Source: Oryzomonas sagensis
GTDB lineage: Bacteria; Desulfobacterota; Desulfuromonadia; Geobacterales; Pseudopelobacteraceae
Direction of reading: 5' to 3'
Assembly (NCBI RefSeq): GCF_008802355.1
Contig: NZ_VZRA01000003.1
Span: 176,196 to 240,195 of the forward strand
DNA length: 64,000 bases
Below the pieces are notes generated by a model, which did not search any database, was not told where the DNA came from, and saw nothing but the letters and a program-made list of their open reading frames with translations. Shown piece after piece: positions 1 through 64,000 of this stretch. The position numbers were made by a program, and so were the translations under genes. Position 1 is the first letter of the stretch; each line of letters begins with the position of its first letter.

Positions 1-541
1 TGTAATCATGGATAACGAAAATCTGCCGCGTTGCGGGGTGCACCTTGAGCATCAACTCCACGGTGCCCCTGACATCAAGCCGTTCGGCAACGCCGGTCAC
101 GTTGCGCTGCCCCTTGATCATCGCCGGTTCAAAGCCGTTGATCCCGCAGAAGACGATCGGGGTGCCGGGGAATATGGCGTCGCGGTATTTCAGGGCAAAG
201 TCGAGGGCCGGATTATCCACGGCGATGATCAGGGGGATCGTCACGTTCCGGTATTTCTGGATAAACAGGTCCCTGATCTTGCCGAAATGTTCCATCTTCG
301 GGAAATACTTGCAGTCCAGGTACTCCACGGTCGGTTCTATCTCCGGCCGCGCCCGGTGCAGGGTCTCGACGATGCCGATAAGTTCGTTGTCCGACCAGGT
401 GTAGTAGGGGTGATAGGAGTTGAGGATCAGGATGCGCGTCTTTTGTCCCCCGGCATCGGCAGCGGCGTGGGCCGGACCGGCTATCGCCAGCGTCAGTACC
501 ACGAACAGGACGGCAAGGTGTGCCGTGTGCAGAAGCCTCAT
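1..541 (-). CDS. Periplasmic-binding-protein-like sensor partner (3' end beyond window)
   Basis: Translation from the ATG at 541 gives a Sec signal peptide (about residues 1-27, ending AHAAA) followed by ILILNSYHPYYTWSDNELIG, a start typical of ABC_sub_bind-type periplasmic binding proteins that sit beside sensor kinases. About 180 residues are visible and the frame stays open to position 1, so the C-terminus lies outside the window. The ATG overlaps the TGA of the upstream histidine kinase (ATGA at 538-541), which implies translational coupling. Inferred role: exported ligand-binding component that works with the kinase. The ligand cannot be read from the sequence. A classical ABC-import role is less likely because no permease or ATPase gene is visible next to it. 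Confidence 0.7.
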   Translation of the reverse strand, partial: MRLLHTAHLAVLFVVLTLAIAGPAHAAADAGGQKTRILILNSYHPYYTWSDNELIGIVETLHRARPEIEPTVEYLDCKYFPKMEHFGKIRDLFIQKYRNVTIPLIIAVDNPALDFALKYRDAIFPGTPIVFCGINGFEPAMIKGQRNVTGVAERLDVRGTVELMLKVHPATRQIFVIHDY

Positions 542-2754
542 GCCGCATCCCCCATTTCGGAAAGGTCCTTTTTGATGGTGAACGAGAAGCAACTGCCCCG
601 GCCCGGTTCTGACGTCACCCCAATACGGCCGCCGTGGCGTTCTATGATTTTTTTGCAGACGGCCAGCCCGATGCCGGTGCCGGAGTAGGCGTCCCTCCCA
701 TGCAGCCGCTGGAAGATCTCGAAGATTCGCTCGAAAAATTGGCCATCGATGCCGATGCCGTTGTCCGTGACGCAAAATTCCCATTCCGTGGGGCTCTCGG
801 CGCAGGCAACATGGATACGGGGTGGCTCGTCGCCCCGGAATTTGATGGCGTTGCCGAGCAGGTTCTGGAACAGTTGCATGATCTGGGTTTCATCACCCGT
901 TATGGCCGGGAGCGGGTCATGGGTGATTTCTGCGCCGCTTTCCTCGATACCTCTCTTCAGGTTCATCGTTGCGGCCCTAAGCGCGTCCTCGGCGGCAAAA
1001 ACAACGAACGGGGCGCCCTGGGATTCGACGCGGGAATACTCCAAAAGGTCGTTGATGAGCCTTTGCATGCGCTGGGTTCCGTCGGTTATGAAGGCGATGA
1101 ATTCCCCCGCGTCCTTGTCCAGCTTGCCTTGGTAGCGCCGGGCCAGAAGCTGTATGAAGCTGGTGATGGTGCGCAAGGGCTCCTGCAGGTCGTGGGAGGC
1201 GATGTAGGCAAAATGCTGGAGTTGATGGTTTGACTCCGCCAGTTTGTTCGTCAACTCCTTCTGGGCGATCTCGACCTGCTTGCGTCCGGTGATGTCCTTG
1301 ACGAGCTCGATGCCGCCGATGATGTCGCCGGTCGAATTCCTGAGCGGCGAAGCCGTCACCAGCAGACACGTATCCCGGGCGTTTATCGTCAGGTTGCGTT
1401 CCACCGTATGCACTTGGCCGTCCTCGAACGTCTGCCTGACGGGGCAGTTGTCGCACACCCGGTGTCGCTGCTCGTAGGCCTCATAGCAGAAACGCCCGGA
1501 CTGGTCGTCCATCCACCCTCTGCTGGTGCCGTTCTGATAGAGGATGCGATACTCCCGATCCTGGATGCTGATGCCGTCGCCGATGCTGGCAAGGATGGCA
1601 TCGGTCTTGGCCCGCTCGTCGAGGGCCTGCCTGGTTGCCGCCTGGAGTTCCCGGACGAATGTGGCACGTTCCTCCTCGCGCGACGCCAGGGTCTTTGCCA
1701 TGTCGTCGAAGGCCTGGGCAATCAGGCCGAACTCACCTTGGGAGTAGGGGATGCCGACCTGTACGTCCTGTCCGCCCTCAGCCAGCAGCAAAGATGAGCG
1801 TACCAAGCGCCCGGCCCGGTTGATGATGACGCGGTTGGCATAGGCAAACACCGCCACGGCCGCAAGAGCGACGGCGAACGTCAGAAACAGCAGGTTGCGG
1901 ATGAGGATGCGGTTGGCGTCGGTGAGGATCGCTTCCTCGGGCACTTCCAGCCTGATGTGAAGATAGGGGGTCGGATCGCCGGCCAGTTGCAGGGAACGGT
2001 AGGCCATGATGCGGTACGATCCCCCGGAAGAGTGCAGGGTGATCTTCTCGTTACCCCGGGCAGCGCGCATGTCGTTGAAGATGCCCCGATCGTCCTTGGT
2101 GCCGATCCGGTAACGGGCATCGGCGCTGTGAAGCAGGATCGTGCCCGTGCCGTCGAGTAAAACCAGGGCGGAGCCGACCGGAAAGTGGGATTTGTCGAAG
2201 ATTGCATTGACCCGTTCCAGGTTGATGGCCGCCTGGACCACGCCCAACAACTCTCCCCGGTCGCCGGTGACCGGCAGGGCAAAGTTGAAGGTCGGTTTGT
2301 TGACCGTGCGCCCGACGATGTACTCCCCGGCGGAAAAGGTCCGCCGGCGTACCGCATCGCGAAAGTATTTCCGGTCGCTTACGTTGAGCCCGGGGGGAGG
2401 GGGGACGACCGAGGCGACCGACTCGCCGGTGGGGCGAAAGAGTTGGAGGTTCAGGTAGCGGTTGTCGCTGCGCAGGATTTCCCGGAACAGTCCGTCGCAG
2501 GCCGATGCATCCATGTTGCGCACCTGGGGCAGCACGGCCAGGGTTGTCAGGAGTTGGCGCGTGCTGCTGACCGTATTGGTCATATCGCCGGCCAGCGCCC
2601 TGACGAGGGCGGAGCACCGGCTGTTGGCTTCGTTCAGGGAATTCCGTTTTTGTTCGAGACCGGTGTAGAGGATAATCGCCAGGGCGGGGGTGACCGCGAA
2701 TGCGACCAACAGGATGAGGTGGGTGCGAATGGACCATCCGGAAAAAGCCTTCAC
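538..2754 (-). CDS. Membrane sensor histidine kinase (Cache-HAMP-PAS-HisKA-HATPase)
   Basis: A 738-residue kinase. Domains in order: TM1 (about 12-31), a periplasmic double-Cache-like region (about 36-281), TM2 (about 285-309), HAMP, coiled-coil linker, a PAS domain (about 381-491), HisKA with the phospho-acceptor in ASHDLQEPLRTI (His521), and a HATPase_c domain with N box (LLGNAIKFRG), DNGIGID and GTGIGLA. The PAS domain contains a CDNCPVRQTFEDG segment. No receiver domain is fused. I chose the GTG at 2754 because GGAG lies 8 bases upstream. The same frame extends to another GTG at 2811 without a convincing ribosome-binding site. It is translationally coupled to the binding-protein-like gene downstream, and no response regulator is seen next to it. 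Confidence 0.85.
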   Translation of the reverse strand: MKAFSGWSIRTHLILLVAFAVTPALAIILYTGLEQKRNSLNEANSRCSALVRALAGDMTNTVSSTRQLLTTLAVLPQVRNMDASACDGLFREILRSDNRYLNLQLFRPTGESVASVVPPPPGLNVSDRKYFRDAVRRRTFSAGEYIVGRTVNKPTFNFALPVTGDRGELLGVVQAAINLERVNAIFDKSHFPVGSALVLLDGTGTILLHSADARYRIGTKDDRGIFNDMRAARGNEKITLHSSGGSYRIMAYRSLQLAGDPTPYLHIRLEVPEEAILTDANRILIRNLLFLTFAVALAAVAVFAYANRVIINRAGRLVRSSLLLAEGGQDVQVGIPYSQGEFGLIAQAFDDMAKTLASREEERATFVRELQAATRQALDERAKTDAILASIGDGISIQDREYRILYQNGTSRGWMDDQSGRFCYEAYEQRHRVCDNCPVRQTFEDGQVHTVERNLTINARDTCLLVTASPLRNSTGDIIGGIELVKDITGRKQVEIAQKELTNKLAESNHQLQHFAYIASHDLQEPLRTITSFIQLLARRYQGKLDKDAGEFIAFITDGTQRMQRLINDLLEYSRVESQGAPFVVFAAEDALRAATMNLKRGIEESGAEITHDPLPAITGDETQIMQLFQNLLGNAIKFRGDEPPRIHVACAESPTEWEFCVTDNGIGIDGQFFERIFEIFQRLHGRDAYSGTGIGLAVCKKIIERHGGRIGVTSEPGRGSCFSFTIKKDLSEMGDAA

Positions 2755-2811
2755 CGTGCGGACTCCGGGGCTTTGAGCTGGGATGCCGTTGTACCGGCTG
2801 ATTCTATGCAC

Positions 2812-3004
2812 AATTTTGTTTTTTCACAAGTTAAACAGTTACCGAAGGTATCATATTTCTCTCTTTTTTCGAGTTGCGTATACGGCATAATTCCACTACC
2901 ATGCGGAGAAAAACAGGGTGGGGTGGGCCGATGGCGCTCCATGACCCGTTTTTTTTCGCGGCCGGGCTGGAAACGCGCAGGTAACGAAACTGGGGGGTCG
3001 AGTC
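2812..3004. promoter_or_regulatory. Divergent intergenic region between the histidine kinase and gcvT
   Basis: This 193-base, partly AT-rich gap must hold the divergent promoters for the kinase (minus) and the gcv operon (plus). A glycine riboswitch was looked for because gcvT follows; the paired aptamer cores were not found. A GGGGGG run lies just upstream of the gcvT ATG. No firm promoter hexamer pair could be assigned. Confidence 0.4.
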
Positions 3005-4096
3005 ATGGATGAACAGCTTAAACAAACGCCGCTCTGCGGGCGGCATGAGGCGCTCAAGGCATTGATGGCCCCCTTCGGTGGCTGGAACATGCCGATCCAG
3101 TACGAAGGAATCATCGCCGAACACGCCTGGTGCCGCGCCAAGGCGTCGCTCTTCGATATCTGCCACATGGGGGAATTCCTCTTCGAAGGGGATTTTGCGG
3201 CCGGCGGTCTGGAGGATGTCTTCACCTTTTCCGTGGCAACGATCCCGGTCGGGCGTTCGCGCTACGGTTTCCTGCTCAACGAAAGCGGCGGCATCATCGA
3301 CGACCTGATCGTCTTCCGCCTGGCACCAGACAAGGCCATGATCGTGGTCAATGCGGCCACGGCCCCCCGGGATTTCGCCGTCATCGGCGCCAGGCTGAAG
3401 GGGGGTGCCTTTACCGACATCTCGGCCGCAACCGGCAAGCTGGACATCCAGGGGCCGCTCTCCCGGGACGTCATGGCGGCGGCCTTCGGCGCGGGAATCG
3501 CCGCCATACCCTATTTCCGCTTCACCACCATGAACCTTTTTGGTGTGGAGGCCATCGTCAGTCGCACCGGCTATACCGGGGAACTCGGCTACGAGATCTT
3601 CATCCCCTCGGACAAGGTCGTCGAACTGTGGGATCAGCTGCTGCTGGACGAGCGGGTCAAACCGGCCGGGCTGGGGGCGCGGGACGTGTTGCGCCTTGAG
3701 GTGGGGTACTCGCTCTACGGCAGCGATATCGACGAGGCGACCACACCCTTGGAGGCCGGTCTGGAAGGGTTTGTGGACCTGTCCAAGAACTTTGTGGGCA
3801 AGGAGGCGTTGCTGCGCCAGAAGGAGCAGGGCGTAGCCCGCAGAAAGGTTGCCTTCGAGGTGAACAGCCGCCGTTCGCCGCGCCACCACTACGAACTCTG
3901 TTTCAGCGGCGAGGGGGTCGGCACGGTGACCAGCGGCGTGTTTTCACCCATGCTCGGCTGCGGCATCGGTCTGGGATTCGTCAGGCCGGACTTGGCCACA
4001 ATCGGTACGCCGCTCACCATCATCCATGAACGGGTCAGTATGGAGGCCACGGTCTGCGAACTCCCCTTCTACCGCGGCGGGTCGCTCCGGTCTTAA
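3005..4096 (+). CDS. gcvT: Aminomethyltransferase, glycine cleavage T protein
   Basis: A 363-residue T protein of usual family length. It takes the aminomethyl group from the lipoyl arm of GcvH and transfers the methylene to tetrahydrofolate, releasing ammonia. Family features are visible: the start LCGRHEALKALMAPFGGWNMP, the fold segment LDIQGPLSRDVM, SRTGYTGELGYEIF, and the C-terminal barrel segment FSPMLGCGIGLGFV. It is the first gene of the gcvT-gcvH-gcvPA-gcvPB-lipM-lipA operon. The start is the ATG after GGGGGG-TCGAGTC. Confidence 0.96.
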   Translation: MDEQLKQTPLCGRHEALKALMAPFGGWNMPIQYEGIIAEHAWCRAKASLFDICHMGEFLFEGDFAAGGLEDVFTFSVATIPVGRSRYGFLLNESGGIIDDLIVFRLAPDKAMIVVNAATAPRDFAVIGARLKGGAFTDISAATGKLDIQGPLSRDVMAAAFGAGIAAIPYFRFTTMNLFGVEAIVSRTGYTGELGYEIFIPSDKVVELWDQLLLDERVKPAGLGARDVLRLEVGYSLYGSDIDEATTPLEAGLEGFVDLSKNFVGKEALLRQKEQGVARRKVAFEVNSRRSPRHHYELCFSGEGVGTVTSGVFSPMLGCGIGLGFVRPDLATIGTPLTIIHERVSMEATVCELPFYRGGSLRS

Positions 4097-4101
4097 AACA
4101 C

Positions 4102-4122
4102 AATCTGCCTCTGTGGCAGATT
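4102..4122 (+). repeat. Short palindrome between gcvT and gcvH
   Basis: AATCTGCC (4102-4109) and GGCAGATT (4115-4122) form an 8-bp stem with a 5-base loop. A run of seven T's follows about nine bases later. The ends resemble those of the AATCTGCCACAGAGAC repeat family seen elsewhere in the window, so this may be a deleted remnant of that family. It could also act as a weak attenuator within the operon. Confidence 0.55.
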
Positions 4123-4160
4123 TTACAGATTTTTTTATCTTAAAAGGAGGGTATACCGGC

Positions 4161-4532
4161 ATGAGCATCTATTTCACCAAGGAACACGAATGGGTCAGGG
4201 TAAAAGAAGGGATCGGCGCGGTGGGCATCAGCGAACACGCCGCCCATGAACTGGGGGACATCACCTTTGTGGAGTTGCCCGCCATGGGCAAGGTGGTCAA
4301 ACAGTTCGATATGCTGGGAGCCATCGAGTCGGTCAAGGCCGCCAGCGACATCTTCTCGCCGGTTTCCGGCAAGGTGGTCAAGATCAACGAAGCCCTGAAC
4401 GACGCCCCGGAGATCGTCAACGAAAGCGCGGAAGACGCCGGTTGGCTGACCTGGATCGAGATTGCCGACGAGGCGGAACTGAAAAACCTGATGACCCGGG
4501 AGCAGTACGACGAGTATCTTAAAACCATTTAG
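4161..4532 (+). CDS. gcvH: Glycine cleavage system H protein
   Basis: A 123-residue lipoyl carrier protein. The lipoyl-lysine is Lys59 in the motif ESVKAASD, and the protein starts with [11 protein letters not shown], as the family does. It shuttles the aminomethyl intermediate between P, T and L proteins. The ATG at 4161 follows AAAGGAGGG with good spacing; the open frame extends upstream to 4026 only as overlap with gcvT. Because lipM and lipA lie in the same operon, GcvH is probably also the first acceptor of the octanoyl group. Confidence 0.96.
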
Positions 4533-4572
4533 GGGCGAATCCCGCCTTTGCCAGCAGGCTGTTGAAACACCC

Positions 4573-4693
4573 AGGTTGTTCAAAAATAGTCAGATCGTCG
4601 CACCCGCAGAAAGCCCTGCGGAGGCGTAGCAGCGCTACGCCGCACAAGGGGGCTTTCGAGGATGGCGGCGAGATGGCTGTTTTTCAACAACCT
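4573..4693. repeat. 121-bp terminal-inverted-repeat element, family A copy 1
   Basis: The core runs from AGGTTGTTCAAAAATAG to CTGTTTTTCAACAACCT and has an internal palindrome centred on GTAGCAGCGCTACGC. The same 121-bp core occurs inverted at 62453-62573 and, interrupted, at 46754-46953. An outer arm CAGGCTGTTGAAA (4555-4567) also matches the outer flank of the copy at 62 kb. No coding capacity or transposase. It occupies most of the gcvH-gcvPA spacer and ends 15 bases before the gcvPA start. Confidence 0.85.
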
Positions 4694-4708
4694 CTCAGGA
4701 GAGTCCGC

Positions 4709-6049
4709 ATGAATGACAGTCATTACTGCCCCCATACGCCGGAAGAGATCAGGGAGATGCTCTCGGTTGTCGGCGCCTCCAGCGTCGAGGAGTTGTTTGC
4801 TCCGATCCCGCCCGAATTGCGGGCCAAGACCTTCAATATCCCCCCCGGCATGTCCGAGTTCGAGACCTTTGCCCGGATGCAGGCCATTGCCGCCGACAAC
4901 GGCGCCGCCATGGTCAATTTCATCGGGGGCGGTTTTTACGACCATATCATTCCCGCCGTGGTCGATCACCTCTCCGGCCGGGCCGAGTTCTACACCGCCT
5001 ATACCCCCTACCAGCCGGAGTGTTCCCAGGGGACCCTGCAGGCCCTGTTCGAATACCAGACCGCCATCTGCCGCCTGACCGGTCTGGAGGTGTCCAACGC
5101 CTCGCTCTACGATGGTGCCACGGCCTGCGCCGAGGCGGCCATGATGGCCCTGCGGGCGACCGGCCGCACCCGGATCGTGGTGGACGGCTGCGTCAGTCCC
5201 TTCTCCCGGCAGGTGCTCAAGACCTACCTCTACAATCAGGCGGTGGAGGTCGTGGAGATCGCTCCCCTGGACGGCCTGCTGAACCGCGCCGCCCTGGCCG
5301 CCTGCCTGGATGAGCACGTTGCGGCGGTACTGGTGCAGAACCCCAACTTTTTCGGCTGCATCGAGGATCTGAGCCCCCTGGCGGAACAGGTGCATGCCGC
5401 CGGCGCCCTGCTGGTGGCTTCCGTGTATCCGGTTTCCCTGGGCCTCATAACGCCCCCGGGCGACATGGGGGCTGATATCGCCGTGGGGGACGGCCAGAGT
5501 CTGGGCAACCCGCTCTCCTTCGGCGGCCCCTCCTTCGGCTTCATCGCCGCAAAAAAGGCCTATATCCGCAACATGCCGGGGCGTATCGTCGGCGAAACCG
5601 TGGACAAGAACGGCAAACGCGGTTTCGTCTTGACCCTCCAGGCACGGGAACAGCACATCAAGCGCCACAAGGCCACCTCCAACATCTGTAGCAACCAGGG
5701 GCTGTGCGCCCTGCGCGGCCTGATCTTCCTCTCGGCCGTGGGGAGGGAAGGGGTGGCGGAGTTGGCCCGCCTCAACCGCGACAAGGCCGAATACACCAAG
5801 GCCCGCTTGGCCGGAATTCCCGGTGTGACCGTAGTGCAATCGGCGCCGACCTTCAACGAGTTCACGGTGTTCCTGCCCAAGCCGGCCGCACCGGTCGTGG
5901 CGGAACTGCTCAAGCAGGGTATCGCCCCCGGCGTGCCGCTGGGGGATTACTACGAGGATTCGGCCAACGCCCTGGTGGTGACGGTCACCGAGAAGCGAAC
6001 GAAGAAAGAGATCGACCGGCTGGCCGAGGCGCTGCGGGCCGAGTTGTAA
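4709..6049 (+). CDS. gcvPA: Glycine dehydrogenase (decarboxylating) subunit 1
   Basis: A 446-residue alpha subunit of the split two-subunit P protein. With GcvPB it decarboxylates glycine on PLP and passes the aminomethyl group to lipoyl-GcvH. Family segments: [13 protein letters not shown] near the N-terminus, the [18 protein letters not shown] and [20 protein letters not shown] segments, and [20 protein letters not shown]. The ATG at 4709 follows CAGGAGAG; upstream in-frame codons fall inside the family A repeat and are not used. The TAA stop lies within the first bases of another repeat (6048-6224). Confidence 0.96.
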
Positions 6050-6224
6050 CCTGAATCCGTGACGCCTCCATGCCGCTAGTCCGGAAGGCCTCTGCCTTTG
6101 CGTTTGAGCAGTCTTCGGCCATTAGGCGGCGGACCAGCTTGGTGAGTGGGCTGTCACGACACGGCAGCGAGCGGGCTCCGGCTCTTCCGGCCATTGCGGC
6201 ATTCCGGCATCACGGATTCAGGTT
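6048..6224. repeat. 177-bp terminal-inverted-repeat element, family B
   Basis: The ends are perfect 15-bp inverted repeats, AACCTGAATCCGTGA at 6048-6062 and its complement at 6210-6224. Similarity continues inward (GCC, ATGCCGC, CCGGAAG) for about 40 bases. There is no open reading frame of interest. It fills nearly the whole spacer between gcvPA and gcvPB and overlaps the gcvPA stop codon. It looks like a MITE or a long palindromic intergenic unit. Only one copy is in this window. Confidence 0.8.
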
Positions 6225-6261
6225 GTAATGCGGGCATATCTGATCTTGGAGAGACTATCGT

Positions 6262-7704
6262 ATGGAACTTATCTATGAAAAATCCGTTCCCGGCCGCAGG
6301 GGCGTGAAGCTGCCAGCCTCGGACGTGCCTCCCGCCCCTCCTCTGCCGGATGGTCTGCTGCGCGCGGAACCGGCCGGCTTGGCCGAGGTATCCGAACTGG
6401 ATCTGGTGCGGCACTTCACCAACCTGTCCCGGCTGAACTTCTCGGTGGACACCAACTTCTACCCACTGGGCTCCTGCACCATGAAGTACAACGCCAAGGT
6501 GCTGGAGAACGCCGCGGCCCTGTTCGCCCCCTTCCATCCCATGACGGCGCTTCTGCCGGGGGGCGGGGAGTACTGCCAGGGGAACCTGGGGATGCTCTAC
6601 GACCTGGGGCAGATGCTGGCCGACATCACCGGCATGGACGAGGTCACCACCCAGCCCTTGGCGGGCGCCCACGGCGAGATGACCGGCATCCTGCTGATCT
6701 CAGCCTACCATCGCGCCAAGGGGAACAGGAAAAAATACGTCGTGGTCCCCGACTCGTCCCACGGCACCAACCCGGCTTCGGCCACCATCGCCGGCTACGA
6801 GATCGTCACCGTGCCGACCGCGCCCTACGGCGACATGGACCTGGAACTGTTCAGGCAGGCCATGAGCGACGAGGTGGCGGCGGTGATGATGACCTGCCCC
6901 AACACCCTGGGGTTGTTCAACCCGCATATCAAGGAGATCTGCGACATCGCCCATTCGTTCGGCGCCCTGATGTACTACGACGGCGCCAACCTGAACGCCA
7001 TCATGGGTAAGGTCAAACCGGGGGACGTGGGTTTCGACGTGGTGCACGTCAACCTGCACAAGACCTTCGGAACGCCCCACGGAGGAGGCGGTCCCGGTGC
7101 CGGTCCGGTGGGGGTCAAGAAGGCCCTGATCCCGTTCCTGCCCCAGCCGCGCATCGACATGGACGACGAGGGGACCTTTGTGCTCCAGACCTCCCGGCCC
7201 GATTCCATCGGCCGCGCGGCCAATTTTTTCGGCAACTTCGGCATCATGGTCAGGGCCTATGCCTACATCATCATGCTGGGGCGCGAGGGGTTGATCCAGG
7301 TGTCCGAGCAGGCGGTGCTCAACGCCAACTACATTAAGGAACGCCTGAAGCCCTACTACGATCTCCCCTACGACCAGACCTGCATGCACGAGTGCGTCTT
7401 CTCGGCCTCCCGGCAACTGGCCCACGGCGTGCACGCCATCGATATCGCCAAGTTCCTGATCGACCGGGGGTATCACCCTCCCACGGTCTACTTCCCGCTC
7501 ATCGTCAAGGAAGCGATCATGATCGAGCCGACCGAGACCGAGAGCAAGGCAGCCATGGACGCCTTTATCGACGTGATGATCGAGGCCGCCCGGACCGCCG
7601 AAAGCGACCCCCGGGCGCTGTTGGACGCGCCGCTGACCATGCCGGTCTCGCGGCTGGACGAGACCAAGGCGGCCAGGGAGCAGCATGTCTGCTGCCTGGG
7701 GTGA
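6262..7704 (+). CDS. gcvPB: Glycine dehydrogenase (decarboxylating) subunit 2
   Basis: A 480-residue beta subunit carrying the PLP site. The PLP-lysine lies in VHVNLHKTFGTPHGGGGPG, a diagnostic GcvP motif. Other family segments are TNFYPLGSCTMKYN and QPLAGAHGEMTGIL. It pairs with GcvPA to make a functional P protein. The ATG at 6262 follows GGAGAG by nine bases. It is separated from gcvPA only by the family B repeat, so co-transcription is likely. Confidence 0.96.
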   Translation: MELIYEKSVPGRRGVKLPASDVPPAPPLPDGLLRAEPAGLAEVSELDLVRHFTNLSRLNFSVDTNFYPLGSCTMKYNAKVLENAAALFAPFHPMTALLPGGGEYCQGNLGMLYDLGQMLADITGMDEVTTQPLAGAHGEMTGILLISAYHRAKGNRKKYVVVPDSSHGTNPASATIAGYEIVTVPTAPYGDMDLELFRQAMSDEVAAVMMTCPNTLGLFNPHIKEICDIAHSFGALMYYDGANLNAIMGKVKPGDVGFDVVHVNLHKTFGTPHGGGGPGAGPVGVKKALIPFLPQPRIDMDDEGTFVLQTSRPDSIGRAANFFGNFGIMVRAYAYIIMLGREGLIQVSEQAVLNANYIKERLKPYYDLPYDQTCMHECVFSASRQLAHGVHAIDIAKFLIDRGYHPPTVYFPLIVKEAIMIEPTETESKAAMDAFIDVMIEAARTAESDPRALLDAPLTMPVSRLDETKAAREQHVCCLG

Positions 7705-7725
7705 TCGGGAAGGGAATGTCCACAG

Positions 7726-8544
7726 ATGACTGATACCGCGTCAACCTGGCGCCTCATCGAGGACGGACCGCGCACCGGAGCGGAGAACATGGCCATCGAC
7801 GAGGCGCTGTTGTGTTCCTTTGACCCGGTTCGGTCCCACCCGGTGCTGCGACTGTACGGCTGGCAGCCGCCGGCCCTCTCCCTGGGGCGTTTCCAGAAAG
7901 CGGCGGAAGTGCTGGACCTGGAACGCTGCCGGGCCGGTGGGGTGCCCATCGTGCGCCGCATCACCGGCGGCGGGACGATCTACCACGCCGACGAGGTGAC
8001 CTATGCCTTGGTTTGTTCGCCGGACCAGATCCCGCCCGCCTCGTCCATCAAGGATTCATTCCGTATACTGACCGGTTTTCTGATTGCCCTGTACCGGGAC
8101 CTGGGACTTGAGGTATCATATGCCCTGGACGCCGTCTCCCCGGATGTGCGTCTGGGAGAACGGACCCCCTTCTGTTTTGCGGGCAAGGAGAGTTTCGACA
8201 TCCTGGTGCGGGGGAAAAAGATCGGCGGCAATGCCCAGCGCCGGCAGAAGGGGATCATCTTTCAGCACGGTTCGCTACCGCTGGTGAACCGGGCCACTCT
8301 GGGACTCTCGTTCATGAAGGATCGGGCGCCCGGCCTGGCGGAGGACGCCGTCAGTCTGGAACAGTGCGGCATCCCCCCGGAGTACGACGTGGTGCGGCAC
8401 AAGTTGATCGAGGCCTTTCAAAGGAACTTCACCGTGGAGCTTTCGCCCCAGCCGCTCACGGAACAGGAACGCTCTCTGGCCGGGGAGTTGCTGGTGGGGC
8501 GGTACGGTACGGATCGCTGGAACCTGGAAGGGGGGGATGCGTGA
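7726..8544 (+). CDS. lipM: Octanoyltransferase, LipM type (LplA/LipB superfamily)
   Basis: A 272-residue lipoate/biotin ligase-fold protein. The fold motifs are RRITGGGTIYH (about 78-88) and KKIGGNAQRRQKGIIFQHGS (about 164-183). Cys150 in TPFCFAGKESFDIL aligns by position and context with the catalytic cysteine known from Bacillus LipM (ACFDAPS...), which separates it from lipoate ligase LplA. Expected reaction: octanoyl transfer from octanoyl-ACP to GcvH. It lies 21 bases after gcvPB and its TGA overlaps the lipA start, so it belongs to the gcv operon. The alternative name, lipoate-protein ligase A, is less likely given the cysteine. Confidence 0.82.
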   Translation: MTDTASTWRLIEDGPRTGAENMAIDEALLCSFDPVRSHPVLRLYGWQPPALSLGRFQKAAEVLDLERCRAGGVPIVRRITGGGTIYHADEVTYALVCSPDQIPPASSIKDSFRILTGFLIALYRDLGLEVSYALDAVSPDVRLGERTPFCFAGKESFDILVRGKKIGGNAQRRQKGIIFQHGSLPLVNRATLGLSFMKDRAPGLAEDAVSLEQCGIPPEYDVVRHKLIEAFQRNFTVELSPQPLTEQERSLAGELLVGRYGTDRWNLEGGDA

Positions 8545-9419
8545 AGATGGCGAGGAAACCGGAGTGGCTGCAAAAACGCGTTAATCCAGGGGAACAGGCC
8601 GGGATGCGGGCGCTCTTGGGGGAGCTGCACCTGAACACGGTCTGCCAGCAGGCGCTTTGCCCCAATATCTCCGAATGTTTCCGCTGCGGCCAGGCCACGT
8701 TCCTGATCCTGGGGAAACACTGTACCCGGCACTGCTCCTTCTGCAACGTGGACAAATCGCCGCCTGAGCCGGTGGATAGCGGGGAACCGGCCAGGGTGGC
8801 CGGTGCGGTTGCCCGGCTGGGGCTGAGCCATGTGGTGATCACCAGTCCGACCCGGGATGATCTGCCGGACGGCGGGGCAGCCCTGTACGCTGCAACTGTG
8901 GTTGCCATCCGCGCCGCATCGCCCGTAACGCGCATCGAACCGCTCATCCCCGATTTCCAGGGTGACCGCCAGAGCCTGGCAACCGTCATGGCCGCGGAGC
9001 CGGATATTATCGCCCACAACGTGGAGACGGCGCCGCGGTTGTATCACATCCGCAGCGGTGCCGACTATGGCCGCTCCCTGGATCTGCTCCGCACCTGCCG
9101 GGAATTGGCGCCGGAAACCCCGGCCAAGTCGGGCATCATGCTGGGGATGGGGGAGACGCGGGACGAGGTGGTGCAGGTGTTGGGCGACCTGCGGGGTGCG
9201 GGGTGCGGCTATCTCAGCATCGGCCAGTACCTGGCCCCCAGCCGCAACCATTACCCGGTGCAGGAGTATGTCCGGCCCGAGGTCTTCGACGAGTTGCGGG
9301 AAAACGCCCTGGGCATGGGATTCAGCCATGTGGAGAGCGGCCCCTACGTGCGCAGTTCCTACCATGCAGGACAGTATCTGGCGGATATCCCCGGCGCATG
9401 CCACAAGGAGACAACATAG
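8541..9419 (+). CDS. lipA: Lipoyl synthase
   Basis: A radical-SAM lipoyl synthase of 292 residues from the GTG at 8541, or 290 from the ATG at 8547. It inserts two sulfurs into the octanoyl group on lipoyl domains. The auxiliary cluster cysteines are in CQQALCPNISEC (35, 40, 46) and the radical-SAM motif is CTRHCSFC (61, 65, 68). It also has NHNVET-like (AHNVETAPR), KSGIMLGMGE and the C-terminal serine ligand region GPYVRSSYHA. The GTG overlaps the lipM stop (GTGA). A GGAAGGGGGG run lies upstream of both possible starts. Confidence 0.96.
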   Translation: MKMARKPEWLQKRVNPGEQAGMRALLGELHLNTVCQQALCPNISECFRCGQATFLILGKHCTRHCSFCNVDKSPPEPVDSGEPARVAGAVARLGLSHVVITSPTRDDLPDGGAALYAATVVAIRAASPVTRIEPLIPDFQGDRQSLATVMAAEPDIIAHNVETAPRLYHIRSGADYGRSLDLLRTCRELAPETPAKSGIMLGMGETRDEVVQVLGDLRGAGCGYLSIGQYLAPSRNHYPVQEYVRPEVFDELRENALGMGFSHVESGPYVRSSYHAGQYLADIPGACHKETT

Positions 9420-10103
9420 ATGCAGCCCCAAATACTTCTGGCCGTTGCCGACGAAGAACGGCGCCTCATATATGAAACGTTTATCAAAAATGAGCGGGTA
9501 ATCTGCCATACGGTGGCATCTCTGCGCGATGTGGCGAATCAGGCCGCCCGGCAGCCCTATAACGCCATCTTTCTCGACATGCCGCTGATGGTAAAGGCGT
9601 CCCGGTACGAAAAGAGCCTGGTGGAGGATGCCCTGCATGCCATGCCCAATGCTCGCCTCAACATCACCGCCAAAACCCAAAAGATTCGCATGCTGATCTC
9701 ATGGGACGATCAGGATGGGGCTTGTACCCCCGAGGAGCACCTTCGATACTGCTGCGAACAACCCCCGAAGGTCGCTCCCATTTGCAACAGGGTGCCGCTT
9801 AATCTGAATGCCGTGTTGTCATGCTCCCCGGATATGACGGATGCCGAACGTACGGTCTGTATCGACTTTTCGGCGGGCGGTTGCTTCCTGTTCTGCGTCA
9901 ACGACGAGATTGCCCTGCAATCGACCGTATGGATACGACTCGTTGCCCTGAGCGACCCGACGCCTATTGCGTCCACCATCTGCTGGAAACGGGAGTGGGG
10001 GATGACCAGCGAGATTCCCGGTGTCGGCGCTCGCTTCGATGTGATGACCCCGCAGCAGCAGGCGGAAATCCTCTCGCTCTGCCGGGGCAAGCTGAAAAAA
10101 TGA
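9420..10103 (+). CDS. Receiver-like and degenerate PilZ-domain protein
   Basis: 227 residues, starting at the ATG directly after the lipA TAG. The N-terminal 90 residues (ILLAVADEERRLIYETF ... NAIFLDMP) resemble a receiver fold: an acidic pair near the start of strand 1 is only partly present (D14, E15, E16), and D56 in FLDMPL could be the phosphoryl site. The C-terminal part looks like PilZ: NRVPLNLNAVLS, DFSAGGCFLF and VGARFDVM. The first arginine of the c-di-GMP RxxxR motif is replaced (PICNR), so c-di-GMP binding may be lost. Role unknown; probably regulatory or a protein-interaction module. Adjacency suggests read-through from the lipoylation operon. Confidence 0.6.
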   Translation: MQPQILLAVADEERRLIYETFIKNERVICHTVASLRDVANQAARQPYNAIFLDMPLMVKASRYEKSLVEDALHAMPNARLNITAKTQKIRMLISWDDQDGACTPEEHLRYCCEQPPKVAPICNRVPLNLNAVLSCSPDMTDAERTVCIDFSAGGCFLFCVNDEIALQSTVWIRLVALSDPTPIASTICWKREWGMTSEIPGVGARFDVMTPQQQAEILSLCRGKLKK

Positions 10104-10104
10104 T

Positions 10105-10127
10105 CGCGGCCGTACGCCGTATGGCCG
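10105..10127 (+). other. Hairpin just after the PilZ-like gene
   Basis: GCGGCCGTAC and GTATGGCCGC form a 10-bp stem (one G-U pair) with a 3-base loop immediately after the stop codon. No T-run follows, so it is a possible RNA-stabilising or Rho-linked structure and not a clear intrinsic terminator. Confidence 0.4.
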
Positions 10128-10195
10128 CTCGCCGGTACGGCACGGTGCGACCGATATCACTTGCGCCCGATAGCGGTTTCGTATAGGCTTTATCC

Positions 10196-10546
10196 ATGCG
10201 TTTATTGGAGACATATGCTATCCACAGGAAATGTCTGCTGCCGCTTGTCATGGTGGCCGCGGTTTTCTTTATTCTCCAGGGGATAAGCGTACCCCACCTT
10301 GCCAATCCACGGGAACCGAAGCTCTCAAGCCCGCAAAAAGTCAAGCCATCAGCCCACCTTGTTGTCAAAAATCTGCTGCAATCCTCCCACGGCAAGCTTG
10401 CAAAAAGCGCCCAGGTGCTGGATCTTTCCGGCACGGTCTCCCGGCTGGGAAATCGTGTCGCCCACATTTCGTCTTACCCCTGTGACCCCCATGCTCTCAT
10501 CTCGGCCGCAGTCCCGGCCGTCCCAGCCAGGGCACCGCCCGCGTAA
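10196..10546 (+). CDS. Small membrane-anchored hypothetical protein
   Basis: 116 residues with one hydrophobic segment (about 13-32, CLLPLVMVAAVFFILQG) after a short basic N-terminus. This suggests a single-pass or signal-anchored protein with a basic, serine-rich tail. AGG lies eight bases before the ATG. I do not recognise a family. The C-terminal residues AAVPAVPARAPPA are low-complexity, so the frame could be spurious. It lies between the lipoylation operon and secF with no obvious link to either. Confidence 0.4.
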   Translation: MRLLETYAIHRKCLLPLVMVAAVFFILQGISVPHLANPREPKLSSPQKVKPSAHLVVKNLLQSSHGKLAKSAQVLDLSGTVSRLGNRVAHISSYPCDPHALISAAVPAVPARAPPA

Positions 10547-10742
10547 CTGCTCCGTCTCCCTGCACTATCCTTAGTTTACCATCGCAAGCCGTATGGCGTC
10601 GGGAGAGGTCTCTCCGCGAACGGTTTCTGCGTGCCCCTGTCGGCAGGACAACGTCCTGCGCCGGCCATCGTCTGCTTTCGTGCCGTCTGCGGAACGTCCT
10701 GTCGCTTTCCAATCTCAAAAAACACGCTTCCAGGAGGAAACG
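10547..10742 (+). other. Spacer upstream of secF, no gene recognised
   Basis: This stretch contains a short hairpin (GGAGAGGTCTCTCC around 10604-10617) and the strong ribosome-binding site AGGAGG of secF. No promoter pair could be assigned with confidence and no coding frame is supported. Confidence 0.35.
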
Positions 10743-11675
10743 GTGCAACTTATCAATAAAACCGCGGTCGATTTTATCGGCAAGAGAAACATCACCTTCA
10801 TCGTATCGGGTATCATCGTTATTATAGGCTTGATCGGCATTGTCCAGATCGCCAGAAACGCCGCCAATATGGGCATCGACTTTTCCGGGGGGACATCGGT
10901 GCAGCTCAATTTCACCCAGCCGGTCCCTCTGGAAAAGGCCCGTGACCTCCTTGCCCGGAACAACCTCGGCGAGGCCAACCTGCAGGAAATCCAGGAGGGG
11001 AACAAGCTCCTTGTCAAGGTCGGAAAAGCCAGCCTGATGGCCGGGAACAACGTCGATACCATCAAGGAAGTCTTCAAAAAAGGGTTCCCGGGGAACGATT
11101 TCGTGGTGGAGAGCTCCACGGAGATAGGTCCTTCCATCGGCGACAAGCTCAAGAAGGATACCCTGATAGCGGTGGGAGTGTCCATGCTCGGCATCATCTT
11201 GTACATAGCCTGGCGTTTTGATTTCAAGTTCGGCTTTGGCGCCGTCGTCTCCACACTCCATGATGTGCTGGCGATGGTTGCCCTGTTTTACGTCTTGGAC
11301 AAGGAGATCAACCTTCTGTTCATTACCGCGGTCCTGACGATTGCAGGGTACTCTCTAACCGATACGGTGGTGGTGTTCGACCGGATCAGGGAAAATCTCA
11401 ACAGGAATCTGTCCGGGTCCATGGAGAGCATATTCAACAGAAGCATCAACGAAGTCCTGTCCCGGACCGTGATCACCTCGTTGACCACGTTTCTGGCGGC
11501 ACTGTCGCTGTTTCTTTTCGGCGGGGAGGTAATCCACGATTTTGCCCTCGCCCTGGTAAGCGGCGTCGTCATCGCAACCTACTCATCCATATTTATCGCA
11601 AGCCCCATAGTGCTGGAACTGGAACGCAGGTCGGGAAGGTCCGGGCAACAAGAGGCACAGTTCCAGGAATCGTGA
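10743..11675 (+). CDS. secF: Protein translocase subunit SecF (orphan, no adjacent secD)
   Basis: 310 residues from the GTG at 10743, which follows CAGGAGGAAAC. SecF family features: N-terminal TM (about 17-37), the periplasmic strand GIDFSGGTSVQLNF, then five TM segments with TLHDVLAMVALFYV, YSLTDTVVVFDRIREN and the tail SSIFIASPIVLELE. It would work with SecD in proton-driven late steps of protein export. No secD or yajC lies beside it, which is unusual because secD normally precedes secF. Either SecD is encoded elsewhere or this is a second, specialised SecF. Its stop overlaps the earliest in-frame GTG of the next gene. Confidence 0.88.
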   Translation: MQLINKTAVDFIGKRNITFIVSGIIVIIGLIGIVQIARNAANMGIDFSGGTSVQLNFTQPVPLEKARDLLARNNLGEANLQEIQEGNKLLVKVGKASLMAGNNVDTIKEVFKKGFPGNDFVVESSTEIGPSIGDKLKKDTLIAVGVSMLGIILYIAWRFDFKFGFGAVVSTLHDVLAMVALFYVLDKEINLLFITAVLTIAGYSLTDTVVVFDRIRENLNRNLSGSMESIFNRSINEVLSRTVITSLTTFLAALSLFLFGGEVIHDFALALVSGVVIATYSSIFIASPIVLELERRSGRSGQQEAQFQES

Positions 11676-11701
11676 AATACTTTTCCAGCAGGAGAATCAT
11701 C

Positions 11702-12628
11702 ATGGCCAAACATTGGGAAGGGCTCTCCCCGTGGCGTCCGGATATAGCCATAGACCTGGGTACTGCAACGACCCGTGTCGTCAGCAAGGGGCATGGGGTT
11801 ATAACCCATGCTTCCATGGCTGGAAACGTCCCGGCATTGTCGTGCGGCGTCGTGGCGAATCCGGATGCCGTGGTGGCGCTTCTTGAACCGCTCATTTCAA
11901 AAATGAGGATATTCGGCATGATCCGTCCACGCGCCGTGGCGTGCGCCCCTACCGATGCGAACGCCGATGAGCGCAATGCTCTTATCGAGGGGGTTTCCCG
12001 GGGCGGCGCATGCGCTGTCGTCGTTGTCCCGGAACCCCTCGCCGCAGCCGTCGGTGCAGGGGTCGATATCGTATCGCCCTATGCCCGGATGGTCGTCGAT
12101 ATCGGCGAGGGGGTAACGGACTGCGCCGTCATCACGTCCGGTAAGGTCGTGGACACGGCAGCCCTGCGCGGAGGGTGCTGTGCGCTACGGAACGCGGTCC
12201 GGGAGGGGATGCTCAGGATGCGGAACATGCGGATATCCACCCGTCAGGCTGAGTCGCTGGTTCGCGCGGCGCTCCGCGGTTCGGCTGCTGTTCCCGTGCC
12301 GACACGGGATGCGCGGGGAGGCGATGGTCCTGCGCTGCCGCAGATCGGTCTCGTTGAGGCGCGGGAGGCCTGCGATCCGGCGGTGAAAGCGATCCTGGGC
12401 TTGATAACGGAATTTCTCCGGGAGGTGCCGCACGCAACGGGAAGCGAGATTATCGAAAACGGCATCACCCTGACGGGAGGAGGCGCCCTGCTGGCCGGCA
12501 TGCGGGAAAGGATTCAGGCGGCAACCGGCATTACGGTCATGCCGGTTGCCAACCCGCTTGAAGCGGTCGTACGGGGGGCGTACGCCATGCTGCCGATCGT
12601 GGCGATGCTCAATATGTGGAAGCAGTGA
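11702..12628 (+). CDS. Short MreB-like actin-family ATPase
   Basis: 308 residues from the ATG at 11702, which has CAGGAGA upstream; the frame opens at a GTG at 11672 overlapping secF. Actin-fold motifs are ordered as in MreB: phosphate 1 IAIDLGTATTRVV, EPLAAAVGAG, phosphate 2 MVVDIGEGVTDCAVI, and adenosine LTGGGALLAGM. The divergence is notable: the glycine after DIG is Glu (MreB has DIGGGT) and the protein is about 35-40 residues shorter than typical MreB. No mreC or mreD follows. It may be a shape or filament paralogue, or a non-polymerising ATPase. Confidence 0.75.
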   Translation: MAKHWEGLSPWRPDIAIDLGTATTRVVSKGHGVITHASMAGNVPALSCGVVANPDAVVALLEPLISKMRIFGMIRPRAVACAPTDANADERNALIEGVSRGGACAVVVVPEPLAAAVGAGVDIVSPYARMVVDIGEGVTDCAVITSGKVVDTAALRGGCCALRNAVREGMLRMRNMRISTRQAESLVRAALRGSAAVPVPTRDARGGDGPALPQIGLVEAREACDPAVKAILGLITEFLREVPHATGSEIIENGITLTGGGALLAGMRERIQAATGITVMPVANPLEAVVRGAYAMLPIVAMLNMWKQ

Positions 12629-12722
12629 GCCCAAGCCCGCTGCGCAAACGGGATCTGCTCCTGGTCGAAAAAATGTAGTTATCCACGGATACCGATCCGG
12701 AAAATTGTGTTAGACTTGCCAG

Positions 12723-14000
12723 ATGCCGTTCCCCTCGCAATCTCCTGGTAACGAAAGCCGCGTTATGCTCAAACTGATTCGATTGGTATGCGGGGTCGGG
12801 CTCTCCCTGTTCATCCTCTGGTTCGCCATGAACAATTATCGCGATGCGCGCCCCATCGCGGAGGATAATCTTTTCGGGCTGGCCCATTCGCTTCATGCGG
12901 CCATTGAAAACAGTGTGGTTCACGACCCATCCCTCCAATCCCTGGCGACGTTCCATGCCCAGGATTTAGCCTATTTCGCTCTTGTCGACAGGGAGGGCGT
13001 TTACCGATTCCACTCCAACCAGGAGTTGATAGGCACCCGGTTGCAAAACAGCGATACGTTGCGGCGGTTGTTTGCCGAAACCATGTCGGGAACCCGCGTG
13101 AAGCTCGCAACGGGTGAAACCGCGTACGAGTTGTACGGCCACATCCATACGCCCCGTGAGACCCTGGGGCTGCGTCTGGTGCTCCACACCTACCGGGCGG
13201 ACGCGGTCATCAGGCATGCCCGACTGACCATGGCCGTACTGTTCGCCCTGGTAGCGGTCGGGTGGTTCCTGACCTTTGTCATCTATCGCTATTCCCTGCG
13301 GGAAGAGCTGCACCGGCAGGAAATGGCGCAGCGCGAAAGCCTGGCCCAAATGGGGGAAATGGGCGCCATGCTGGCCCATGAGATCCGCAACCCCCTGGCA
13401 GGGATCAAAGGGTTTGCCCAGCTCATTGAAAAAAGGCCCGACGACCCCCGGACAAAGGAATCCGCCCACCGGATCGTGGCGGAGGCCCGGCGCCTCGAGT
13501 CCCTGGTGACGGACCTGCTCGCCTTTGCCAGGAACGACGGGGGTGAGGCGGAGCCTTGTGCCCTTGCCCAACTTGTCGAACATTGCGTCGATCTGGTACG
13601 GCCAGAAGCCGAACAGGCCCGGGTCGTCCTCGTCGTGGACTGCCCCCACGATCTGGTGGTAACCGGCAAGCGGGACCGGCTCGGACAGGTGCTGCTCAAT
13701 ATCGTCAAAAACGGCGTGCAGGCGATGCCCGACGGGGGAGAGCTTCGCGTAACGGCGCACGCGGCCGGCCCCCAGGCAATCGTCACCATCAGCGACACCG
13801 GGCACGGCATCAGCCCGGAAAACCTTGCCAGGATATTCACACCCTTTTTTACCACCAAGGCCAGGGGCACGGGGTTGGGGCTGGCGCTCAGCAAGAAGAT
13901 CATCGAAGAACACCACGGTTCGATTGCACTTGAAAGTTCAGGCCGCGGGACGGCGGTAACCATAACGCTGCCAGGGGCACGGGTAGGGGAGAAGTCATGA
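12723..14000 (+). CDS. Membrane sensor histidine kinase, NtrB/ZraS-like
   Basis: 425 residues: TM1 (about 18-36), a periplasmic sensor of about 130 residues that looks PAS/Cache-like (YFALVDREGVYRFHSN), TM2 (about 168-189), HisKA with LAHEIRNPLAGIKG (His219), and HATPase_c (NIVKNGVQAM, SDTGHGI, GTGLGLALSKKI). The layout matches kinases that sense periplasmic signals and pair with sigma-54 activators. The start may instead be the ATG at 12765 (residue 15); neither has a clear ribosome-binding site. Its stop overlaps the start of the cognate regulator (ATGA). The Met-rich exported gene cluster lies immediately beyond the regulator. Confidence 0.88.
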   Translation: MPFPSQSPGNESRVMLKLIRLVCGVGLSLFILWFAMNNYRDARPIAEDNLFGLAHSLHAAIENSVVHDPSLQSLATFHAQDLAYFALVDREGVYRFHSNQELIGTRLQNSDTLRRLFAETMSGTRVKLATGETAYELYGHIHTPRETLGLRLVLHTYRADAVIRHARLTMAVLFALVAVGWFLTFVIYRYSLREELHRQEMAQRESLAQMGEMGAMLAHEIRNPLAGIKGFAQLIEKRPDDPRTKESAHRIVAEARRLESLVTDLLAFARNDGGEAEPCALAQLVEHCVDLVRPEAEQARVVLVVDCPHDLVVTGKRDRLGQVLLNIVKNGVQAMPDGGELRVTAHAAGPQAIVTISDTGHGISPENLARIFTPFFTTKARGTGLGLALSKKIIEEHHGSIALESSGRGTAVTITLPGARVGEKS

Positions 14001-15346
14001 AAGGGCGTATTCTGCTGGTCGAGGACGATGAAACCTTCAGGAGTTTTTTGCAGACCGTTCTGGAGGACGAGGGGCATGATGTGCTCACCGCCGGCGACGG
14101 ACTGTCCGGGGCCCGGTTGATAAAGGGCAAGCAGTTCGACCTGGTTATCTCGGATCTGAAGATGCCCGGCAAAAGCGGTCTTGAGCTGTTCCGGGACACC
14201 ATACAGGATGCCAACCCTCCCCGGTTTATCTTTCTGACCGCGTTCGGAACGGTGGAGGAGGCGGTCGGCGCCATGAAGGATGGGGCCTTCGATTTTCTCA
14301 CCAAACCGCTGGAAGACCCGGATACCCTGTTGAGGATTGTGGACCGGGCGCTTGAAGGCCTGCAACACTCGCGGGACTACCGTGCGCTCAAGGAATCCGA
14401 AACGGTTGGGTTACCGCCGGAAGAGCTCATCTTTGCGGGATCGGCCATGCAGTCGATACAAAAACTGGTCCACAACGTGGCAGGCACCACGGCCAATGTG
14501 CTTCTCTACGGCGAAAGCGGCACCGGCAAGGAGTTGGTGGCCAGGACCATCCATCTGCTCAGCCCCCGGAGCAACGGCGGGCTCGTCCCGCTCAACTGTG
14601 CGGCCATCCCGGAAAACCTGCTGGAGAGTGAGCTTTTCGGCCACGAAAAGGGGGCCTTTACGGGGGCTATCCAGGCCCGACTGGGCAAGTTCGAATTGGC
14701 CAAGGGGGGGACCATTTTTCTGGACGAAATCGGTGAAATGCCGGTGGCCCTCCAGGCCAAGCTGCTGCGGGTCCTTCAGGAACGGGTGTTCGAACGGGTC
14801 GGGGGCGGCAAGGAGATCAAGGCCGATGTGCGGGTGATTGCGGCAACCAACCGCGACCTTGCGGAAGAGGTCGCGGAGAAGCGTTTCCGCGAGGATCTCT
14901 TCTACCGTCTCAACGTCTTCCCGGTCAACCTGCCGCCGCTCCGGGAACGGCGGGATATCATCCCGTTGCTGACCGAGTACTTTATCCAGCGCTTCTGCCG
15001 TCAGGTCGGCAAGAAGCTCAAGGGCATCGAACCGGAGGCGCTCAAGGCCATGAAGGCGTATGCCTGGCCGGGCAATATCCGCGAGTTGCAGAACGTCGTG
15101 GAGCGGGCCGTCATCCTTGCCCAGGATATGGTCCGGGCTGCCAATCTCCCCGATGCTCTGGCGCGTTCACCGGAGCCGGTCGCTATTACCGGCAAGGACA
15201 AGCTGAGAATGGTGGAGCGCGATCTGATCGTCAAAGCCCTGGAACAGCATGGCGGCAACCGCCGTCTGGCTGCCGAGGAGCTACGGGTGTCGCGCCGGAC
15301 CCTTCAATACAAGCTGAAGGAGTTTGGCCTGCTCGACGAAGACTAG
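13997..15346 (+). CDS. Sigma-54-dependent response regulator, NtrC family
   Basis: 449 residues. The receiver domain has the acidic pair at 10-12 and phospho-acceptor Asp53 (DLVISDLKMPG). The AAA+ domain has Walker A GESGTGKE (172-179), the sigma-54 contact loop GAFTGA (219-224) and Walker B TIFLDE. A Fis-type HTH closes the protein (RRLAAEELRVSRRTLQYKL). All residues needed to activate sigma-54 RNA polymerase are present. It overlaps the kinase gene by 4 bp. Its target is not shown by the sequence; the exported cluster starting 176 bases downstream is the obvious candidate. Confidence 0.93.
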   Translation: MKGRILLVEDDETFRSFLQTVLEDEGHDVLTAGDGLSGARLIKGKQFDLVISDLKMPGKSGLELFRDTIQDANPPRFIFLTAFGTVEEAVGAMKDGAFDFLTKPLEDPDTLLRIVDRALEGLQHSRDYRALKESETVGLPPEELIFAGSAMQSIQKLVHNVAGTTANVLLYGESGTGKELVARTIHLLSPRSNGGLVPLNCAAIPENLLESELFGHEKGAFTGAIQARLGKFELAKGGTIFLDEIGEMPVALQAKLLRVLQERVFERVGGGKEIKADVRVIAATNRDLAEEVAEKRFREDLFYRLNVFPVNLPPLRERRDIIPLLTEYFIQRFCRQVGKKLKGIEPEALKAMKAYAWPGNIRELQNVVERAVILAQDMVRAANLPDALARSPEPVAITGKDKLRMVERDLIVKALEQHGGNRRLAAEELRVSRRTLQYKLKEFGLLDED

Positions 15347-15400
15347 TGTTGTGCAACATTCTTCTCACATGGTGCAATTGTCTGCACATTTTATCCTTAT

Positions 15401-15427
15401 TTGACTTTTATGAATAAACAATAAAAT
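15401..15427 (+). promoter_or_regulatory. Candidate sigma-70-type promoter for the Met-rich cluster
   Basis: TTGACT (15401-15406) and TAAAAT (15422-15427) are separated by 15 bases, shorter than ideal, in an AT-rich stretch about 100 bases before the first exported gene. A second candidate further on, TTGGCATACACCGTGGAA (15462-15479), matches a sigma-54 -24 box but has GG where the -12 GC should be. Confidence 0.35.
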
Positions 15428-15471
15428 TAATGATATCGCGGTATTGCTAAAGTTTTTCGTTTTGGCATACA

Positions 15472-15510
15472 CCGTGGAATATACCTGGACAGAATCATCA
15501 TATTCCACGG
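15472..15510 (+). promoter_or_regulatory. Perfect 11-bp inverted repeat before the Met-rich cluster
   Basis: CCGTGGAATAT (15472-15482) and ATATTCCACGG (15500-15510) are exact complements separated by 17 bases. The right arm runs into the ribosome-binding site GGAGG (15509-15513) of the gene at 15523. It could be an operator for a dimeric regulator or an mRNA hairpin that limits ribosome access. Confidence 0.6.
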
Positions 15511-15522
15511 AGGTATCCACAA

Positions 15523-15843
15523 ATGAAAAGGATCGGAACAATCTCAACAGTGGCGGCAAGCGCCGCTCTCATACTTGCCGTCCAGGCATTCGCTTTCGGC
15601 GGCGGGATGGGGGGCGGCCAAATGGGGGGAAGCATGGGCGGGGGGCATCAGATGTCTTCCGGCATGCAGGGGGCCGGTGGCGCGGGCATGCATCAGGGGG
15701 CGATGAATGGCACGGGGCCGCAGCATATGGCCATGAATGGAACAGGGGCTCAGGGCGGCGCCACCATGCCGTCCGGGCAGATAGGCGGGAGCGGCAACGG
15801 TATGACCGCCACGAAACCGCCCGCAGCCACAACCACCAAATAG
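15523..15843 (+). CDS. Small secreted Gly/Met-rich protein
   Basis: 106 residues. A signal peptide (about 1-24, KRIGTISTVAASAALILAVQ then AFA) precedes a mature chain of about 82 residues with 11 Met, 3 His, many Gly and no Cys. Repeated units include GGGM, HQM, QHM and two copies of MNGTG. Low-complexity Met/His-rich exported proteins often bind Cu(I) or Ag(I), but that is inference here; a structural or surface role is also possible. The ATG follows GGAGG by nine bases, at the end of the inverted repeat. It is the first of four exported genes on this strand. Confidence 0.75.
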   Translation: MKRIGTISTVAASAALILAVQAFAFGGGMGGGQMGGSMGGGHQMSSGMQGAGGAGMHQGAMNGTGPQHMAMNGTGAQGGATMPSGQIGGSGNGMTATKPPAATTTK

Positions 15844-15865
15844 CACGAATCGGGAGTAGTCCAGT

Positions 15866-16375
15866 ATGACCAAAGACCGTTTTTTTTCCATCGCGACGTT
15901 GGCAATCGTTTTGAATGGCCTGCTGATCGGCTCCGCGTTTGCCGGCTTCGGCTTCGGCAGCGATGCCGTTGGGAAGAGCGGTCTGGACTTCGCCAAGGGG
16001 TACGATGTGAACACGGTGACGACCGTAACGGGTCGCGTGGTATCTTCTCCCCAGACCGGAGAAAAAGAGCACATTTTTGTGGACGTAAAGGCCGGTGGGG
16101 AGACCATCAGCCTCAATCTTGGGCCCAAGTCGTTCTGGGAGAAAAAGGAAATTCCGCTCCATCCCAACGACGATATCAGCGCCAAGGGCTCCAAGGCCCA
16201 GGGTAAGGATGGGAAAACTTATCTGATGGTGCAGAAGCTCACAAACAAGACCACCGGCTCTCAAGCAGCATTGCGAAATGATCAAGGGAGGGCCGCCTGG
16301 TCCGGGTGGAATTCGGGCGGCATGATGCAGGGCGGTGGCATGATGCGCGGCGGTGGCGGGATGATGAGACGCTGA
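15866..16375 (+). CDS. Exported protein with small beta domain and Met-rich tail
   Basis: 169 residues with a signal peptide (about 1-26, ending SAFA). The central 100 residues look like a small beta/OB-like domain: VTTVTGRVVSS, HIFVDVKAGGETISLNLGP, NDDISAKGSKAQGKDGKTYL. The C-terminus ends GGMMQGGGMMRGGGGMMRR, six Met in 19 residues. I do not recognise a named family. It is 22 bases downstream of the Gly/Met-rich gene and shares its Met-rich character, which suggests a common metal or matrix function. Confidence 0.75.
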   Translation: MTKDRFFSIATLAIVLNGLLIGSAFAGFGFGSDAVGKSGLDFAKGYDVNTVTTVTGRVVSSPQTGEKEHIFVDVKAGGETISLNLGPKSFWEKKEIPLHPNDDISAKGSKAQGKDGKTYLMVQKLTNKTTGSQAALRNDQGRAAWSGWNSGGMMQGGGMMRGGGGMMRR

Positions 16376-16429
16376 AGTTTGCCGTCCTTGTTGCCCACGA
16401 AGCCGATTATCTTAAAGAAGGAGCTCACA

Positions 16430-17293
16430 ATGCAACACTTGATAGGATCGGGAAGGTTTTCCTCCCTTCTTGCCGTCATGACCCTCTTCATTCTTCCGGC
16501 ATGGGCTTGTGCCGACGAACCCGCATATTCCGTCGGCCTTGGCTTTGAGTTCGCGTCGGGTAAATACGGAACCGGAATCAGGACCGACTCCATATACATG
16601 CCGTTCACGGCGACGGTCTACCCGACCGAGCGACTTGATTTTTCGCTGGAAATCCCCTTTGTCTACCAGAGCAGTAGTGCGGTGGTGGCGGGGCAATACA
16701 TGGGGATGCAGGGGCAGTCCACGGGCATGCAGTCGGTTGTGGCGGCAATGAATGGCATGGGGGCCTCCGGCTCGATGACTTCCGCGTCGGCGGGGAGCGT
16801 CAATAATTCCCATTCCGGGCTCGGCGACATCAAACTAAAGGCCGGATATGTCCTGTACACCGAGGAAAAGTATGTGCCGGCCATCCGCCCCAACGTCTAC
16901 GTGAAAATTCCCACCGCCGACAAGAACAAATTCCTTGGGACCGGGGAGTTTGATGAAGGCTTTGCCGTGGAATTAACCAAGTGGTTCGGCAGTTGGTTTG
17001 CGGACGGCGAGGCGGGGTACGTCATCCAGGGAAAATCATCGGTCATTGCCGTCAAAAATTATCTCAACTACTACGCCGGAGCAGGTTATCAACTCACCGA
17101 GCGGCTGCGCCCCATGGTGTTGCTCAAAGGGACCACTCCTACCGTCAACGGCGCAGCGTCCCAGTTGGAGGCGCGGCTCAGAGTCAAGTACCAGTTCGCG
17201 AAACACACCGGCATCGATGGCTATCTGGCCAAGGGGATCACGACCGCCAGTCCCGAGTACGGCATGGGACTCGCCGTCTTTTACGAATTCTAG
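16430..17293 (+). CDS. Outer-membrane beta-barrel protein with Met-rich loop
   Basis: 287 residues from the ATG at 16430 (AAGAAGGAG upstream). The signal peptide ends near PAWACADE. The rest alternates amphipathic strands and ends in FYEF, a C-terminal aromatic as used by outer-membrane barrels. A probable loop between strands (about 88-115: QYMGMQGQSTGMQ...) has six Met in under 30 residues. It resembles the transporter/MetA-pathway-of-phenol type of small barrels by general pattern, but I am not certain of the family. It would place Met ligands at the cell surface or the periplasmic mouth. Third gene of the cluster. Confidence 0.75.
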   Translation: MQHLIGSGRFSSLLAVMTLFILPAWACADEPAYSVGLGFEFASGKYGTGIRTDSIYMPFTATVYPTERLDFSLEIPFVYQSSSAVVAGQYMGMQGQSTGMQSVVAAMNGMGASGSMTSASAGSVNNSHSGLGDIKLKAGYVLYTEEKYVPAIRPNVYVKIPTADKNKFLGTGEFDEGFAVELTKWFGSWFADGEAGYVIQGKSSVIAVKNYLNYYAGAGYQLTERLRPMVLLKGTTPTVNGAASQLEARLRVKYQFAKHTGIDGYLAKGITTASPEYGMGLAVFYEF

Positions 17294-17329
17294 ACTTCGC
17301 GTGCAGATGCGATTGAAGGAGAAACGATC

Positions 17330-18175
17330 ATGATGAAAAAAACTATATTAGCAGCAGCGATGATTACTGTCGGCCTTATCGCCGGGTGCGGCAGCGGAGG
17401 CGGGACTACTCCGGCAACAGGAACAACCTCCTTGAGCGGCAAAGTGGCTGACGGTTATCTCGTCGGTGCCACCGTATTCCTCGACAAAAACGGTAACTAC
17501 CAGTTGGATGCCGGCGAACCCTCGGCCACCACGGATGCCAATGGCGCGTACACCCTGACGGTCGATCCCGCGGATGTGGGCAAGTATCCCATCGTGGCGC
17601 TGGCAATCAAGGGGCAGACCATCGACAAGGATACCGGGCTGCCGGTCACCGGCAGTTATGTCCTCAGCATGCCCGCCACAGCCACGAGCGGCACGGTCAA
17701 CAGCAACTTCATCAGCCCCATGTCGTCCCAATTGCGGGAAATGATGGAAACAGGGAAATATGCTTCCATGCAGCAGGCCATGACCGCCCTGGCGGCCAAA
17801 CTTGGCATGACGGTCGGGACGAACATGCTCGAAGACTATATGCTCGCCAATAACGCCACCATGCACACTGCGGCGCAGAATATGGCGAGCCTGATGGGGG
17901 GAGAGATGGCTCAAGTGATGGGAACAAGCGGAACCACCGTTACCGTTGATGTCAATCGCTACCGCGGCATGATGGGGATGATCTTCAGCAACATGTCGTC
18001 CATCAAGGGGCCGAATTCCCAAACGGCCATGACGACCCTTATGGGCACCATGACCACAACCCTGGGGAATATGCCGATGATGAGTGCCGGACAGCCGTAC
18101 CTGAATATGTCGACCGCCTTCAGAGGGGGCATGGCGGGAGGGACGACCGGGACCGGCGGCATGATGATGAACTGA
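17330..18175 (+). CDS. Met-rich lipoprotein with carboxypeptidase-like/SdrD-like N-terminal domain
   Basis: 281 residues. Lipobox LIAGC gives a lipid-anchored Cys near residue 20. The following domain (about 35-85: GYLVGATVFLDKNGNYQLDA) resembles a beta-sandwich with a Ca-loop-like DKNGNYQLDAGE. The last 100 residues have about 19 Met and end GGMMMN. RBS AAGGAGAAACGATC precedes the ATG; MM allows a start at 17330 or 17333. It is the last of the four exported genes, followed by a strong terminator. The function is unknown. With the other three it suggests an envelope-spanning Met-rich system. Confidence 0.78.
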   Translation: MMKKTILAAAMITVGLIAGCGSGGGTTPATGTTSLSGKVADGYLVGATVFLDKNGNYQLDAGEPSATTDANGAYTLTVDPADVGKYPIVALAIKGQTIDKDTGLPVTGSYVLSMPATATSGTVNSNFISPMSSQLREMMETGKYASMQQAMTALAAKLGMTVGTNMLEDYMLANNATMHTAAQNMASLMGGEMAQVMGTSGTTVTVDVNRYRGMMGMIFSNMSSIKGPNSQTAMTTLMGTMTTTLGNMPMMSAGQPYLNMSTAFRGGMAGGTTGTGGMMMN

Positions 18176-18198
18176 GGCTCGTACTGCCTGGGGACTCT

Positions 18199-18234
18199 AA
18201 AAACGGTCGTTCGCACTTGCGAACGACCGTTTTT
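18199..18234. terminator. Bidirectional intrinsic terminator between Met-rich cluster and MCP gene
   Basis: A perfect 17-bp stem (18199-18215 with 18218-18234), GC-rich in the middle and flanked by A5 and T5 tracts, so it can stop transcription from both sides: the lipoprotein gene on plus and the chemoreceptor on minus. Confidence 0.92.
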
Positions 18235-18303
18235 GTATTCAGCTTCTTACCGGGGAGGAACAAACTAAACTGTAATTGAACCGGGACACGTGCCTCTGTC
18301 CGC

Positions 18304-19884
18304 CTATCTCTCCTGGAAACGGGGATTCTTGTGGAAGTAGGCAAAACAGGACTCGATCCTTTGCAATTGCTGCGGTGTCGCGTCGATGAAATGGAGCCCG
18401 TAGAGGCCGTTGTCTTTCTGTTTGCTGTTCCAGACAACCCGTGCGGCAATGCGGAGCGGCGTCTGGCGCTCGTACTCGTCCCGGGATTTGCAGGGGGTCA
18501 TGATGTCCACTTCGAGGGTTTCGTTGTGCGGGATATCGGTATTCCCCGGCAAGCGCAGCTTGAGCCCCGACAGGCTGAAATCGCTGGAGATCCCTTTGAT
18601 CGGGTTTTGCTGGCCTGCGCGCCGCACGTAGACCAGGAGCCCGTTCTGGGCGCGGGGATAGAGCCGGTTTTCGTTTTGTGTGGGCAGGATCGTGGTGGCG
18701 GTGTCGAATGTGAAACGGGCCATCAGTTTGTTGAATTCCTGGGTCACATTGTTGAGATCGGCGCTGATGGTGGCGGTTATCCCCACCTTTGAGCCGCTTT
18801 CGCGAATGGTGTGGAAAAGCGAATCCAGACTCAGCTGCAGGGTGGATAACTGTTCCATCTGGGATTGGCTGACCTCGGATATGCGTGTATTCGCAGCGGT
18901 GGACTCCCGTACCGAGGCTACCATTCGCTCGATGATCTCTGCGGTCTCCTGGGTCTTTTGCTCGCCGTCGTGCACCCGCGTAACGATCTGCTCCATTGTC
19001 TTCCTGCTCTGGTTGACCTGGCTCGTCAATTCAGCGATGATCCCGGAGATTTCCTCCGTTTCCCGCGCCGTGCGTGAGGCCAGATTGCGCACCTCGTCGG
19101 CGACCACCGCGAAACCGCGTCCCTGTTCACCCGCCCGGGCCGCCTCTATGGCTGCATTCAGGGCCAGAAGGTTTGTCTGGTCGGCGATATCGGTGATGCT
19201 TTCAATAATCTGGTGAATCTTTTCTCCCACCTGGTGGAGACCGGCCGTTTCCAAGGCCGCCCGGTTCACCTCTTCCACGGTCAGGCGCATCTGGGCGATA
19301 TTGTCCCTGGTCGCCATGAGCCCGCGTTCCGCCTCCTGCTCCGTCTCAGAGGATGTGCTGCGCACCCGTTCCGACAACTCCCGCACCGATTCCGATATCA
19401 TGCGAACCTCGGATGTCGCCGCAGTCACGTCCTGCGCCCGTTCCTGCTGGGAATGGCTTGCGTTGGAGATGTCGTTGGATATTTCGGCGATCTGAAACGA
19501 CGACTGTTCCATCTGAAGGCTTGCTTCGTGGATGTTGCGCAGCACATCGGTCAGGTTTGCCACCATGACCCGCATGGCCATCAGGATCTTGCTGATTTCG
19601 TTATTGCGTCGTACGATGATCTCAGGGCTGAGATCGCCTTTGGACATGGTTTGCAGGTAGCCGATGGTCCGGCCGATGGAATTACTTATGGCCCAGACAT
19701 TGATGCCGCCGAACAGAGCCCCCAGGCAGATGAAGAAAGCAGCCGCGCAGAATTGCAGGAGGGCGGAGTCAAGCGACCTCCCGGCAAAGGTTGCAGCGAT
19801 GATGCAGCCGCTGTAGCATACACACAGGATTGTGAGCCTGGTTTTGATGCTCAAACAGAGATAATAGTTCCAGAGTGCATTCAT
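18304..19884 (-). CDS. Methyl-accepting chemotaxis protein with C-terminal PilZ domain
   Basis: About 526 residues from the ATG at 19884 (GGAG eight bases upstream); the frame opens at 19956. Two TM segments lie near the N-terminus with almost no periplasmic loop, so it has no external ligand domain. HAMP and the cytoplasmic signalling hairpin follow, with the CheA/CheW tip [20 protein letters not shown]. The C-terminal 110 residues form a PilZ domain with both binding motifs, RLYPR (RxxxR) and DFSLSG (DxSxxG). The protein probably couples c-di-GMP level to a chemotaxis-type array. No che genes are adjacent. Confidence 0.9.
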
Positions 19885-20087
19885 GGCATTGGCTCCCCGA
19901 CTATAGTGGCTGGTTGTGTCATCGCTTCCGTGTGAGGACATGTTCAAGAATGGCAATCAACCTTACGTTACGGACGGAACTATACCAGCCTGCACGTGGG
20001 CGCACAACAACTTGTGTTTTTTTCTGCTGTTTTCGGGTGGTTGCAGGCGTTTGGCGCTGGCGGCTGAACAAACGTGAGGTACTGTTT

Positions 20088-20489
20088 ATGCGATGTTGTG
20101 AAGACTCTCCGTCGCGACAATTGCTTGAGGCGGTGCGGCAATTCAATACCCGTGGCTGGTATGAATGCCACGAGACCCTTGAAGACCTCTGGGTGGGGGA
20201 GGAGGGCGAGGCGCGCTACTTCTACCAGGGAGTTCTCCAGGTGGCGGTGGCCCTGCACCATTGGAGAAACGGCAATTTCGGCGGTGCAGTCACGCTCTTG
20301 GAGGGTGGGGCGGCGTACCTGAGGCGCGTGCCGGCGGTTTGCCAGTGGGTGGATGTGGCCGCTTTCATCGCCGCTGCCGACAGGGTGCGGGAGGCGCTGA
20401 TACAGTTAGGCAAAGAGCGTATGGCGTCGCTGGATCCGTCTTTGATTCCTGTTTTGAGGGTTGTTTCACTGCCGGATGATTGCAAATAA
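20088..20489 (+). CDS. DUF309 family protein
   Basis: 133 residues matching the DUF309 pattern: FNTRGWYECHETLEDLW, then RYFYQGVLQVAVALHHW and NFGGAVTLLEGGAAYL. The conserved H/E residues of the HETLEDLW motif are present, but the biochemical role of the family is unknown. The ATG at 20088 has GAGG upstream. The frame opens farther upstream at 19875 across the divergent MCP promoter and that part is not coding. It stands alone. Confidence 0.8.
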   Translation: MRCCEDSPSRQLLEAVRQFNTRGWYECHETLEDLWVGEEGEARYFYQGVLQVAVALHHWRNGNFGGAVTLLEGGAAYLRRVPAVCQWVDVAAFIAAADRVREALIQLGKERMASLDPSLIPVLRVVSLPDDCK

Positions 20490-20614
20490 AACGGATGATT
20501 ATAAGTCGAAAAAAAGTCTGCGCTCCCGGACGGGGGAAGGGCATTTGGGGAGGGTATCGTTATCGGGGGATATTTTAACTTCCGTTACGGGAAAAACCTT
20601 CCCGGGGCACCGCA

Positions 20615-20800
20615 TCAGGCGTAGGTCGAAAAGTTGTAGGAGCTGTCCGGCTTGGGAGCCTGCTGAACGTTCTGGGCCAGGAGGTCGGCCAACTGGTTCT
20701 GCTGGTTGGCGGCCTGTTTTATCATGGCCGTCGACAGCGTTTGTTGAGTCTGTCCGCCTTTTACCGACAGTGCGGTCCCTGCAATCGTGCCGATATCCAT
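20615..20800 (-). CDS. YjfB-like putative motility protein
   Basis: 61 residues, MDIGTIAGTALSVKGGQTQQ onward, then a helical part with LSTAMIKQAANQQNQLADLL. Length, the MDI start and the AM-KQA helix resemble the small YjfB family labelled putative motility proteins in Bacillus and related bacteria. The ATG at 20800 has GGAG seven bases upstream; the in-frame TTG two codons earlier is less likely. Monocistronic. Biochemical function unknown. Confidence 0.65.
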   Translation of the reverse strand: MDIGTIAGTALSVKGGQTQQTLSTAMIKQAANQQNQLADLLAQNVQQAPKPDSSYNFSTYA

Positions 20801-20886
20801 AATCAATCTCCTTGGTCGTTATTATTGCAATATGCGCATCCAAAGTGCAACAAAAAAGGAAAAAGGTCAATTTTGCGTGATATTTT

Positions 20887-20895
20887 TGCTATACT
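20887..20895 (+). promoter_or_regulatory. Extended -10 promoter for nfeD-stomatin operon
   Basis: TGCTATACT (TG plus a TATACT hexamer) lies about 50 bases before the nfeD ATG in an AT-rich stretch. No good -35 at 17 bases, which fits an extended -10 promoter. Confidence 0.55.
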
Positions 20896-20947
20896 TTTGA
20901 GGGATGATTGCCTAGAGTTTGACGATGATATTGACGAAAGAGGTCGC

Positions 20948-21397
20948 ATGATGCAGTTCGAATGGTGGTACTGGATAATCGCCGGATTTTGCCTGATCGG
21001 CCTGGAACTGGCCGTGCCGTCGTTCACGATCATCTGGTTCGGCCTGGGGGCCTTGGTGGTCGGCCTGCTGAAGGCGCTCTGGCCGGGATTTCCCGTGGCC
21101 GGGCAGCTGTTCATCTGGACCGTGTCGTCCATCGGTTTCACCGTGATGTGGTTCAAATATCTCAAGCCCAAGGTCAGTAGAACCCATTCCGGCCAATCGA
21201 AGGAAGGGATCGTGGGGGAAACCGGCATCATCGTCCGGGGGACGGAGGATAGCTACGGCCGTGGGACGGTACGATTCCGCATTGCCGTGCTGGGCGCCGA
21301 CGAGTGGGGCTGTTATGCCGATGAGGTGCTGCAGGTGGGAGATTCGGTCCGCGTCGTGGATATTGAAGGACAGGTTCTCAAGGTAACTAAAATCTAG
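20948..21397 (+). CDS. NfeD family membrane protein
   Basis: 149 residues with two or three TM segments (WYWIIAGFCLIGLELAVPSF, IIWFGLGALVVGLLKAL, GQLFIWTVSSIGFTVMW) and a C-terminal OB-like domain with GIVGETGIIVRG and EVLQVGDSVRVVDIEG. NfeD proteins partner stomatin/SPFH proteins in membrane microdomains; the SPFH gene follows nine bases later. The start is at tandem ATGs (20948/20951) after GAAAGAGG. No protease domain is fused, so this is the short NfeD form. Confidence 0.88.
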   Translation: MMQFEWWYWIIAGFCLIGLELAVPSFTIIWFGLGALVVGLLKALWPGFPVAGQLFIWTVSSIGFTVMWFKYLKPKVSRTHSGQSKEGIVGETGIIVRGTEDSYGRGTVRFRIAVLGADEWGCYADEVLQVGDSVRVVDIEGQVLKVTKI

Positions 21398-21406
21398 GGG
21401 GGAAAG

Positions 21407-22255
21407 ATGGCTGGAGTTGTTGTTTTTGGCGTTCTTCTGGTGGTGGTCGCTGCAACGCTGTTCGCCGGGGTCAAGACCGTTCCCCAGGGGCAGGAGTGGG
21501 TCGTGGAGCGGCTGGGCAAATATCATTCGACCCTCAAGCCGGGACTCAACTTTATCATCCCCTACATCGATACCGTGGCCTACCGGGTCTCGACCAAGGG
21601 GGACGTGCTCTCCGTGGGCGCACAGGAGGTGATTACCCGGGACAACGCGGTCATCATCACCAATGCCATCGCCTTCATCAAGGTTACCGATCCGACCCGC
21701 GCCGTGTACGAGATCCAGAACTACGAATATGCCATCCAGAACCTGGTCATGACCTCCCTGCGGGCCATCATCGGCCAGATGGACCTGAACAGCGCCCTGT
21801 CGGAGCGGGAACATATCAAGGCCAGACTTCAGGACGCCATCTCCAAGGAGGTGGCAACCTGGGGGATCTATGTCCAATCGGTGGAGATTCAGGACATCAA
21901 GCCGTCCGAGTCCATGCAGCGGGCCATGGAGCAGCAGGCCAGCGCCGACCGCTTCAAGCAGGCCACCATTCTGGAAGCCGAGGGCAAGCGGGAAGCCACC
22001 ATTCGAGAGGCTGAGGGACGCCTGGAAGCCGCCAAGCGCGAGGCAGAGGCCCAGGTCCGGCTGGCCGAGGCGTCGGCCAAGGCCATTACCGATATCAGTG
22101 AGGCCATCAAGGACCGCGACCTGCCCGCCGTGTTCCTGCTGGGGGACCGCTACGTCAACATGCTGCAGAAGCTGGCCGCCTCACCCAACGCCAAGATGGT
22201 GGTCCTGCCGGCCGACCTGCCGGCAGCCGTTCGCGGCATGATGGGAAAAGGGTAA
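21407..22255 (+). CDS. SPFH/stomatin-like membrane protein (QmcA type)
   Basis: 282 residues: N-terminal TM (about 3-21), the SPFH domain (TVPQGQEWVVERLGKYHSTL, PGLNFIIPYIDTVAYRV), and a long coiled coil rich in Ala/Glu/Arg (KQATILEAEGKREATIREAEG). Length and pattern match the stomatin/QmcA group that forms membrane oligomers and modulates proteases or channels. It follows nfeD with nine bases between, as in many bacteria. RBS GGGGGGAAAG before the ATG. Confidence 0.92.
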   Translation: MAGVVVFGVLLVVVAATLFAGVKTVPQGQEWVVERLGKYHSTLKPGLNFIIPYIDTVAYRVSTKGDVLSVGAQEVITRDNAVIITNAIAFIKVTDPTRAVYEIQNYEYAIQNLVMTSLRAIIGQMDLNSALSEREHIKARLQDAISKEVATWGIYVQSVEIQDIKPSESMQRAMEQQASADRFKQATILEAEGKREATIREAEGRLEAAKREAEAQVRLAEASAKAITDISEAIKDRDLPAVFLLGDRYVNMLQKLAASPNAKMVVLPADLPAAVRGMMGKG

Positions 22256-22303
22256 CGGGTAGGGGGATTGGTGAAACAGGCGTGGTGGCGCCCTCAAGGC
22301 GTG

Positions 22304-22519
22304 CTAAAACCCCGGCCGCGAGGTACAGCAGTTAAGGGCGTCCCTGACTTCCTTCCTGAATCTGGTGAGGTTTTCCTTCTCTTCGCCGAACGTTTCCACA
22401 TGGTTGATCTTTTCCGTGACAAGGGAGTGCAGCTTGCTCAACTTGCCGTGGTCTCCCATGGCCGCCCGCAGTTCCTTGCGCAACTCATTAACAACTTTGT
22501 CGCTTGATTTCATAAACAT
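22304..22519 (-). CDS. Small helical hypothetical protein
   Basis: 71 residues from the ATG at 22519, with AGGTGG six bases upstream. The sequence is charged and predicted mainly helical (DKVVNELRKELRAAMGDHGK, ENLTRFRKEVRDAL) with CC near the C-terminus. The frame extends to 22690, but the upstream part lacks a ribosome-binding site and codon character. Family not recognised. Convergent with the stomatin gene. Confidence 0.5.
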   Translation of the reverse strand: MFMKSSDKVVNELRKELRAAMGDHGKLSKLHSLVTEKINHVETFGEEKENLTRFRKEVRDALNCCTSRPGF

Positions 22520-22840
22520 ATGGCACCACCTGGTGTTGAGTGATTGGGAAATTCTGGGAACGTCATGCGTAATGCAACGGCCTCTTACTCCCGGTCTACC
22601 CTGTTGTAGCGAATGGTCCAGAACTGAGTCCGGCTGCTTCACCTCATCCCCATTCTCACGCCGTCCATGAACAGGGGCAATCCGGCCCATCGTTAAAAGC
22701 TAATATGAATACACCCCGTGGTCAAGCTATAAATTGCAAGTATTTCAAAGACAACGGCTTTTTCGAGGGGCTGGGGGCGGCCAGTTCATACTCGTGGAAT
22801 TAGGTAGACAACCCCGCCTCCTTTTCGCTATGTTTCCCTG
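22520..22840. other. 321-base spacer before tadA, no gene recognised
   Basis: Nothing codes convincingly here. The distal part (22690-22800) is AT-rich and then has a G-rich stretch with complementary GGGGCTGGGGGCGG / CCCCGCC tracts that could fold. On the minus strand TTGACC with TAGCTT 17 bases on is a weak promoter candidate for the 22519 gene. A small SRP RNA was considered because these can lie near tadA, but its signature was not found. Confidence 0.3.
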
Positions 22841-23362
22841 GTGAACGATCATACGGAACGCAGGACAGGATGTGAGACAGCTTTGAAAAACGACCACGAC
22901 TACTGGATGGCCAAGGCTATCGCCGAAGCGGCCAAGGCCCGGGCCAAGGACGAAGTTCCCATCGGCTGCGTCATTGTCCGGGATGGCAAGATCATCGCCC
23001 GGGGCCATAACCTGCGCGAAACGGCCCAGGACCCCGCGGCCCACGCCGAGCTGATCGCCATCAGAAAGGCCGCGCGGAAGCTTAACTCCTGGCGGCTCCT
23101 GGATACGACACTTTACGTCACCCTCGAACCGTGCATCATGTGCATGGGAGCCATCATCCTGGCCCGCATACCCACCGTTGTCTTTGGCTGCCACGACCCC
23201 AAGGGGGGCGCGGCCGGCACCCTGTACGACCTCTCCAACGATCCCCGCCTCAATCACCGGGTGGACCTTGTCCCCCGCATTATGGAACAGGAATGCTCAT
23301 CGCTGCTGAGCGCTTTTTTTGCCGAGCTGCGCCGCCGCCGGCGCAGCCTCCCTGTTTCCTGA
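22841..23362 (+). CDS. tadA: tRNA-specific adenosine deaminase
   Basis: A zinc deaminase of about 160-173 residues. Catalytic motif HAE in PAAHAELIAI and zinc cysteines in EPCIMCMGA, with VPIGCVIV upstream. It converts A34 to inosine in tRNA-Arg(ACG). The frame opens at a GTG (22841) without a clear ribosome-binding site. A TTG at 22883, just before KNDHDYWM, would match the usual N-terminus of the family better and is a real alternative. Confidence 0.93.
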   Translation: MNDHTERRTGCETALKNDHDYWMAKAIAEAAKARAKDEVPIGCVIVRDGKIIARGHNLRETAQDPAAHAELIAIRKAARKLNSWRLLDTTLYVTLEPCIMCMGAIILARIPTVVFGCHDPKGGAAGTLYDLSNDPRLNHRVDLVPRIMEQECSSLLSAFFAELRRRRRSLPVS

Positions 23363-23449
23363 TTCCCCCGATCACAAATTTCTGGCGTTCGATGTTAAAT
23401 TGAAGTATATGTTTATTTGTATTTTAATATGTTTTTGTGCGGGGGGGCA

Positions 23450-23974
23450 ATGAATATCGGTTTACCTTTGAAAGCATTCAGCCTTGGTCTTGTTCTCGGT
23501 TTTTGCCTGTTTGCAGGTACTGCTGCGCAGGCTGCACGGGTTAATGACAAGGCTCCCAACTTCAACCTGAAGGACCTGAATGGCCGCAGAGTAACCCTGA
23601 ATGAGCTAAAGGGCAGCGCGGTCATTTTGAACTTCTGGTCTACCGCATGCCCCCCGTGCTTAGCCGAGATACCCGGATTGAATGCGCTTTACCGCGACAT
23701 GAGGGCAAAAGGCCTGATGGTGCTCGGCATTGCCATTGATTCTTCGGAAAAGCCTGTTCGTGAACAGGCAAGCCGGTTGAAGATAGAGTATCCCGTTCTG
23801 CTGGATAGTGAAAAAAATGTCTATTTCGATACATTCGGGCTTTTCGGGCAGCCCGTCAGCATACTGATCGATCGTTCCGGCATAGTGCGGGACAAACTTA
23901 TCGGGCAGTTGGATTGGAATTCAGCCCAGATCAAGGGCAAGGTGCAAAAACTCCTGAAGGGAAGGCAGCCATGA
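23450..23974 (+). CDS. TlpA/ResA-like periplasmic thioredoxin
   Basis: 174 residues with a signal peptide (about 1-28, ending AAQA) and a thioredoxin/AhpC-TSA fold. The active site is CPPC at 67-70 in NFWSTACPPCLAEIPG. A cis-Pro region FGQPVSILIDRSG follows. It probably reduces or rearranges disulfides in envelope proteins, perhaps for cytochrome c maturation. The ATG at 23450 directly follows a GGGGGGG tract. It overlaps the lipoprotein gene downstream by ATGA, so the two are co-translated. The upstream region is strongly AT-rich. Confidence 0.88.
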   Translation: MNIGLPLKAFSLGLVLGFCLFAGTAAQAARVNDKAPNFNLKDLNGRRVTLNELKGSAVILNFWSTACPPCLAEIPGLNALYRDMRAKGLMVLGIAIDSSEKPVREQASRLKIEYPVLLDSEKNVYFDTFGLFGQPVSILIDRSGIVRDKLIGQLDWNSAQIKGKVQKLLKGRQP

Positions 23975-24324
23975 TGAACAAGCACATCCTGATTGGTATC
24001 TTTGCGGTTCTGACGAGTCTTACGGCGGGGTGCGGAAGCGCAAATTTCCTGGTGTACAAGGACGCCAAGCATTTTTACGTCACCAGTAATGGCGCGACCC
24101 TGAAAAAAATGCTTTGCGAATCCGGCGATATAAATCGGATTCTGACTGACTCTCGCCTCCCGGAGGCGACGCAGAAGGACCTGCATGAGGGAATATGCTC
24201 GTCCAACAAGGTTAAGGAACGACTGTTGGCCACTCTTGAAGACATGACGCCGGAGCAGCGCAGTGCGCTCAAGCTTGCCTTTCAAGCCAACGGTTATCAA
24301 ATCAACACTATCGCCAACTGTTGA
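23971..24324 (+). CDS. Small lipoprotein of unknown function
   Basis: 117 residues; lipobox LTAGC puts the lipidated Cys near residue 21. The mature part has YKDAKHFYVTSNGATLKKML and further Cys residues (CESGDIN, GICSSNK, final C). Cys pairs could be clients of the adjacent thioredoxin. Start ATG at 23971 overlaps the TlpA-like stop. I do not recognise a family. Confidence 0.7.
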   Translation: MMNKHILIGIFAVLTSLTAGCGSANFLVYKDAKHFYVTSNGATLKKMLCESGDINRILTDSRLPEATQKDLHEGICSSNKVKERLLATLEDMTPEQRSALKLAFQANGYQINTIANC

Positions 24325-24420
24325 GGCAGCGGCTACTAGGCGCCCGGTCGGGAGCCATGCGTAACGGTAACAGTTCAGAGATCTGTTCAAACTGCCGAAA
24401 TAGGCAAAAGGGCCGGATCG

Positions 24421-24467
24421 CCAACGAAAACGCCCCGCCGGGAAATCCGGCGGGGCGTTTTCGTTGG
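24421..24467. terminator. Bidirectional terminator between lipoprotein gene and lysC
   Basis: Perfect 21-bp stem (24421-24441 with 24447-24467) and a 5-base loop GAAAT. A4 and T4 tracts lie inside the stem, so it can end both the tlpA-like operon (plus) and the long lysC-terminal operon (minus). Confidence 0.92.
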
Positions 24468-24484
24468 GACGCGGGAAGGGGAGG

Positions 24485-25699
24485 TCAGCCTTTCAGCCCG
24501 AAGGTATCGTGCAGCACGCGTACGGCCAGTTCGGTGTATTTCTCGTCGACCACGACCGAGATCTTGATCTCCGAGGTGGAAACCATCTGGATGTTGATCC
24601 CGTTGGCCGCAAGGGCGACGAACATCTGGGTGGCGACGCCGGCGTGGCTGCGCATGCCGAGGCCGACGATGGATACCTTGCTGATGTTTTCGTCGGAAAG
24701 GACCTCTTTGGCCTGAATCGTCTTGGCGACCTCATTGGTGATCAACAGGGCCTGTTTCAGGTCAGCCTTGGTCACGGTGAAGGTGAAGTCGGTCAAGCCG
24801 GCTTGGCTGACGTTCTGGACGATCATGTCCACCGAGATGGCTGCGTCGGAGAGCGGCGTGAGAATCTTGGCGGCGATGCCCGGCTTGTCCGGTACTCCCA
24901 TGACGGCAATCTTGGCTTCATTCTTGTCGTACGCCACCCCTGATACGAGAATACCTTCCATTTCCTTATCCTCCCTGGTAACCATGGTACCGGTGTTTTC
25001 ATTAAGACTCGAACGGACGTGAACGTCCACATTGTATTTCTTGGCGAATTCCACCGAACGGATCTGCAGCACCTTGGCGCCCAGGCTGGCCAGTTCGAGC
25101 ATCTCGTCGTAGGAGATCTTCTCGACCTTGCGGGCTTCCTTGCAGATGTTGGGATCGGTGGTATAAACGCCGTCCACGTCGGTGTATATCTCGCAGACGT
25201 CTGCCGTGAGGGCCGCCGCAATGGCCACGGCCGAGGTATCGGAACCGCCGCGTCCCAGGGTGGTGACATTGCCGGCCGCGTCGATCCCCTGGAAACCGGC
25301 CACGATCACGATGGCGCCGTCTTTGAGAGCGGCACGGATGTTCTTGTCGTCGATGCTTTCTATGCGGGCCTTGCTGGCGACGCTGTCGGTAATGATCGGC
25401 ACCTGCCACCCCTGGTAAGACTTGGCCTTGTACCCCAGGGACTTGAGGTGCATGGCCAAGAGGCCGATGGTGACCTGCTCGCCGGTGGCGACCACCACGT
25501 CATATTCACGCCCGTCGGGAATTTCGCTCATCTCGTTGGCAAGGGCGACCAGTTTATTGGTCTCTCCGGACATGGCGGACACGACGACAATCACGTCATT
25601 ACCCGCTTCATAGGTCTTGATGATCCGCTTGGCGACGTTTTTGATGCGGTCGGCGGTGCCAACCGACGTGCCGCCGTATTTCTGGACTACCAGTGCCAT
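24485..25699 (-). CDS. lysC: Aspartate kinase
   Basis: 404 residues of the monofunctional ACT-containing type. It phosphorylates aspartate, the first step to lysine, threonine and methionine. Kinase motifs: [10 protein letters not shown] at the N-terminus, [19 protein letters not shown] and [12 protein letters not shown]. The C-terminal 150 residues hold two ACT domains ([34 protein letters not shown]), so feedback control by lysine or threonine is expected. The ATG at 25699 follows AGGAGCGATGT. It is the last gene of the minus-strand supercluster. Confidence 0.96.
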
Positions 25700-25771
25700 A
25701 CATCGCTCCTTCACAAATAGGTGGTGGGACAGACTGCCCGAAGGTAAAGCTCTATAACAGATTATCAACTC

Positions 25772-26269
25772 TCAGGTCAAAGAAATTTTATCGCCTTGTA
25801 TACGCTTTAGCAAGCGTGACAACAGAATCTCCGAGGATGTTCCCCTCGCTTCCAGGGTGATGCTGCGCCGGTCGTCGCCGTCATAGCGGAACGTAATACG
25901 CAGATGATCGGCGGGGAGCAGGTCTTTCAGGCGCTCGGACCATTCCACGATACAGACGCCTTCCCCCTGGAGGTACTCCGTGAAGCCCAGGTCGTCGATA
26001 TCTGCCTCTCCTGCCATGCGGTAGAAGTCGAAGTGATAGATCGGTACGCGGCCGGGGTACTGATTCATGATGGCAAAGGTGGGGCTGGCCACCAGATGGG
26101 CACTCTCCGGGGCAACTGCCTGAACCACGCCGCGGGTGAAACAGGTCTTGCCCCCTCCCAGTTCACCCCGCAGCGCCAGGAAAGCGCCCTGTTCCAGCAG
26201 CGCCCCCAGCTGCCGTCCCAATTCCTCGGTTTCGCCGGGCGAACTGGTGTGGAAGGTCTCTTCGATCAC
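25772..26269 (-). CDS. tsaE: tRNA threonylcarbamoyladenosine biosynthesis ATPase TsaE
   Basis: 165 residues, P-loop GELGGGKTCFTRGV, then VASPTFAIMNQYPGRVPIYHFDFYRM and CIVEWSERL, the usual TsaE pattern. It powers the TsaBD complex that makes t6A37 on ANN-reading tRNAs. GTG start at 26269 overlaps the CBS-gene stop (GTGA). mtaB, which modifies t6A further, is also in this window at 55 kb. Confidence 0.94.
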   Translation of the reverse strand: MIEETFHTSSPGETEELGRQLGALLEQGAFLALRGELGGGKTCFTRGVVQAVAPESAHLVASPTFAIMNQYPGRVPIYHFDFYRMAGEADIDDLGFTEYLQGEGVCIVEWSERLKDLLPADHLRITFRYDGDDRRSITLEARGTSSEILLSRLLKRIQGDKISLT

Positions 26270-26718
26270 TTCGGGACCAGATTGCGGATGATGTCGATGC
26301 GGGAGACGATCCCCACCAGCTTGTGCCCCTCAACCACCGGCAGCGCATGCAGTTTGCGGTCGCTCATGATGTCGGCGGCCGTGCTGACCGGGTCGGTGGG
26401 GGCGATCGTCACCACGTCGCCGGAGCAGATCTCCCCCACGGTCTGGGCGGTCATCTTCTGCACCTCGCGCTCCAGGGTCCGTTCCCCCTGCAGGGGGATC
26501 ACCCAATCGAAGATGGAAATGACCGTGGGGATATGCAGGTTGCGCCCCTGTTCGATCAGATCGGAGGAGGTCACGATGCCGGTCAGGTTTCCGGCTTCGT
26601 CCACCACCGGCAGGCTGCCGAAGCGACGGGTCTCGAATATCCCCGACAATTCCCGCAGGTTGGTCTCTTTTTTCACGGTGACGACGTCTTTGGTCATGAT
26701 GTCGGCTACGGTCTGCAT
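26266..26718 (-). CDS. CBS-domain pair protein
   Basis: 150 residues forming two CBS motifs: [20 protein letters not shown]...GSLPVVDEAGNLTGIV and GDVVTIAPTDPVSTAADIMS...LHALPVVEGHKLVGIVSRID. Such stand-alone modules bind adenine nucleotides and regulate partner proteins. The partner is not evident. The start overlaps the end of nnr by 13 bases and its stop overlaps tsaE by 4, so it is embedded in the operon. RBS GGAGAACAGC. Confidence 0.9.
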   Translation of the reverse strand: MQTVADIMTKDVVTVKKETNLRELSGIFETRRFGSLPVVDEAGNLTGIVTSSDLIEQGRNLHIPTVISIFDWVIPLQGERTLEREVQKMTAQTVGEICSGDVVTIAPTDPVSTAADIMSDRKLHALPVVEGHKLVGIVSRIDIIRNLVPK

Positions 26719-28283
26719 ACGCTGTTCTCCTTGGGTAACGGTAGTAGATTGTGGTAGGCATAGGGGAGCTTTTCCTGCACGTCGCCGGCGCTCATGCCGA
26801 TCTCCCCTTTGTCCCGGGCCACCAGATCGGCGGCGTAGCCGTGGATGAAGACCCCCAGGCGGCAGGCATCATGGCAGTTGTACCCCTGGCCCAGGAGTGA
26901 GGCGATGATGCCGGTCAGCACGTCCCCCATGCCGCCGCTGGCCATGCCCGGATTGCCGCTGCCGTTGATGGCCGTGCTACCGTCCGGTGCGACGATGATG
27001 GTGCGGGAACCCTTGAGGATCAGGTGAACGCCGAAGGCGGCGGCAAACTTTCGGGCCGTGGCGATGCGGTCGGTTTCCACGTCTGCGATGGTGGCCCCCA
27101 TCAGGCGGGCCATCTCTCCCGGGTGGGGGGTCAACACGACATGAGTGCTTTTCTTCTCCAGCAGGCAGTTCGCGTCCTGAGCCACGGCATTCAGGCCATC
27201 GGCGTCGATCACCAGGGGGAGGGCGACTGTTTTCAACAGGGCATGCACCAGGGCGACGGTGGCAGGGTGCTGGCCCAGGCCGGGGCCGATGGCCAGGGCA
27301 TCCTTGCCGGGGAGCAGTCCTTCGATGGCGGGAAATGTGCTGCCGGTCAGGTAGCCGCAGCCGGAATCGCCCAGGGGAACGGTCATGGCTTCGGTGGTCT
27401 TTACCTCCAGAATAGGGTTGAGGCTTTCCGGGACCGCCAGGGTCACCAGACCGGAACCGGCCCGCACGGCGCTGTTGGCGGAGAGCGCGGCGGCGCCGGT
27501 CTTGCCGCGGGACCCGGCGACGATCAGGCAGTGGCCGAAATGCCCCTTGTGGGCCTGACGGTCGCGGCGGCGCAGCAGGGGGGCGATGCTGTCGGCGGTG
27601 AGGAATTCGCAACCGGAGGCGTTCTCCACGAGTTCGGCCGGGATGCCGATGTCGGCCACCACCAGGCGGCCGGTGTGGTCGGCGCCAGGATACAGGACGT
27701 GCCCCAGTTTTGCGGCGGCAAAGGTGACGGTGACGGTCGCCCGCACCGCGCGCCCCAACACCCGGCCGGACGTCCCGTGGATGCCGGAAGGGATGTCTAC
27801 CGCCAGTATCGGACACCCGGCAGTATTGATCAACTCCACCGCTTCCCGGTGGATGCCGGCAACTTCGCTATTCAGGCCGGTTCCGAAAAGGGCATCCACG
27901 ACGACATCGGCCTGGCTGAGCTCTTCTCGAAACAGCCCCGCCAGTTGTCCCGGGACGGTGCAGTAGGAGACCGCGGCCGGCGGCAACCGCTCAAGGTTGA
28001 TGGCCGCATCGCCGCCGATCCGGTCCCGTTCCGCCAGGATGCAGACCCGGACCTGCCAGCCGCTTTGCAGCAGCAGGCGTGCGATGACGTAACCGTCGCC
28101 GCCGTTATTGCCCCGGCCGGCAAAGATGAAGGCCCGCTTGTCCCCCGTATAGCCGAACTCGTGGAAGATGGCCTCCATGCAGGCGTGGCCGGCATGTTCC
28201 ATCAACTCCAGCCCCGGTATGCCGTGCTCCTGGATGGCCTGCCGGTCCAACTCCTGCATGGTCTGCGCCGCTATGACCTTCAT
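26706..28283 (-). CDS. nnr: Bifunctional NAD(P)H-hydrate epimerase/dehydratase
   Basis: 525 residues. The N-terminal half is the YjeF_N epimerase ([41 protein letters not shown]). The C-terminal half is the ribokinase-like ADP-dependent dehydratase ([47 protein letters not shown]). Together they repair hydrated NADH and NADPH. The ATG overlaps the acpS stop (ATGA). Confidence 0.95.
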
Positions 28284-28660
28284 GGTGCCTCCAGCACTAC
28301 CATGGCAACGGCCTGTCCGCCGTCATGGGACAGGGAGAGGAATGACGTCCCCAGTCCCCTCTCCGTGAAAATTTTGTGTGCCTGGCCCGTGAGCCGGAGA
28401 TCCGGTTTGCCCGACTCGTTGTTGACGACCTCCATGTCGTGCCAGGAAATGCCGTCGCGCAGGCCGCTGCCCAATGCCTTCAGGAAGGCCTCCTTGGCGG
28501 CGAAGCGGGCGGCGTAGCATGAGGCGGCATCCTTGCGAACGCTGCACCGGTCCCGTTCCTCCCGGGTGAAGATCCGTGCGATGATCGCCTGGTTGCCGTC
28601 TTCCAGGAAACGCCGGAAGCGGCCGATCTCCACCGTATCGATGCCGATGCCGGAGATCAT
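28280..28660 (-). CDS. acpS: Holo-[acyl-carrier-protein] synthase
   Basis: 126 residues. Motifs [12 protein letters not shown] and [13 protein letters not shown] contain the conserved Asp and Glu that bind Mg-CoA. It transfers phosphopantetheine to apo-ACP. The pair acpS next to nnr is common in bacteria. ATGA overlap with pdxJ upstream and with nnr downstream. Confidence 0.95.
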
Positions 28661-29376
28661 GCGTACTTGATCAACTCGACCATGTCGCGTACGGCCCGGT
28701 CGAGGCCGACCAGCATGGCGCGGGAGATGATGGCGTGGCCGATGTTGAATTCCTCGATGCCGCCCAGGGCGGTAATCGCCTTGATGTTGACGTAGTTGAG
28801 CCCGTGTCCGGCATTGACCCCCAGGCCGACCTTGCGGGCCAGCTTGATGGCGGTATCGACGGCCTCCAGCTCCTTCTCCTGCAGGGCCCAGTCCCGGGCC
28901 TCGGCATAGGAGCCGGTATGAATCTCGATGTAATCGGCGCCGGTTTTGTTGGCGGCCTTGATTTGTTCCTGATTCGGGTCGATGAACAGGCTGACGATGA
29001 TGCCGTTGTCCCGCAGGCGTTTGACGGCGTCGGTGACGGCCTTGATATTGAGGATGACGTCCAGCCCCCCCTCGGTGGTCAACTCCTGGCGTTTCTCCGG
29101 CACCAGGGTGACCTGCTCCGGCTTCACCCTCAGGGCGATGCGCACCATCTCCTGAGTCGCGGCCATCTCCAGGTTCAACTTGGTCTTCACGGTCTGGCGC
29201 AGGATCTCCAGGTCCCGGTCCTGAATGTGCCGCCGGTCCTCCCGCAGATGGATGGTGATCCCCTCGGCCCCGGCCAATTCCCCCATGGCGGCCGCCGTCA
29301 CCGGATCGGGTTCCAACCCGCCCCGGGCCTGACGCACGGTTGCGATATGATCGACGTTCAATCCCAGTTTTGCCAC
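28657..29376 (-). CDS. pdxJ: Pyridoxine 5'-phosphate synthase
   Basis: 239 residues, [20 protein letters not shown] at the start, [18 protein letters not shown] and [15 protein letters not shown], all diagnostic of PdxJ. It condenses 1-deoxyxylulose 5-phosphate with amino-acetone phosphate to form PNP. The GTG at 29376 has AGGAGG six bases upstream. A family C repeat separates it from glmM. Confidence 0.95.
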
Positions 29377-29432
29377 GTTAAAACCTCCTGACATTTGCCA
29401 TAGGGGCAAATCTAAATACAGTATACTTCAAC

Positions 29433-29560
29433 ATCTGCCACGGAGACACAGAGACACAGAGGAACAACGAGAGAAAAGAAAAACATTCAGGGTAAATAAC
29501 AAAACCAAGATTCAGGGTTGCTCTAAAGTTTTGCCGTTCTCCGCGTCTCTGCGGCAGATT
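29433..29560. repeat. Palindromic repeat, family C copy 1 (glmM-pdxJ spacer)
   Basis: The ends are inverted: ATCTGCCACGGAGACAC (29433-29449) against GCGTCTCTGCGGCAGAT (29544-29560). The interior is AT-rich and not coding. The same end pattern, with GAGACACAGAG units, recurs at 48895-49052 and 49648-49790. Confidence 0.75.
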
Positions 29561-29572
29561 TTTCTTTATTAT

Positions 29573-30928
29573 CTACTCCCCGATATGCAGCTTCACCAGC
29601 TCCGCGATCTCGTTGGCCCAAGTGGTGATCTCGTACTTGTCCTGTCCCTCGATCATGACCCGCAGGAGCGGTTCGGTGCCGGAATAGCGGATCAGTACGC
29701 GCCCCTCGCTTCCCAGCTTCTTTTCCACGTCGCCAATCCTGGCGGCGATCTCGGGGATGGTCATGATGTCTTTCTTTTCGGCGACCCGCGTGTTGACCAG
29801 CACCTGGGGAAGGGCGATCATCAGTTTGGCCAGTTCGGAGAGCGGTTTCCCCTCGCGGCGCATGACCGCCAGAAGCTGGAGCGCCGAGAGGATACCATCG
29901 CCGGTGGTGCTGTGGTCCAGGAAGATCATGTGCCCGGACTGCTCACCTCCCAGATTGTACCCCCCCTTGCGCATCTCCTCAACCACGTAGCGGTCGCCTA
30001 CGGCGGTTTTGATCACCGTACCGCCCGCCTTTCTGACGGCGATGTCCAACCCCATGTTGCTCATGACGGTGGCCACCAGGGTATTCTTCTTCAGGGTGTT
30101 GCGGCGCAACATGTCCGTGGCGCAGATCGCCATGATATGGTCGCCGTCCACCTCGTTGCCGAATTCGTCGCAGACGATTACCCGATCGGCGTCGCCGTCC
30201 AGGGCAATGCCGATGTCGGCCCGGTGTTCCTTGACGGCTTTGCTGATCACCTCCGGGTGGAGCGAGCCGCACCCGGCATTGATGTTGGTGCCGTTCGGCT
30301 TTACTCCCAGGGGGATCACCTCGGCCCCCAACTCCTCGAAGACGGCCGGGGCCACCTTGTAGGCGGCGCCGTTGGCGCAATCCAGAACGATTTTGAGGCC
30401 CGACAGGTCCATCTCCGGGGGAAAGGTGTTCTTGAGGAATACGATGTAGCGGCCGGCGGCATCGTCGATGCGGAAGGCCTTGCCCACCTCGGTTGCGGTT
30501 GGGCGCAGGGAGTCGATGTGATTCGTTTCGATCAGGTTCTCGATCTTCAGTTCGATTTCGTCCGGCAGTTTGAAACCGTCGGCGGAGAAGAACTTGATGC
30601 CGTTGTCCTGGAAGTCGTTGTGGGATGCCGAGATGACCACGCCGGCATCGGCCCGCATGGATGAGGTGATGTTGGCGATACCCGGCGTGGGGAGCGGTCC
30701 TACCACGAGTACATCCACCCCCATGGAGCAGATGCCCGCCACCAGGGCGTTTTCCAGCATGTAGCCCGACAGGCGGGTGTCCTTGCCGATGACGATGCGG
30801 TGCCGCCGCTTGTCGGCGCGTTTAAAGATGTATGCCGCGGCCCGGCCCAGCTGCATGGCTATTTCGCTGGTCATGGGATAGATATTGGCAACGCCGCGAA
30901 CGCCATCGGTCCCGAAGAGTTTTTTCAC
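29573..30928 (-). CDS. glmM: Phosphoglucosamine mutase
   Basis: 451 residues. Phosphoserine motif [19 protein letters not shown], metal loop [16 protein letters not shown] and sugar loop [20 protein letters not shown] are all seen, as is the C-terminal phosphate-binding [15 protein letters not shown]. It makes glucosamine-1-phosphate for peptidoglycan and LPS. The GTG start overlaps the ybbR stop (GTGA); the order cdaA-ybbR-glmM is the one known in Firmicutes for c-di-AMP control of cell-wall synthesis. Confidence 0.96.
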
Positions 30929-31353
30929 GGTTTTCGATCTCCTTGGTCTGAATTCATCTGTGTTCTGATCAGGTCTATTTCCAGCACTGCCGGCGAGATG
31001 CGGGTCACCCGGATCCCCTCCGGCAGCTTCAGGTTGGTTTCCAAATGGGCAAAGACGGCCTTCCCGGGCCTGGCGCCCCGCAGGTTAAGGATGACGCTGG
31101 AATTGGCGCGCCGTGCGCCGTCGACCAGGATTGACGGCCCGGTCAGGGTGAAATGCACCTCGCCCGGCAGTGGCGGAGCCACGCTGTAGCCGGGTGGAGT
31201 GTTGCGCAACTCCACGGGCAGGACCAGCTCAAAGCGGGTTTCCCGGGAAAGGGACGTAAAGCTCCAGATGCAGACCGCCAGCATGAGGCTGAGAATCTTG
31301 AGGCTTGCGTTTCGCATGCAGCGGCGTTTGACGGCGGCAAGGCTCCAGGTCAT
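30925..31353 (-). CDS. YbbR-domain protein (CdaR-like)
   Basis: 142 residues with an N-terminal TM helix (about 17-34, [19 protein letters not shown]) and one YbbR beta domain ([17 protein letters not shown] ... [19 protein letters not shown]). Firmicute CdaR carries several such repeats and modulates CdaA; this one has a single repeat. The start may be at 31353 (ATGA overlap with cdaA) or at Met13 (31317). It probably anchors and regulates the adjacent diadenylate cyclase. Confidence 0.85.
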
Positions 31354-32144
31354 GGTTTTACCGCCTCTCCGGCCGGGGCCGCGGTATGGAGGCGCATGAA
31401 ATCCAGGGATTTTCGCAGCATGCGCCGTATTTCAGCCTGTTCCAGGTCGTAGTAGATTTTGCCGTCATGCACCAGCGAAATGTTGCCGGTCTCTTCCGAG
31501 ACCACCATGACCAGGGCGTCCACGAGTTCGGATAATCCCAGTGCCGCCCGGTGCCGCGTGCCGAAGCTCTTGGCGATGTCCGGGTTTTTGGACAACGGCA
31601 GCAGGCAGCCGGCCTTGGTGAGCTTTCCGTTGTGGATGATCACCGCCCCGTCATGGATCGGGGAGTAGGGGAGGAAGATCGAGTTGAGCAGTTCGCTGGT
31701 CACCTTGGCGTCGATCTCGGTGCCCACTTCGACCAGGTGATCGATGGGCAGGCGGCGCACGATGACGATCAGCGCCCCGATCCGCTTCTTCGACATCTCA
31801 CCGACCGCCCTGACCAGTTCCTCGATGGTTTCGGTCGTCTCGTCCTGGGTATTGGCGGGGACGGGACGACGCCCCAGGGAAAGGATGGCCCGGCGGATAT
31901 CCCCCTGGAAGATGATGGCCAAAATGATCAGTGCCGAGGAAAATATGGTGCGCAGCAGCCAGGTCGTGGAGGAAAAGCCGGAGAGTTGCGCCATGTAGAA
32001 GCAGGAGAAGAACAGCAGCAGAAAGATCAGGAGCCTGACGGCGGCGTCCTTTTTCAGAACAAGGGAAAAATGATAGACAAGGACAGCCACGATAAGGATG
32101 TCGCCGAGGTCGAGCAGGGTGCTGTTGTCGAGCAAACCAGGCAT
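31350..32144 (-). CDS. cdaA: Diadenylate cyclase CdaA
   Basis: 264 residues: three TM helices in the first 90 residues, then a DAC domain with both catalytic motifs, SPIHDGAVIIHNGKL (DGA) and FGTRHRAALGLSE (RHR). It makes c-di-AMP from two ATP. The neighbours YbbR and GlmM are its known functional partners in other bacteria. The ATG follows GAGGGAAAGA. Confidence 0.94.
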   Translation of the reverse strand: MPGLLDNSTLLDLGDILIVAVLVYHFSLVLKKDAAVRLLIFLLLFFSCFYMAQLSGFSSTTWLLRTIFSSALIILAIIFQGDIRRAILSLGRRPVPANTQDETTETIEELVRAVGEMSKKRIGALIVIVRRLPIDHLVEVGTEIDAKVTSELLNSIFLPYSPIHDGAVIIHNGKLTKAGCLLPLSKNPDIAKSFGTRHRAALGLSELVDALVMVVSEETGNISLVHDGKIYYDLEQAEIRRMLRKSLDFMRLHTAAPAGEAVKP

Positions 32145-32203
32145 TCTTTCCCTCTGATGGCGGCGGGTTTGGTGCCGCCTATAACCGGGGTGGCTAGGAG
32201 CAT

Positions 32204-33406
32204 TCAGCTAGTGATAATTGCATGGGCCATGTCCGCGGCGTCACGCATCTCGCGGACGTCGTGCACCCGTACAATGGAGGCCCCGTTGGCAACGGCCAGT
32301 GCGACGGTTGCGGCGGTGCCGACCATGCGTTCCCCTGTCTCCCGCCCCAGCGTCTTGCCGATGAACGTCTTGCGGGAGGTCCCCACCAGGAGCGGCAGGC
32401 CGAGGCTGGTGAGCTCCCGCAGCCGCCGCAGGAGTTCGAGGTTGCCGGCGGTATCTTTGGCAAAACCGATACCGGGGTCGATGACGATCCGTTCCCGTTC
32501 GACCCCGGCCGTAACGGCGCTGTCCACCGAGCTGCGCAACCCGGCAATGACCTCGCCCAGCAGATCCTCGTAGTCGGTGCAGGTCTGCATCCTGTCGGGC
32601 GTGCCGCGGGTATGCTGCAAGACCACGCCGGCGCCGCTCTCCGCCGCCAAGGGCGCCATGGCGGGATCAAAGCCGAAGCCGCTGATGTCGTTGATGATCT
32701 CGGCTCCGGCGGCAAGCGCTCCCCGGGCCACTTCGCTCTTCCATGTGTCCACTGAAATGGGGCGGGAGAGCCTCCCCGCAAGGTGCTCAATGATCGGTGC
32801 GACCCGGCGCAACTCTTCTGCGGCCGGAACCGCAGGAGCGCCCGGCCGGGTGCTCTCTCCGCCGATATCGATGATGTCGGCCCCCTCGGCCTCCATCTCC
32901 AGGGCGTGTTCTACCGCCTTGTGCGGATCGATGAAGCTGCCGCCGTCTGAAAAGGAATCGGGTGTCGCGTTGAGGATGCCCATGATGAGCGGGCGATCGA
33001 GCAGTAAATCGCGCCGCGCCGTTTTCCACGTTTTCAGGGCCGGAGAAACGTTTGTCAGGAGGGCGGTCAAGTCGGCCGCCAGATCGGCAAGGCCAAACGG
33101 CTGCTGGGCAAGTTTTTCGCAGAGCCTGCGGAGCTGTTTCTCCGTACCGGTCAGGATGACGTCGGTTCGGTCGATACTGCACGCCACCGTACCGCGGGCC
33201 ACCGCTGCATCCCCCCCCAGGCCGAGCATCTCCTGTTTGAGGATGTTGGCCTGACGGCAGAGGAGCTTGCTCAGGTGTACGCAACGGATCAACATCTTGG
33301 GGGACATCATGCCGATACCGCGCGGGTCGACGCCTATCCTTGCCAGTTCCCGTTCGGCTTCCTCCTGGGAGGTAACGGCGAGCAGCCTGACCGTGAAGGC
33401 ACTCAT
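32204..33406 (-). CDS. folP: Dihydropteroate synthase with extra N-terminal domain
   Basis: 400 residues. The DHPS barrel starts at about residue 138 (RPLIMGILNATPDSFSDGG) and includes IDIGGESTRPGA, INDISGFGFD, VIDPGIGFAKD and GTSRKTFIG. It joins p-aminobenzoate to the pterin for folate, which gcvT uses. The N-terminal ~135 residues are not part of a normal DHPS (about 280 residues); they contain small alpha/beta units (ACSIDRTDVILTGTEKQLRR). The ATG at 33406 is 1 base past the ftsH stop. The same start serves the entire fused frame. Confidence 0.92.
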   Translation of the reverse strand: MSAFTVRLLAVTSQEEAERELARIGVDPRGIGMMSPKMLIRCVHLSKLLCRQANILKQEMLGLGGDAAVARGTVACSIDRTDVILTGTEKQLRRLCEKLAQQPFGLADLAADLTALLTNVSPALKTWKTARRDLLLDRPLIMGILNATPDSFSDGGSFIDPHKAVEHALEMEAEGADIIDIGGESTRPGAPAVPAAEELRRVAPIIEHLAGRLSRPISVDTWKSEVARGALAAGAEIINDISGFGFDPAMAPLAAESGAGVVLQHTRGTPDRMQTCTDYEDLLGEVIAGLRSSVDSAVTAGVERERIVIDPGIGFAKDTAGNLELLRRLRELTSLGLPLLVGTSRKTFIGKTLGRETGERMVGTAATVALAVANGASIVRVHDVREMRDAADMAHAIITS

Positions 33407-33407
33407 A

Positions 33408-35291
33408 TCAAGCCTTGAGGTCGGTGGTATGCTGCTGCGCCTGTGCCGCCGCTTCTTCTCCGGCCGTCTGCTTGCCGTCGTGGCCATAGATCGGTGTACC
33501 GGCGTCAATGATCTCGTCCACCTCGGCCCCGGTCAGGTTTTCCTTTTCGATCAGGCATTCCGAGAGGTTGTGCAGACTCTTGATGTTTTCCTTGAGCAGG
33601 GTCAGGGCCCGTTCATAACCACCATCGACGATACGCTTGATCTCGGTGTCGATCTCCACGGCGGTGGCTTCGCTGTAGTTCTTGTGGGTGGACATCTCCC
33701 GGCCCAGGAAGATCTGTTCGTCTTTCTTGCCGAAGGAGAGCGGCCCCATCTTGTCGCTCATGCCCCATTCGCAGACCATCTTGCGGGCCATCTCGGTGGC
33801 CTGTTCGATATCGTTGCCGGCGCCGGTGGTAAAGGTATTGAAGATGAGGTCCTCGGCCGCCCGGCCGCCCATCAGCACGGCAATGCGGGCCAGAAGTGCC
33901 TCCCGCGAGTAACTGTGCTTGTCCTCGATGGGGAGCTGCATGGTGACGCCCAGGGCGCGGCCACGGGGGATGATGGATACCTTGTGGACCGGATCGGTGC
34001 CCGGAACCAGTTTGGCCACCAGGGTATGGCCCGCCTCGTGGTAGGCGGTGCTCTTCTTCTCTTCGTCCGAGATGACCATGCTGCGCCGTTCCACGCCCAT
34101 GAGCACCTTGTCCTTGGCATTGTCGAAATCGCTGGATTCCACAACGGCCTTGTCCACCCGCGCCGCCAGAAGCGCCGCCTCGTTGACCACGTTGGCCAGA
34201 TCGGCCCCGGAGAAACCGGGAGTGCCGCGGGCGATGACCGCCAGATCCACATCGGGCGAGAGTGGTACCTTCTTGGCGTGTACCTTGAGGATCATCTCGC
34301 GCCCCTTGACGTCGGGGCGGGGCACCACGACCTGGCGGTCGAAACGGCCGGGACGCAATAGGGCCGGATCGAGTACGTCGGGACGGTTCGTGGCTGCAAT
34401 CAGGATGACACCTTCGTTGGACTCAAAGCCGTCCATCTCCACCAGCAACTGGTTGAGGGTCTGTTCGCGCTCGTCGTGGCCGCCGCCCAGGCCGGCCCCG
34501 CGGTGGCGGCCCACGGCGTCGATCTCATCGATGAAGATGATGCAGGGGGCGCTTTTTTTGCCCTGGAGGAACAGGTCACGCACCCGGCTGGCGCCGACGC
34601 CGACGAACATCTCCACGAAATCCGAGCCGGAGATGGAGAAGAAGGGGACGCCCGCCTCTCCGGCGATGGCCCGGGCCAGCAGGGTCTTGCCGGTGCCCGG
34701 AGGGCCCATCAGCAGCACCCCCTTGGGGATTCTGCCCCCCAGCTTGGTGAACTTCTTGGGGTCCTTCAGGAAGGCGATGATCTCGTTCAACTCCTCCTTG
34801 GCCTCTTCGATGCCGGCCACATCCTCGAAGGTGATCTTGCCTTGGCTTTCCGTCAGGAGTTTTGCCCGGCTCTTGCCGAAGGACATGGCCTTGCCGCCGC
34901 CGACCTGCATCTGGCGCATGAAAAAGATCCAGATGCCCACCAGGAGCAGCAGCGGGAACCAGGAGATGAAGATCGAGAACCAGGAGAATTTTTCTTCTTC
35001 CGGTTTGGCGATGATGGTGACCTTTTTGTCCAGGAGTTTCTCGGTCAGGTCCGCGTCGGAGTAGGGCTTGTAGGTGCGGAACTCCTTGCCGTCCTTACCC
35101 TCGAATTTGCCGGTGATGTCGTTGCCTTGGATGGTGACGGAGGTGATCTTGCCGGCGTCCACCTGGGCGATGAAATCGCTGAAATTGATCTTGTCAGCCG
35201 TCGGGCGCGGTTTGTTGAACATGTTGAAGAGCAGGATCATCATCAAGCTGATGACGAGCCAGAGTGCGAGATTTTTATAAAATTGGTTCAC
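33408..35291 (-). CDS. ftsH: ATP-dependent zinc metalloprotease FtsH
   Basis: 627 residues. Two N-terminal TM helices flank a periplasmic domain of about 75 residues. The AAA module has Walker A GPPGTGKT (196-203), [17 protein letters not shown] and the second region of homology. The zinc site is HEAGH (about 417). It degrades misassembled membrane proteins and regulatory substrates. Start GTG at 35291 with GGGGGTAACC upstream. It leads into folP with 1 base between, typical for this lineage. Confidence 0.97.
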
Positions 35292-35609
35292 GGTTACCCC
35301 CGTACCTGAATGTGCGAATCATTTTTGTGTAAATTGAAATTAAGTACCATAACAAGTGCCCATTGACAAGTTCAAACGACCGGCGACATGGTTTTGGCAG
35401 GTACTGACGATTGCCCCGAAAGACGAGGGCACGATTTTTTTCTCAGTGATATTGAAAATCATTTGCAGTGATGGCTGGGCCGTAGTATTTTAAGCTATAA
35501 AAGAGCCGGCGAAAAGGATAGGGGGCAATTTTATATCGTAATCCAGGCAGCGGTTGGTGCGCTGATCGGTAAAGGAAGATTTCGGTTTTGCCTGATCGAG
35601 AGGTTCGTC
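35292..35609. other. Spacer upstream of ftsH; no gene recognised
   Basis: AT-rich stretch that should hold the ftsH promoter (minus). TTGTCA and TACTTA spaced 17 bases apart on the minus strand is a weak candidate near 35345-35375. Several inverted segments exist (for example GCCCTCG/CGAGGGC near 35416-35431). Riboswitch cores for c-di-GMP were looked for and not found. Confidence 0.35.
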
Positions 35610-35687
35610 ATGAAAAAAGTATACACGACATTGTCGTTTGCGGCAGCCGCAATGAGTTCTGTCCTAATCATGAGTAATGATAACTGA
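35610..35687 (+). CDS. 25-codon ORF with signal-peptide-like sequence
   Basis: ATG at 35610 follows GAGAGG with five-base spacing and encodes MKKVYTTLSFAAAAMSSVLI followed by MSNDN and a stop. Basic start, hydrophobic alanine-rich middle: either a small membrane peptide or the remnant of a truncated exported protein. It is convergent with tilS and divergent from ftsH. No family recognised. Confidence 0.35.
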   Translation: MKKVYTTLSFAAAAMSSVLIMSNDN

Positions 35688-35743
35688 AAAGGGCGGGCCG
35701 CCGGAGCGCCGTGATGCTGGGCTCTGCAAAGCGGCGCATGGCT

Positions 35744-37150
35744 TCACGTCTCCGAGAACACCGCCATGATGGCGCGGGTGGAGGCGCCGTCAAGGCGGGC
35801 AAGCTGCGAGGTGCGCAGGCCGCAGACCCAGATCAGGGTGTCGCCGCAGAAGAGCAAGGGGACGGCGCATCGCTTGGAGCGGGGGACCTTGGCGTCGATG
35901 AAAAGCTCCTTGACCTTTTTGCTGCCGGTCATGCCGAAGGGGGTGATTCGGTCACCGTTTTGGAACATGCGCACGCGCCAGGGAAAGGGGACGCGGTCCG
36001 GATCGAAGAGGGCGGTGCCGGCCGCGAGCGGTTCGACGCCGGTCGGCGCGGCAACAGGGCTCAGCGTCAGGGTTGCTCCGCCGGGAAGCCGGTACTGTCC
36101 GGCGCCCGCGATCTCCAGTTCAACTGCGGGTGCCGGCGCCGGCGGCTCGGATTCGGTTCTGCGCCGTATGAGCAGCGTGTCGTACTCGCGCACGGCGGTG
36201 ATGCCTTGGGGCAGGTTCAGGGTCGCATTGGGCTGGGATGACTCCAATAGGTGCTCAAGGGCGGCGATATGCCGATTCGAGAAGTGGTTCAGATTACCGG
36301 CCTGGCGTTCCAGCAGCAGGCGGAAAAGCCTGCGACGCAGTGCCGGCGGTTGTTCCGACAGGATTGAGACAGGGCAGGCAAACGTATCGTCATCCGGGGC
36401 ACAGGTCTGGTCGACGATCGCACTCGTGAGCTGATTGAGGAGCGCATGTTCATCCGACAGCACGGCGGCGGTTGCGGCCAGGCGTTCCCGGATGGCCGGA
36501 TTGTACCCTTCCAGCATGGGGAGCAGTTCATGGCGGATGCGATTGCGCAGAAATGTCGTGTCCCGGTTGCTGGCGTCTTCGCGCCACGTGAGGCCGCGCT
36601 CCGTCAGGTAGGCCACGAGTTCGGCCCGGCTGAGCCCCAGCAGGGGGCGGATGAAGCCTCGACCGTTCCGGTAGGACATGCCGGCCAGGCCGCCCGGACC
36701 TGCTCCCCGCAGGAGGCGCATCAAAACGGTCTCGGCCTGGTCGTCGGCGTGGTGCGCCAGCGCGACCGCTGTTGCCTGCCATGAGTGGCGAAGTTCGTCG
36801 AGAAAGGCGATGCGCGCCCGCCGGCCCGCATCTTCGAGGTTGAGTTGTTCCCTGTGGGCATATGCTTTCACATCCACCCGGCGGCATTCCAGGGGGATGC
36901 GGTACCGGACGGCAAGGGAACGGACGAATTCCTCGTCCCGGTCCGATTCCGGGCCGCGCAGGCAATGGTTCAGGTGGGCCGCCACGAGCCGCGGCGAAAG
37001 CCCCGGCAGACGGGAAAGCAGATCAAGCAGGGCTGTGGAATCGGCCCCGCCCGAGAGGGCTACGATGATGGTGTCGCCCGGCTCAAAAAGCCTCTGCTCG
37101 CGGATGGTGCGGGCGACCCGTGGGGGGAGCATGGCGGAGATATCGGTCAT
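35744..37150 (-). CDS. tilS: tRNA(Ile)-lysidine synthetase
   Basis: 468 residues. PP-loop ATPase motif VALSGGADSTALLDLL, HLNHCLRGPESDRDEEF, and HHADDQAETVLMRLLRG are diagnostic. A C-terminal TilS domain follows (FGMTGSKKVKELFIDAKVPR). It makes lysidine at C34 of tRNA-Ile(CAU). The ATG at 37150 overlaps the stop of a 30-codon upstream ORF (ATGA). It precedes ftsH, as often, but with a 452-base gap. Confidence 0.94.
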   Translation of the reverse strand: MTDISAMLPPRVARTIREQRLFEPGDTIIVALSGGADSTALLDLLSRLPGLSPRLVAAHLNHCLRGPESDRDEEFVRSLAVRYRIPLECRRVDVKAYAHREQLNLEDAGRRARIAFLDELRHSWQATAVALAHHADDQAETVLMRLLRGAGPGGLAGMSYRNGRGFIRPLLGLSRAELVAYLTERGLTWREDASNRDTTFLRNRIRHELLPMLEGYNPAIRERLAATAAVLSDEHALLNQLTSAIVDQTCAPDDDTFACPVSILSEQPPALRRRLFRLLLERQAGNLNHFSNRHIAALEHLLESSQPNATLNLPQGITAVREYDTLLIRRRTESEPPAPAPAVELEIAGAGQYRLPGGATLTLSPVAAPTGVEPLAAGTALFDPDRVPFPWRVRMFQNGDRITPFGMTGSKKVKELFIDAKVPRSKRCAVPLLFCGDTLIWVCGLRTSQLARLDGASTRAIMAVFSET

Positions 37151-37239
37151 TTTTTCTCGATCAGAACAATGATGTCGGGTACGATCTGTCGCATGGCGTC
37201 TCGCAGCGACTGGAGCATGACCTTTTCCTTTAACGTCAT
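37147..37239 (-). CDS. 30-codon ORF overlapping the tilS start
   Basis: MTLKEKVMLQSLRDAMRQIV then PDIIVLIEKK, ending in a TGA that overlaps the tilS ATG. Its ATG lies in the right arm of a perfect 12-bp palindrome. The 4-base overlap suggests translational coupling, so it may be a small leader or regulatory ORF. The ribosome-binding site is weak and no family is recognised. Confidence 0.4.
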   Translation of the reverse strand: MTLKEKVMLQSLRDAMRQIVPDIIVLIEKK

Positions 37240-37259
37240 TGAGTCGGCTCAATGACGTT
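37232..37259 (-). promoter_or_regulatory. Perfect 12-bp palindrome in the tilS leader
   Basis: AACGTCATTGAG (37232-37243) and CTCAATGACGTT (37248-37259) are exact complements with loop TCGG. On the minus strand a TATAGT -10 box (plus-strand 37263-37268) lies just upstream, so transcription would start in or next to this hairpin. It may be an operator or a 5' mRNA stem covering the small leader ORF's ATG. Confidence 0.6.
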
Positions 37260-37366
37260 GCTACTATAGCAAAAAACGCCGGGGAAGTAATCCTGCTAAA
37301 TTAGTCTGCTTGTATTGCGCTGTAGCCGGGTGTAATATAACGAAATTAATTAAAAAAAGGTGCAAA

Positions 37367-37642
37367 ATGCAATTGTCGGCAGGTGTCGTCGCACAACCAA
37401 CGTCACAGCTGGTATCCCGTCAACCCGCAGAGCGCCCGGCCACGAATGAAACGGCTGCGGTCAAGCATGCTGCCGCCGCCGGCCGGCCACGCACCTTGTT
37501 TGACGATAGTGTTACCCTCTCCACCTCCCTGAAGGACTCCCCCCAAAAAATGAAGGCCTCGCAGCCGGTGAGCAGTGAGGAAAAACAGGCGCTCTTGCAA
37601 CCGCCGGGTTCTCCCGTGGCAGGCTTTTCGGTGTACGGGTAG
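37367..37642 (+). CDS. Small hypothetical protein
   Basis: 91 residues from the ATG at 37367 (AAAGGTG upstream). Polar, Gln/Ser/Ala/Pro-rich, with a segment LFDDSVTLSTSL. No TM or signal peptide; probably disordered. The family is not recognised. A short terminator-like hairpin lies downstream. Confidence 0.5.
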   Translation: MQLSAGVVAQPTSQLVSRQPAERPATNETAAVKHAAAAGRPRTLFDDSVTLSTSLKDSPQKMKASQPVSSEEKQALLQPPGSPVAGFSVYG

Positions 37643-37721
37643 TTTTTTTGAGAAAAATGATGTGATTTGCCGGTCGGCCGGTCAATTCAAGTCTGGTAGG
37701 TACGGTTGTTGCTAGATATTC

Positions 37722-37743
37722 ACCCGTTAAACGCGGGTTTTTT
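37722..37743 (+). terminator. Short intrinsic terminator candidate
   Basis: ACCCG (37722-37726) pairs with CGGGT (37734-37738) over a 7-base loop, followed at once by a run of six T's. The stem is short but GC-rich. Confidence 0.5.
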
Positions 37744-37776
37744 AGTACCCGTAGTGTCCAAGGGGAGAAATGTGAC

Positions 37777-38292
37777 ATGGAGTCGGCCTGCAACCACACC
37801 CCGGCGATCTCAGTGCTGATCATCGGGGACGACGATATATCCCGCGGCATCCTTGCGGCCATAATCCCGAAGAAATTTCCCTGCATCGCCGTTAACTCGG
37901 CTGCCAATAGCGAAGCGGGACTGAATCTCATGGGGACATGTCCGCCGGATATCGTTATCACGGATATCACCATGCCGAGGATGGGAGGCGTTTGGGTGGC
38001 GGATCAAATCCCTTCCGTCAAACCCGATACGAAGCATATCGTAATTACTGCCGATACCGAAAGGTCGGTCTCCGAAGACTCCGGCGTTTCAGGCGTAACG
38101 ATCAGCCACTATCTCTTCAAGCCGGTCCGGTACCAGGATCTCTTTGCCGCTGTAGGACACTGCATTGCCCTGGTTGCAGAAGAACGGCTTGACGCTGCCG
38201 GTATGTCAGGCGTCCTTGCGGACGAGCATGTTGAAGACGAAGCTGAACAGACTGAACAGCAGTGCGGCCACGAAGGCGGTGGTAAAGCCTGA
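37777..38292 (+). CDS. Single-domain response regulator with acidic tail
   Basis: 171 residues. Receiver with the acidic cluster GDDD (18-20), phospho-acceptor Asp63 in DIVITDITMPRMGG and conserved Lys in LFKPVRY. No output domain. After about residue 140 there is a short acidic Glu/Gln tail which lies antisense over the end of the downstream gene (87-base convergent overlap). Start ATG follows AAGGGGAGA. No kinase is adjacent. Confidence 0.8.
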   Translation: MESACNHTPAISVLIIGDDDISRGILAAIIPKKFPCIAVNSAANSEAGLNLMGTCPPDIVITDITMPRMGGVWVADQIPSVKPDTKHIVITADTERSVSEDSGVSGVTISHYLFKPVRYQDLFAAVGHCIALVAEERLDAAGMSGVLADEHVEDEAEQTEQQCGHEGGGKA

Positions 38293-38553
38293 GACCCTGA
38301 AGCCGTGGACCAGTGTCGCGGCCAGATAAAACATCAGCCCATTGATTACCAGGGTAAAGAGCCCCAGGGTCAGCACGGTTACCGGGAGGGTCAAAAGGAC
38401 GATGACCGGCCGCAGAAAAGCGTTCAATAAGCCGATCACCAGCGCTCCCACCAGCAGATCCTGGAATCGGTCGATCTGAATCCCCGGAATCAGTTTCATA
38501 ACCAGAAAGAGAGCAAAGGCGTTCAATACCCATTTTAGGACGAGTCGTGTCAT
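38206..38553 (-). CDS. Small membrane protein, phage-holin superfamily IV / YvlD type
   Basis: 115 residues with four TM helices (KWVLNAFALFLVMKLIPG; LLVGALVIGLLNAFLRPVI; LPVTVLTLGLFTLVINGLMF; FVAALLFSLFSFVFNMLV). The GLLNAFLRPVIVLLTLP motif is typical of the YvlD/holin-4-2 group. Despite the name these are housekeeping membrane proteins of unknown role, and no phage genes are nearby. RBS GGAGGAAACC. Its 3' end overlaps the receiver gene on the other strand. Confidence 0.85.
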   Translation of the reverse strand: MTRLVLKWVLNAFALFLVMKLIPGIQIDRFQDLLVGALVIGLLNAFLRPVIVLLTLPVTVLTLGLFTLVINGLMFYLAATLVHGFRVSGFTTAFVAALLFSLFSFVFNMLVRKDA

Positions 38554-38584
38554 GGTTTCCTCCGGCAGTTTTTCGATGACCTGC

Positions 38585-39658
38585 TCATAACCACCGTTTT
38601 CTTTTGAAATAGAGAGCCATTGCCGCGGCGATGGCCAGCATCGCTCCCCAGATGATGAAATAGCCGTAACGCCATTCCAACTCGGGTATGTACTTGAAGT
38701 TCATGCCGTACACGCCGACGATGAAGGTCAGCGGCAGAAAGATGGTGCCGACGACGGTCAGAAACTTCATGATCTCGTTCGTGCGGTTGCTCATGCTGGA
38801 CAGGTACAGGTCCAGCATGCCGGACAGCAGGTCGCGGAAGGTCTCCACGCCGTCGATGACCTGGATGGTGTGGTCGTAGGTGTCGCGGAAGAAGACCCGC
38901 GACGTGTCGCTGATCAGGGGCGATTCGCCCCGTTCCAGGGCTGCGGTGACCTCGCGCAGCGGCCAGACCCCCTTGCGCATGAAGATGATCTCCCGCTTGA
39001 GGGCGATGATCCTTTTGAGGATCTCCTGGGTCGGCCCCTGGGCCAACTCTTCCTCAAGATCCTCCATGAGTTCCCCCATCCCCTCCAGTACGGTAAAATA
39101 GTTGTCGACGATGGCGTCGATCAGGCCGTAGGCCAGATAGTCGGCCCCCATGGTCCTGATGCGGCCCCGGCCGCTGCGGATCCGTTCCCGCACCGGTTCG
39201 AAAGCGTCCCCCGCGGTCCCTGCCTGGAACGACAGCAGGTAGTTCGGCCCGACGATCATGCTGACCTGCTCGGTTTCTATGCCCTGTTCCGGCGTGAAGC
39301 TGATCATGCGGGCGACGATGAACAGGTAGTCGCCGTAATCCTCGATCTTGGGGCGCTGGGTCGTATTGACGATATCTTCCAGCACGAGCGGGTGCAGATG
39401 ATAGCATTCGCCGAAACGCCGGATCAACTCCACGTCCTGGAGCCCCTCCAGATTGACCCAGGTGACGGCCGGCCCGGGGGATGGCTGGATGCATTGATCG
39501 AACCCCTCGGGGCGGAATTCTCTGACGTTGTCCGGCGAATAGACGGTCGCGTCGATGGCGGCGCCGCCGCTGCGCGCCGTGCCGATGTGGACCAGGGTGC
39601 CGGGAGGAAGGCCGGCCTTGCGGGACTGCCCGTTGTAGAACCTGCGTTTGCGCGCCAT
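38585..39658 (-). CDS. corA: Magnesium/cobalt transporter CorA
   Basis: 357 residues with a long cytoplasmic funnel domain, then two C-terminal TM helices. The pore signature YGMNFKYIPE sits at the end of TM1, and the basic C-terminus FKRKRWL is family-like. It moves Mg2+ (and Co2+/Ni2+) across the inner membrane. It lies 1 base after pfkA, so the two are co-transcribed. Confidence 0.95.
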   Translation of the reverse strand: MARKRRFYNGQSRKAGLPPGTLVHIGTARSGGAAIDATVYSPDNVREFRPEGFDQCIQPSPGPAVTWVNLEGLQDVELIRRFGECYHLHPLVLEDIVNTTQRPKIEDYGDYLFIVARMISFTPEQGIETEQVSMIVGPNYLLSFQAGTAGDAFEPVRERIRSGRGRIRTMGADYLAYGLIDAIVDNYFTVLEGMGELMEDLEEELAQGPTQEILKRIIALKREIIFMRKGVWPLREVTAALERGESPLISDTSRVFFRDTYDHTIQVIDGVETFRDLLSGMLDLYLSSMSNRTNEIMKFLTVVGTIFLPLTFIVGVYGMNFKYIPELEWRYGYFIIWGAMLAIAAAMALYFKRKRWL

Positions 39659-39659
39659 C

Positions 39660-40622
39660 TCAGATCCCCAGGATGCCGGCCATGTGCACCAGTTCGTTGT
39701 TCAGTTTTTTCTGGCCCCCCTTGACCACCATCTCCAGCAGCGTGGTGGTCAGGGTGGTGGTGGACAGGCCGAGCATAACCCCTTTTGTCCCGGAGAGCAA
39801 CAGCTCCACCGCTTTCAGGCCGAAGCGGCTTCCCAGCAGACGGTCGAAGACCGTAGGCGCGCCGCCCCGCTGGTAGTGCCCCAGCACGGTCACCCTGGTC
39901 TCGAAGCCGGCACAGTCCTTGATGCTGTCGGCGACCTCCTGGGCATGCCCGGCCCCCTCGGCCATGATGATCAGGGCATTGGTGCGCCCCTCCTCGTAAC
40001 GCCGCCGCAGCTGGTGGCACATCTCCGTCAGGTCGAACTCCACCTCCGGCACGATGGCGAATTCCGCGCCCGTGGCGATGGCCGAGGTCGAGGCCAGATA
40101 ACCGGAGTTGCGCCCCATTACCTCCACGATAAAGGCCCGGTCGTGGGAACTGGCGGTGTCCTTGATGCAGTCCACCGCGTAGATGATGTTGTTCAGCGCC
40201 GTATCCACCCCCAGCGCCATGTCGGTGTACGGGATGTCGTTGTCGATGCTGGCCGGGATGCCGATCACCGGGAAACCCAGCAGGTCGAGGGCTCGGGCGC
40301 CGTTGAGGGAACCATCGCCGCCGATCACGATCAAACCGTCGACCTTTTCCCGCAGCAGGTTGTCCAGCGCCGTGCGGCGTCCCTCCGCGGTGCGGAACTC
40401 CTGGGACCGGGCCGACTGCAGGAAGGTCCCCCCCCGCTGGAGCACCCCCGAAACCGCCCTGCTCGTAAGCTCCAGGTAGTCATTCTTCAAGAGACCGGCA
40501 AACCCTTTGCGGTAGCCGATCATTTCCACGTCATTGGCGATGGCGGTGCGAGCCGCGGCGCGGATCACGGCGTTCATGCCGGAACAGTCGCCGCCGCTGG
40601 TCAAAATGGCGAGTCGCTTCAT
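39660..40622 (-). CDS. pfkA: 6-phosphofructokinase
   Basis: 320 residues, the usual short bacterial length. Motifs: LTSGGDCSGMNAVIR, VIGGDGSLNGA, IGIPASIDNDIPYTDMALGVDTALN and MGRNSGYLA. GGDG (not GGDD) suggests ATP as phosphoryl donor over pyrophosphate; that is inference. It commits fructose-6-phosphate to glycolysis. ATG start with AGGAGATCAC upstream. Confidence 0.94.
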   Translation of the reverse strand: MKRLAILTSGGDCSGMNAVIRAAARTAIANDVEMIGYRKGFAGLLKNDYLELTSRAVSGVLQRGGTFLQSARSQEFRTAEGRRTALDNLLREKVDGLIVIGGDGSLNGARALDLLGFPVIGIPASIDNDIPYTDMALGVDTALNNIIYAVDCIKDTASSHDRAFIVEVMGRNSGYLASTSAIATGAEFAIVPEVEFDLTEMCHQLRRRYEEGRTNALIIMAEGAGHAQEVADSIKDCAGFETRVTVLGHYQRGGAPTVFDRLLGSRFGLKAVELLLSGTKGVMLGLSTTTLTTTLLEMVVKGGQKKLNNELVHMAGILGI

Positions 40623-40654
40623 GTGATCTCCTTTATCTGAAAGGCGACAGTATA

Positions 40655-40798
40655 TTCACCACAAAGGCACAAAGAGCACAAAGTTAACCGCCCAAAGGCC
40701 ATTCACCAAACGGTGAATCCAGTCGATTATGAAGAAGTTGTATAACTATCTAAAATGATTGTTTGTTTGTCTTTGTGTCCTTTGTGCCTTTGTGGTGA
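40655..40798. repeat. Palindromic repeat with CACAAAGGCACAAAG ends, family D
   Basis: TTCACCACAAAGGCACAAAG at the left (40655-40674) is complemented by CTTTGTGCCTTTGTGGTGA at the right (40780-40798). An inner small palindrome ATTCACC-AAAC-GGTGAAT lies around 40707-40725. No coding frame. It fills the spacer between rarA and pfkA and may serve as a terminator for rarA. Confidence 0.75.
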
Positions 40799-40855
40799 GC
40801 TGATTTTTCCCGTTTATTGTCCCAACTCACCCGGCACGAGGGAAATACATTCCAG

Positions 40856-42199
40856 TCATGGTTTTTTCTTTCTGGCGCGCAGCCACTCCATGCGCTCCAG
40901 GATGTTCTTCTCATAGCCGTGCCCCTTGGGCTCGTAAAACTTCTGCCCGGCCAACTTCTCCGGCAGGCATTCCTGTCCGGCGTACCCATCCTCGTAGTCA
41001 TGGTCGTACTGGTACCCCTTGTGGTAGCCCAGCTCCTTCATCAGCTTGGTGGGGGCGTTGCGGATGTGCCGGGGAACGGGGAGGGCGCCGCTCTTTTTCA
41101 CCTCGGACAGCGCGGCGTTGATGCCGGCGTAGGAAGCGTTCGATTTGGGGGCCGTGGCCAGGTAGACGACCGCCTGCCCCAGGGTGATGCGTCCCTCGGG
41201 CATCCCCACGAACTGGAAGGCCTGGAGGGCCGATACCGCCACCTGCAGGGCCCGGGGGTCGGCGTTGCCGATATCCTCGGAGGCCATGATGATCATGCGC
41301 CGCAGGATGAAGAGCGGGTCCTCCCCCGCCTCCAGCATGCGGGCCATCCAGTAGAGCGCAGCATCCGGGTCGCTGCCGCGCAGGGACTTGATGAAGGCGG
41401 AGATGACGTTGTAATGCTCTTCGCCCCCCTTGTCGTACAGCAGGGCTTTTTTTTGCAGGGCCTCCTGCACGGTCTCGATGGTTATGACGCTATCTGTCGT
41501 AATACCTGCCGCCACCTCGAGGGTGTTCAAGGCAATGCGGGCATCGCCGCCGCACTGGTCAGCCAGGAAGACGAGCGCGTCATCGTCGGCCGTCAACCCG
41601 AGAGTACCGAGGCCCCGTTCCCCATCGTTCAGCGCCTGGCGCAGGATTGTCCCGACCGTGGCCGCGTCCAGCTGGTTCAGGGTCAGGACGCGGCAGCGGG
41701 AGAGGAGCGGCGCGATGACCTCGAAGGAGGGGTTTTCGGTGGTGGCGCCGATGATGGTGACGACCCCCTTTTCCACGTAGGGGAGAAAGGCGTCCTGCTG
41801 GGATTTGCTGAACCGGTGGATCTCATCCACGAACAGGATGGTGCGGGCGCCGCGGGCGGCATACCCCTCCGCTTCGCGGAAGATCTCGCGGATTTCCTTG
41901 ACCCCCGAGAGGATGGCGGAGAAGAAGATGAAGTGGGACTTGGTTTCCCGTGCTATGACGTGGGCCAGGGTGGTCTTGCCGCAACCGGGTGGGCCCCAGA
42001 AGATCAGCGAGGAGAGGTTGTCGGTCTCGATCATCCGTCGCAGGATGCGCCCGTCGCCCAGCAGGTGCTCCTGCCCGGTGAATTCGGCCACGCTGCGGGG
42101 GCGCATGCGCTCCGCCAGCGGCGCGTTCGCCGGCATCGGTTGGTCTTTTGCGGTGTCGTTGGGGGTATCCCACAGGGTTGGTGTCTTCATTGGTTCCAT
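40856..42199 (-). CDS. rarA: Replication-associated recombination protein A (AAA+ ATPase)
   Basis: 447 residues. RarA/MgsA family: LAERMRPRSVAEFTGQEHLL, Walker A FWGPPGCGKTTLAHVIA, Walker B TILFVDEIHRFSKSQQDAFL, arginine finger region TTENPSFEV and the tetramerisation domain at the end. It acts at stalled replication forks together with SSB. Seven bases after glgP. Confidence 0.94.
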   Translation of the reverse strand: MEPMKTPTLWDTPNDTAKDQPMPANAPLAERMRPRSVAEFTGQEHLLGDGRILRRMIETDNLSSLIFWGPPGCGKTTLAHVIARETKSHFIFFSAILSGVKEIREIFREAEGYAARGARTILFVDEIHRFSKSQQDAFLPYVEKGVVTIIGATTENPSFEVIAPLLSRCRVLTLNQLDAATVGTILRQALNDGERGLGTLGLTADDDALVFLADQCGGDARIALNTLEVAAGITTDSVITIETVQEALQKKALLYDKGGEEHYNVISAFIKSLRGSDPDAALYWMARMLEAGEDPLFILRRMIIMASEDIGNADPRALQVAVSALQAFQFVGMPEGRITLGQAVVYLATAPKSNASYAGINAALSEVKKSGALPVPRHIRNAPTKLMKELGYHKGYQYDHDYEDGYAGQECLPEKLAGQKFYEPKGHGYEKNILERMEWLRARKKKP

Positions 42200-42205
42200 T
42201 TCGGG

Positions 42206-44698
42206 TCAGGGTAGGTCGCGCCGGCTGTGGCGGCCGATTTTTTCGGGTTTGACGTCCCAGATCTCCCGGGCATACTCGGCTATGGTGCGATCGCTGGAAA
42301 ATTTACCCATGCCGGCCGTGTTGAGGATCGACTTGCGGGTCCATTCGTGGGGGTGGCGGTAGAGCCGGTCCACCTCGTCCTGGCAGGCCGCATAGGAGGC
42401 GTAGTCGGCCAGGAGCAGGTAGGGGTCGTTGCCCAGCAGGTTGTCCACAATCGGCCTGAACAGGCCGGGATCGCCCGGCGAGAACGTGCCGTCGGCGATC
42501 ATGTCCATAGCCTGCCGCAACTCCTGGTTGTGGGAATAATAATCGTCGGGGCGGTATCCGGCGCGCTTCAGACCCTCCACCTGTTCGGCGTTCATGCCGA
42601 AGATGAAGACGTTCTTCCGGCCGACCTCCTCCATGATCTCGATATTGGCGCCGTCCAGGGTCCCGATGGTCAGGGCGCCGTTCAAGGCGTACTTCATGTT
42701 GCCGGTGCCGGACGCCTCGGTCCCTGCGGTGGAGATCTGCTCCGACAGGTCGGCTGCCGGGAAGATGAGCTCGGCCAGGGAAACGCTGTAATTGGCCAGA
42801 AACACCACCTTGAGCCGGTCGTGGGCCGCCGGGTCGTTGTTGATTACCTCTCCCGCGGCGTTGATCAGGCGGATGATCAGCTTGGCCATGAAATAGGATG
42901 GCGCCGCCTTGCCGCTGAAGATGACTGTACGGGGGGGGACGTTCAGGCCCGGATTGGCCTTGATGCGATTGTAGCGGGCGATGACGTGGAGAACATTGAG
43001 CAGTTGCCGCTTGTACTCATGGAGGCGTTTGGTCTGGCAGTCGAACAGGGAGTCGGGAGAGACCTGGATGCCGTTATGCCGGTAAATGTAGTCCGCCAGC
43101 CTCTGTTTGTTGGCACGCTTGACCTCCGCCCACTGTTGCTGGAAATCCCGGTCGTCGGCCATTGCCCGCAGTTTTTGTAATTCATCCAGATTGGTGACCC
43201 AGGCATCCCCGATGGTGGACGAGATCAGGTCCGATAGCCAGGGATTGGCGCACTTGAGCCAGCGCCGCTGGGTGATGCCGTTGGTCTTGTTGTTGAAGCG
43301 TTCCGGCCAGAGGGCAAAGAAGTCGCTGAACAGATGGTCCTTCAGGATTTCGCTGTGCAGCACGGACACGCCGTTGATGGAGTGGCTGCCGACGATGGCC
43401 AGGTGGGCCATGCGGATATGCTTTTCCCCCTCCTCCCCCACGATGGACATGCGACGTAATCGGTCGTTGTTGCCGGGGAATCGGGCCCTCGCCTCCTTGA
43501 GGAAACAATCGTTGATCCGGTAGATGATCTGCAAGTGGCGGGGCAGGATGCCCTCCAGCATGCGCACCGGCCACTTTTCCAGGGCCTCGGGCAGGATGGT
43601 GTGGTTGGTGTAGGCGAAGGTCTTAACGGAAAGGTCCCAGGCCGTTTCCCAGGAGAGCAGCTTCTCGTCAAGCAGGATGCGCAGCAGCTCCGGGATGGCC
43701 AGGGTAGGGTGGGTGTCGTTGAGCTGGATGGCCACCTTTTCCGGCAAGAGATTGAGGTCGTCGTGTTTTTTGGAAAAACGGTAAAAGATATCCTGCACCG
43801 TGGCCGACGCCAGGAAGTATTCCTGGCGCAGGCGCAACTCCCTGCCCTCGGCCATGTGATCGGCCGGGTAGAGCACCTTGGATATGTTCTCGGTCTTCAT
43901 CTTGGATTCGACCGCGCCCACGTAATTGCCCCGGTTGAAGGACTCAAGCTCGAATTCGCGGGTCGATTTGGCGCTCCACAGGCGCATGGTATTGACCGTC
44001 TCGTTGCCGTAGCCCGGCACCGGCACGTCGTAGGCCAGGGCCATGACGTCATGGGTATCGACCCACGAATGACGCACCTCCCCCGCGGGGTCGCTGGATT
44101 CCACGACGCGGCCTTCGTAGCGGATCTTGTGCAGATGCTCCTGGCGGCCGAACTCCCAGGGATTCTCGTAGCGGAGCCAGTTGTCCGGCAGTTCGTATTG
44201 GCCGCCGTCGATGATCTTCTGGTAAAACATGCCGTACTCATAGCGGATGCCATAGCCGTAGGCCGGCAGGCTCATGGTGGCCATGGAGTCGAGAAAACAG
44301 GCCGCCAGGCGCCCCAGGCCACCGTTGCCCAGGCCCGCGTCCCACTCGGTTTCGGCGATGTCTTCCAGGTCGATTCCCATCTCCATGAGGGCATTTTCCC
44401 ACTTTTCCCTGATCCCGAGGTTGATCAGGCTGTTGCCCAGGCTGCGGCCCATCAGGAATTCCATGGAGATGTAGTAGACCCGTTTGGCGTCATTGATGTA
44501 GTAGGACTGCTGGGTGTCGAGCCAGCGTTCCGCCAGCATGTCCCGCACGGCAAAGGCCAGGGCCAGATAAAGATCGGCCTTGGTGGCGGAGTATTTGTCC
44601 TTGACCAGGGTGTAGTGGAGATGCCGCATGAAGGAACGTTGCAGATCGGTTGCGGTCGGCTTCGTTTCACCGCTTGGGGGGATATCATGTGCGTTCAT
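42206..44698 (-). CDS. glgP: Glycogen/starch/alpha-glucan phosphorylase
   Basis: 830 residues, GT35 family. The PLP signature EASGTGNMKYALNGALTIGT and LDGANIEIMEEVG are intact, as are GLGNGGLGRLAACFLDS and NDTHPTLAIPELLR. It releases glucose-1-phosphate from glycogen, which fits with pfkA nearby. The ATG at 44698 has AAGGA eight bases upstream; an in-frame GTG at 44719 would add seven residues. Confidence 0.95.
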   Translation of the reverse strand: MNAHDIPPSGETKPTATDLQRSFMRHLHYTLVKDKYSATKADLYLALAFAVRDMLAERWLDTQQSYYINDAKRVYYISMEFLMGRSLGNSLINLGIREKWENALMEMGIDLEDIAETEWDAGLGNGGLGRLAACFLDSMATMSLPAYGYGIRYEYGMFYQKIIDGGQYELPDNWLRYENPWEFGRQEHLHKIRYEGRVVESSDPAGEVRHSWVDTHDVMALAYDVPVPGYGNETVNTMRLWSAKSTREFELESFNRGNYVGAVESKMKTENISKVLYPADHMAEGRELRLRQEYFLASATVQDIFYRFSKKHDDLNLLPEKVAIQLNDTHPTLAIPELLRILLDEKLLSWETAWDLSVKTFAYTNHTILPEALEKWPVRMLEGILPRHLQIIYRINDCFLKEARARFPGNNDRLRRMSIVGEEGEKHIRMAHLAIVGSHSINGVSVLHSEILKDHLFSDFFALWPERFNNKTNGITQRRWLKCANPWLSDLISSTIGDAWVTNLDELQKLRAMADDRDFQQQWAEVKRANKQRLADYIYRHNGIQVSPDSLFDCQTKRLHEYKRQLLNVLHVIARYNRIKANPGLNVPPRTVIFSGKAAPSYFMAKLIIRLINAAGEVINNDPAAHDRLKVVFLANYSVSLAELIFPAADLSEQISTAGTEASGTGNMKYALNGALTIGTLDGANIEIMEEVGRKNVFIFGMNAEQVEGLKRAGYRPDDYYSHNQELRQAMDMIADGTFSPGDPGLFRPIVDNLLGNDPYLLLADYASYAACQDEVDRLYRHPHEWTRKSILNTAGMGKFSSDRTIAEYAREIWDVKPEKIGRHSRRDLP

Positions 44699-44739
44699 GG
44701 AACCGATCCTTCGTGTCACGTGTTGGGGAGCGACGATAA

Positions 44740-44768
44740 AGTATATAGGCAGATCCCTCCGAAAGCAA
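44740..44768 (-). promoter_or_regulatory. Sigma-70 promoter for glgP-rarA
   Basis: On the minus strand TTGCTT (plus 44763-44768) and TATACT (plus 44740-44745) are spaced by exactly 17 bases, about 40 bases before the glgP ATG. Confidence 0.75.
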
Positions 44769-44990
44769 GATTAGGTATTGTTAATAAAAGTGCCAAGAGT
44801 GGGGCGGAACCAAGCGCCGTGCAGAAGTTGGGTGGTTTGGCGTGCGATTGCGCGGCTCTGCCTGACCGGGCACATGTCGTGGCCCATGGGGTTTTTCGGC
44901 AACCGAGCGACACTGAGCCTGACCACCACCTTGAGGCGGCCGTCCGTTTTTTTATCTGCGGAATAGCGGCGCAACTCCACGGCATTCCGG
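44769..44990. other. Spacer between glgP and ilvD promoters; nothing recognised
   Basis: About 220 bases of GC-rich sequence with no credible start plus ribosome-binding site in any frame. Several frames are open on both strands, but none looks like a known protein. It could be a decayed gene or an upstream regulatory region. Confidence 0.3.
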
Positions 44991-44991
44991 G

Positions 44992-45020
44992 TTGACACCG
45001 GTCCGCATATATACTATCGT
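44992..45020 (+). promoter_or_regulatory. Sigma-70 promoter for ilvD
   Basis: TTGACA (44992-44997) and TATCGT (45015-45020) with a 17-base spacer; the ilvD ATG follows about 70 bases on. A TATACT-like string overlaps at 45010-45015, but at a shorter spacing. Confidence 0.65.
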
Positions 45021-45089
45021 TTATATCCTTTATCCGCGCCAATCGGCTGTTTGGCGCCACGAAAATTCGAATCATCAAGGACGACCATT

Positions 45090-46751
45090 ATGCGTAGCGA
45101 TACCATCAAGCAGGGACTCGAACGAACACCGCACCGGGCGCTTCTCAAGGGAACCGGCGTTCCCGACAGCGCCTTCGAAAAACCGTTCATCGGCGTGGCA
45201 ACCAGCTTCACCGATCTGATTCCGGGCCACTCCGGCATGCGCGATCTGGAACGCTTCATCGAGAAAGGCGTCCACTCGGGCGGCGGCCACGCCTTCTTCT
45301 TCGGCATCCCCGGCGTCTGCGACGGGATCGCCATGGGGCACAGGGGGATGCACTACTCCCTGCCGACCCGCGAACTGATCGCCGACATGGTGGAATCGGT
45401 GGCCGAGGCGCACCGGCTGGACGGCCTGGTGCTCCTGACCAACTGCGACAAGATCACCCCCGGCATGCTGATGGCCGCCGCGCGCCTGAATATCCCCTGC
45501 ATCATCGTCACCGCCGGTCCCATGATGAGCGGGCGCAGCCTGAGCGGGCGCAAATACTCCTTTGTCACCGATACCTTCGAGGCCATGGCCCGCTACAAGG
45601 CCGGCGTGATCGACGACAAGGAACTCAAGGTTTGCGAGGACAACGCCTGCCCCGGCATGGGCTCCTGCCAGGGATTGTTCACCGCCAATACCATGGCCAT
45701 CTTGACCGAGACCATGGGGATGAGCCTGCCCCGCTGCGGCACCGCCCTGGCGGTTTCCGCCCTCAAGCGCCGCATCGCCTTTGCCTCGGGCGAGAAGATC
45801 GTCGAACTGGTGAAAAACGACGTCAAGCCCCGCGACATCATGACCCGCGCGGCCTTCGAGAACGCCATCCGGGTCGATCTGGCCCTGGGCGGTTCGTCCA
45901 ATACCGTGTTGCACCTTCTGGCCATCGCCCGGGAGGCGGGGGTGGATCTGCCGCTGGAGACCTTCGACATCCTGGCCAAGGACACCCCGCAACTGGCCTC
46001 CATGAACCCGGCCGGGGAATACTTCATGGAAGACCTGGACGTGGCCGGCGGCGTCGGCGGTGTGCTCAAACAGTTGGGGGACAAGATCAAGGATGCGCCG
46101 ACCCTCTTCGGCCTGACCACCCGGCAGTTGGCGGCAAGCATCGCCAACGTGGATGAAGAGGTGATCCGCCCGCTCTCCAATCCGATCAAGAAAGAGGGGG
46201 GCATCGCCATCCTCACCGGCAACCTGGCCCCCAAGGGGGCGGTGGTCAAGCAGTCGGGCGTGTCGGCCGCCATGATGCTGTTCGAGGGGACGGCCCGTTG
46301 TTTCGACGCCGAGGAAAAGGCCATGGCCGCCATCATGGAGGGGAAAATCACCTCGGGCGATGTGGTGGTGATCCGCTACGAGGGACCCAAGGGCGGCCCC
46401 GGCATGCGCGAGATGCTGGCCCCCACGGCTGCCATCATGGGGATGGGGCTCGGCGATTCGGTTGCCCTGGTGACCGACGGCCGTTTCTCCGGCGGCACCC
46501 GCGGTCCCTGTATCGGCCACATCTCGCCGGAAGCGGCCGAGGGCGGCCCGATTGCCCTGGTGGAAGAGGGGGACCGCATCCTGCTCGATATCCCCAACCG
46601 CCGCTTGGAGTTGTTGGTGGATGACGCCACCCTGGCTGCCCGCCGGGCCGCCTGGAAGGCGCCGGAAGCCAAGATCAGGACCGGCTGGCTAGCCCGCTAC
46701 GCCAAGCTGGTGACCTCGGCCCACACCGGCGCCGTGACCACGGCAGATTAG
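45090..46751 (+). CDS. ilvD: Dihydroxy-acid dehydratase
   Basis: 553 residues. Iron-sulfur ligands in [11 protein letters not shown] and [16 protein letters not shown], with [13 protein letters not shown] and [20 protein letters not shown] further on. It makes the 2-oxo acids for valine and isoleucine. The ATG at 45090 follows AAGGACG; upstream in-frame residues are not family-like. It is separated from ilvB by a repeat-rich 420-base stretch. Confidence 0.96.
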
Positions 46752-46753
46752 GA

Positions 46754-46953
46754 CGGTTGTTGAAAAACAGCCATCAGGCCTTCGTCCTCGAAAACCCTTT
46801 CGTGCGGCGTAGCGCTGCGGACCCTCACCCAATCCCTCTCCCGGAGGGAGAGGGCACGGCATGCTCTCCCCCTCTGGGGGAGAGATAGAGAGAGGGCGGC
46901 CTCCTCAGGGCTTGTCTCGCGGGTGCGACGATCTGACTATTTTTGAACAACCT
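46754..46953. repeat. Family A repeat copy 2, interrupted by another repeat
   Basis: The ends match the 121-bp core (GGTTGTTGAAAAACAG ... TTTTTGAACAACCT) in the same orientation as the copy at 62 kb. After GTAGCGCTGC (46818) the match breaks. About 82 bases (46819-46900) of a different repeat follow, then the core resumes with CTCCTCAGGGC and runs to the end. About five core bases (TACGC) are replaced. Confidence 0.8.
46819..46900. repeat. Purine/pyrimidine-tract palindromic repeat inserted in family A
   Basis: The inserted segment starts ACCCTCACCCAATCCCTCTC and contains two hairpins: CCCTCTCCC-GGA-GGGAGAGGG and CTCTCCCCC-TCT-GGGGGAGAG, then AGAGAGAGGG. This CCCTCACCC...GGGAGAGGG type of intergenic repeat occurs in many proteobacterial genomes. 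There is no coding capacity. Confidence 0.75.
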
Positions 46954-47014
46954 AATACTTCCGGGGTTGATGCATCGAGCGTCCCACCCCGGAAACATGC
47001 CCAAAGGAGGAACC

Positions 47015-47095
47015 ATGGAAACGCTTACGCATAAGTCGGTCGTTTTCGCCCCGTATGTCCACGCTTCCGTGACGGGACGCAACGTTTGCCGGTAA
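47015..47095 (+). CDS. 26-codon leader-type ORF upstream of ilvB
   Basis: [20 protein letters not shown] then GRNVCR and stop. It has a near-perfect ribosome-binding site (AAAGGAGGAACC before the ATG), better than that of ilvB itself. Five of 26 codons are valine. A GCGGCCGC / GCGGCCGC stem follows (about 47107-47129) before ilvB. It may be a leader peptide for valine-responsive attenuation, but the stem has no T-run, so this stays a hypothesis. Confidence 0.5.
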
Positions 47096-47106
47096 TATCG
47101 AGCGTC

Positions 47107-47129
47107 GCGGCCGCCGGAGATGCGGCCGC
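47107..47129 (+). promoter_or_regulatory. GC-rich hairpin between leader ORF and ilvB
   Basis: GCGGCCGC occurs twice in close succession (around 47107-47114 and 47122-47129); since it is self-complementary the two copies can pair with each other or dimerise. It lies 12 bases after the leader ORF and about 45 bases before the ilvB start. No poly-T follows. Confidence 0.45.
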
Positions 47130-47171
47130 GCCATCGCTCCCAACCAACACTCCCATTCAGAGGTATCACCA

Positions 47172-48872
47172 ATGAAAATGAACGGTGCACGCATATTGCT
47201 GGAATGTCTGAAAAAGGAAGGTGTGGACACGGTCTTCGGCTATCCCGGAGGCACGGTGATCAACATCTACAACGAACTCTTCGGTTTCAAGGATATCCAC
47301 CATATCCTGCCGCGCCATGAACAGGCCGGCACCCATGCGGCCGACGGCTATGCCCGCGCCACCGGCAAGGTCGGCGTCGCCATCGCCACCTCCGGGCCGG
47401 GCGCCACCAACACGGTGACCGGTATCGCCACGGCCTACATGGACTCGATCCCCATGGTGATCATCACCGGCCAGGTGTCCACGGCGCTGATCGGCAATGA
47501 CGCCTTCCAGGAGGTGGATATCATCGGCATCACCCGCTCCTGCACCAAGCACAATTTCCTTGTGCGGGATGTGAAGGACCTGGCCCTGATCATGAAAAAG
47601 GCCTTCTACATCGCCAGCACCGGCCGGCCCGGCCCGGTTCTGGTGGACCTCCCCAAGGATGTGCAGATCGCCGAGACTGAATTCGTCTACCCGGATGCGG
47701 TAGAGATGCGCAGCTACAAGCCGACCGTGGCGGGGCATCCCCGACAAGTGGAAAAGGCGGTGGACATGGTGCTGGAATCCCGCCGTCCGGTGATCTACGT
47801 CGGGGGCGGGGTTATCCTGGCCAATGCCTCGGACGAACTGACCGGCCTGTCCCGCAAATTGTCGGTGCCGGTGACCACCACCCTGATGGGGCTCGGTTCC
47901 TTCCCGGGGAGCGACCCGCTGTCACTGGGCATGCTGGGCATGCACGGCTCCTACTGCGCCAACATGGCCATGACCAACAGCGACCTGATCATTGCCGTGG
48001 GGGCGCGCTTCGATGACCGGGTGACCGGCAAGATCGCCACGTTTGCACCCGGCGCCAAGATCATCCACATCGATGTGGACCCGACCTCCATCAAGAAAAA
48101 CGTGCGGGTCGATCTGCCGATCGTGGGCGACGTGAAGGACGTTCTGGCCAAGATGATCAAGCTGGCCGACAAGCATAAGGACAAGGCGGATGGGTTCAAG
48201 GCGGCGCTGGCCCCCTGGCACGAAGATATTGCCGGCTGGAAGGACAAACACCCCCTTGGGTACAAGCAGAGTTCAACCGTCATCAAGCCCCAGTTCGTCA
48301 TTCAAAAATTACGGGAGCTGTCGGACGACGACGTCATCGTCGCCACCGACGTGGGGCAGCACCAGATGTGGACCGCCCAGTTCTTCCAGTTCAACAGGCC
48401 GCGCACGCTCCTCTCCTCGGGCGGGCTCGGCACCATGGGGTACGGCCTGCCGGCCGCCATGGGGGCGCAAGCGGCTTTCCCCGAGCGTCAGGTCATCTCC
48501 ATCTGCGGCGACGGCGGCGTGCAGATGAACATCCAGGAGATCGCCACCCTGGTGCAGAACCGCCTGCCGGTCAAGATCGTGATCCTGAACAACAATTTCC
48601 TCGGCATGGTGCGCCAGTGGCAGGAGTTGTTCTTCGACAAGCGCTATTCCCAGACCTGCATGGAGTTGCCCATCGATTTCGTCAAGCTGGCCGAGGCCTA
48701 CGGGGCCAAGGGGTTCAGCACCTCCAAGCCGGGCGAGGTGGAAGCGGTCATCAAGCAGGCCTTCAAGGAAAAGGGGCCGGTGATCATGGAGTTCAAGATC
48801 GCCCGCGAGGAAAAGGTGCTGCCCATGGTTCCTGCCGGGGCGTCGCTGAACGAGATGGTCTTGAATGCGTAA
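47172..48872 (+). CDS. ilvB: Acetolactate synthase large subunit
   Basis: 566 residues, ThDP enzyme. [17 protein letters not shown] and [20 protein letters not shown] contain the catalytic Glu region, and [20 protein letters not shown] through [12 protein letters not shown] is the ThDP/Mg motif. FAD-binding middle domain present. It condenses pyruvate with pyruvate or 2-oxobutanoate. AGAGG precedes the ATG. It pairs with ilvN downstream, across a family C repeat. Confidence 0.96.
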
Positions 48873-48894
48873 CTCATGAATGAATAACTGATTA

Positions 48895-49052
48895 AATCTG
48901 CCACAGAGACGCAGAGACACAGAGAAAGGCCGAAGGCAGAAGATAGCCGGAAAGGCCCGTTTGTCTTATGCATTTATAGAATTATCCCTTTCGGATTAGT
49001 TTGTTTTTGGGTTTTCTCTGTGTGCCTCTGTGTCTCCGTGTCTCTGTGACGG
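48895..49052. repeat. Family C palindromic repeat copy 2 (ilvB-ilvN spacer)
   Basis: AATCTGCCACAGAGACGCAG at the left is complemented by CTCTGTGTCTCCGTGTCTCT followed by GTGACGG at the right. The interior is AT-rich and not coding. It splits the normally tight ilvB-ilvN pair by 210 bases. Confidence 0.75.
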
Positions 49053-49082
49053 AAGTAGCTTTTGACTTTATGGAGGTTTCCC

Positions 49083-49574
49083 ATGCTGCATACCGTATCA
49101 GTACTGGTTGAAAACGAATTTGGCGTACTTTCCCGCGTGGCGAGTCTTTTCTCGGGACGCGGCTTCAACATCGATTCCCTGACCGTCGCCCCGACCAACG
49201 AGGAAGGGCTCTCGCGCATGACCATCGTCACCCGTGGCGATGAGCAGATTCTGGAACAGATCACCAAACAGCTCAACAAGCTGATCGATGTGCTCAAGGT
49301 GATCGATTTCAGCGACGGTAGTGCGATCGAGCGCGAGATGATTCTGGTCAAGGTTGCGGCCGAGGACGAAAATCGCGCCGAGGTGCTGCGGATTGTCGAT
49401 ATCTTCCGCGCCAAGATCATCGACGTCACCGCCAAATCCTACACCATCGAGGCTACCGGAAGTCCGGCCAAGATCGACGCCATCCTGGAACTGCTCCGGC
49501 CGCTGGGGTTGAAGGAGTTGGTCCGCACCGGCGCTGTGGCCATCGGGCGCGGCGCCAAGGGGTGGAAGGGGTAG
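49083..49574 (+). CDS. ilvN: Acetolactate synthase small (regulatory) subunit
   Basis: 163 residues. N-terminal ACT domain LHTVSVLVENEFGVLSRVAS with GRGFNIDSLTVAPT, then the C-terminal ferredoxin-like domain (FRAKIIDVTAKSYTIEATG). It confers valine feedback control on IlvB. ATG at 49083 after ATGGAGG; the frame opens at 49062 inside the repeat flank. An intrinsic terminator follows. Confidence 0.96.
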   Translation: MLHTVSVLVENEFGVLSRVASLFSGRGFNIDSLTVAPTNEEGLSRMTIVTRGDEQILEQITKQLNKLIDVLKVIDFSDGSAIEREMILVKVAAEDENRAEVLRIVDIFRAKIIDVTAKSYTIEATGSPAKIDAILELLRPLGLKELVRTGAVAIGRGAKGWKG

Positions 49575-49603
49575 GGGGCGCGTCGGTTGCCGCAGAATCC
49601 TTG

Positions 49604-49636
49604 GGGCCGCGCAATTACCGCTTGCGCGGCCCTTTT
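49604..49636 (+). terminator. Intrinsic terminator after ilvN
   Basis: GGGCCGCGCAA (49604-49614) pairs perfectly with TTGCGCGGCCC (49622-49632) over a 7-base loop, followed by TTTT. It separates the ilvDBN genes from the DUF748 gene. Confidence 0.85.
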
Positions 49637-49647
49637 CGTTAGACCGT

Positions 49648-49790
49648 GTGCCACGGAGACACCGCGACGCGGAGAAAACATTTCAGAAAGTTTGACGGTA
49701 TTTCGGCTTATTTTCTTAATCATTCACGAATTCGGGAATAGTTGGAAAACTCTGCGATTTTTCTCTGTATCTCGTGGTTCTGTGGCGGAA
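49648..49790. repeat. Family C palindromic repeat copy 3
   Basis: GTGCCACGGAGACACCGCGA at the left and CTCTGTATCTCGTGGTTCTG then TGGCGG at the right form imperfect inverted ends of the GAGACACAGAG family. The interior is AT-rich, not coding. Lies between the ilvN terminator and the DUF748 gene. Confidence 0.65.
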
Positions 49791-49883
49791 ATACCGATTT
49801 TAGGATTATTAATGGTGACGGGTCCGTGGTATTATTTTTGAAAAAGCCCCTTTTTGCTGATCCTGTTCTGCCGCGAGGATGCC

Positions 49884-52800
49884 ATGTCGAGACAACGCAA
49901 GATAGCCATCATCATCGCCGCCGCTTTCGTGGCGCTCATCCTTTTTTGCAGCGCCATTCTGCCGCTCATCGTCCGGAGCCAGGCCGTCACGGCCCTGGAG
50001 GATGCCACCGGCAGGAAGGTCCGCATCGAGAAGGTCGGCATCAATCCCTTTACCCTCACGGTCACGGTCACGGGCTTTGCCATCGAGGAGAAGGGGGGCG
50101 GCCCCTTTGTCTCCATCAGGCAGCTCCGCGCCTCCCTCGGGCTGGCCTCGATCTACAAACGCGCCCTGATCATCTCCCAGGTCGCCATTGAGGCGCCTTC
50201 GCTCTCCTTTGCCCGTCTGGCCGCCAACAGGTACAGCTTCAACGACATCATCGAGCGCCAGAAGGCGAAGCCCAAAAAGGAATCCAAAGGGGAATTCCGC
50301 TTCTCCATCAACAATATCACCCTTGCCAACGGCTCCGTGGATTTTGACGACCGGGCCGTGGGAGGGGGGAGGAAACACACCGTTCGCGACCTCAAGGTTG
50401 CGGTTCCCTTTATCAGCAACATCCCCTATCTGGTGGAGAAATACACCGATCCCCACATCTCGGCCCTGGTGAACGGCGCACCTTTCAGTTTTTCCGGCAA
50501 GGTAAAACCGCTCAGCAAATCCTTGGAAACCTCCGTGCACATCGACCTGCGGCAGCTCGACCTGCCCGGTTATGTGGCCTATGTGCCGGTCAAGCCGCCG
50601 GCTGACCTGGCGTCCGGCAAACTGACCGTCAATACGGATGTCAGTTATCGCGTATCTGCGGACAAAAAACCGGAATTGGCCATCAAGGGGCTGGTGCAGC
50701 TGGATGGCGTTACCGTCAACCTCAAGGAGGGGCAGCCGCTGCTCCGGCTCCCGTCGTTCCAGGTGCGGGCATCGAGCCTGGAGGTCTTTGCCCGGCGTTT
50801 TCTGGTGGACAGCATCACGGTGGAGGGGCTTGAACTGTTTGCCGGCCGCAGTGCCGCAGGGGAGTGGATGTACCAGCGCCTGCTGCCCACGTCTGCCGGG
50901 GCAGGGCGGAAACCGGCCGCCAAGGTCGCTACGGATACGAAAAAGAGCCCTGCAACCTTGGTCCGCATCGCTTCATTCGATTTCAAAAACGGCGTGCTCC
51001 ACGTGAACGACGCCCTGCCCAAGGGGGGATTCAAGGGAAATATCACCGGGATCAATGCCGCGGTGAAAGGCTTCACCAACGAACCGGGGAAATCGGCCGA
51101 TTACGAGGTGGCGCTGTCCCTGGACAACGAGGCCGACTTCAGCGCCGAGGGCGCTTTCAGCCTGACTCCGCTCAAGGCCACGGTTTCGGCCGAGCTGAAC
51201 GACCTGCAGCTCCAGAGGGGGTGGCCCTATCTGGCCCGTTTCCTGACTGCGCCGCTCAAGGGGGCTCTGGACCTGTCCGTTGAGGCTGCCTATTCCCCGG
51301 AGAACGGGGTGAACGTGGAACGGGCGGATCTTGCCCTCAGCGGGCTCTCGGCACGCTACGGCAACAAAGAGGGGCTCGACCTGCGGCGCCTGGAGGTGAA
51401 CGGTGCGGCCTACCGTCAACGGGAAAACCGCCTTGACCTGGACGACGTCATGCTGGCCCAGGGGAACGTCTCCCTCTCCCGTGAGGCACAGGGCGCCATC
51501 TCGATCCTGTCGCTGTTGAAAAAACCACAGGGGGCCACCGCACAAAAGCCCAAGCCATCGGCCGGGAAGAGCGCCGCAACATCGGGGCAAGCGACTGCCA
51601 AGCCGTTCTCCTTCCGCATCAAGAAGGTGCGTGTCGACAAGCTCGCCGGTTCTTTTACCGACAAGACGCTGCCGGAAAAGCCGCGCTTCACGCTGCGCAA
51701 CACCAGTCTCACCCTGGCCAACCTGAACGGCCCGAAATTCACCCCGGCACAGTTGCGTTTCTCCTCGATCTTCAACAAGGCCACCCCGCTCAAGGCCAGC
51801 GGCACGATCACGCCCAATCCCTTCCGCTACCGCGGGAGCGTCAGCGCGGGCCGGTTGCCGCTCCGCGATTTCGAGGCATACTTCCCCTCCAACATCAACG
51901 TCTTCATCCTGGGGGGCTCCGCCGATGCCAGCATGAACGTGGATATCGCCCTCAAGGACGGCAAGCCGACCGGTACGTTCATGGGGAGCGCCGGTATCCG
52001 CGGCTTCCACGCCATCGATACCGTGGCCGAGGAAGACCTGCTCAAATGGGAAAGCCTGCAACTGGACGACATCAAGGGCAATCTGGCGCCCTTCAGCCTG
52101 GCCCTGCGCCAGATCGCCCTCAACGGAGTCTACTCCCGCATCATCGTACGCAAGGACGGCACGCTGAACCTGCAGAATCTGGTGGAAAAACCCAAACAGG
52201 CGCCGCCCCCTGCGGCCTCGGCATCCGCCGCGCCGGTGCCCGCTGCCGCTGAAACGGCCGCGCCTCCGACCGCCGGCGCCCAACAGCAGGCGGCCGCTAA
52301 AAAGCAGATCCAGATCGGTGCCGTGACGATTCAGGACGGTACCCTGTCCTTTAGCGACGACCACCTGCCGCAGCACTTCGCCACCACCTTCTACAACCTG
52401 GGCGGCCGGGTCAGCGGCCTCAGCTCCGAGGAGTCGAAATTTGCCGACGTGGACCTGCGCGGCAATCTGGAAAACCATTCGCCGCTCCAGATCACCGGCC
52501 GGATCAACCCGCTGCGCGACGACCTGTTCGTGGACCTGAAGGTCTCCTTCCGCGACATCGAGCTCTCGCCCGTTACCCCCTATTCCGGCACTTACCTGGG
52601 CTACACGGTGGAGAAGGGCAAGCTGTACCTGGACCTCACCTACCACATCGAAAAGAAATTGCTCAATGCCTCGAACACCATCTTCATCGACCAGTTCACG
52701 TTCGGCGAAAAGGTGGAGAGCGGCAAGGCCACCAAGCTGCCGGTCAAGCTGGGGCTGGCCCTGCTCAAGGACCGCAAGGGAGAGATTCACCTGGACGTGC

Positions 52801-53507
52801 CGGTCACCGGCCGCACCGACGATCCTAAATTCAGCGTCTGGAAGCTGGTCTTTCAGGTTATCAGGAACCTGATGGTCAAGGCGGTCACCTCGCCCCTGTC
52901 CCTGCTCTCGTCCATGTTCGGCAACGGCCAGGATTTCAGCGCCATCCAGTTCAGCCACGGCGCCAGCGCAATCCCCCCCCAGGAGGAACAGAAGCTGAAC
53001 GCGCTGGCCAAGGCGCTCCTGGACCGGCCGGCCCTCAAGGTTGAGCTGAAAGGGTATGTGGACCGGGAAAAGGACACGGAGGGGTACCGCCGCGAACTGC
53101 TGGAGCGGAAGGTGAGGGGGGAAAAGTTCCTGGCCCTGGGCAGGCAGGGGGCGCTGAAGGAAGGTGAAAAGGCCGACAGCATCACGGTGGGTTCGGATGA
53201 GTATCCGACCTATCTGACCGCGGTCTACAAAAAGGAAAAATTCCCCAAACCGCGCAATATGCTCGGTCTGGTCAAGACCCTTCCGCCCGAGGAAATGAAG
53301 AAACTGATCATCGCCAACACGGTGATCGGAGAACCGGAGTTGAAAATACTGGCTCGCGAGCGGGTCGTGGCGGTCATGAATTACCTGGTGGCAAAGGGGC
53401 ATGTCCCGGCCGAACGGGTCTTCCAGAAGAACGACGACCTGTTCAAGGCGCCGGAAAAGGAAACGACGTCACGCAGCCGGGTGGAGTTGAATGCCATTGC
53501 CCAGTAA
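49884..53507 (+). CDS. DUF748/AsmA-like giant envelope protein with OmpA-like tail
   Basis: 1207 residues from the ATG at 49884 (GCGAGG upstream; the frame opens at 49854). An N-terminal TM (about 7-30) is followed by AsmA/DUF748 repeats: ATGRKVRIEKVGINPFTLTV at the start, INNITLANGSVDFDDRAVGG, VDKLAGSFTDKTLPEKPRF, and QIGAVTIQDGTLSFSDDHLP. Linker regions rich in Ala/Pro/Lys (about 560-580 and 770-810) separate them. The last 170 residues look OmpA-like (LNALAKALLDRPALKVELKG, SRSRVEL). Such repeats form long grooves that carry lipid between membranes, so a role in outer-membrane lipid homeostasis is plausible. It is followed 3 bases later by the MATE gene. Confidence 0.85.
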   Translation: MSRQRKIAIIIAAAFVALILFCSAILPLIVRSQAVTALEDATGRKVRIEKVGINPFTLTVTVTGFAIEEKGGGPFVSIRQLRASLGLASIYKRALIISQVAIEAPSLSFARLAANRYSFNDIIERQKAKPKKESKGEFRFSINNITLANGSVDFDDRAVGGGRKHTVRDLKVAVPFISNIPYLVEKYTDPHISALVNGAPFSFSGKVKPLSKSLETSVHIDLRQLDLPGYVAYVPVKPPADLASGKLTVNTDVSYRVSADKKPELAIKGLVQLDGVTVNLKEGQPLLRLPSFQVRASSLEVFARRFLVDSITVEGLELFAGRSAAGEWMYQRLLPTSAGAGRKPAAKVATDTKKSPATLVRIASFDFKNGVLHVNDALPKGGFKGNITGINAAVKGFTNEPGKSADYEVALSLDNEADFSAEGAFSLTPLKATVSAELNDLQLQRGWPYLARFLTAPLKGALDLSVEAAYSPENGVNVERADLALSGLSARYGNKEGLDLRRLEVNGAAYRQRENRLDLDDVMLAQGNVSLSREAQGAISILSLLKKPQGATAQKPKPSAGKSAATSGQATAKPFSFRIKKVRVDKLAGSFTDKTLPEKPRFTLRNTSLTLANLNGPKFTPAQLRFSSIFNKATPLKASGTITPNPFRYRGSVSAGRLPLRDFEAYFPSNINVFILGGSADASMNVDIALKDGKPTGTFMGSAGIRGFHAIDTVAEEDLLKWESLQLDDIKGNLAPFSLALRQIALNGVYSRIIVRKDGTLNLQNLVEKPKQAPPPAASASAAPVPAAAETAAPPTAGAQQQAAAKKQIQIGAVTIQDGTLSFSDDHLPQHFATTFYNLGGRVSGLSSEESKFADVDLRGNLENHSPLQITGRINPLRDDLFVDLKVSFRDIELSPVTPYSGTYLGYTVEKGKLYLDLTYHIEKKLLNASNTIFIDQFTFGEKVESGKATKLPVKLGLALLKDRKGEIHLDVPVTGRTDDPKFSVWKLVFQVIRNLMVKAVTSPLSLLSSMFGNGQDFSAIQFSHGASAIPPQEEQKLNALAKALLDRPALKVELKGYVDREKDTEGYRRELLERKVRGEKFLALGRQGALKEGEKADSITVGSDEYPTYLTAVYKKEKFPKPRNMLGLVKTLPPEEMKKLIIANTVIGEPELKILARERVVAVMNYLVAKGHVPAERVFQKNDDLFKAPEKETTSRSRVELNAIAQ

Positions 53508-53510
53508 ACC

Positions 53511-54866
53511 ATGACCACCGACCTGACCACCGCCCCCATACCGGCACTGATCCGGCGCCTGGCCATACCATCCGGGATCGGTTTCTTTTTCAACACCATG
53601 TTCAACGTGGTGGATACCTGGTATGCCGGCCGGCTTTCCACCACGGCGCTGGCGGCCATGTCGCTCTGCTTCCCGGTGTTCTTCATCATCCTGGCGGTGG
53701 GCGCGGGCATTTCGACCGGGGCAACGACCCTGATCGGCAATGCGTTGGGACGGGGGCGGCGCGACGAGGCCCAGCGCTTCGTGCTGCAGGCCCTTTCCTT
53801 CGCGCTGGTGCATGCCATTGCCCTGACCGCCCTGGGATTGGCCTTCGCGCCCCGCATTTTCGTCTTCATGGGCGCCCAGGGGGAGTACCTCTCCCTGGCG
53901 CTCGGCTACATGAACGTAACCCTGTGCGGCGCAACCTTCTCCATGCTTAATTTCGTGATGAGCGCCATCCTCAACTCCCACGGCAATACGGCCACCTATC
54001 GCAATTTTCTGGTCACGGCCTTTTTCCTCAACCTGGTTCTTGACCCCTGGTTCATGTACGGCGGTCTGGGGGTTCCCACCATGGGGCTGCCCGGCATCGC
54101 CTTGGCCACGATCTCGACCCAGTGTCTGGGCAATTTTTATCTATTCAGCCGCCTCTCGCGTTTGGGGTTCCTTCCTGCCTTTACCCTGCGGGAGTTGTGC
54201 CCCCGCAGGCAGTATTACGGCGAGTTGATGAAGCAGGGGTTTCCCTCGGCTTTGAACATGATGACCGTGACCGTGGGGATCTTCATCATCACCTGGTTTG
54301 CCGGAAGGTTCGGCAAGGAGGTGGTGGCGGCCTACGGCATCGGCACCCGCGTCGAACAGCTCGCCCTGTTGCCGATCATGGGGCTGAACGTTTCCACCCT
54401 GGCTCTGACCGCCCAGAACTTTGGCGCGGGGAACTTACAGCGTATCCGCCACGTATTGGCCCTGTCGCTCCGGTACGGTTTTATCCTGGCTGCCATCGGC
54501 ACCGTCCTGGTACTGGCCTTCAGTGCCGAGTTGATGTCGGTCTTCAGCCGCGATGGGGCGGTCATCAAGGCCGGGGTCCGTTACCTGGGGATAGAGGCGT
54601 TCGTGTTCCCGGCCTATGTGCTCCTCTACGTGTGCGTTTCGGCCATGCAGGGGGTCAAGCGCCCCGGCTTCGCGCTATTGATCGGCCTCTACCGGCAGAT
54701 TGCGGTGCCCTTTCTGGTCTTCCCCCTGCTGGCCCTTATGCTGGGGTGGGGCGTGATGGGCATTTGGTGGGGCATCTTCATCACTACCTGGTCGGCCGCC
54801 GTCATTGTGGTCATCTATGTCTCCTGGATCGTAAAAAAGTTGGAAAAGGATACTCTACCCCCATGA
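53511..54866 (+). CDS. MATE family efflux transporter
   Basis: 451 residues with about 12 TM helices. Family features: RRLAIPSGIGFFFNTMFNVV near the N-terminus, WYAGRLSTTALAAMSLCFPV, TTLIGNALGRGRRDEA, and the matching second half (TRVEQLALLPIMGLNVSTLA). Likely a cation-coupled drug or metabolite exporter; the substrate is unknown. The TGA overlaps the mtaB ATG (ATGA), so it is cotranslated with a tRNA-modifying enzyme. Confidence 0.93.
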   Translation: MTTDLTTAPIPALIRRLAIPSGIGFFFNTMFNVVDTWYAGRLSTTALAAMSLCFPVFFIILAVGAGISTGATTLIGNALGRGRRDEAQRFVLQALSFALVHAIALTALGLAFAPRIFVFMGAQGEYLSLALGYMNVTLCGATFSMLNFVMSAILNSHGNTATYRNFLVTAFFLNLVLDPWFMYGGLGVPTMGLPGIALATISTQCLGNFYLFSRLSRLGFLPAFTLRELCPRRQYYGELMKQGFPSALNMMTVTVGIFIITWFAGRFGKEVVAAYGIGTRVEQLALLPIMGLNVSTLALTAQNFGAGNLQRIRHVLALSLRYGFILAAIGTVLVLAFSAELMSVFSRDGAVIKAGVRYLGIEAFVFPAYVLLYVCVSAMQGVKRPGFALLIGLYRQIAVPFLVFPLLALMLGWGVMGIWWGIFITTWSAAVIVVIYVSWIVKKLEKDTLPP

Positions 54867-56170
54867 AACGTGTTGCCATAGCTACCCTGGGCTGCAAGAC
54901 CAACCAGTTCGAATCCGCCGCCATGAGCGAGCAGTTCCAAAAGGCCGGTTATCGGATGGTCCCCTTCACCGAGCCGGCCGACATTTACGTGGTCAATTCC
55001 TGTACGGTCACGGCCCGTACCGACGCCGAGACCCGCCGCCTGATCCGGCGCGCCCGACGCCTGAACCCCCAGGCCCGCATTGTCGCCACCGGTTGTTACG
55101 CCCAGGTGGCGCCGGGGGAACTGGAGCGCATGCCCGAGGTGGACAGCGTGCTGGGCAATCGGGAAAAACAGGACATCGCCGGCCTGGTGGAAGCGGGCGA
55201 GAGCCGCATCTCGGACATCAGCGCCGAACAGACGGCCGAACCGCTGCCGCTTTCGAGCTTTGCCGAGCATACCCGGGCCTTTCTCCAGGCCCAGAACGGC
55301 TGCAATTCCTTCTGCGCCTACTGTATCGTGCCCTTTGCCCGCGGCAGAAGCCGCAGCGTGCCCCTGGACGATGTCTTGCAGGGGGTGCGGGAACTGGCCG
55401 CCAACGGTTACCGGGAAGTGGTGCTGACCGGCATTCACCTGGGGGCCTACGGGCTCGACCTCTCCCCGCGCCACTCCCTGGCCGGCCTGGTGCGGCGCAT
55501 TGCGGACGAAGGGGCTGTCCCGCGCCTGCGGATCGGTTCGGTGGAACCCAACGAACTGAGCGACGAATTGATCGGACTCATGGCCGCCTCGGAGGTCATC
55601 TGCCCCCATGTTCATCTCCCCCTGCAGAGCGGCAGCGACACCGTGCTGCATCGTATGGGACGACGCTACACAGCCCGTTTCTTCAGTGATTTGGTGGCAC
55701 GGGTCACGGCCGCACTGCCGGACGCTTTTATCGGGGCCGATGTGATTGCCGGGTTTCCCGGTGAAACGGACGAGGAGTTTTTGGAGACCCTGCACTTGGT
55801 GGAGGAACTGCCGTTCTCCGACCTGCATGTGTTTCCCTTTTCCCGGCGGGCCGGTACCAAAGCGGCCGGGATGCCGGCCCAGGTGCCCGCCGATGTCGTC
55901 AGGGGGAGGGGGGAACGGTTACGGAATGCCGCCGTGATGAAAAAGGGCGCATTTCTCCAGCGCTTCATCGGGCGGACCCTGCCGGTCCTGGGGCAGACAG
56001 GGCAGCCGGAAACGGGGCGCATCAGGGGGCTGAGCAGGAATTACCTCCAGGTGGACTATGCGGCGTCGGAAGAGCTGGTCAATCGGGAGGCCGCCGTTGT
56101 GATCGAGCGTATCCGGGACGGAGTGCTCCTGGGACGACTGGCCGGACTCTGGGGGGAACAACATTCGTAA
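54863..56170 (+). CDS. mtaB: tRNA t6A37 methylthiotransferase MtaB
   Basis: 435 residues. N-terminal UPF0004 cluster cysteines at 11, 47 and 78 (TLGCKTNQ, NSCTVT, TGCYAQ) and radical-SAM CNSFCAYC at 147-154, then the TRAM domain at the C-terminus. It converts t6A37 to ms2t6A37 in tRNA. The short GCKTNQFES start favours MtaB over MiaB or RimO. Its ATG overlaps the MATE stop. It connects functionally with tsaE at 26 kb. Confidence 0.94.
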   Translation: MKRVAIATLGCKTNQFESAAMSEQFQKAGYRMVPFTEPADIYVVNSCTVTARTDAETRRLIRRARRLNPQARIVATGCYAQVAPGELERMPEVDSVLGNREKQDIAGLVEAGESRISDISAEQTAEPLPLSSFAEHTRAFLQAQNGCNSFCAYCIVPFARGRSRSVPLDDVLQGVRELAANGYREVVLTGIHLGAYGLDLSPRHSLAGLVRRIADEGAVPRLRIGSVEPNELSDELIGLMAASEVICPHVHLPLQSGSDTVLHRMGRRYTARFFSDLVARVTAALPDAFIGADVIAGFPGETDEEFLETLHLVEELPFSDLHVFPFSRRAGTKAAGMPAQVPADVVRGRGERLRNAAVMKKGAFLQRFIGRTLPVLGQTGQPETGRIRGLSRNYLQVDYAASEELVNREAAVVIERIRDGVLLGRLAGLWGEQHS

Positions 56171-56184
56171 AAACGTATCTTTCC

Positions 56185-56213
56185 TTGACTGGCCCAGCCA
56201 TTTCTGTGATAAT
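56185..56213 (+). promoter_or_regulatory. Sigma-70 promoter of the amino-acid ABC operon
   Basis: TTGACT (56185-56190) and GATAAT (56208-56213) with a 17-base spacer, 40 bases before the substrate-binding-protein ATG. Confidence 0.75.
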
Positions 56214-56253
56214 CGCGCCCCGCTTTGTCAAATTATTGTTTGAGGAGATAACC

Positions 56254-57045
56254 ATGAAGAAGACGCTTGTTCTGTTCCTAACTGTTCTGTTGTCCCTTGC
56301 GGCGGTCTGCGCCTTTGCCGGCGACGGGTCCTGGGAGCGCGTCAAAAAAGGGGGTAAGCTGGTTATAGGACTTGATGACGCCTTTCCTCCCATGGGGTAT
56401 CGCCAGGCAGACGGCAAGCTGGTCGGCTTCGATATCGACGCCGCCGAAGAGGTCGGCAAGCGTCTCGGCATCAAGATCGTTTGGCAGCCCACCGCCTGGG
56501 AAGGGGTGATCCATTCCCTGGACGCCAAGAAGTTCGACTGCATCTGGAACGGCATGACCATTACGCCGGAGCGGGCCAAGGAAGTGGCCTTCACCAAACC
56601 CTATATCATGGACGGTCAGATTGCGGTCGTCAATTTCAAGGAAAAGCGTTTCAAAGGGCTGAAAGACCTGAAAGGGATCAAGGCCGGCACCCAGAAGGGC
56701 TCCTCGGGCCTGGAAGCGGTCAAGAAACTTGCTACCCCCCCGAAGGAGTTGAAGGAATACGAAGACTATCCCAAGGCGCTGCTCGACCTGGAAGCGGGGC
56801 GTATCGACGTGGTGGTGGTGGACAATGTCACCGGTCGCGACATGATCGCCAAGCGTCCCGGCAAGTTCAAGATCCTGCCCGGCATGATCAGCAAGGAACC
56901 TTTTGGCGTGGCCTTCCGCAAAGATGACAATGGCCTGCGCGGCAAGGTGCAGCAGACCCTGGACAAGATGGTGAAGGACGGCTCCATGGCCAAGATCTCC
57001 CGGAAGTGGTTTGCGGAAGACATCACTAATCCCAAGAAATTCTAG
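56254..57045 (+). CDS. Polar amino-acid ABC transporter substrate-binding protein
   Basis: 263 residues. Signal peptide about 1-23 (MKKTLVLFLTVLLSLAAVCA). SBP_bac_3 fold: KLVIGLDDAFPPMGYRQADG, LVGFDIDAAEEVGKRLG, WNGMTITPERAKEVAFTKPY. Binds a polar amino acid; the particular ligand cannot be told from sequence. GAGGAGATAACC ribosome-binding site. First of three genes encoding a complete importer, six bases upstream of the permease. Confidence 0.92.
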   Translation: MKKTLVLFLTVLLSLAAVCAFAGDGSWERVKKGGKLVIGLDDAFPPMGYRQADGKLVGFDIDAAEEVGKRLGIKIVWQPTAWEGVIHSLDAKKFDCIWNGMTITPERAKEVAFTKPYIMDGQIAVVNFKEKRFKGLKDLKGIKAGTQKGSSGLEAVKKLATPPKELKEYEDYPKALLDLEAGRIDVVVVDNVTGRDMIAKRPGKFKILPGMISKEPFGVAFRKDDNGLRGKVQQTLDKMVKDGSMAKISRKWFAEDITNPKKF

Positions 57046-57050
57046 AGACT

Positions 57051-58067
57051 ATGAATCGCTTTTACATACACATCAGCAGGGTCGCCGTGACCCTGCTTTT
57101 TTTGTGGACGCTGGCCGGAACCGGTCGGGCGCTGGACAGCGACGCCCTCTCCCGCCAGGCGGGGGAGTTGATGGCCCAGGGTGACCTGCCGGGGGCCGTG
57201 GAACTGCTCAGGCAGATTCCGGTTCCACCCAAAGGTACTGATGCCGGCGTTTTTGTGGCCAGCCGCATGCAGATGGCCAGAATATACGTCTCGTTGAACG
57301 AGCCGGATAAAGCCCTGGCCGCCAGTCGGGAGGTCCTGGCGCTGTTCCCGGACAACAGCGAGGCGCGGAACGCTGTCGCCGCCATCCAAAAACAGCAGCA
57401 GTCGCGTTGGCTCTCCCTGCTGGACGACAGTCGCAAATTCCTCCCGGCGCTGCTCAAGGGCACAACCATGACCCTGCTGCTGGTGCTCTGCACCATGCTG
57501 GTCTCCCCCCTGGGGGGGCTCCTGATCGCCCTGGGGCGCATCAGCACCTTCCGCCCCCTGTCCGCAGCGTGCTGGTTCGTGATCTGGTTCTTTCGCGGCA
57601 CGCCGCTTTTGCTCCAGCTGTTCTTTATCTATTACGGCCTGCCGGCCTTCGGCGTGACCCTGCCGCCCCTGACCGCCGCCGTGATCGGTCTTGGGCTCAA
57701 CTACTCTGCCTACCTGGGAGAGATCATCCGTGGCGCGATCCAGAGCATCGACCAGGGGCAGATGGAGGCAGCCAAGGCCATCGGCATGACCTACGGACAA
57801 GCCATGCGGCGCGTCATCATCCCCCAGACCTACAAGCGGCTGATGCCCCCCATCGGCAACGAATTCATCGCCCTGATCAAGGACACCGCCCTGGTATCCA
57901 CCATCGCCATGGTGGAACTGATGCGCTCGGCCGATCAGCTTTTCAACACCTATTTCAACATCACGGCCCTGGTTTTGGCGGCGGCCATCTATCTCCTCTT
58001 GACGAGCATCTTCACCTTCATTTTTGAAAAAATCGAGTATCGGGCAGGGATCTATGAACACCGCTAG
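57051..58067 (+). CDS. Polar amino-acid ABC permease with extra N-terminal periplasmic helical domain
   Basis: 338 residues, about 110 more than usual His/Glu/Gln permeases. Residues 1-26 look like a signal sequence or TM (VAVTLLFLWTLAGTGRA). Residues 30-115 are helical with TPR-like pairs (AGELMAQGDLPGAVELLRQI; MARIYVSLNEPDKALAASRE; LFPDNSEARNAVAAI). The remaining 220 residues are BPD_transp_1 with five TM helices (FFRGTPLLLQLFFIYYGLPA; EAAKAIGMTYGQAMRRVIIP). If the N-terminal segment stays attached, the TPR-like part faces the periplasm and may dock the binding protein. Downstream ATPase overlaps by 14 bases. Confidence 0.9.
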   Translation: MNRFYIHISRVAVTLLFLWTLAGTGRALDSDALSRQAGELMAQGDLPGAVELLRQIPVPPKGTDAGVFVASRMQMARIYVSLNEPDKALAASREVLALFPDNSEARNAVAAIQKQQQSRWLSLLDDSRKFLPALLKGTTMTLLLVLCTMLVSPLGGLLIALGRISTFRPLSAACWFVIWFFRGTPLLLQLFFIYYGLPAFGVTLPPLTAAVIGLGLNYSAYLGEIIRGAIQSIDQGQMEAAKAIGMTYGQAMRRVIIPQTYKRLMPPIGNEFIALIKDTALVSTIAMVELMRSADQLFNTYFNITALVLAAAIYLLLTSIFTFIFEKIEYRAGIYEHR

Positions 58068-58830
58068 GGAGCCGTTGATCCGGCTGGAGGGCATAACCAA
58101 GCGTTTTAAAAATCTGACGGCGGTCGACCGGATCGATCTGGATGTCTTTCCGGGCGAGAAACTGGTCATCATCGGACCATCGGGATCGGGCAAGTCCACG
58201 CTGCTGCGTTCCATCAACCTGCTGGAAGAGATCGATGACGGCGTCATCCGTTTCCAGGGGCGCGAGGTGGGGTACGTCACCAGCCACGGCCGCCGCCACC
58301 TGGACCGCCCCCCGGCGGTGTGCGCCCTGCGGACCGAGATCGGCATGGTGTTCCAGCATTTCCATCTCTTTCCCCACATGACCGTGCTGGGCAATGTCAT
58401 GGAGGGGCCGCTGACCGTCCGCAAAATGCCGCAGGATGAGGCCCGCCAGGTTGCCGCCGACATGCTGTCCAAGGTCGGGCTGTCCGACAAACGGGACGTC
58501 TTTCCCGCCACCCTGTCGGGGGGGCAGAAACAGCGGGTGGCCATTGCCCGAGCCCTGGCCATGCGCCCCAAGTTGATGCTGTTCGATGAACCGACGTCGG
58601 CCCTGGACCCGGAACTGGTGGGGGAGGTGTTCGACACCATTCATACCCTGGCCGACGAGGGTATGACCATGATCATCGTCACCCATCACATGGGGTTTGC
58701 CCGTGAGCTGGCCGACCGGGTGATCTTTATGGAATCGGGGCATTTCTTGGCCCAGGGGGACCCCCATGAGTTTTTCAGTGTTGGTCAGGAAAACGAGCGC
58801 ATCAGGAACTTCCTCAACAGATTGCTGTAA
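58054..58830 (+). CDS. Polar amino-acid ABC transporter ATPase
   Basis: 258 residues. Walker A IGPSGSGKSTLLR, signature LSGGQKQRVAIARALA, Walker B LMLFDEPTSALDPELV, H-loop VTHHMGF. Closest in pattern to GlnQ/HisP-type ATPases. The ATG at 58054 overlaps the permease end. The insert YVTSHGRRHLDRPPAVCALR between A and Q loops is longer than in GlnQ. Followed by a terminator. Confidence 0.93.
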   Translation: MNTAREPLIRLEGITKRFKNLTAVDRIDLDVFPGEKLVIIGPSGSGKSTLLRSINLLEEIDDGVIRFQGREVGYVTSHGRRHLDRPPAVCALRTEIGMVFQHFHLFPHMTVLGNVMEGPLTVRKMPQDEARQVAADMLSKVGLSDKRDVFPATLSGGQKQRVAIARALAMRPKLMLFDEPTSALDPELVGEVFDTIHTLADEGMTMIIVTHHMGFARELADRVIFMESGHFLAQGDPHEFFSVGQENERIRNFLNRLL

Positions 58831-58856
58831 GCCGGGAGGGAGTATCAGGTTTGTCG

Positions 58857-58890
58857 AACCGGAAGGCGCTGGCGCTTTCCGGTTTTTTTT
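58857..58890 (+). terminator. Intrinsic terminator after the ABC operon
   Basis: AACCGGAAGGCGC (58857-58869) pairs with GCGCTTTCCGGTT (58872-58884), one G-T pair, and is followed by a run of T's to 58890. Confidence 0.88.
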
Positions 58891-58908
58891 GCGGCGTCCG
58901 TGGGCAAT

Positions 58909-59047
58909 GTTAAAAAAATTACCATTGCGAAAAACATTGTAACTTATTGATACGCAAATAGTATTCAATTGAGTGTTAAAAAAAGTAACATTATTTATAT
59001 CATTGTAATTATTAAGTTAAATTGAAAGTGTTAAAAAAATTACCACT
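58909..59047. repeat. Three 18-bp direct repeats in an AT-rich island
   Basis: GTTAAAAAAATTACCATT (58909), GTTAAAAAAAGTAACATT (58975) and GTTAAAAAAATTACCACT (59030) are near-identical direct repeats 66 and 55 bases apart. The 58900-59050 stretch is far more AT-rich than its surroundings. They lie upstream of a receiver gene and could be operator sites for a DNA-binding protein. Confidence 0.65.
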
Positions 59048-59192
59048 TCTGGCCGTTGCAATATGCCCCATTGTACGTTTCAAAAGGTCGTCGGCATGTA
59101 ACTCTCGGATACCATGCGTTTTTACGAGATGGCACGAGAGTTGATAGGTGTCAAATGCACCGTACCCCATGCCCGGCACGACGGAGACATCA

Positions 59193-59612
59193 ATGGCACG
59201 ATCACTTCAGCCCGCACACATCGAGAACGATGGCCAACAGAAACAAAGAACGATATTGGTGGTCGATGATGAGTTGCTGGTGCGGCAAATGTTGCAGGAT
59301 TGCCTCGAGGAGTACGGTTTTACCGTGCTTACCGCTACGGACGGGGTAGATGCATGCGGGCTTTTCATGAAGGAATTCGCCCGGATCGACCTGTTGGTGA
59401 GCGACGTGCTCATGCCGAGGATGAACGGCTTTTATGCCTATCAGGTCATGTGCAGGATCAAGCCGGGGTTGAAGGCCATTTTGGTGAGTGGCTACCCAGA
59501 TAGCGCCGATATGATCAACGAAGGGAACATAAATATTCCGGAATTCCTGTCCAAGCCGATCAGCCCCAGGGAATTGATCTCGAAGATTCACGCAATGCTG
59601 GGTAACGTATGA
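59193..59612 (+). CDS. Single-domain response regulator
   Basis: 139 residues. Receiver with acidic pair VVDDE (24-26), phospho-acceptor Asp71 (LLVSDVLMPRMNG) and conserved Lys in LSKPISPRE. No output domain. The ATG at 59193 follows GGAGA. The N-terminal 20 residues are polar and flexible. No kinase is adjacent. A terminator lies 106 bases downstream. Confidence 0.85.
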   Translation: MARSLQPAHIENDGQQKQRTILVVDDELLVRQMLQDCLEEYGFTVLTATDGVDACGLFMKEFARIDLLVSDVLMPRMNGFYAYQVMCRIKPGLKAILVSGYPDSADMINEGNINIPEFLSKPISPRELISKIHAMLGNV

Positions 59613-59717
59613 CGGCTCAGGCGGAGAAGTACTGCGCGGCGTGAGGATGGCAATCGCAAGAAGGTGCGGTAATGATGCCGGAATACCCGGCAAAAATGAG
59701 AAACGCGGTATTTTGTA

Positions 59718-59756
59718 AACAAAAACGCCCCCTTCGAGCAAGGAGGCGTTTTTGTT
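59718..59756 (+). terminator. Intrinsic terminator upstream of ilvC
   Basis: AACAAAAACGCC...CCTT (59718-59733) pairs, with one mismatch, with AAGGAGGCGTTTTTGTT (59740-59756). T5 sits within the arm. It isolates ilvC from the receiver gene. Confidence 0.75.
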
Positions 59757-59795
59757 GTCTCGGGCTTCGACCCGGCTTCTTTTTGTGGTAATTTA

Positions 59796-59824
59796 TTGAC
59801 AGCTGTCGGGGAATGTACTATTTT
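59796..59824 (+). promoter_or_regulatory. Sigma-70 promoter for ilvC-psd-pssA
   Basis: TTGACA (59796-59801) and TATTTT (59819-59824), 17-base spacer, 70 bases before the ilvC ATG. The -35 region includes a small palindrome, GACAGCTGTC. Confidence 0.7.
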
Positions 59825-59876
59825 CAGAACTTGTTTTATCAACGGTTTGTACCGGTTTTTCCGGAAAATTTCGTAG

Positions 59877-60911
<1,035 letters not shown>

Positions 60912-60980
60912 AATAATTCTACGCATTCGACACCCCTTTGCCCGTTGGGAGAGGGGTGTCTGCGTGTTCAGGCAGGTTGC

Positions 60981-61640
60981 ATGAATAAATCGACCCCATT
61001 TGCCAGAGAAGGTTATCCCTTCATCGCTTGTTCCGCCGGATTGACGCTTCTTTTGGCCGTGGCCGCCTGGAAATGGTGTTCTCTGGCGCTGGCTGCTTCT
61101 GCTGCGCTGTTCTGCGTAGCGACCCTGTTCATCCTCTACTTCTTTCGTAATCCCGAGCGTACCCCGCCCATTGACGGGCACGCGATAGTTGCCCCTGCCG
61201 ACGGGACGGTGATCGTGGCTGAGTGCGTTCCCGAGACGCCGCTCGGCATCCCGGCGCTCAAGATCAGTATTTTCATGTCGGTCTTCAATGTGCACGTCAA
61301 CCGCGTCCCCTTCGACGGCACGGTAGTAGACACCTTTTACCATCGCGGCAAGTTCTTTGATGCCCGTGACGGCCGGGCCTCCTTCGAAAACGAGCGCAAC
61401 GGCATCGTCCTGGAAACCGCCGGCGGTGTTCGGCTGGCTTTCGTGCAGATTGCCGGCCTGGTTGCGCGGCGAATCGTGTGCTACGCCCGGACCGGGGATT
61501 CGTTGAAACGGGGGGAGCGTTACGGGCTGATCCGCTTCGGGTCGAGGGTGGATGTGTACCTGCCGGTTGACGTCCAGCCGCTGGTAAAGCTTGGAGATGT
61601 AACCGTGGCGGGTGAAACCGTGCTGGGGCGTCTCGCATAG
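60981..61640 (+). CDS. psd: Phosphatidylserine decarboxylase, short form
   Basis: 219 residues with N-terminal TM helices (about 10-55), then the Psd domain: ISIFMSVFNVHVNRVPFDGT and FENERNGIVLETAGG. The pyruvoyl-forming cleavage site is Gly-Ser in IRFGSRVDVYLP near the C-terminus. It makes phosphatidylethanolamine. The ATG at 60981 follows CAGGCAGG. It is 70 bases after ilvC and 17 before pssA. Confidence 0.94.
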   Translation: MNKSTPFAREGYPFIACSAGLTLLLAVAAWKWCSLALAASAALFCVATLFILYFFRNPERTPPIDGHAIVAPADGTVIVAECVPETPLGIPALKISIFMSVFNVHVNRVPFDGTVVDTFYHRGKFFDARDGRASFENERNGIVLETAGGVRLAFVQIAGLVARRIVCYARTGDSLKRGERYGLIRFGSRVDVYLPVDVQPLVKLGDVTVAGETVLGRLA

Positions 61641-61656
61641 GCGGAGAAAGCGTGGC

Positions 61657-62451
61657 ATGAACTCTGAACTGAATGAAAAAAAGGCAGATAGAGCCGAAAA
61701 TATTAAAAAAGGCATCTATATCCTGCCCAACCTGTTTACGACCGGGAGCATGTTTGCCGGTTTCTACAGCATGGTGGCCAGCCTCAACGGCAATTTCGAT
61801 GTCGCTGCGCTCTGGATCTTTGCCTCTGCCGTTTTTGACGGCTTGGACGGCAAGGTCGCCCGCCTGACCGGAACGACCAGCAAGTTCGGCGTCGAGTACG
61901 ACTCCCTGGCCGACCTGGTGTCGTTTGGGGTGACCCCGGGGTTGATGATGTATGCCTGGGCGCTCAAACCGTTCGGCCGTCTCGGTTGGCTGGCGGCGTT
62001 CCTGTTCGTGGTCTGCGGCGCGCTGCGCCTGGCGCGTTTCAACGTTCAGGTCAATACGGTGGAGAGCAAGCGTTTCGTGGGGTTGCCCATCCCGGCGGCA
62101 GCCAGCATGGTGGCCGCAACCGTCCTTTTGTTCCATCATTTCGGCTGGCCGAGCACGTACAAACGGCTGGCTATTCTCGTCCTGATCTACCTTCTTGCCT
62201 TCCTGATGGTGTCGGGATTCCGCTACTACTCATTCAAGGATCCGGCGCTGATCAAGCGGCAGCCCTTCGGCTTCCTGCTTCTGGCCGTGGTGCTGCTGAT
62301 CGTTGTGGCCGCCGAACCGGCGGTGATGACCTTTGGCATCATGCTCGCGTATGTTGTGTCCGGCCCATTGGGGTTCGTGGTCGGATGGCCGCGCCGCCGC
62401 CGCTTGGAAAAGGCGGTGCATAAGGGGCATGGAGCGGCTGCCGGACGCTAG
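61657..62451 (+). CDS. pssA: CDP-diacylglycerol-serine O-phosphatidyltransferase
   Basis: 264 residues of the integral-membrane type. CDP-alcohol phosphotransferase motif DGLDGKVARL...GVEYDSLAD matches DGx2ARx8Gx3Dx3D. Six to eight TM helices. It makes phosphatidylserine, the substrate of Psd just upstream. ATG at 61657 with GGCGGAGAAAG before it. The TAG stop is directly followed by the repeat at 62453. Confidence 0.95.
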   Translation: MNSELNEKKADRAENIKKGIYILPNLFTTGSMFAGFYSMVASLNGNFDVAALWIFASAVFDGLDGKVARLTGTTSKFGVEYDSLADLVSFGVTPGLMMYAWALKPFGRLGWLAAFLFVVCGALRLARFNVQVNTVESKRFVGLPIPAAASMVAATVLLFHHFGWPSTYKRLAILVLIYLLAFLMVSGFRYYSFKDPALIKRQPFGFLLLAVVLLIVVAAEPAVMTFGIMLAYVVSGPLGFVVGWPRRRRLEKAVHKGHGAAAGR

Positions 62452-62452
62452 C

Positions 62453-62573
62453 AGGTTGTTGAAAAACAGCCATCAGGCCTTCATCCTCGAAGGCCCTTTT
62501 GCGCGGCGTAGCGCTGCTACGCCTCCGCAGGGCCTTTTGCGGGTGCGACGGTCCGACTATTTTTGAACAACCT
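62453..62573. repeat. 121-bp terminal-inverted-repeat element, family A copy 3
   Basis: Core from AGGTTGTTGAAAAACAG to TTTTTGAACAACCT with central palindrome GTAGCGCTGCTACGCC. It is the inverted full-length counterpart of the copy at 4573-4693. An outer arm TTTTCAATAGCCTG (62578-62591) extends the match. It begins 2 bases after the pssA stop and separates it from the convergent phosphodiesterase gene, so it may also act as a terminator. Confidence 0.85.
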
Positions 62574-62607
62574 GAGTTTTTCAATAGCCTGTTAGAGAAT
62601 ACGGGGA

Positions 62608-63078
62608 TCAGGGGATGTCGTGCAGGCGGGCGTTGATGGACTCTTCCGAGATTTCGATGGTGGCGAACGTCTTGTTGGCCGCTGTCCGCGTCAGCGTGCC
62701 GGGATTGAGGAACAGGATGCCGGATGTGGTGATGCAGGTGGCGCGATGACTGTGACCGAACAGCACTATGTGGGCGCAAACCTCGACCGCCCGTTGTTTC
62801 AGTCTTTCCAGCCCGCCCTTGACCCCGTAAGCGTCCCCATGCACCAGCAAAACACGTTTGCCCTCACATTCCCACAGCACCTCCCGCGGCACCGAGGCGT
62901 CGTGGTCGCAATTGCCGGAAACGGCGATGACGTCAAGATGCGTCAGGTTGCGCAGCAGGTTTGCGTCCTCCATGCCGTCCCCGAGATGGATGACGGCGTC
63001 CACAGGCTCCGTCAGGCTGTGGGCCTGCAGGGCAGGGGCAAAATTGCCGTGGGTATCGGACACCACCAATACTTTCAT
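62608..63078 (-). CDS. YfcE/MJ0936-type phosphodiesterase
   Basis: 156 residues, calcineurin-like metallophosphoesterase. Metal-binding motifs: VVSDTHGNF, IHLGDGMED, VSGNCDHD, LLVHGDAYG and FGHSHRAT. Likely a small-molecule phosphodiesterase. The pattern GDxxD with NCD (in place of NHE) is as in YfcE. Start ATG at 63078 without a strong ribosome-binding site. Confidence 0.9.
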   Translation of the reverse strand: MKVLVVSDTHGNFAPALQAHSLTEPVDAVIHLGDGMEDANLLRNLTHLDVIAVSGNCDHDASVPREVLWECEGKRVLLVHGDAYGVKGGLERLKQRAVEVCAHIVLFGHSHRATCITTSGILFLNPGTLTRTAANKTFATIEISEESINARLHDIP

Positions 63079-63143
63079 GGTGATAGTGTAGCAGAAGTCG
63101 GGGTGTCATGGCACCCAAAAATTGTCGACCCGGGTGGCCCTGC

Positions 63144-64000
63144 ATGATAAAGAAAATTGCCTTGATCTTCCTTGCCGCCGCGGCAGCCTTCCTGATCCTC
63201 TTTGCCGGCTCCCTGCTGATTGCCAAGGCGATAATCGGGGGAATGGATGCCAAGCTGGCGGACAAGGAGGGTGTTGGACTATTGGAGGTCCGGGGGATGA
63301 TCCTCGACTCCAAGGACACGATCCGCCAGCTGCGCTATTTCCTCAAACAGGAAAACATCAAGGCGGTGGTGCTGCGGGTTGATTCACCCGGCGGGGTGGT
63401 GGCGCCGTCCCAGGAGATCTACGAAGAGGTCAAAAAGTTTGCCGCCAAGAAGAAGATCATCGTTTCCATGGGGAGCCTGGCCGCCTCGGGCGGTTACTAC
63501 ATCTCCGCTCCGGCCACGCTGATCTACGCCAATCCCGGCACCATCACCGCCAGTATCGGCGTGATCCTCAAACTTTCCAATATCGAAACGCTGATGGACA
63601 AGATCGGTATCAAGTCCTATACCCTCAAAACCGGCAAGTTCAAGGATTCCGGCTCGCCGCTGCGGGAGCTTTCCCCGGAAGACCGCGCCATGCTCCAGGC
63701 GGTCATCGACAATACCCATGAGCAATTTGTCCGGGCGGTGGCAGCCGGGCGCAAATTGCCGCTCGAAGATGTGCGCAGGATTGCAGACGGCCGCATCCTC
63801 TCGGGTGAACAGGCCAAGGGGCTGAAGCTGGTCGATCGGCTGGGAACCCTCCAGGACGCCATTGATGAGGCTGGTCGCCTGGCCGGCATCGCCGGTGATC
63901 CCGAGGTTATTCACGCTCCCAAGAAAAAAATCGACTACCTGGATGTGTTGGCTGACGGCATGGAAGGCAAATTCAGCGGCACTCTGAGGAATGCCGCCGG
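63144..64000 (+). CDS. sppA: Signal peptide peptidase SppA (3' end beyond window)
   Basis: 285 residues visible. N-terminal TM (about 5-28) then the short, single-domain SppA fold: VLRVDSPGGVVAPSQEIY, catalytic Ser in MGSLAASGGYYISAPA, Lys in KTGKFKDSGSP, and RIADGRILSGEQAKGLKLVD. It degrades cleaved signal peptides in the inner membrane. The frame is open at the window edge; only about 15 to 20 C-terminal residues should be missing by family length. ATG at 63144, divergent from the phosphodiesterase. Confidence 0.93.
   Translation, partial: MIKKIALIFLAAAAAFLILFAGSLLIAKAIIGGMDAKLADKEGVGLLEVRGMILDSKDTIRQLRYFLKQENIKAVVLRVDSPGGVVAPSQEIYEEVKKFAAKKKIIVSMGSLAASGGYYISAPATLIYANPGTITASIGVILKLSNIETLMDKIGIKSYTLKTGKFKDSGSPLRELSPEDRAMLQAVIDNTHEQFVRAVAAGRKLPLEDVRRIADGRILSGEQAKGLKLVDRLGTLQDAIDEAGRLAGIAGDPEVIHAPKKKIDYLDVLADGMEGKFSGTLRNAA

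Follow-up and report, generated by a model that had tools for sequence, protein, structure and literature searches.

The sensor kinase, sigma-54 activator and four exported proteins encoded in a single run at positions 12723-18175 of the window (the whole 64,000-nt stretch of Oryzomonas sagensis DNA analysed here), with all six ORFs on the + strand, form a conserved unit of the order Geobacterales. Judging from sequence comparisons, this unit probably acts as a dedicated envelope tolerance module for a soft monovalent metal, with Cu(I) and/or Ag(I) the likeliest. No description of it was found in the literature searched, which covered titles and abstract openings and left subscription journals mostly outside its scope. 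CusA-type pumps bearing the Met triad are present in Geobacterales, but matches to the CusF model (PF11604) turned up in only 6 of 141 genomes. The unit is a candidate to fill this gap in periplasmic and outer-membrane Cu/Ag handling in the order, with one dedicated promoter. If this is true, three exported protein families now without a function would gain one.

Gene content and conservation of the unit

The first gene encodes HK (12723..14000, +; 425 aa), a membrane sensor histidine kinase with HisKA and HATPase domains in a ZraS/AtoS-like layout. Its sensor domain is probably periplasmic, and H97 is unchanged in all 38 kinases aligned. RR (13997..15346, +; 449 aa) is of the NtrC type, and a domain search retrieved the three domains characteristic of that type: a receiver (Response_reg), a sigma-54 AAA+ domain (Sigma54_activat) and a Fis-type HTH. 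The pair resembles ZraSR in combining a membrane kinase with a sigma-54 activator, and HK residues 80-418 match the ZraS model, but neither score reaches its equivalog cut-off (230 of 479 and 385 of 760 bits). None of the six proteins matched ZraP.

The exported proteins follow. MGP (15523..15843, +; 106 aa) is a secreted Gly/Met-rich peptide with 12 Met in total, no Cys, and 11 Met and 27 Gly within residues 27-106; family-model searches returned no domain or family match for it. OB (15866..16375, +) is predicted to be an exported OB-fold protein, and its C-terminal Gly/Met tail, WNSGGMMQGGGMMRGGGGMMRR, contains six Met. BAR (16430..17293, +) is a PF13557 outer-membrane barrel (44.7 bits, gathering cut-off 22) with a six-Met segment at residues 91-116. 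LIP (17330..18175, +) is a lipoprotein with an N-terminal beta part and a C-terminal Met-rich part, carrying 32 Met, 19 of them within the last 100 residues; its lipoprotein Cys20 is present in 29 out of 29 aligned sequences. An inverted repeat that matches itself on the opposite strand (18199..18234, +) comes after the last gene and is probably an intrinsic terminator.

A preliminary description of this DNA, based on the sequence alone, had reported a complete kinase/regulator pair followed by four exported proteins with Met-rich segments. Coordinates and Met counts agree with the ORFs, the domain search confirmed the pair, and the barrel with a six-Met part is BAR. The protein described as an exported beta domain with a six-Met tail retains its tail, and the domain can now be specified as a predicted OB fold.

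A chance origin of the six-gene run was rejected. OB-BAR adjacency is kept at 104 out of 117 BAR places and 104 out of 111 OB places, counting the stronger matches (BAR to ~E 1e-20, 117 places in 92 genomes; OB to ~1e-23, 111 in 93 genomes). The HK-RR pair adjoins OB-BAR in 37 of the 38 wide loci having both, read by eye among 40 hand-picked, non-random loci; the exception is L130. Three loci (L003-L005) duplicate the contigs G114, G021 and G005; the wide-locus alignments and counts exclude them. These figures bear out the expectation that the proteins would be found together, and along with the two-component pair, in other genomes. LIP, with 96 places in 74 genomes (to ~1e-37, stronger matches), lies within 4 kb of 54 out of 117 BAR places. 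When weaker matches are added, BAR, OB and LIP are found in 104, 99 and 82 of 141 genomes, respectively. The set is not scattered as single genes, yet LIP is also found alone, outside it, and one subtype lacks the Met. Variant arrangements include L107, where the regulator is split across two frames, and L113, where the HK-RR pair sits between OB and a divergent BAR.

Methionine conservation and the shared promoter

We compared residue conservation in the C-terminal part of LIP. Its 27 Met columns have a mean conservation of 0.67, and nine of them reach at least 0.8. Means are lower for Thr (0.38), Ala (0.43), Gly (0.48) and Leu (0.59), about level for Val (0.64) and Tyr (0.68), and higher for Ile (0.78), Phe (0.77) and Arg (0.86), these last three with few columns each. 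Met conservation in LIP exceeds chance. The OB tail, GGGMM-RGGGGMMRR, is retained in most loci with LIP, and both the Met tail and the link to a pump are mostly absent from the subtype without LIP.

The AlphaFold model of OB, with pLDDT block means of 62-87 over mature residues 21-110, matched OB-containing lysyl-tRNA synthetases (E 2e-5, TM ~0.4), and the OB-fold assignment is drawn from this model. CusF was absent from the best 50 of its 1,128 structure matches, and the CusF model gave no match for OB at E<=1 and none in the O. sagensis genome. For LIP, the mean pLDDT was 50, and the Met-rich part was helical at low confidence. Profile searches of the PDB with OB and LIP returned weak or partial matches only, the best (8e-6, 25 positions) to designed 'Bagel' proteins, and the MamS equivalog model scored 17.4 bits against a cut-off of 200.

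A sigma-54-like promoter, TTGGCATACACCGTGGA (15462..15478, +), and an inverted repeat, GTGCA-N6-TGCAC (15372..15387, +), likely an enhancer site bound by RR, lie ahead of the exported-protein genes. The promoter motif was present in 36 out of 39 upstream regions versus 0.21 expected from base shuffles, an optimistic expectation because the motif was defined after viewing the best hits in the same regions; the C of the -12 element is retained in at most 2 of the 36 copies. The composite site, repeat plus promoter, was detected in 89 of 141 genomes, whereas reversing the pattern gave matches in 6 of 141, and the single copy of the composite site in the O. sagensis genome is the one at this locus. 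Within 2.2 kb upstream of OB/BAR lie 90 of the 146 copies, and 83 out of 104 OB-BAR loci are preceded by one (38 pattern-source loci included). The composite site fits control by the adjacent RR, as had been proposed, with RR binding to the repeat predicted. Among 20 of the 56 sites away from OB/BAR that were read, chosen non-randomly, some stand in front of operons for multiheme cytochromes and of unrelated genes; therefore, the site is not metal-specific. In G068, a similar regulatory site precedes a 159-aa protein with 21 Met, directly after a pump gene.

Linkage to CusA/CzcA-family pumps and a proposed function

At least 30 of 149 loci, in 30 genomes, have a TIGR00914 pump within 10 kb of BAR/LIP, compared with 1.28 expected when kinship is ignored; the count is a lower bound, drawn from the best 150 matches listed with up to five candidates per genome. 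A single genus supplies 15 of the 30 linked genomes. The linked pumps are on the same strand in 29 out of 30 cases among the matches listed; the sole one on the opposite strand, in G047, lacks the Met triad. Also among the matches listed, BAR is pump-linked in 22 of 54 cases with LIP and in 2 of 63 without it, or in 9 of 38 and 2 of 62 once genus g21 is removed. For the remaining 119 of the 149 loci, including that of O. sagensis, no pump within 10 kb is among the matches listed. The earlier remark that no RND pump is adjacent holds for the window, in which no CusA-type pump was found, but as a defining difference from known systems it was rejected in view of the linkage in relatives.

The three-Met site of E. 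coli CusA is present in 17 of the 18 linked pumps read versus 9 of the 17 unlinked ones. Counting the O. sagensis pump, the comparison becomes 17 of 18 versus 10 of 18 (p 0.018, kinship ignored). The pumps read were hand-picked and comprised 18 of 31 linked pumps (within 15 kb, one at 12 kb), 17 of 119 unlinked ones and the O. sagensis pump. This last, the sole TIGR00914 match of that genome among those listed, lies on another contig (G000:C1:154857) and has the Met triad, and the O. sagensis cus operon has its own NtrC-type regulator. In O. sagensis the CusCBA pump is encoded away from the unit, and in many relatives it adjoins it. CusA is followed by LIP on the same strand in six pump-operon loci read, with a Met/His-rich protein between the two in L256 and L258; CusC and CusB of L255-L260 were named by their resemblance to Pfam-tested proteins.

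The linkage to pumps of the Met-triad type speaks for Cu(I)/Ag(I). Together with the Met kept in one subtype, it lends weight to the Met-based metal handling proposed in the preliminary description, the metal and its binding being predicted; the suggestion of scavenging, in the sense of uptake, found no support here, and tolerance is likelier. In the tolerance module, HK would detect metal in the periplasm, or the damage that it causes there, and phosphorylate RR. RR would bind the repeat and drive the promoter ~75 bp downstream, switching on the four exported proteins. OB, through its periplasmic Met tail, and LIP, through its Met-rich part, may hold the metal via Met thioethers and either buffer it or hand it over to the CusCBA pump. 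The Met segment of BAR and MGP would extend these sites to and past the outer membrane. It is conceivable, if rather doubtful, that the OB tail, LIP, BAR and MGP represent a copper/silver system of a new class: a Met relay without CusF that spans the outer membrane and has its own NtrC/sigma-54 switch. Such a relay would feed CusCBA or move metal across the outer membrane alone.

Alternative explanations and related systems

A general envelope module for metals or metal stress, including Zn, Co, Fe and Mn, is the strongest alternative, albeit an unlikely one. Met would then be a flexible hydrophobic residue or a low-affinity ligand, not a Cu/Ag site. It would account for the OB loci outside Geobacterales that adjoin divalent-metal transporters (CDF in L264 and L266, NRAMP in L266), for the orphan LIP genes of L173 among ArsR, CDF and a CusB/HlyD-like adaptor, and for ZraS ranking among the two best model matches of HK, yet under the cut-off. 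However, the linked Geobacterales pumps are almost all of the Met-triad type, as described above, and Met content tracks with LIP and with pump linkage. A scavenging role against reactive chlorine or oxygen species, with the Met-rich proteins re-reduced by methionine sulfoxide reductase (Msr), is improbable. MrpX of Azospira is a scavenger of this type, and a unit combining a secreted Met-rich peptide with several exported proteins rich in Met would suit such a role. Nevertheless, Msr was found in none of the 10 tested representatives of shared neighbour clusters, the lone PF00174 match in O. sagensis scores low (40 bits, 170-aa frame) and lies on another contig, and the pump linkage would be left unexplained. 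Least probable is a FapF-like channel, with BAR exporting the Gly-rich peptide as a surface fibre and OB and LIP as accessories: the peptide is found upstream in both subtypes, the BAR profile weakly matches FapF in the PDB (E 5e-5, ~55 positions) and BAR passes PF13557, but that family is broad, BAR scores 18.8 bits against an NCBIfam FapF cut-off of 700, and a search of the six proteins found no Fap partner.

The tolerance module can be set beside CusCFBA of E. coli, a Cu(I)/Ag(I) efflux system with the OB-fold chaperone CusF. Both have an exported OB-fold protein (predicted in our case), Met-rich sites and two-component control, and in relatives of O. sagensis, LIP and the cassette adjoin Met-triad CusA pumps. 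They differ in that OB is unmatched by the CusF model and the window is without a pump; moreover, RR is of the sigma-54/NtrC type, whereas CusR belongs to the OmpR-type class. We know of no cus counterpart for BAR or the Met-rich LIP. The combination of an outer-membrane protein bearing a Met segment and a small secreted peptide, metal-binding in Pco/Sil, recalls PcoB/CopB and PcoE/SilE of plasmid copper/silver clusters. However, BAR had PF13557 as its only match at E<=1, with no match to the CopB model, and MGP matched no family in the model searches.

Geobacter sulfurreducens is reported to be without CusF, and on that ground its cobalt-induced pump was suggested to be a Czc system (PMC7726332). 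The cobalt-induced lipoprotein GSU2133, located next to PII-NG/czcABC according to the same paper, was considered as a member of the LIP family and dropped, as its cluster differs.

Beyond Geobacterales, the HK-RR-OB core is present in deeply separate Desulfobacterota, in 8 of the 12 such loci read. In one of these separate lineages (L262), the core is followed by an exported protein and a lipoprotein that contains 43 Met.

Architecture and conservation of the envelope module

The unit at 12723-18175 of the window is genuine: an envelope module, conserved and equipped with a regulator pair of its own, whose most likely predicted role is Cu(I)/Ag(I) tolerance. It consists of six + strand genes encoding, in order, a kinase (HK), an NtrC-type regulator (RR), a Gly/Met peptide (MGP), an OB-fold protein (OB), a barrel (BAR) and a Met-rich lipoprotein (LIP). 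Domain searches identified HK as a membrane kinase, RR as an NtrC-type activator and BAR as PF13557; OB and LIP gave only sub-threshold matches and MGP none. The OB core, modelled from four sequences (mean pLDDT 64), matched OB-containing PDB structures (E 2e-5), BAR weakly matched FapF, and structure prediction yielded no usable LIP model. The closest named record found for BAR, at 98% identity, is from Oryzomonas japonica Red96. Outside the unit as counted are a SecD/SecF-type gene, followed by an MreB/FtsA-like ATPase gene directly 5' of the unit (11672-12628), and a chemotaxis receptor with PilZ, 3' on the opposite strand.

Counting weak matches, BAR was retrieved in 104, OB in 99 and LIP in 82 of the 141 Geobacterales genomes searched. 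With stronger matches only, OB adjoins BAR at 104 of 117 BAR places and LIP lies within 4 kb of BAR at 54 of them; at 41 of the 96 LIP places there is no BAR inside 5 kb. Among 40 longer stretches around the unit (wide loci), 38 contain both OB and BAR, 28 LIP and 15 an MGP-like peptide. Manual reading of the locus list placed an HK-RR pair next to OB-BAR in 37 of the 38 with both genes; in four wide loci (L098, L105, L108 and L127) the pair is 3' rather than 5'. Near the cassette in these four, cluster membership indicates an HlyD-type adaptor, a MacB-like permease and an ABC ATPase, possibly a different export partner. Within the sensor region a His (H97) and an Asn (N99) are invariant across 38/38 kinases; neither points to a particular metal.

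Two subtypes were distinguished. Loci of subtype A have LIP and an OB whose tail is rich in Met (4-8 among the final 45 residues in most). The hallmark of subtype B, present in ten loci, is a distinct small secreted protein (motif RPxGSQRRDGTF); LIP is absent from seven of the ten, and the OB tails of those seven carry 0-2 Met. Exceptions are L121, L123 and L113, with a Met tail on OB yet no strong LIP, and L096, L097 and L135, where LIP accompanies the subtype B peptide (OB tail Met 1, 6 and 5, respectively).

Promoter and repeat

An exactly spaced -24/-12-like element, YYGGCAYR-N5-TGNW, lies 5' of the first gene in 36 of 39 regions, against 0.21 expected from shuffles, the motif being derived from the same regions. 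About 75 bp farther 5' is the repeat GTGCA-N-TGCAC. This composite occurs in 89/141 Geobacterales genomes (6/141 for a reversed control pattern) and at 83 of 104 OB-BAR loci, subtypes A and B alike; the source genome has a single copy, 5' of MGP. Because the sigma-54 promoter adjoins a sigma-54 activator gene, predicted control by the neighbouring RR is the simplest reading.

Twenty stretches around copies elsewhere were read. The composite precedes Met-rich genes adjoining pumps (L227, L241), CusB-CusA at ~4.4 kb (L229), small secreted Gly-rich proteins (L226, L243) and cytochrome genes (L235, L237, L238, L244, L245); nothing recognisable lay downstream in the remainder. The site type is therefore common to other regulons. 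In three of these stretches from elsewhere (L237, L238 and L244), a composite of this type stands 5' of a conserved operon that includes genes for multiheme c-type cytochromes, which suggests a related regulator for electron-transfer genes.

Linkage to CusA-type pumps

Of 149 merged BAR/LIP loci, at least 30 have a pump matching the CusA/CzcA-family model TIGR00914 within 10 kb; pump number and a uniform genome size of 3.5 Mb (3.6 Mb in the source genome) would predict 1.28, an estimate that ignores relatedness. At least 31 genomes, spanning eleven genus labels, have a pump inside 15 kb, 15 of them under one label (g21). Among the pump matches listed, linkage tracks LIP (22/54 with, 2/63 without; p 3e-7), also with g21 left out (9/38 and 2/62; p 0.002).

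E. coli CusA coordinates Cu(I)/Ag(I) through M573, M623 and M672, and one pump (from G086) aligned with PDB CusA chains. The full Met triad matching this site is present in 17/18 linked pumps read vs 9/17 unlinked (p 0.007), or vs 10/18 with the source genome's own unlinked pump added (p 0.018). In L255-L260, CusA is followed by LIP on the same strand, with CusC-/CusB-like genes before CusA where the stretch reaches and a Met/His-rich protein between CusA and LIP in L256, L258 and probably L260. The source genome's cus operon, on another contig (G000:C1:150000-162000), has a similar plan but lacks LIP: an NtrC-type RR, a sigma-54-like promoter, a CusC-like gene, CusB with a heavy-metal-binding domain (HMBD), CusA with the triad and a Met/His-rich exported protein. 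CusF was found in 6/141 Geobacterales genomes. In its predicted working the module resembles parts of Cus and Pco, yet the tests made place it in neither, and the literature searches turned up no description of it.

Other metals and distant loci

OB-profile matches occurred in 83 of 297 Desulfobacterota genomes, eight of those in Geobacterales. Of 12 OB loci read outside the order, eight have the HK-RR-OB arrangement, and BAR was recognised at none. Raw counts, made with no shuffle control, place a TGG-N-TTGC version of the promoter near OB in four (L261, L264, L266, L271), three of which also carry the repeat. In L262 alone, OB is followed by an exported protein and by a lipoprotein that is clearly rich in Met. 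Very Met-rich proteins with no Pfam match are encoded 3' of OB at L262:562-2061 (43 Met in 499 aa) and L271:5443-7320 (50 Met in 625 aa, counted from an uncertain start), both from distant Desulfobacterota; an L264 lipoprotein has 16 Met in 454.

Counted against the Cu(I)/Ag(I) reading are nearby CDF genes in L264 and L266, NRAMP in L266, and L173, where LIP lies amid ArsR, CDF and an HlyD adaptor. Either several metals are served by modules of this kind, or such neighbours are incidental. L171 and L172 (genomes G097 and G099) each contain two copies, ~6.2 kb apart, of a block that joins LIP to a two-component pair and to a protein taken as CDF-like from its resemblance.
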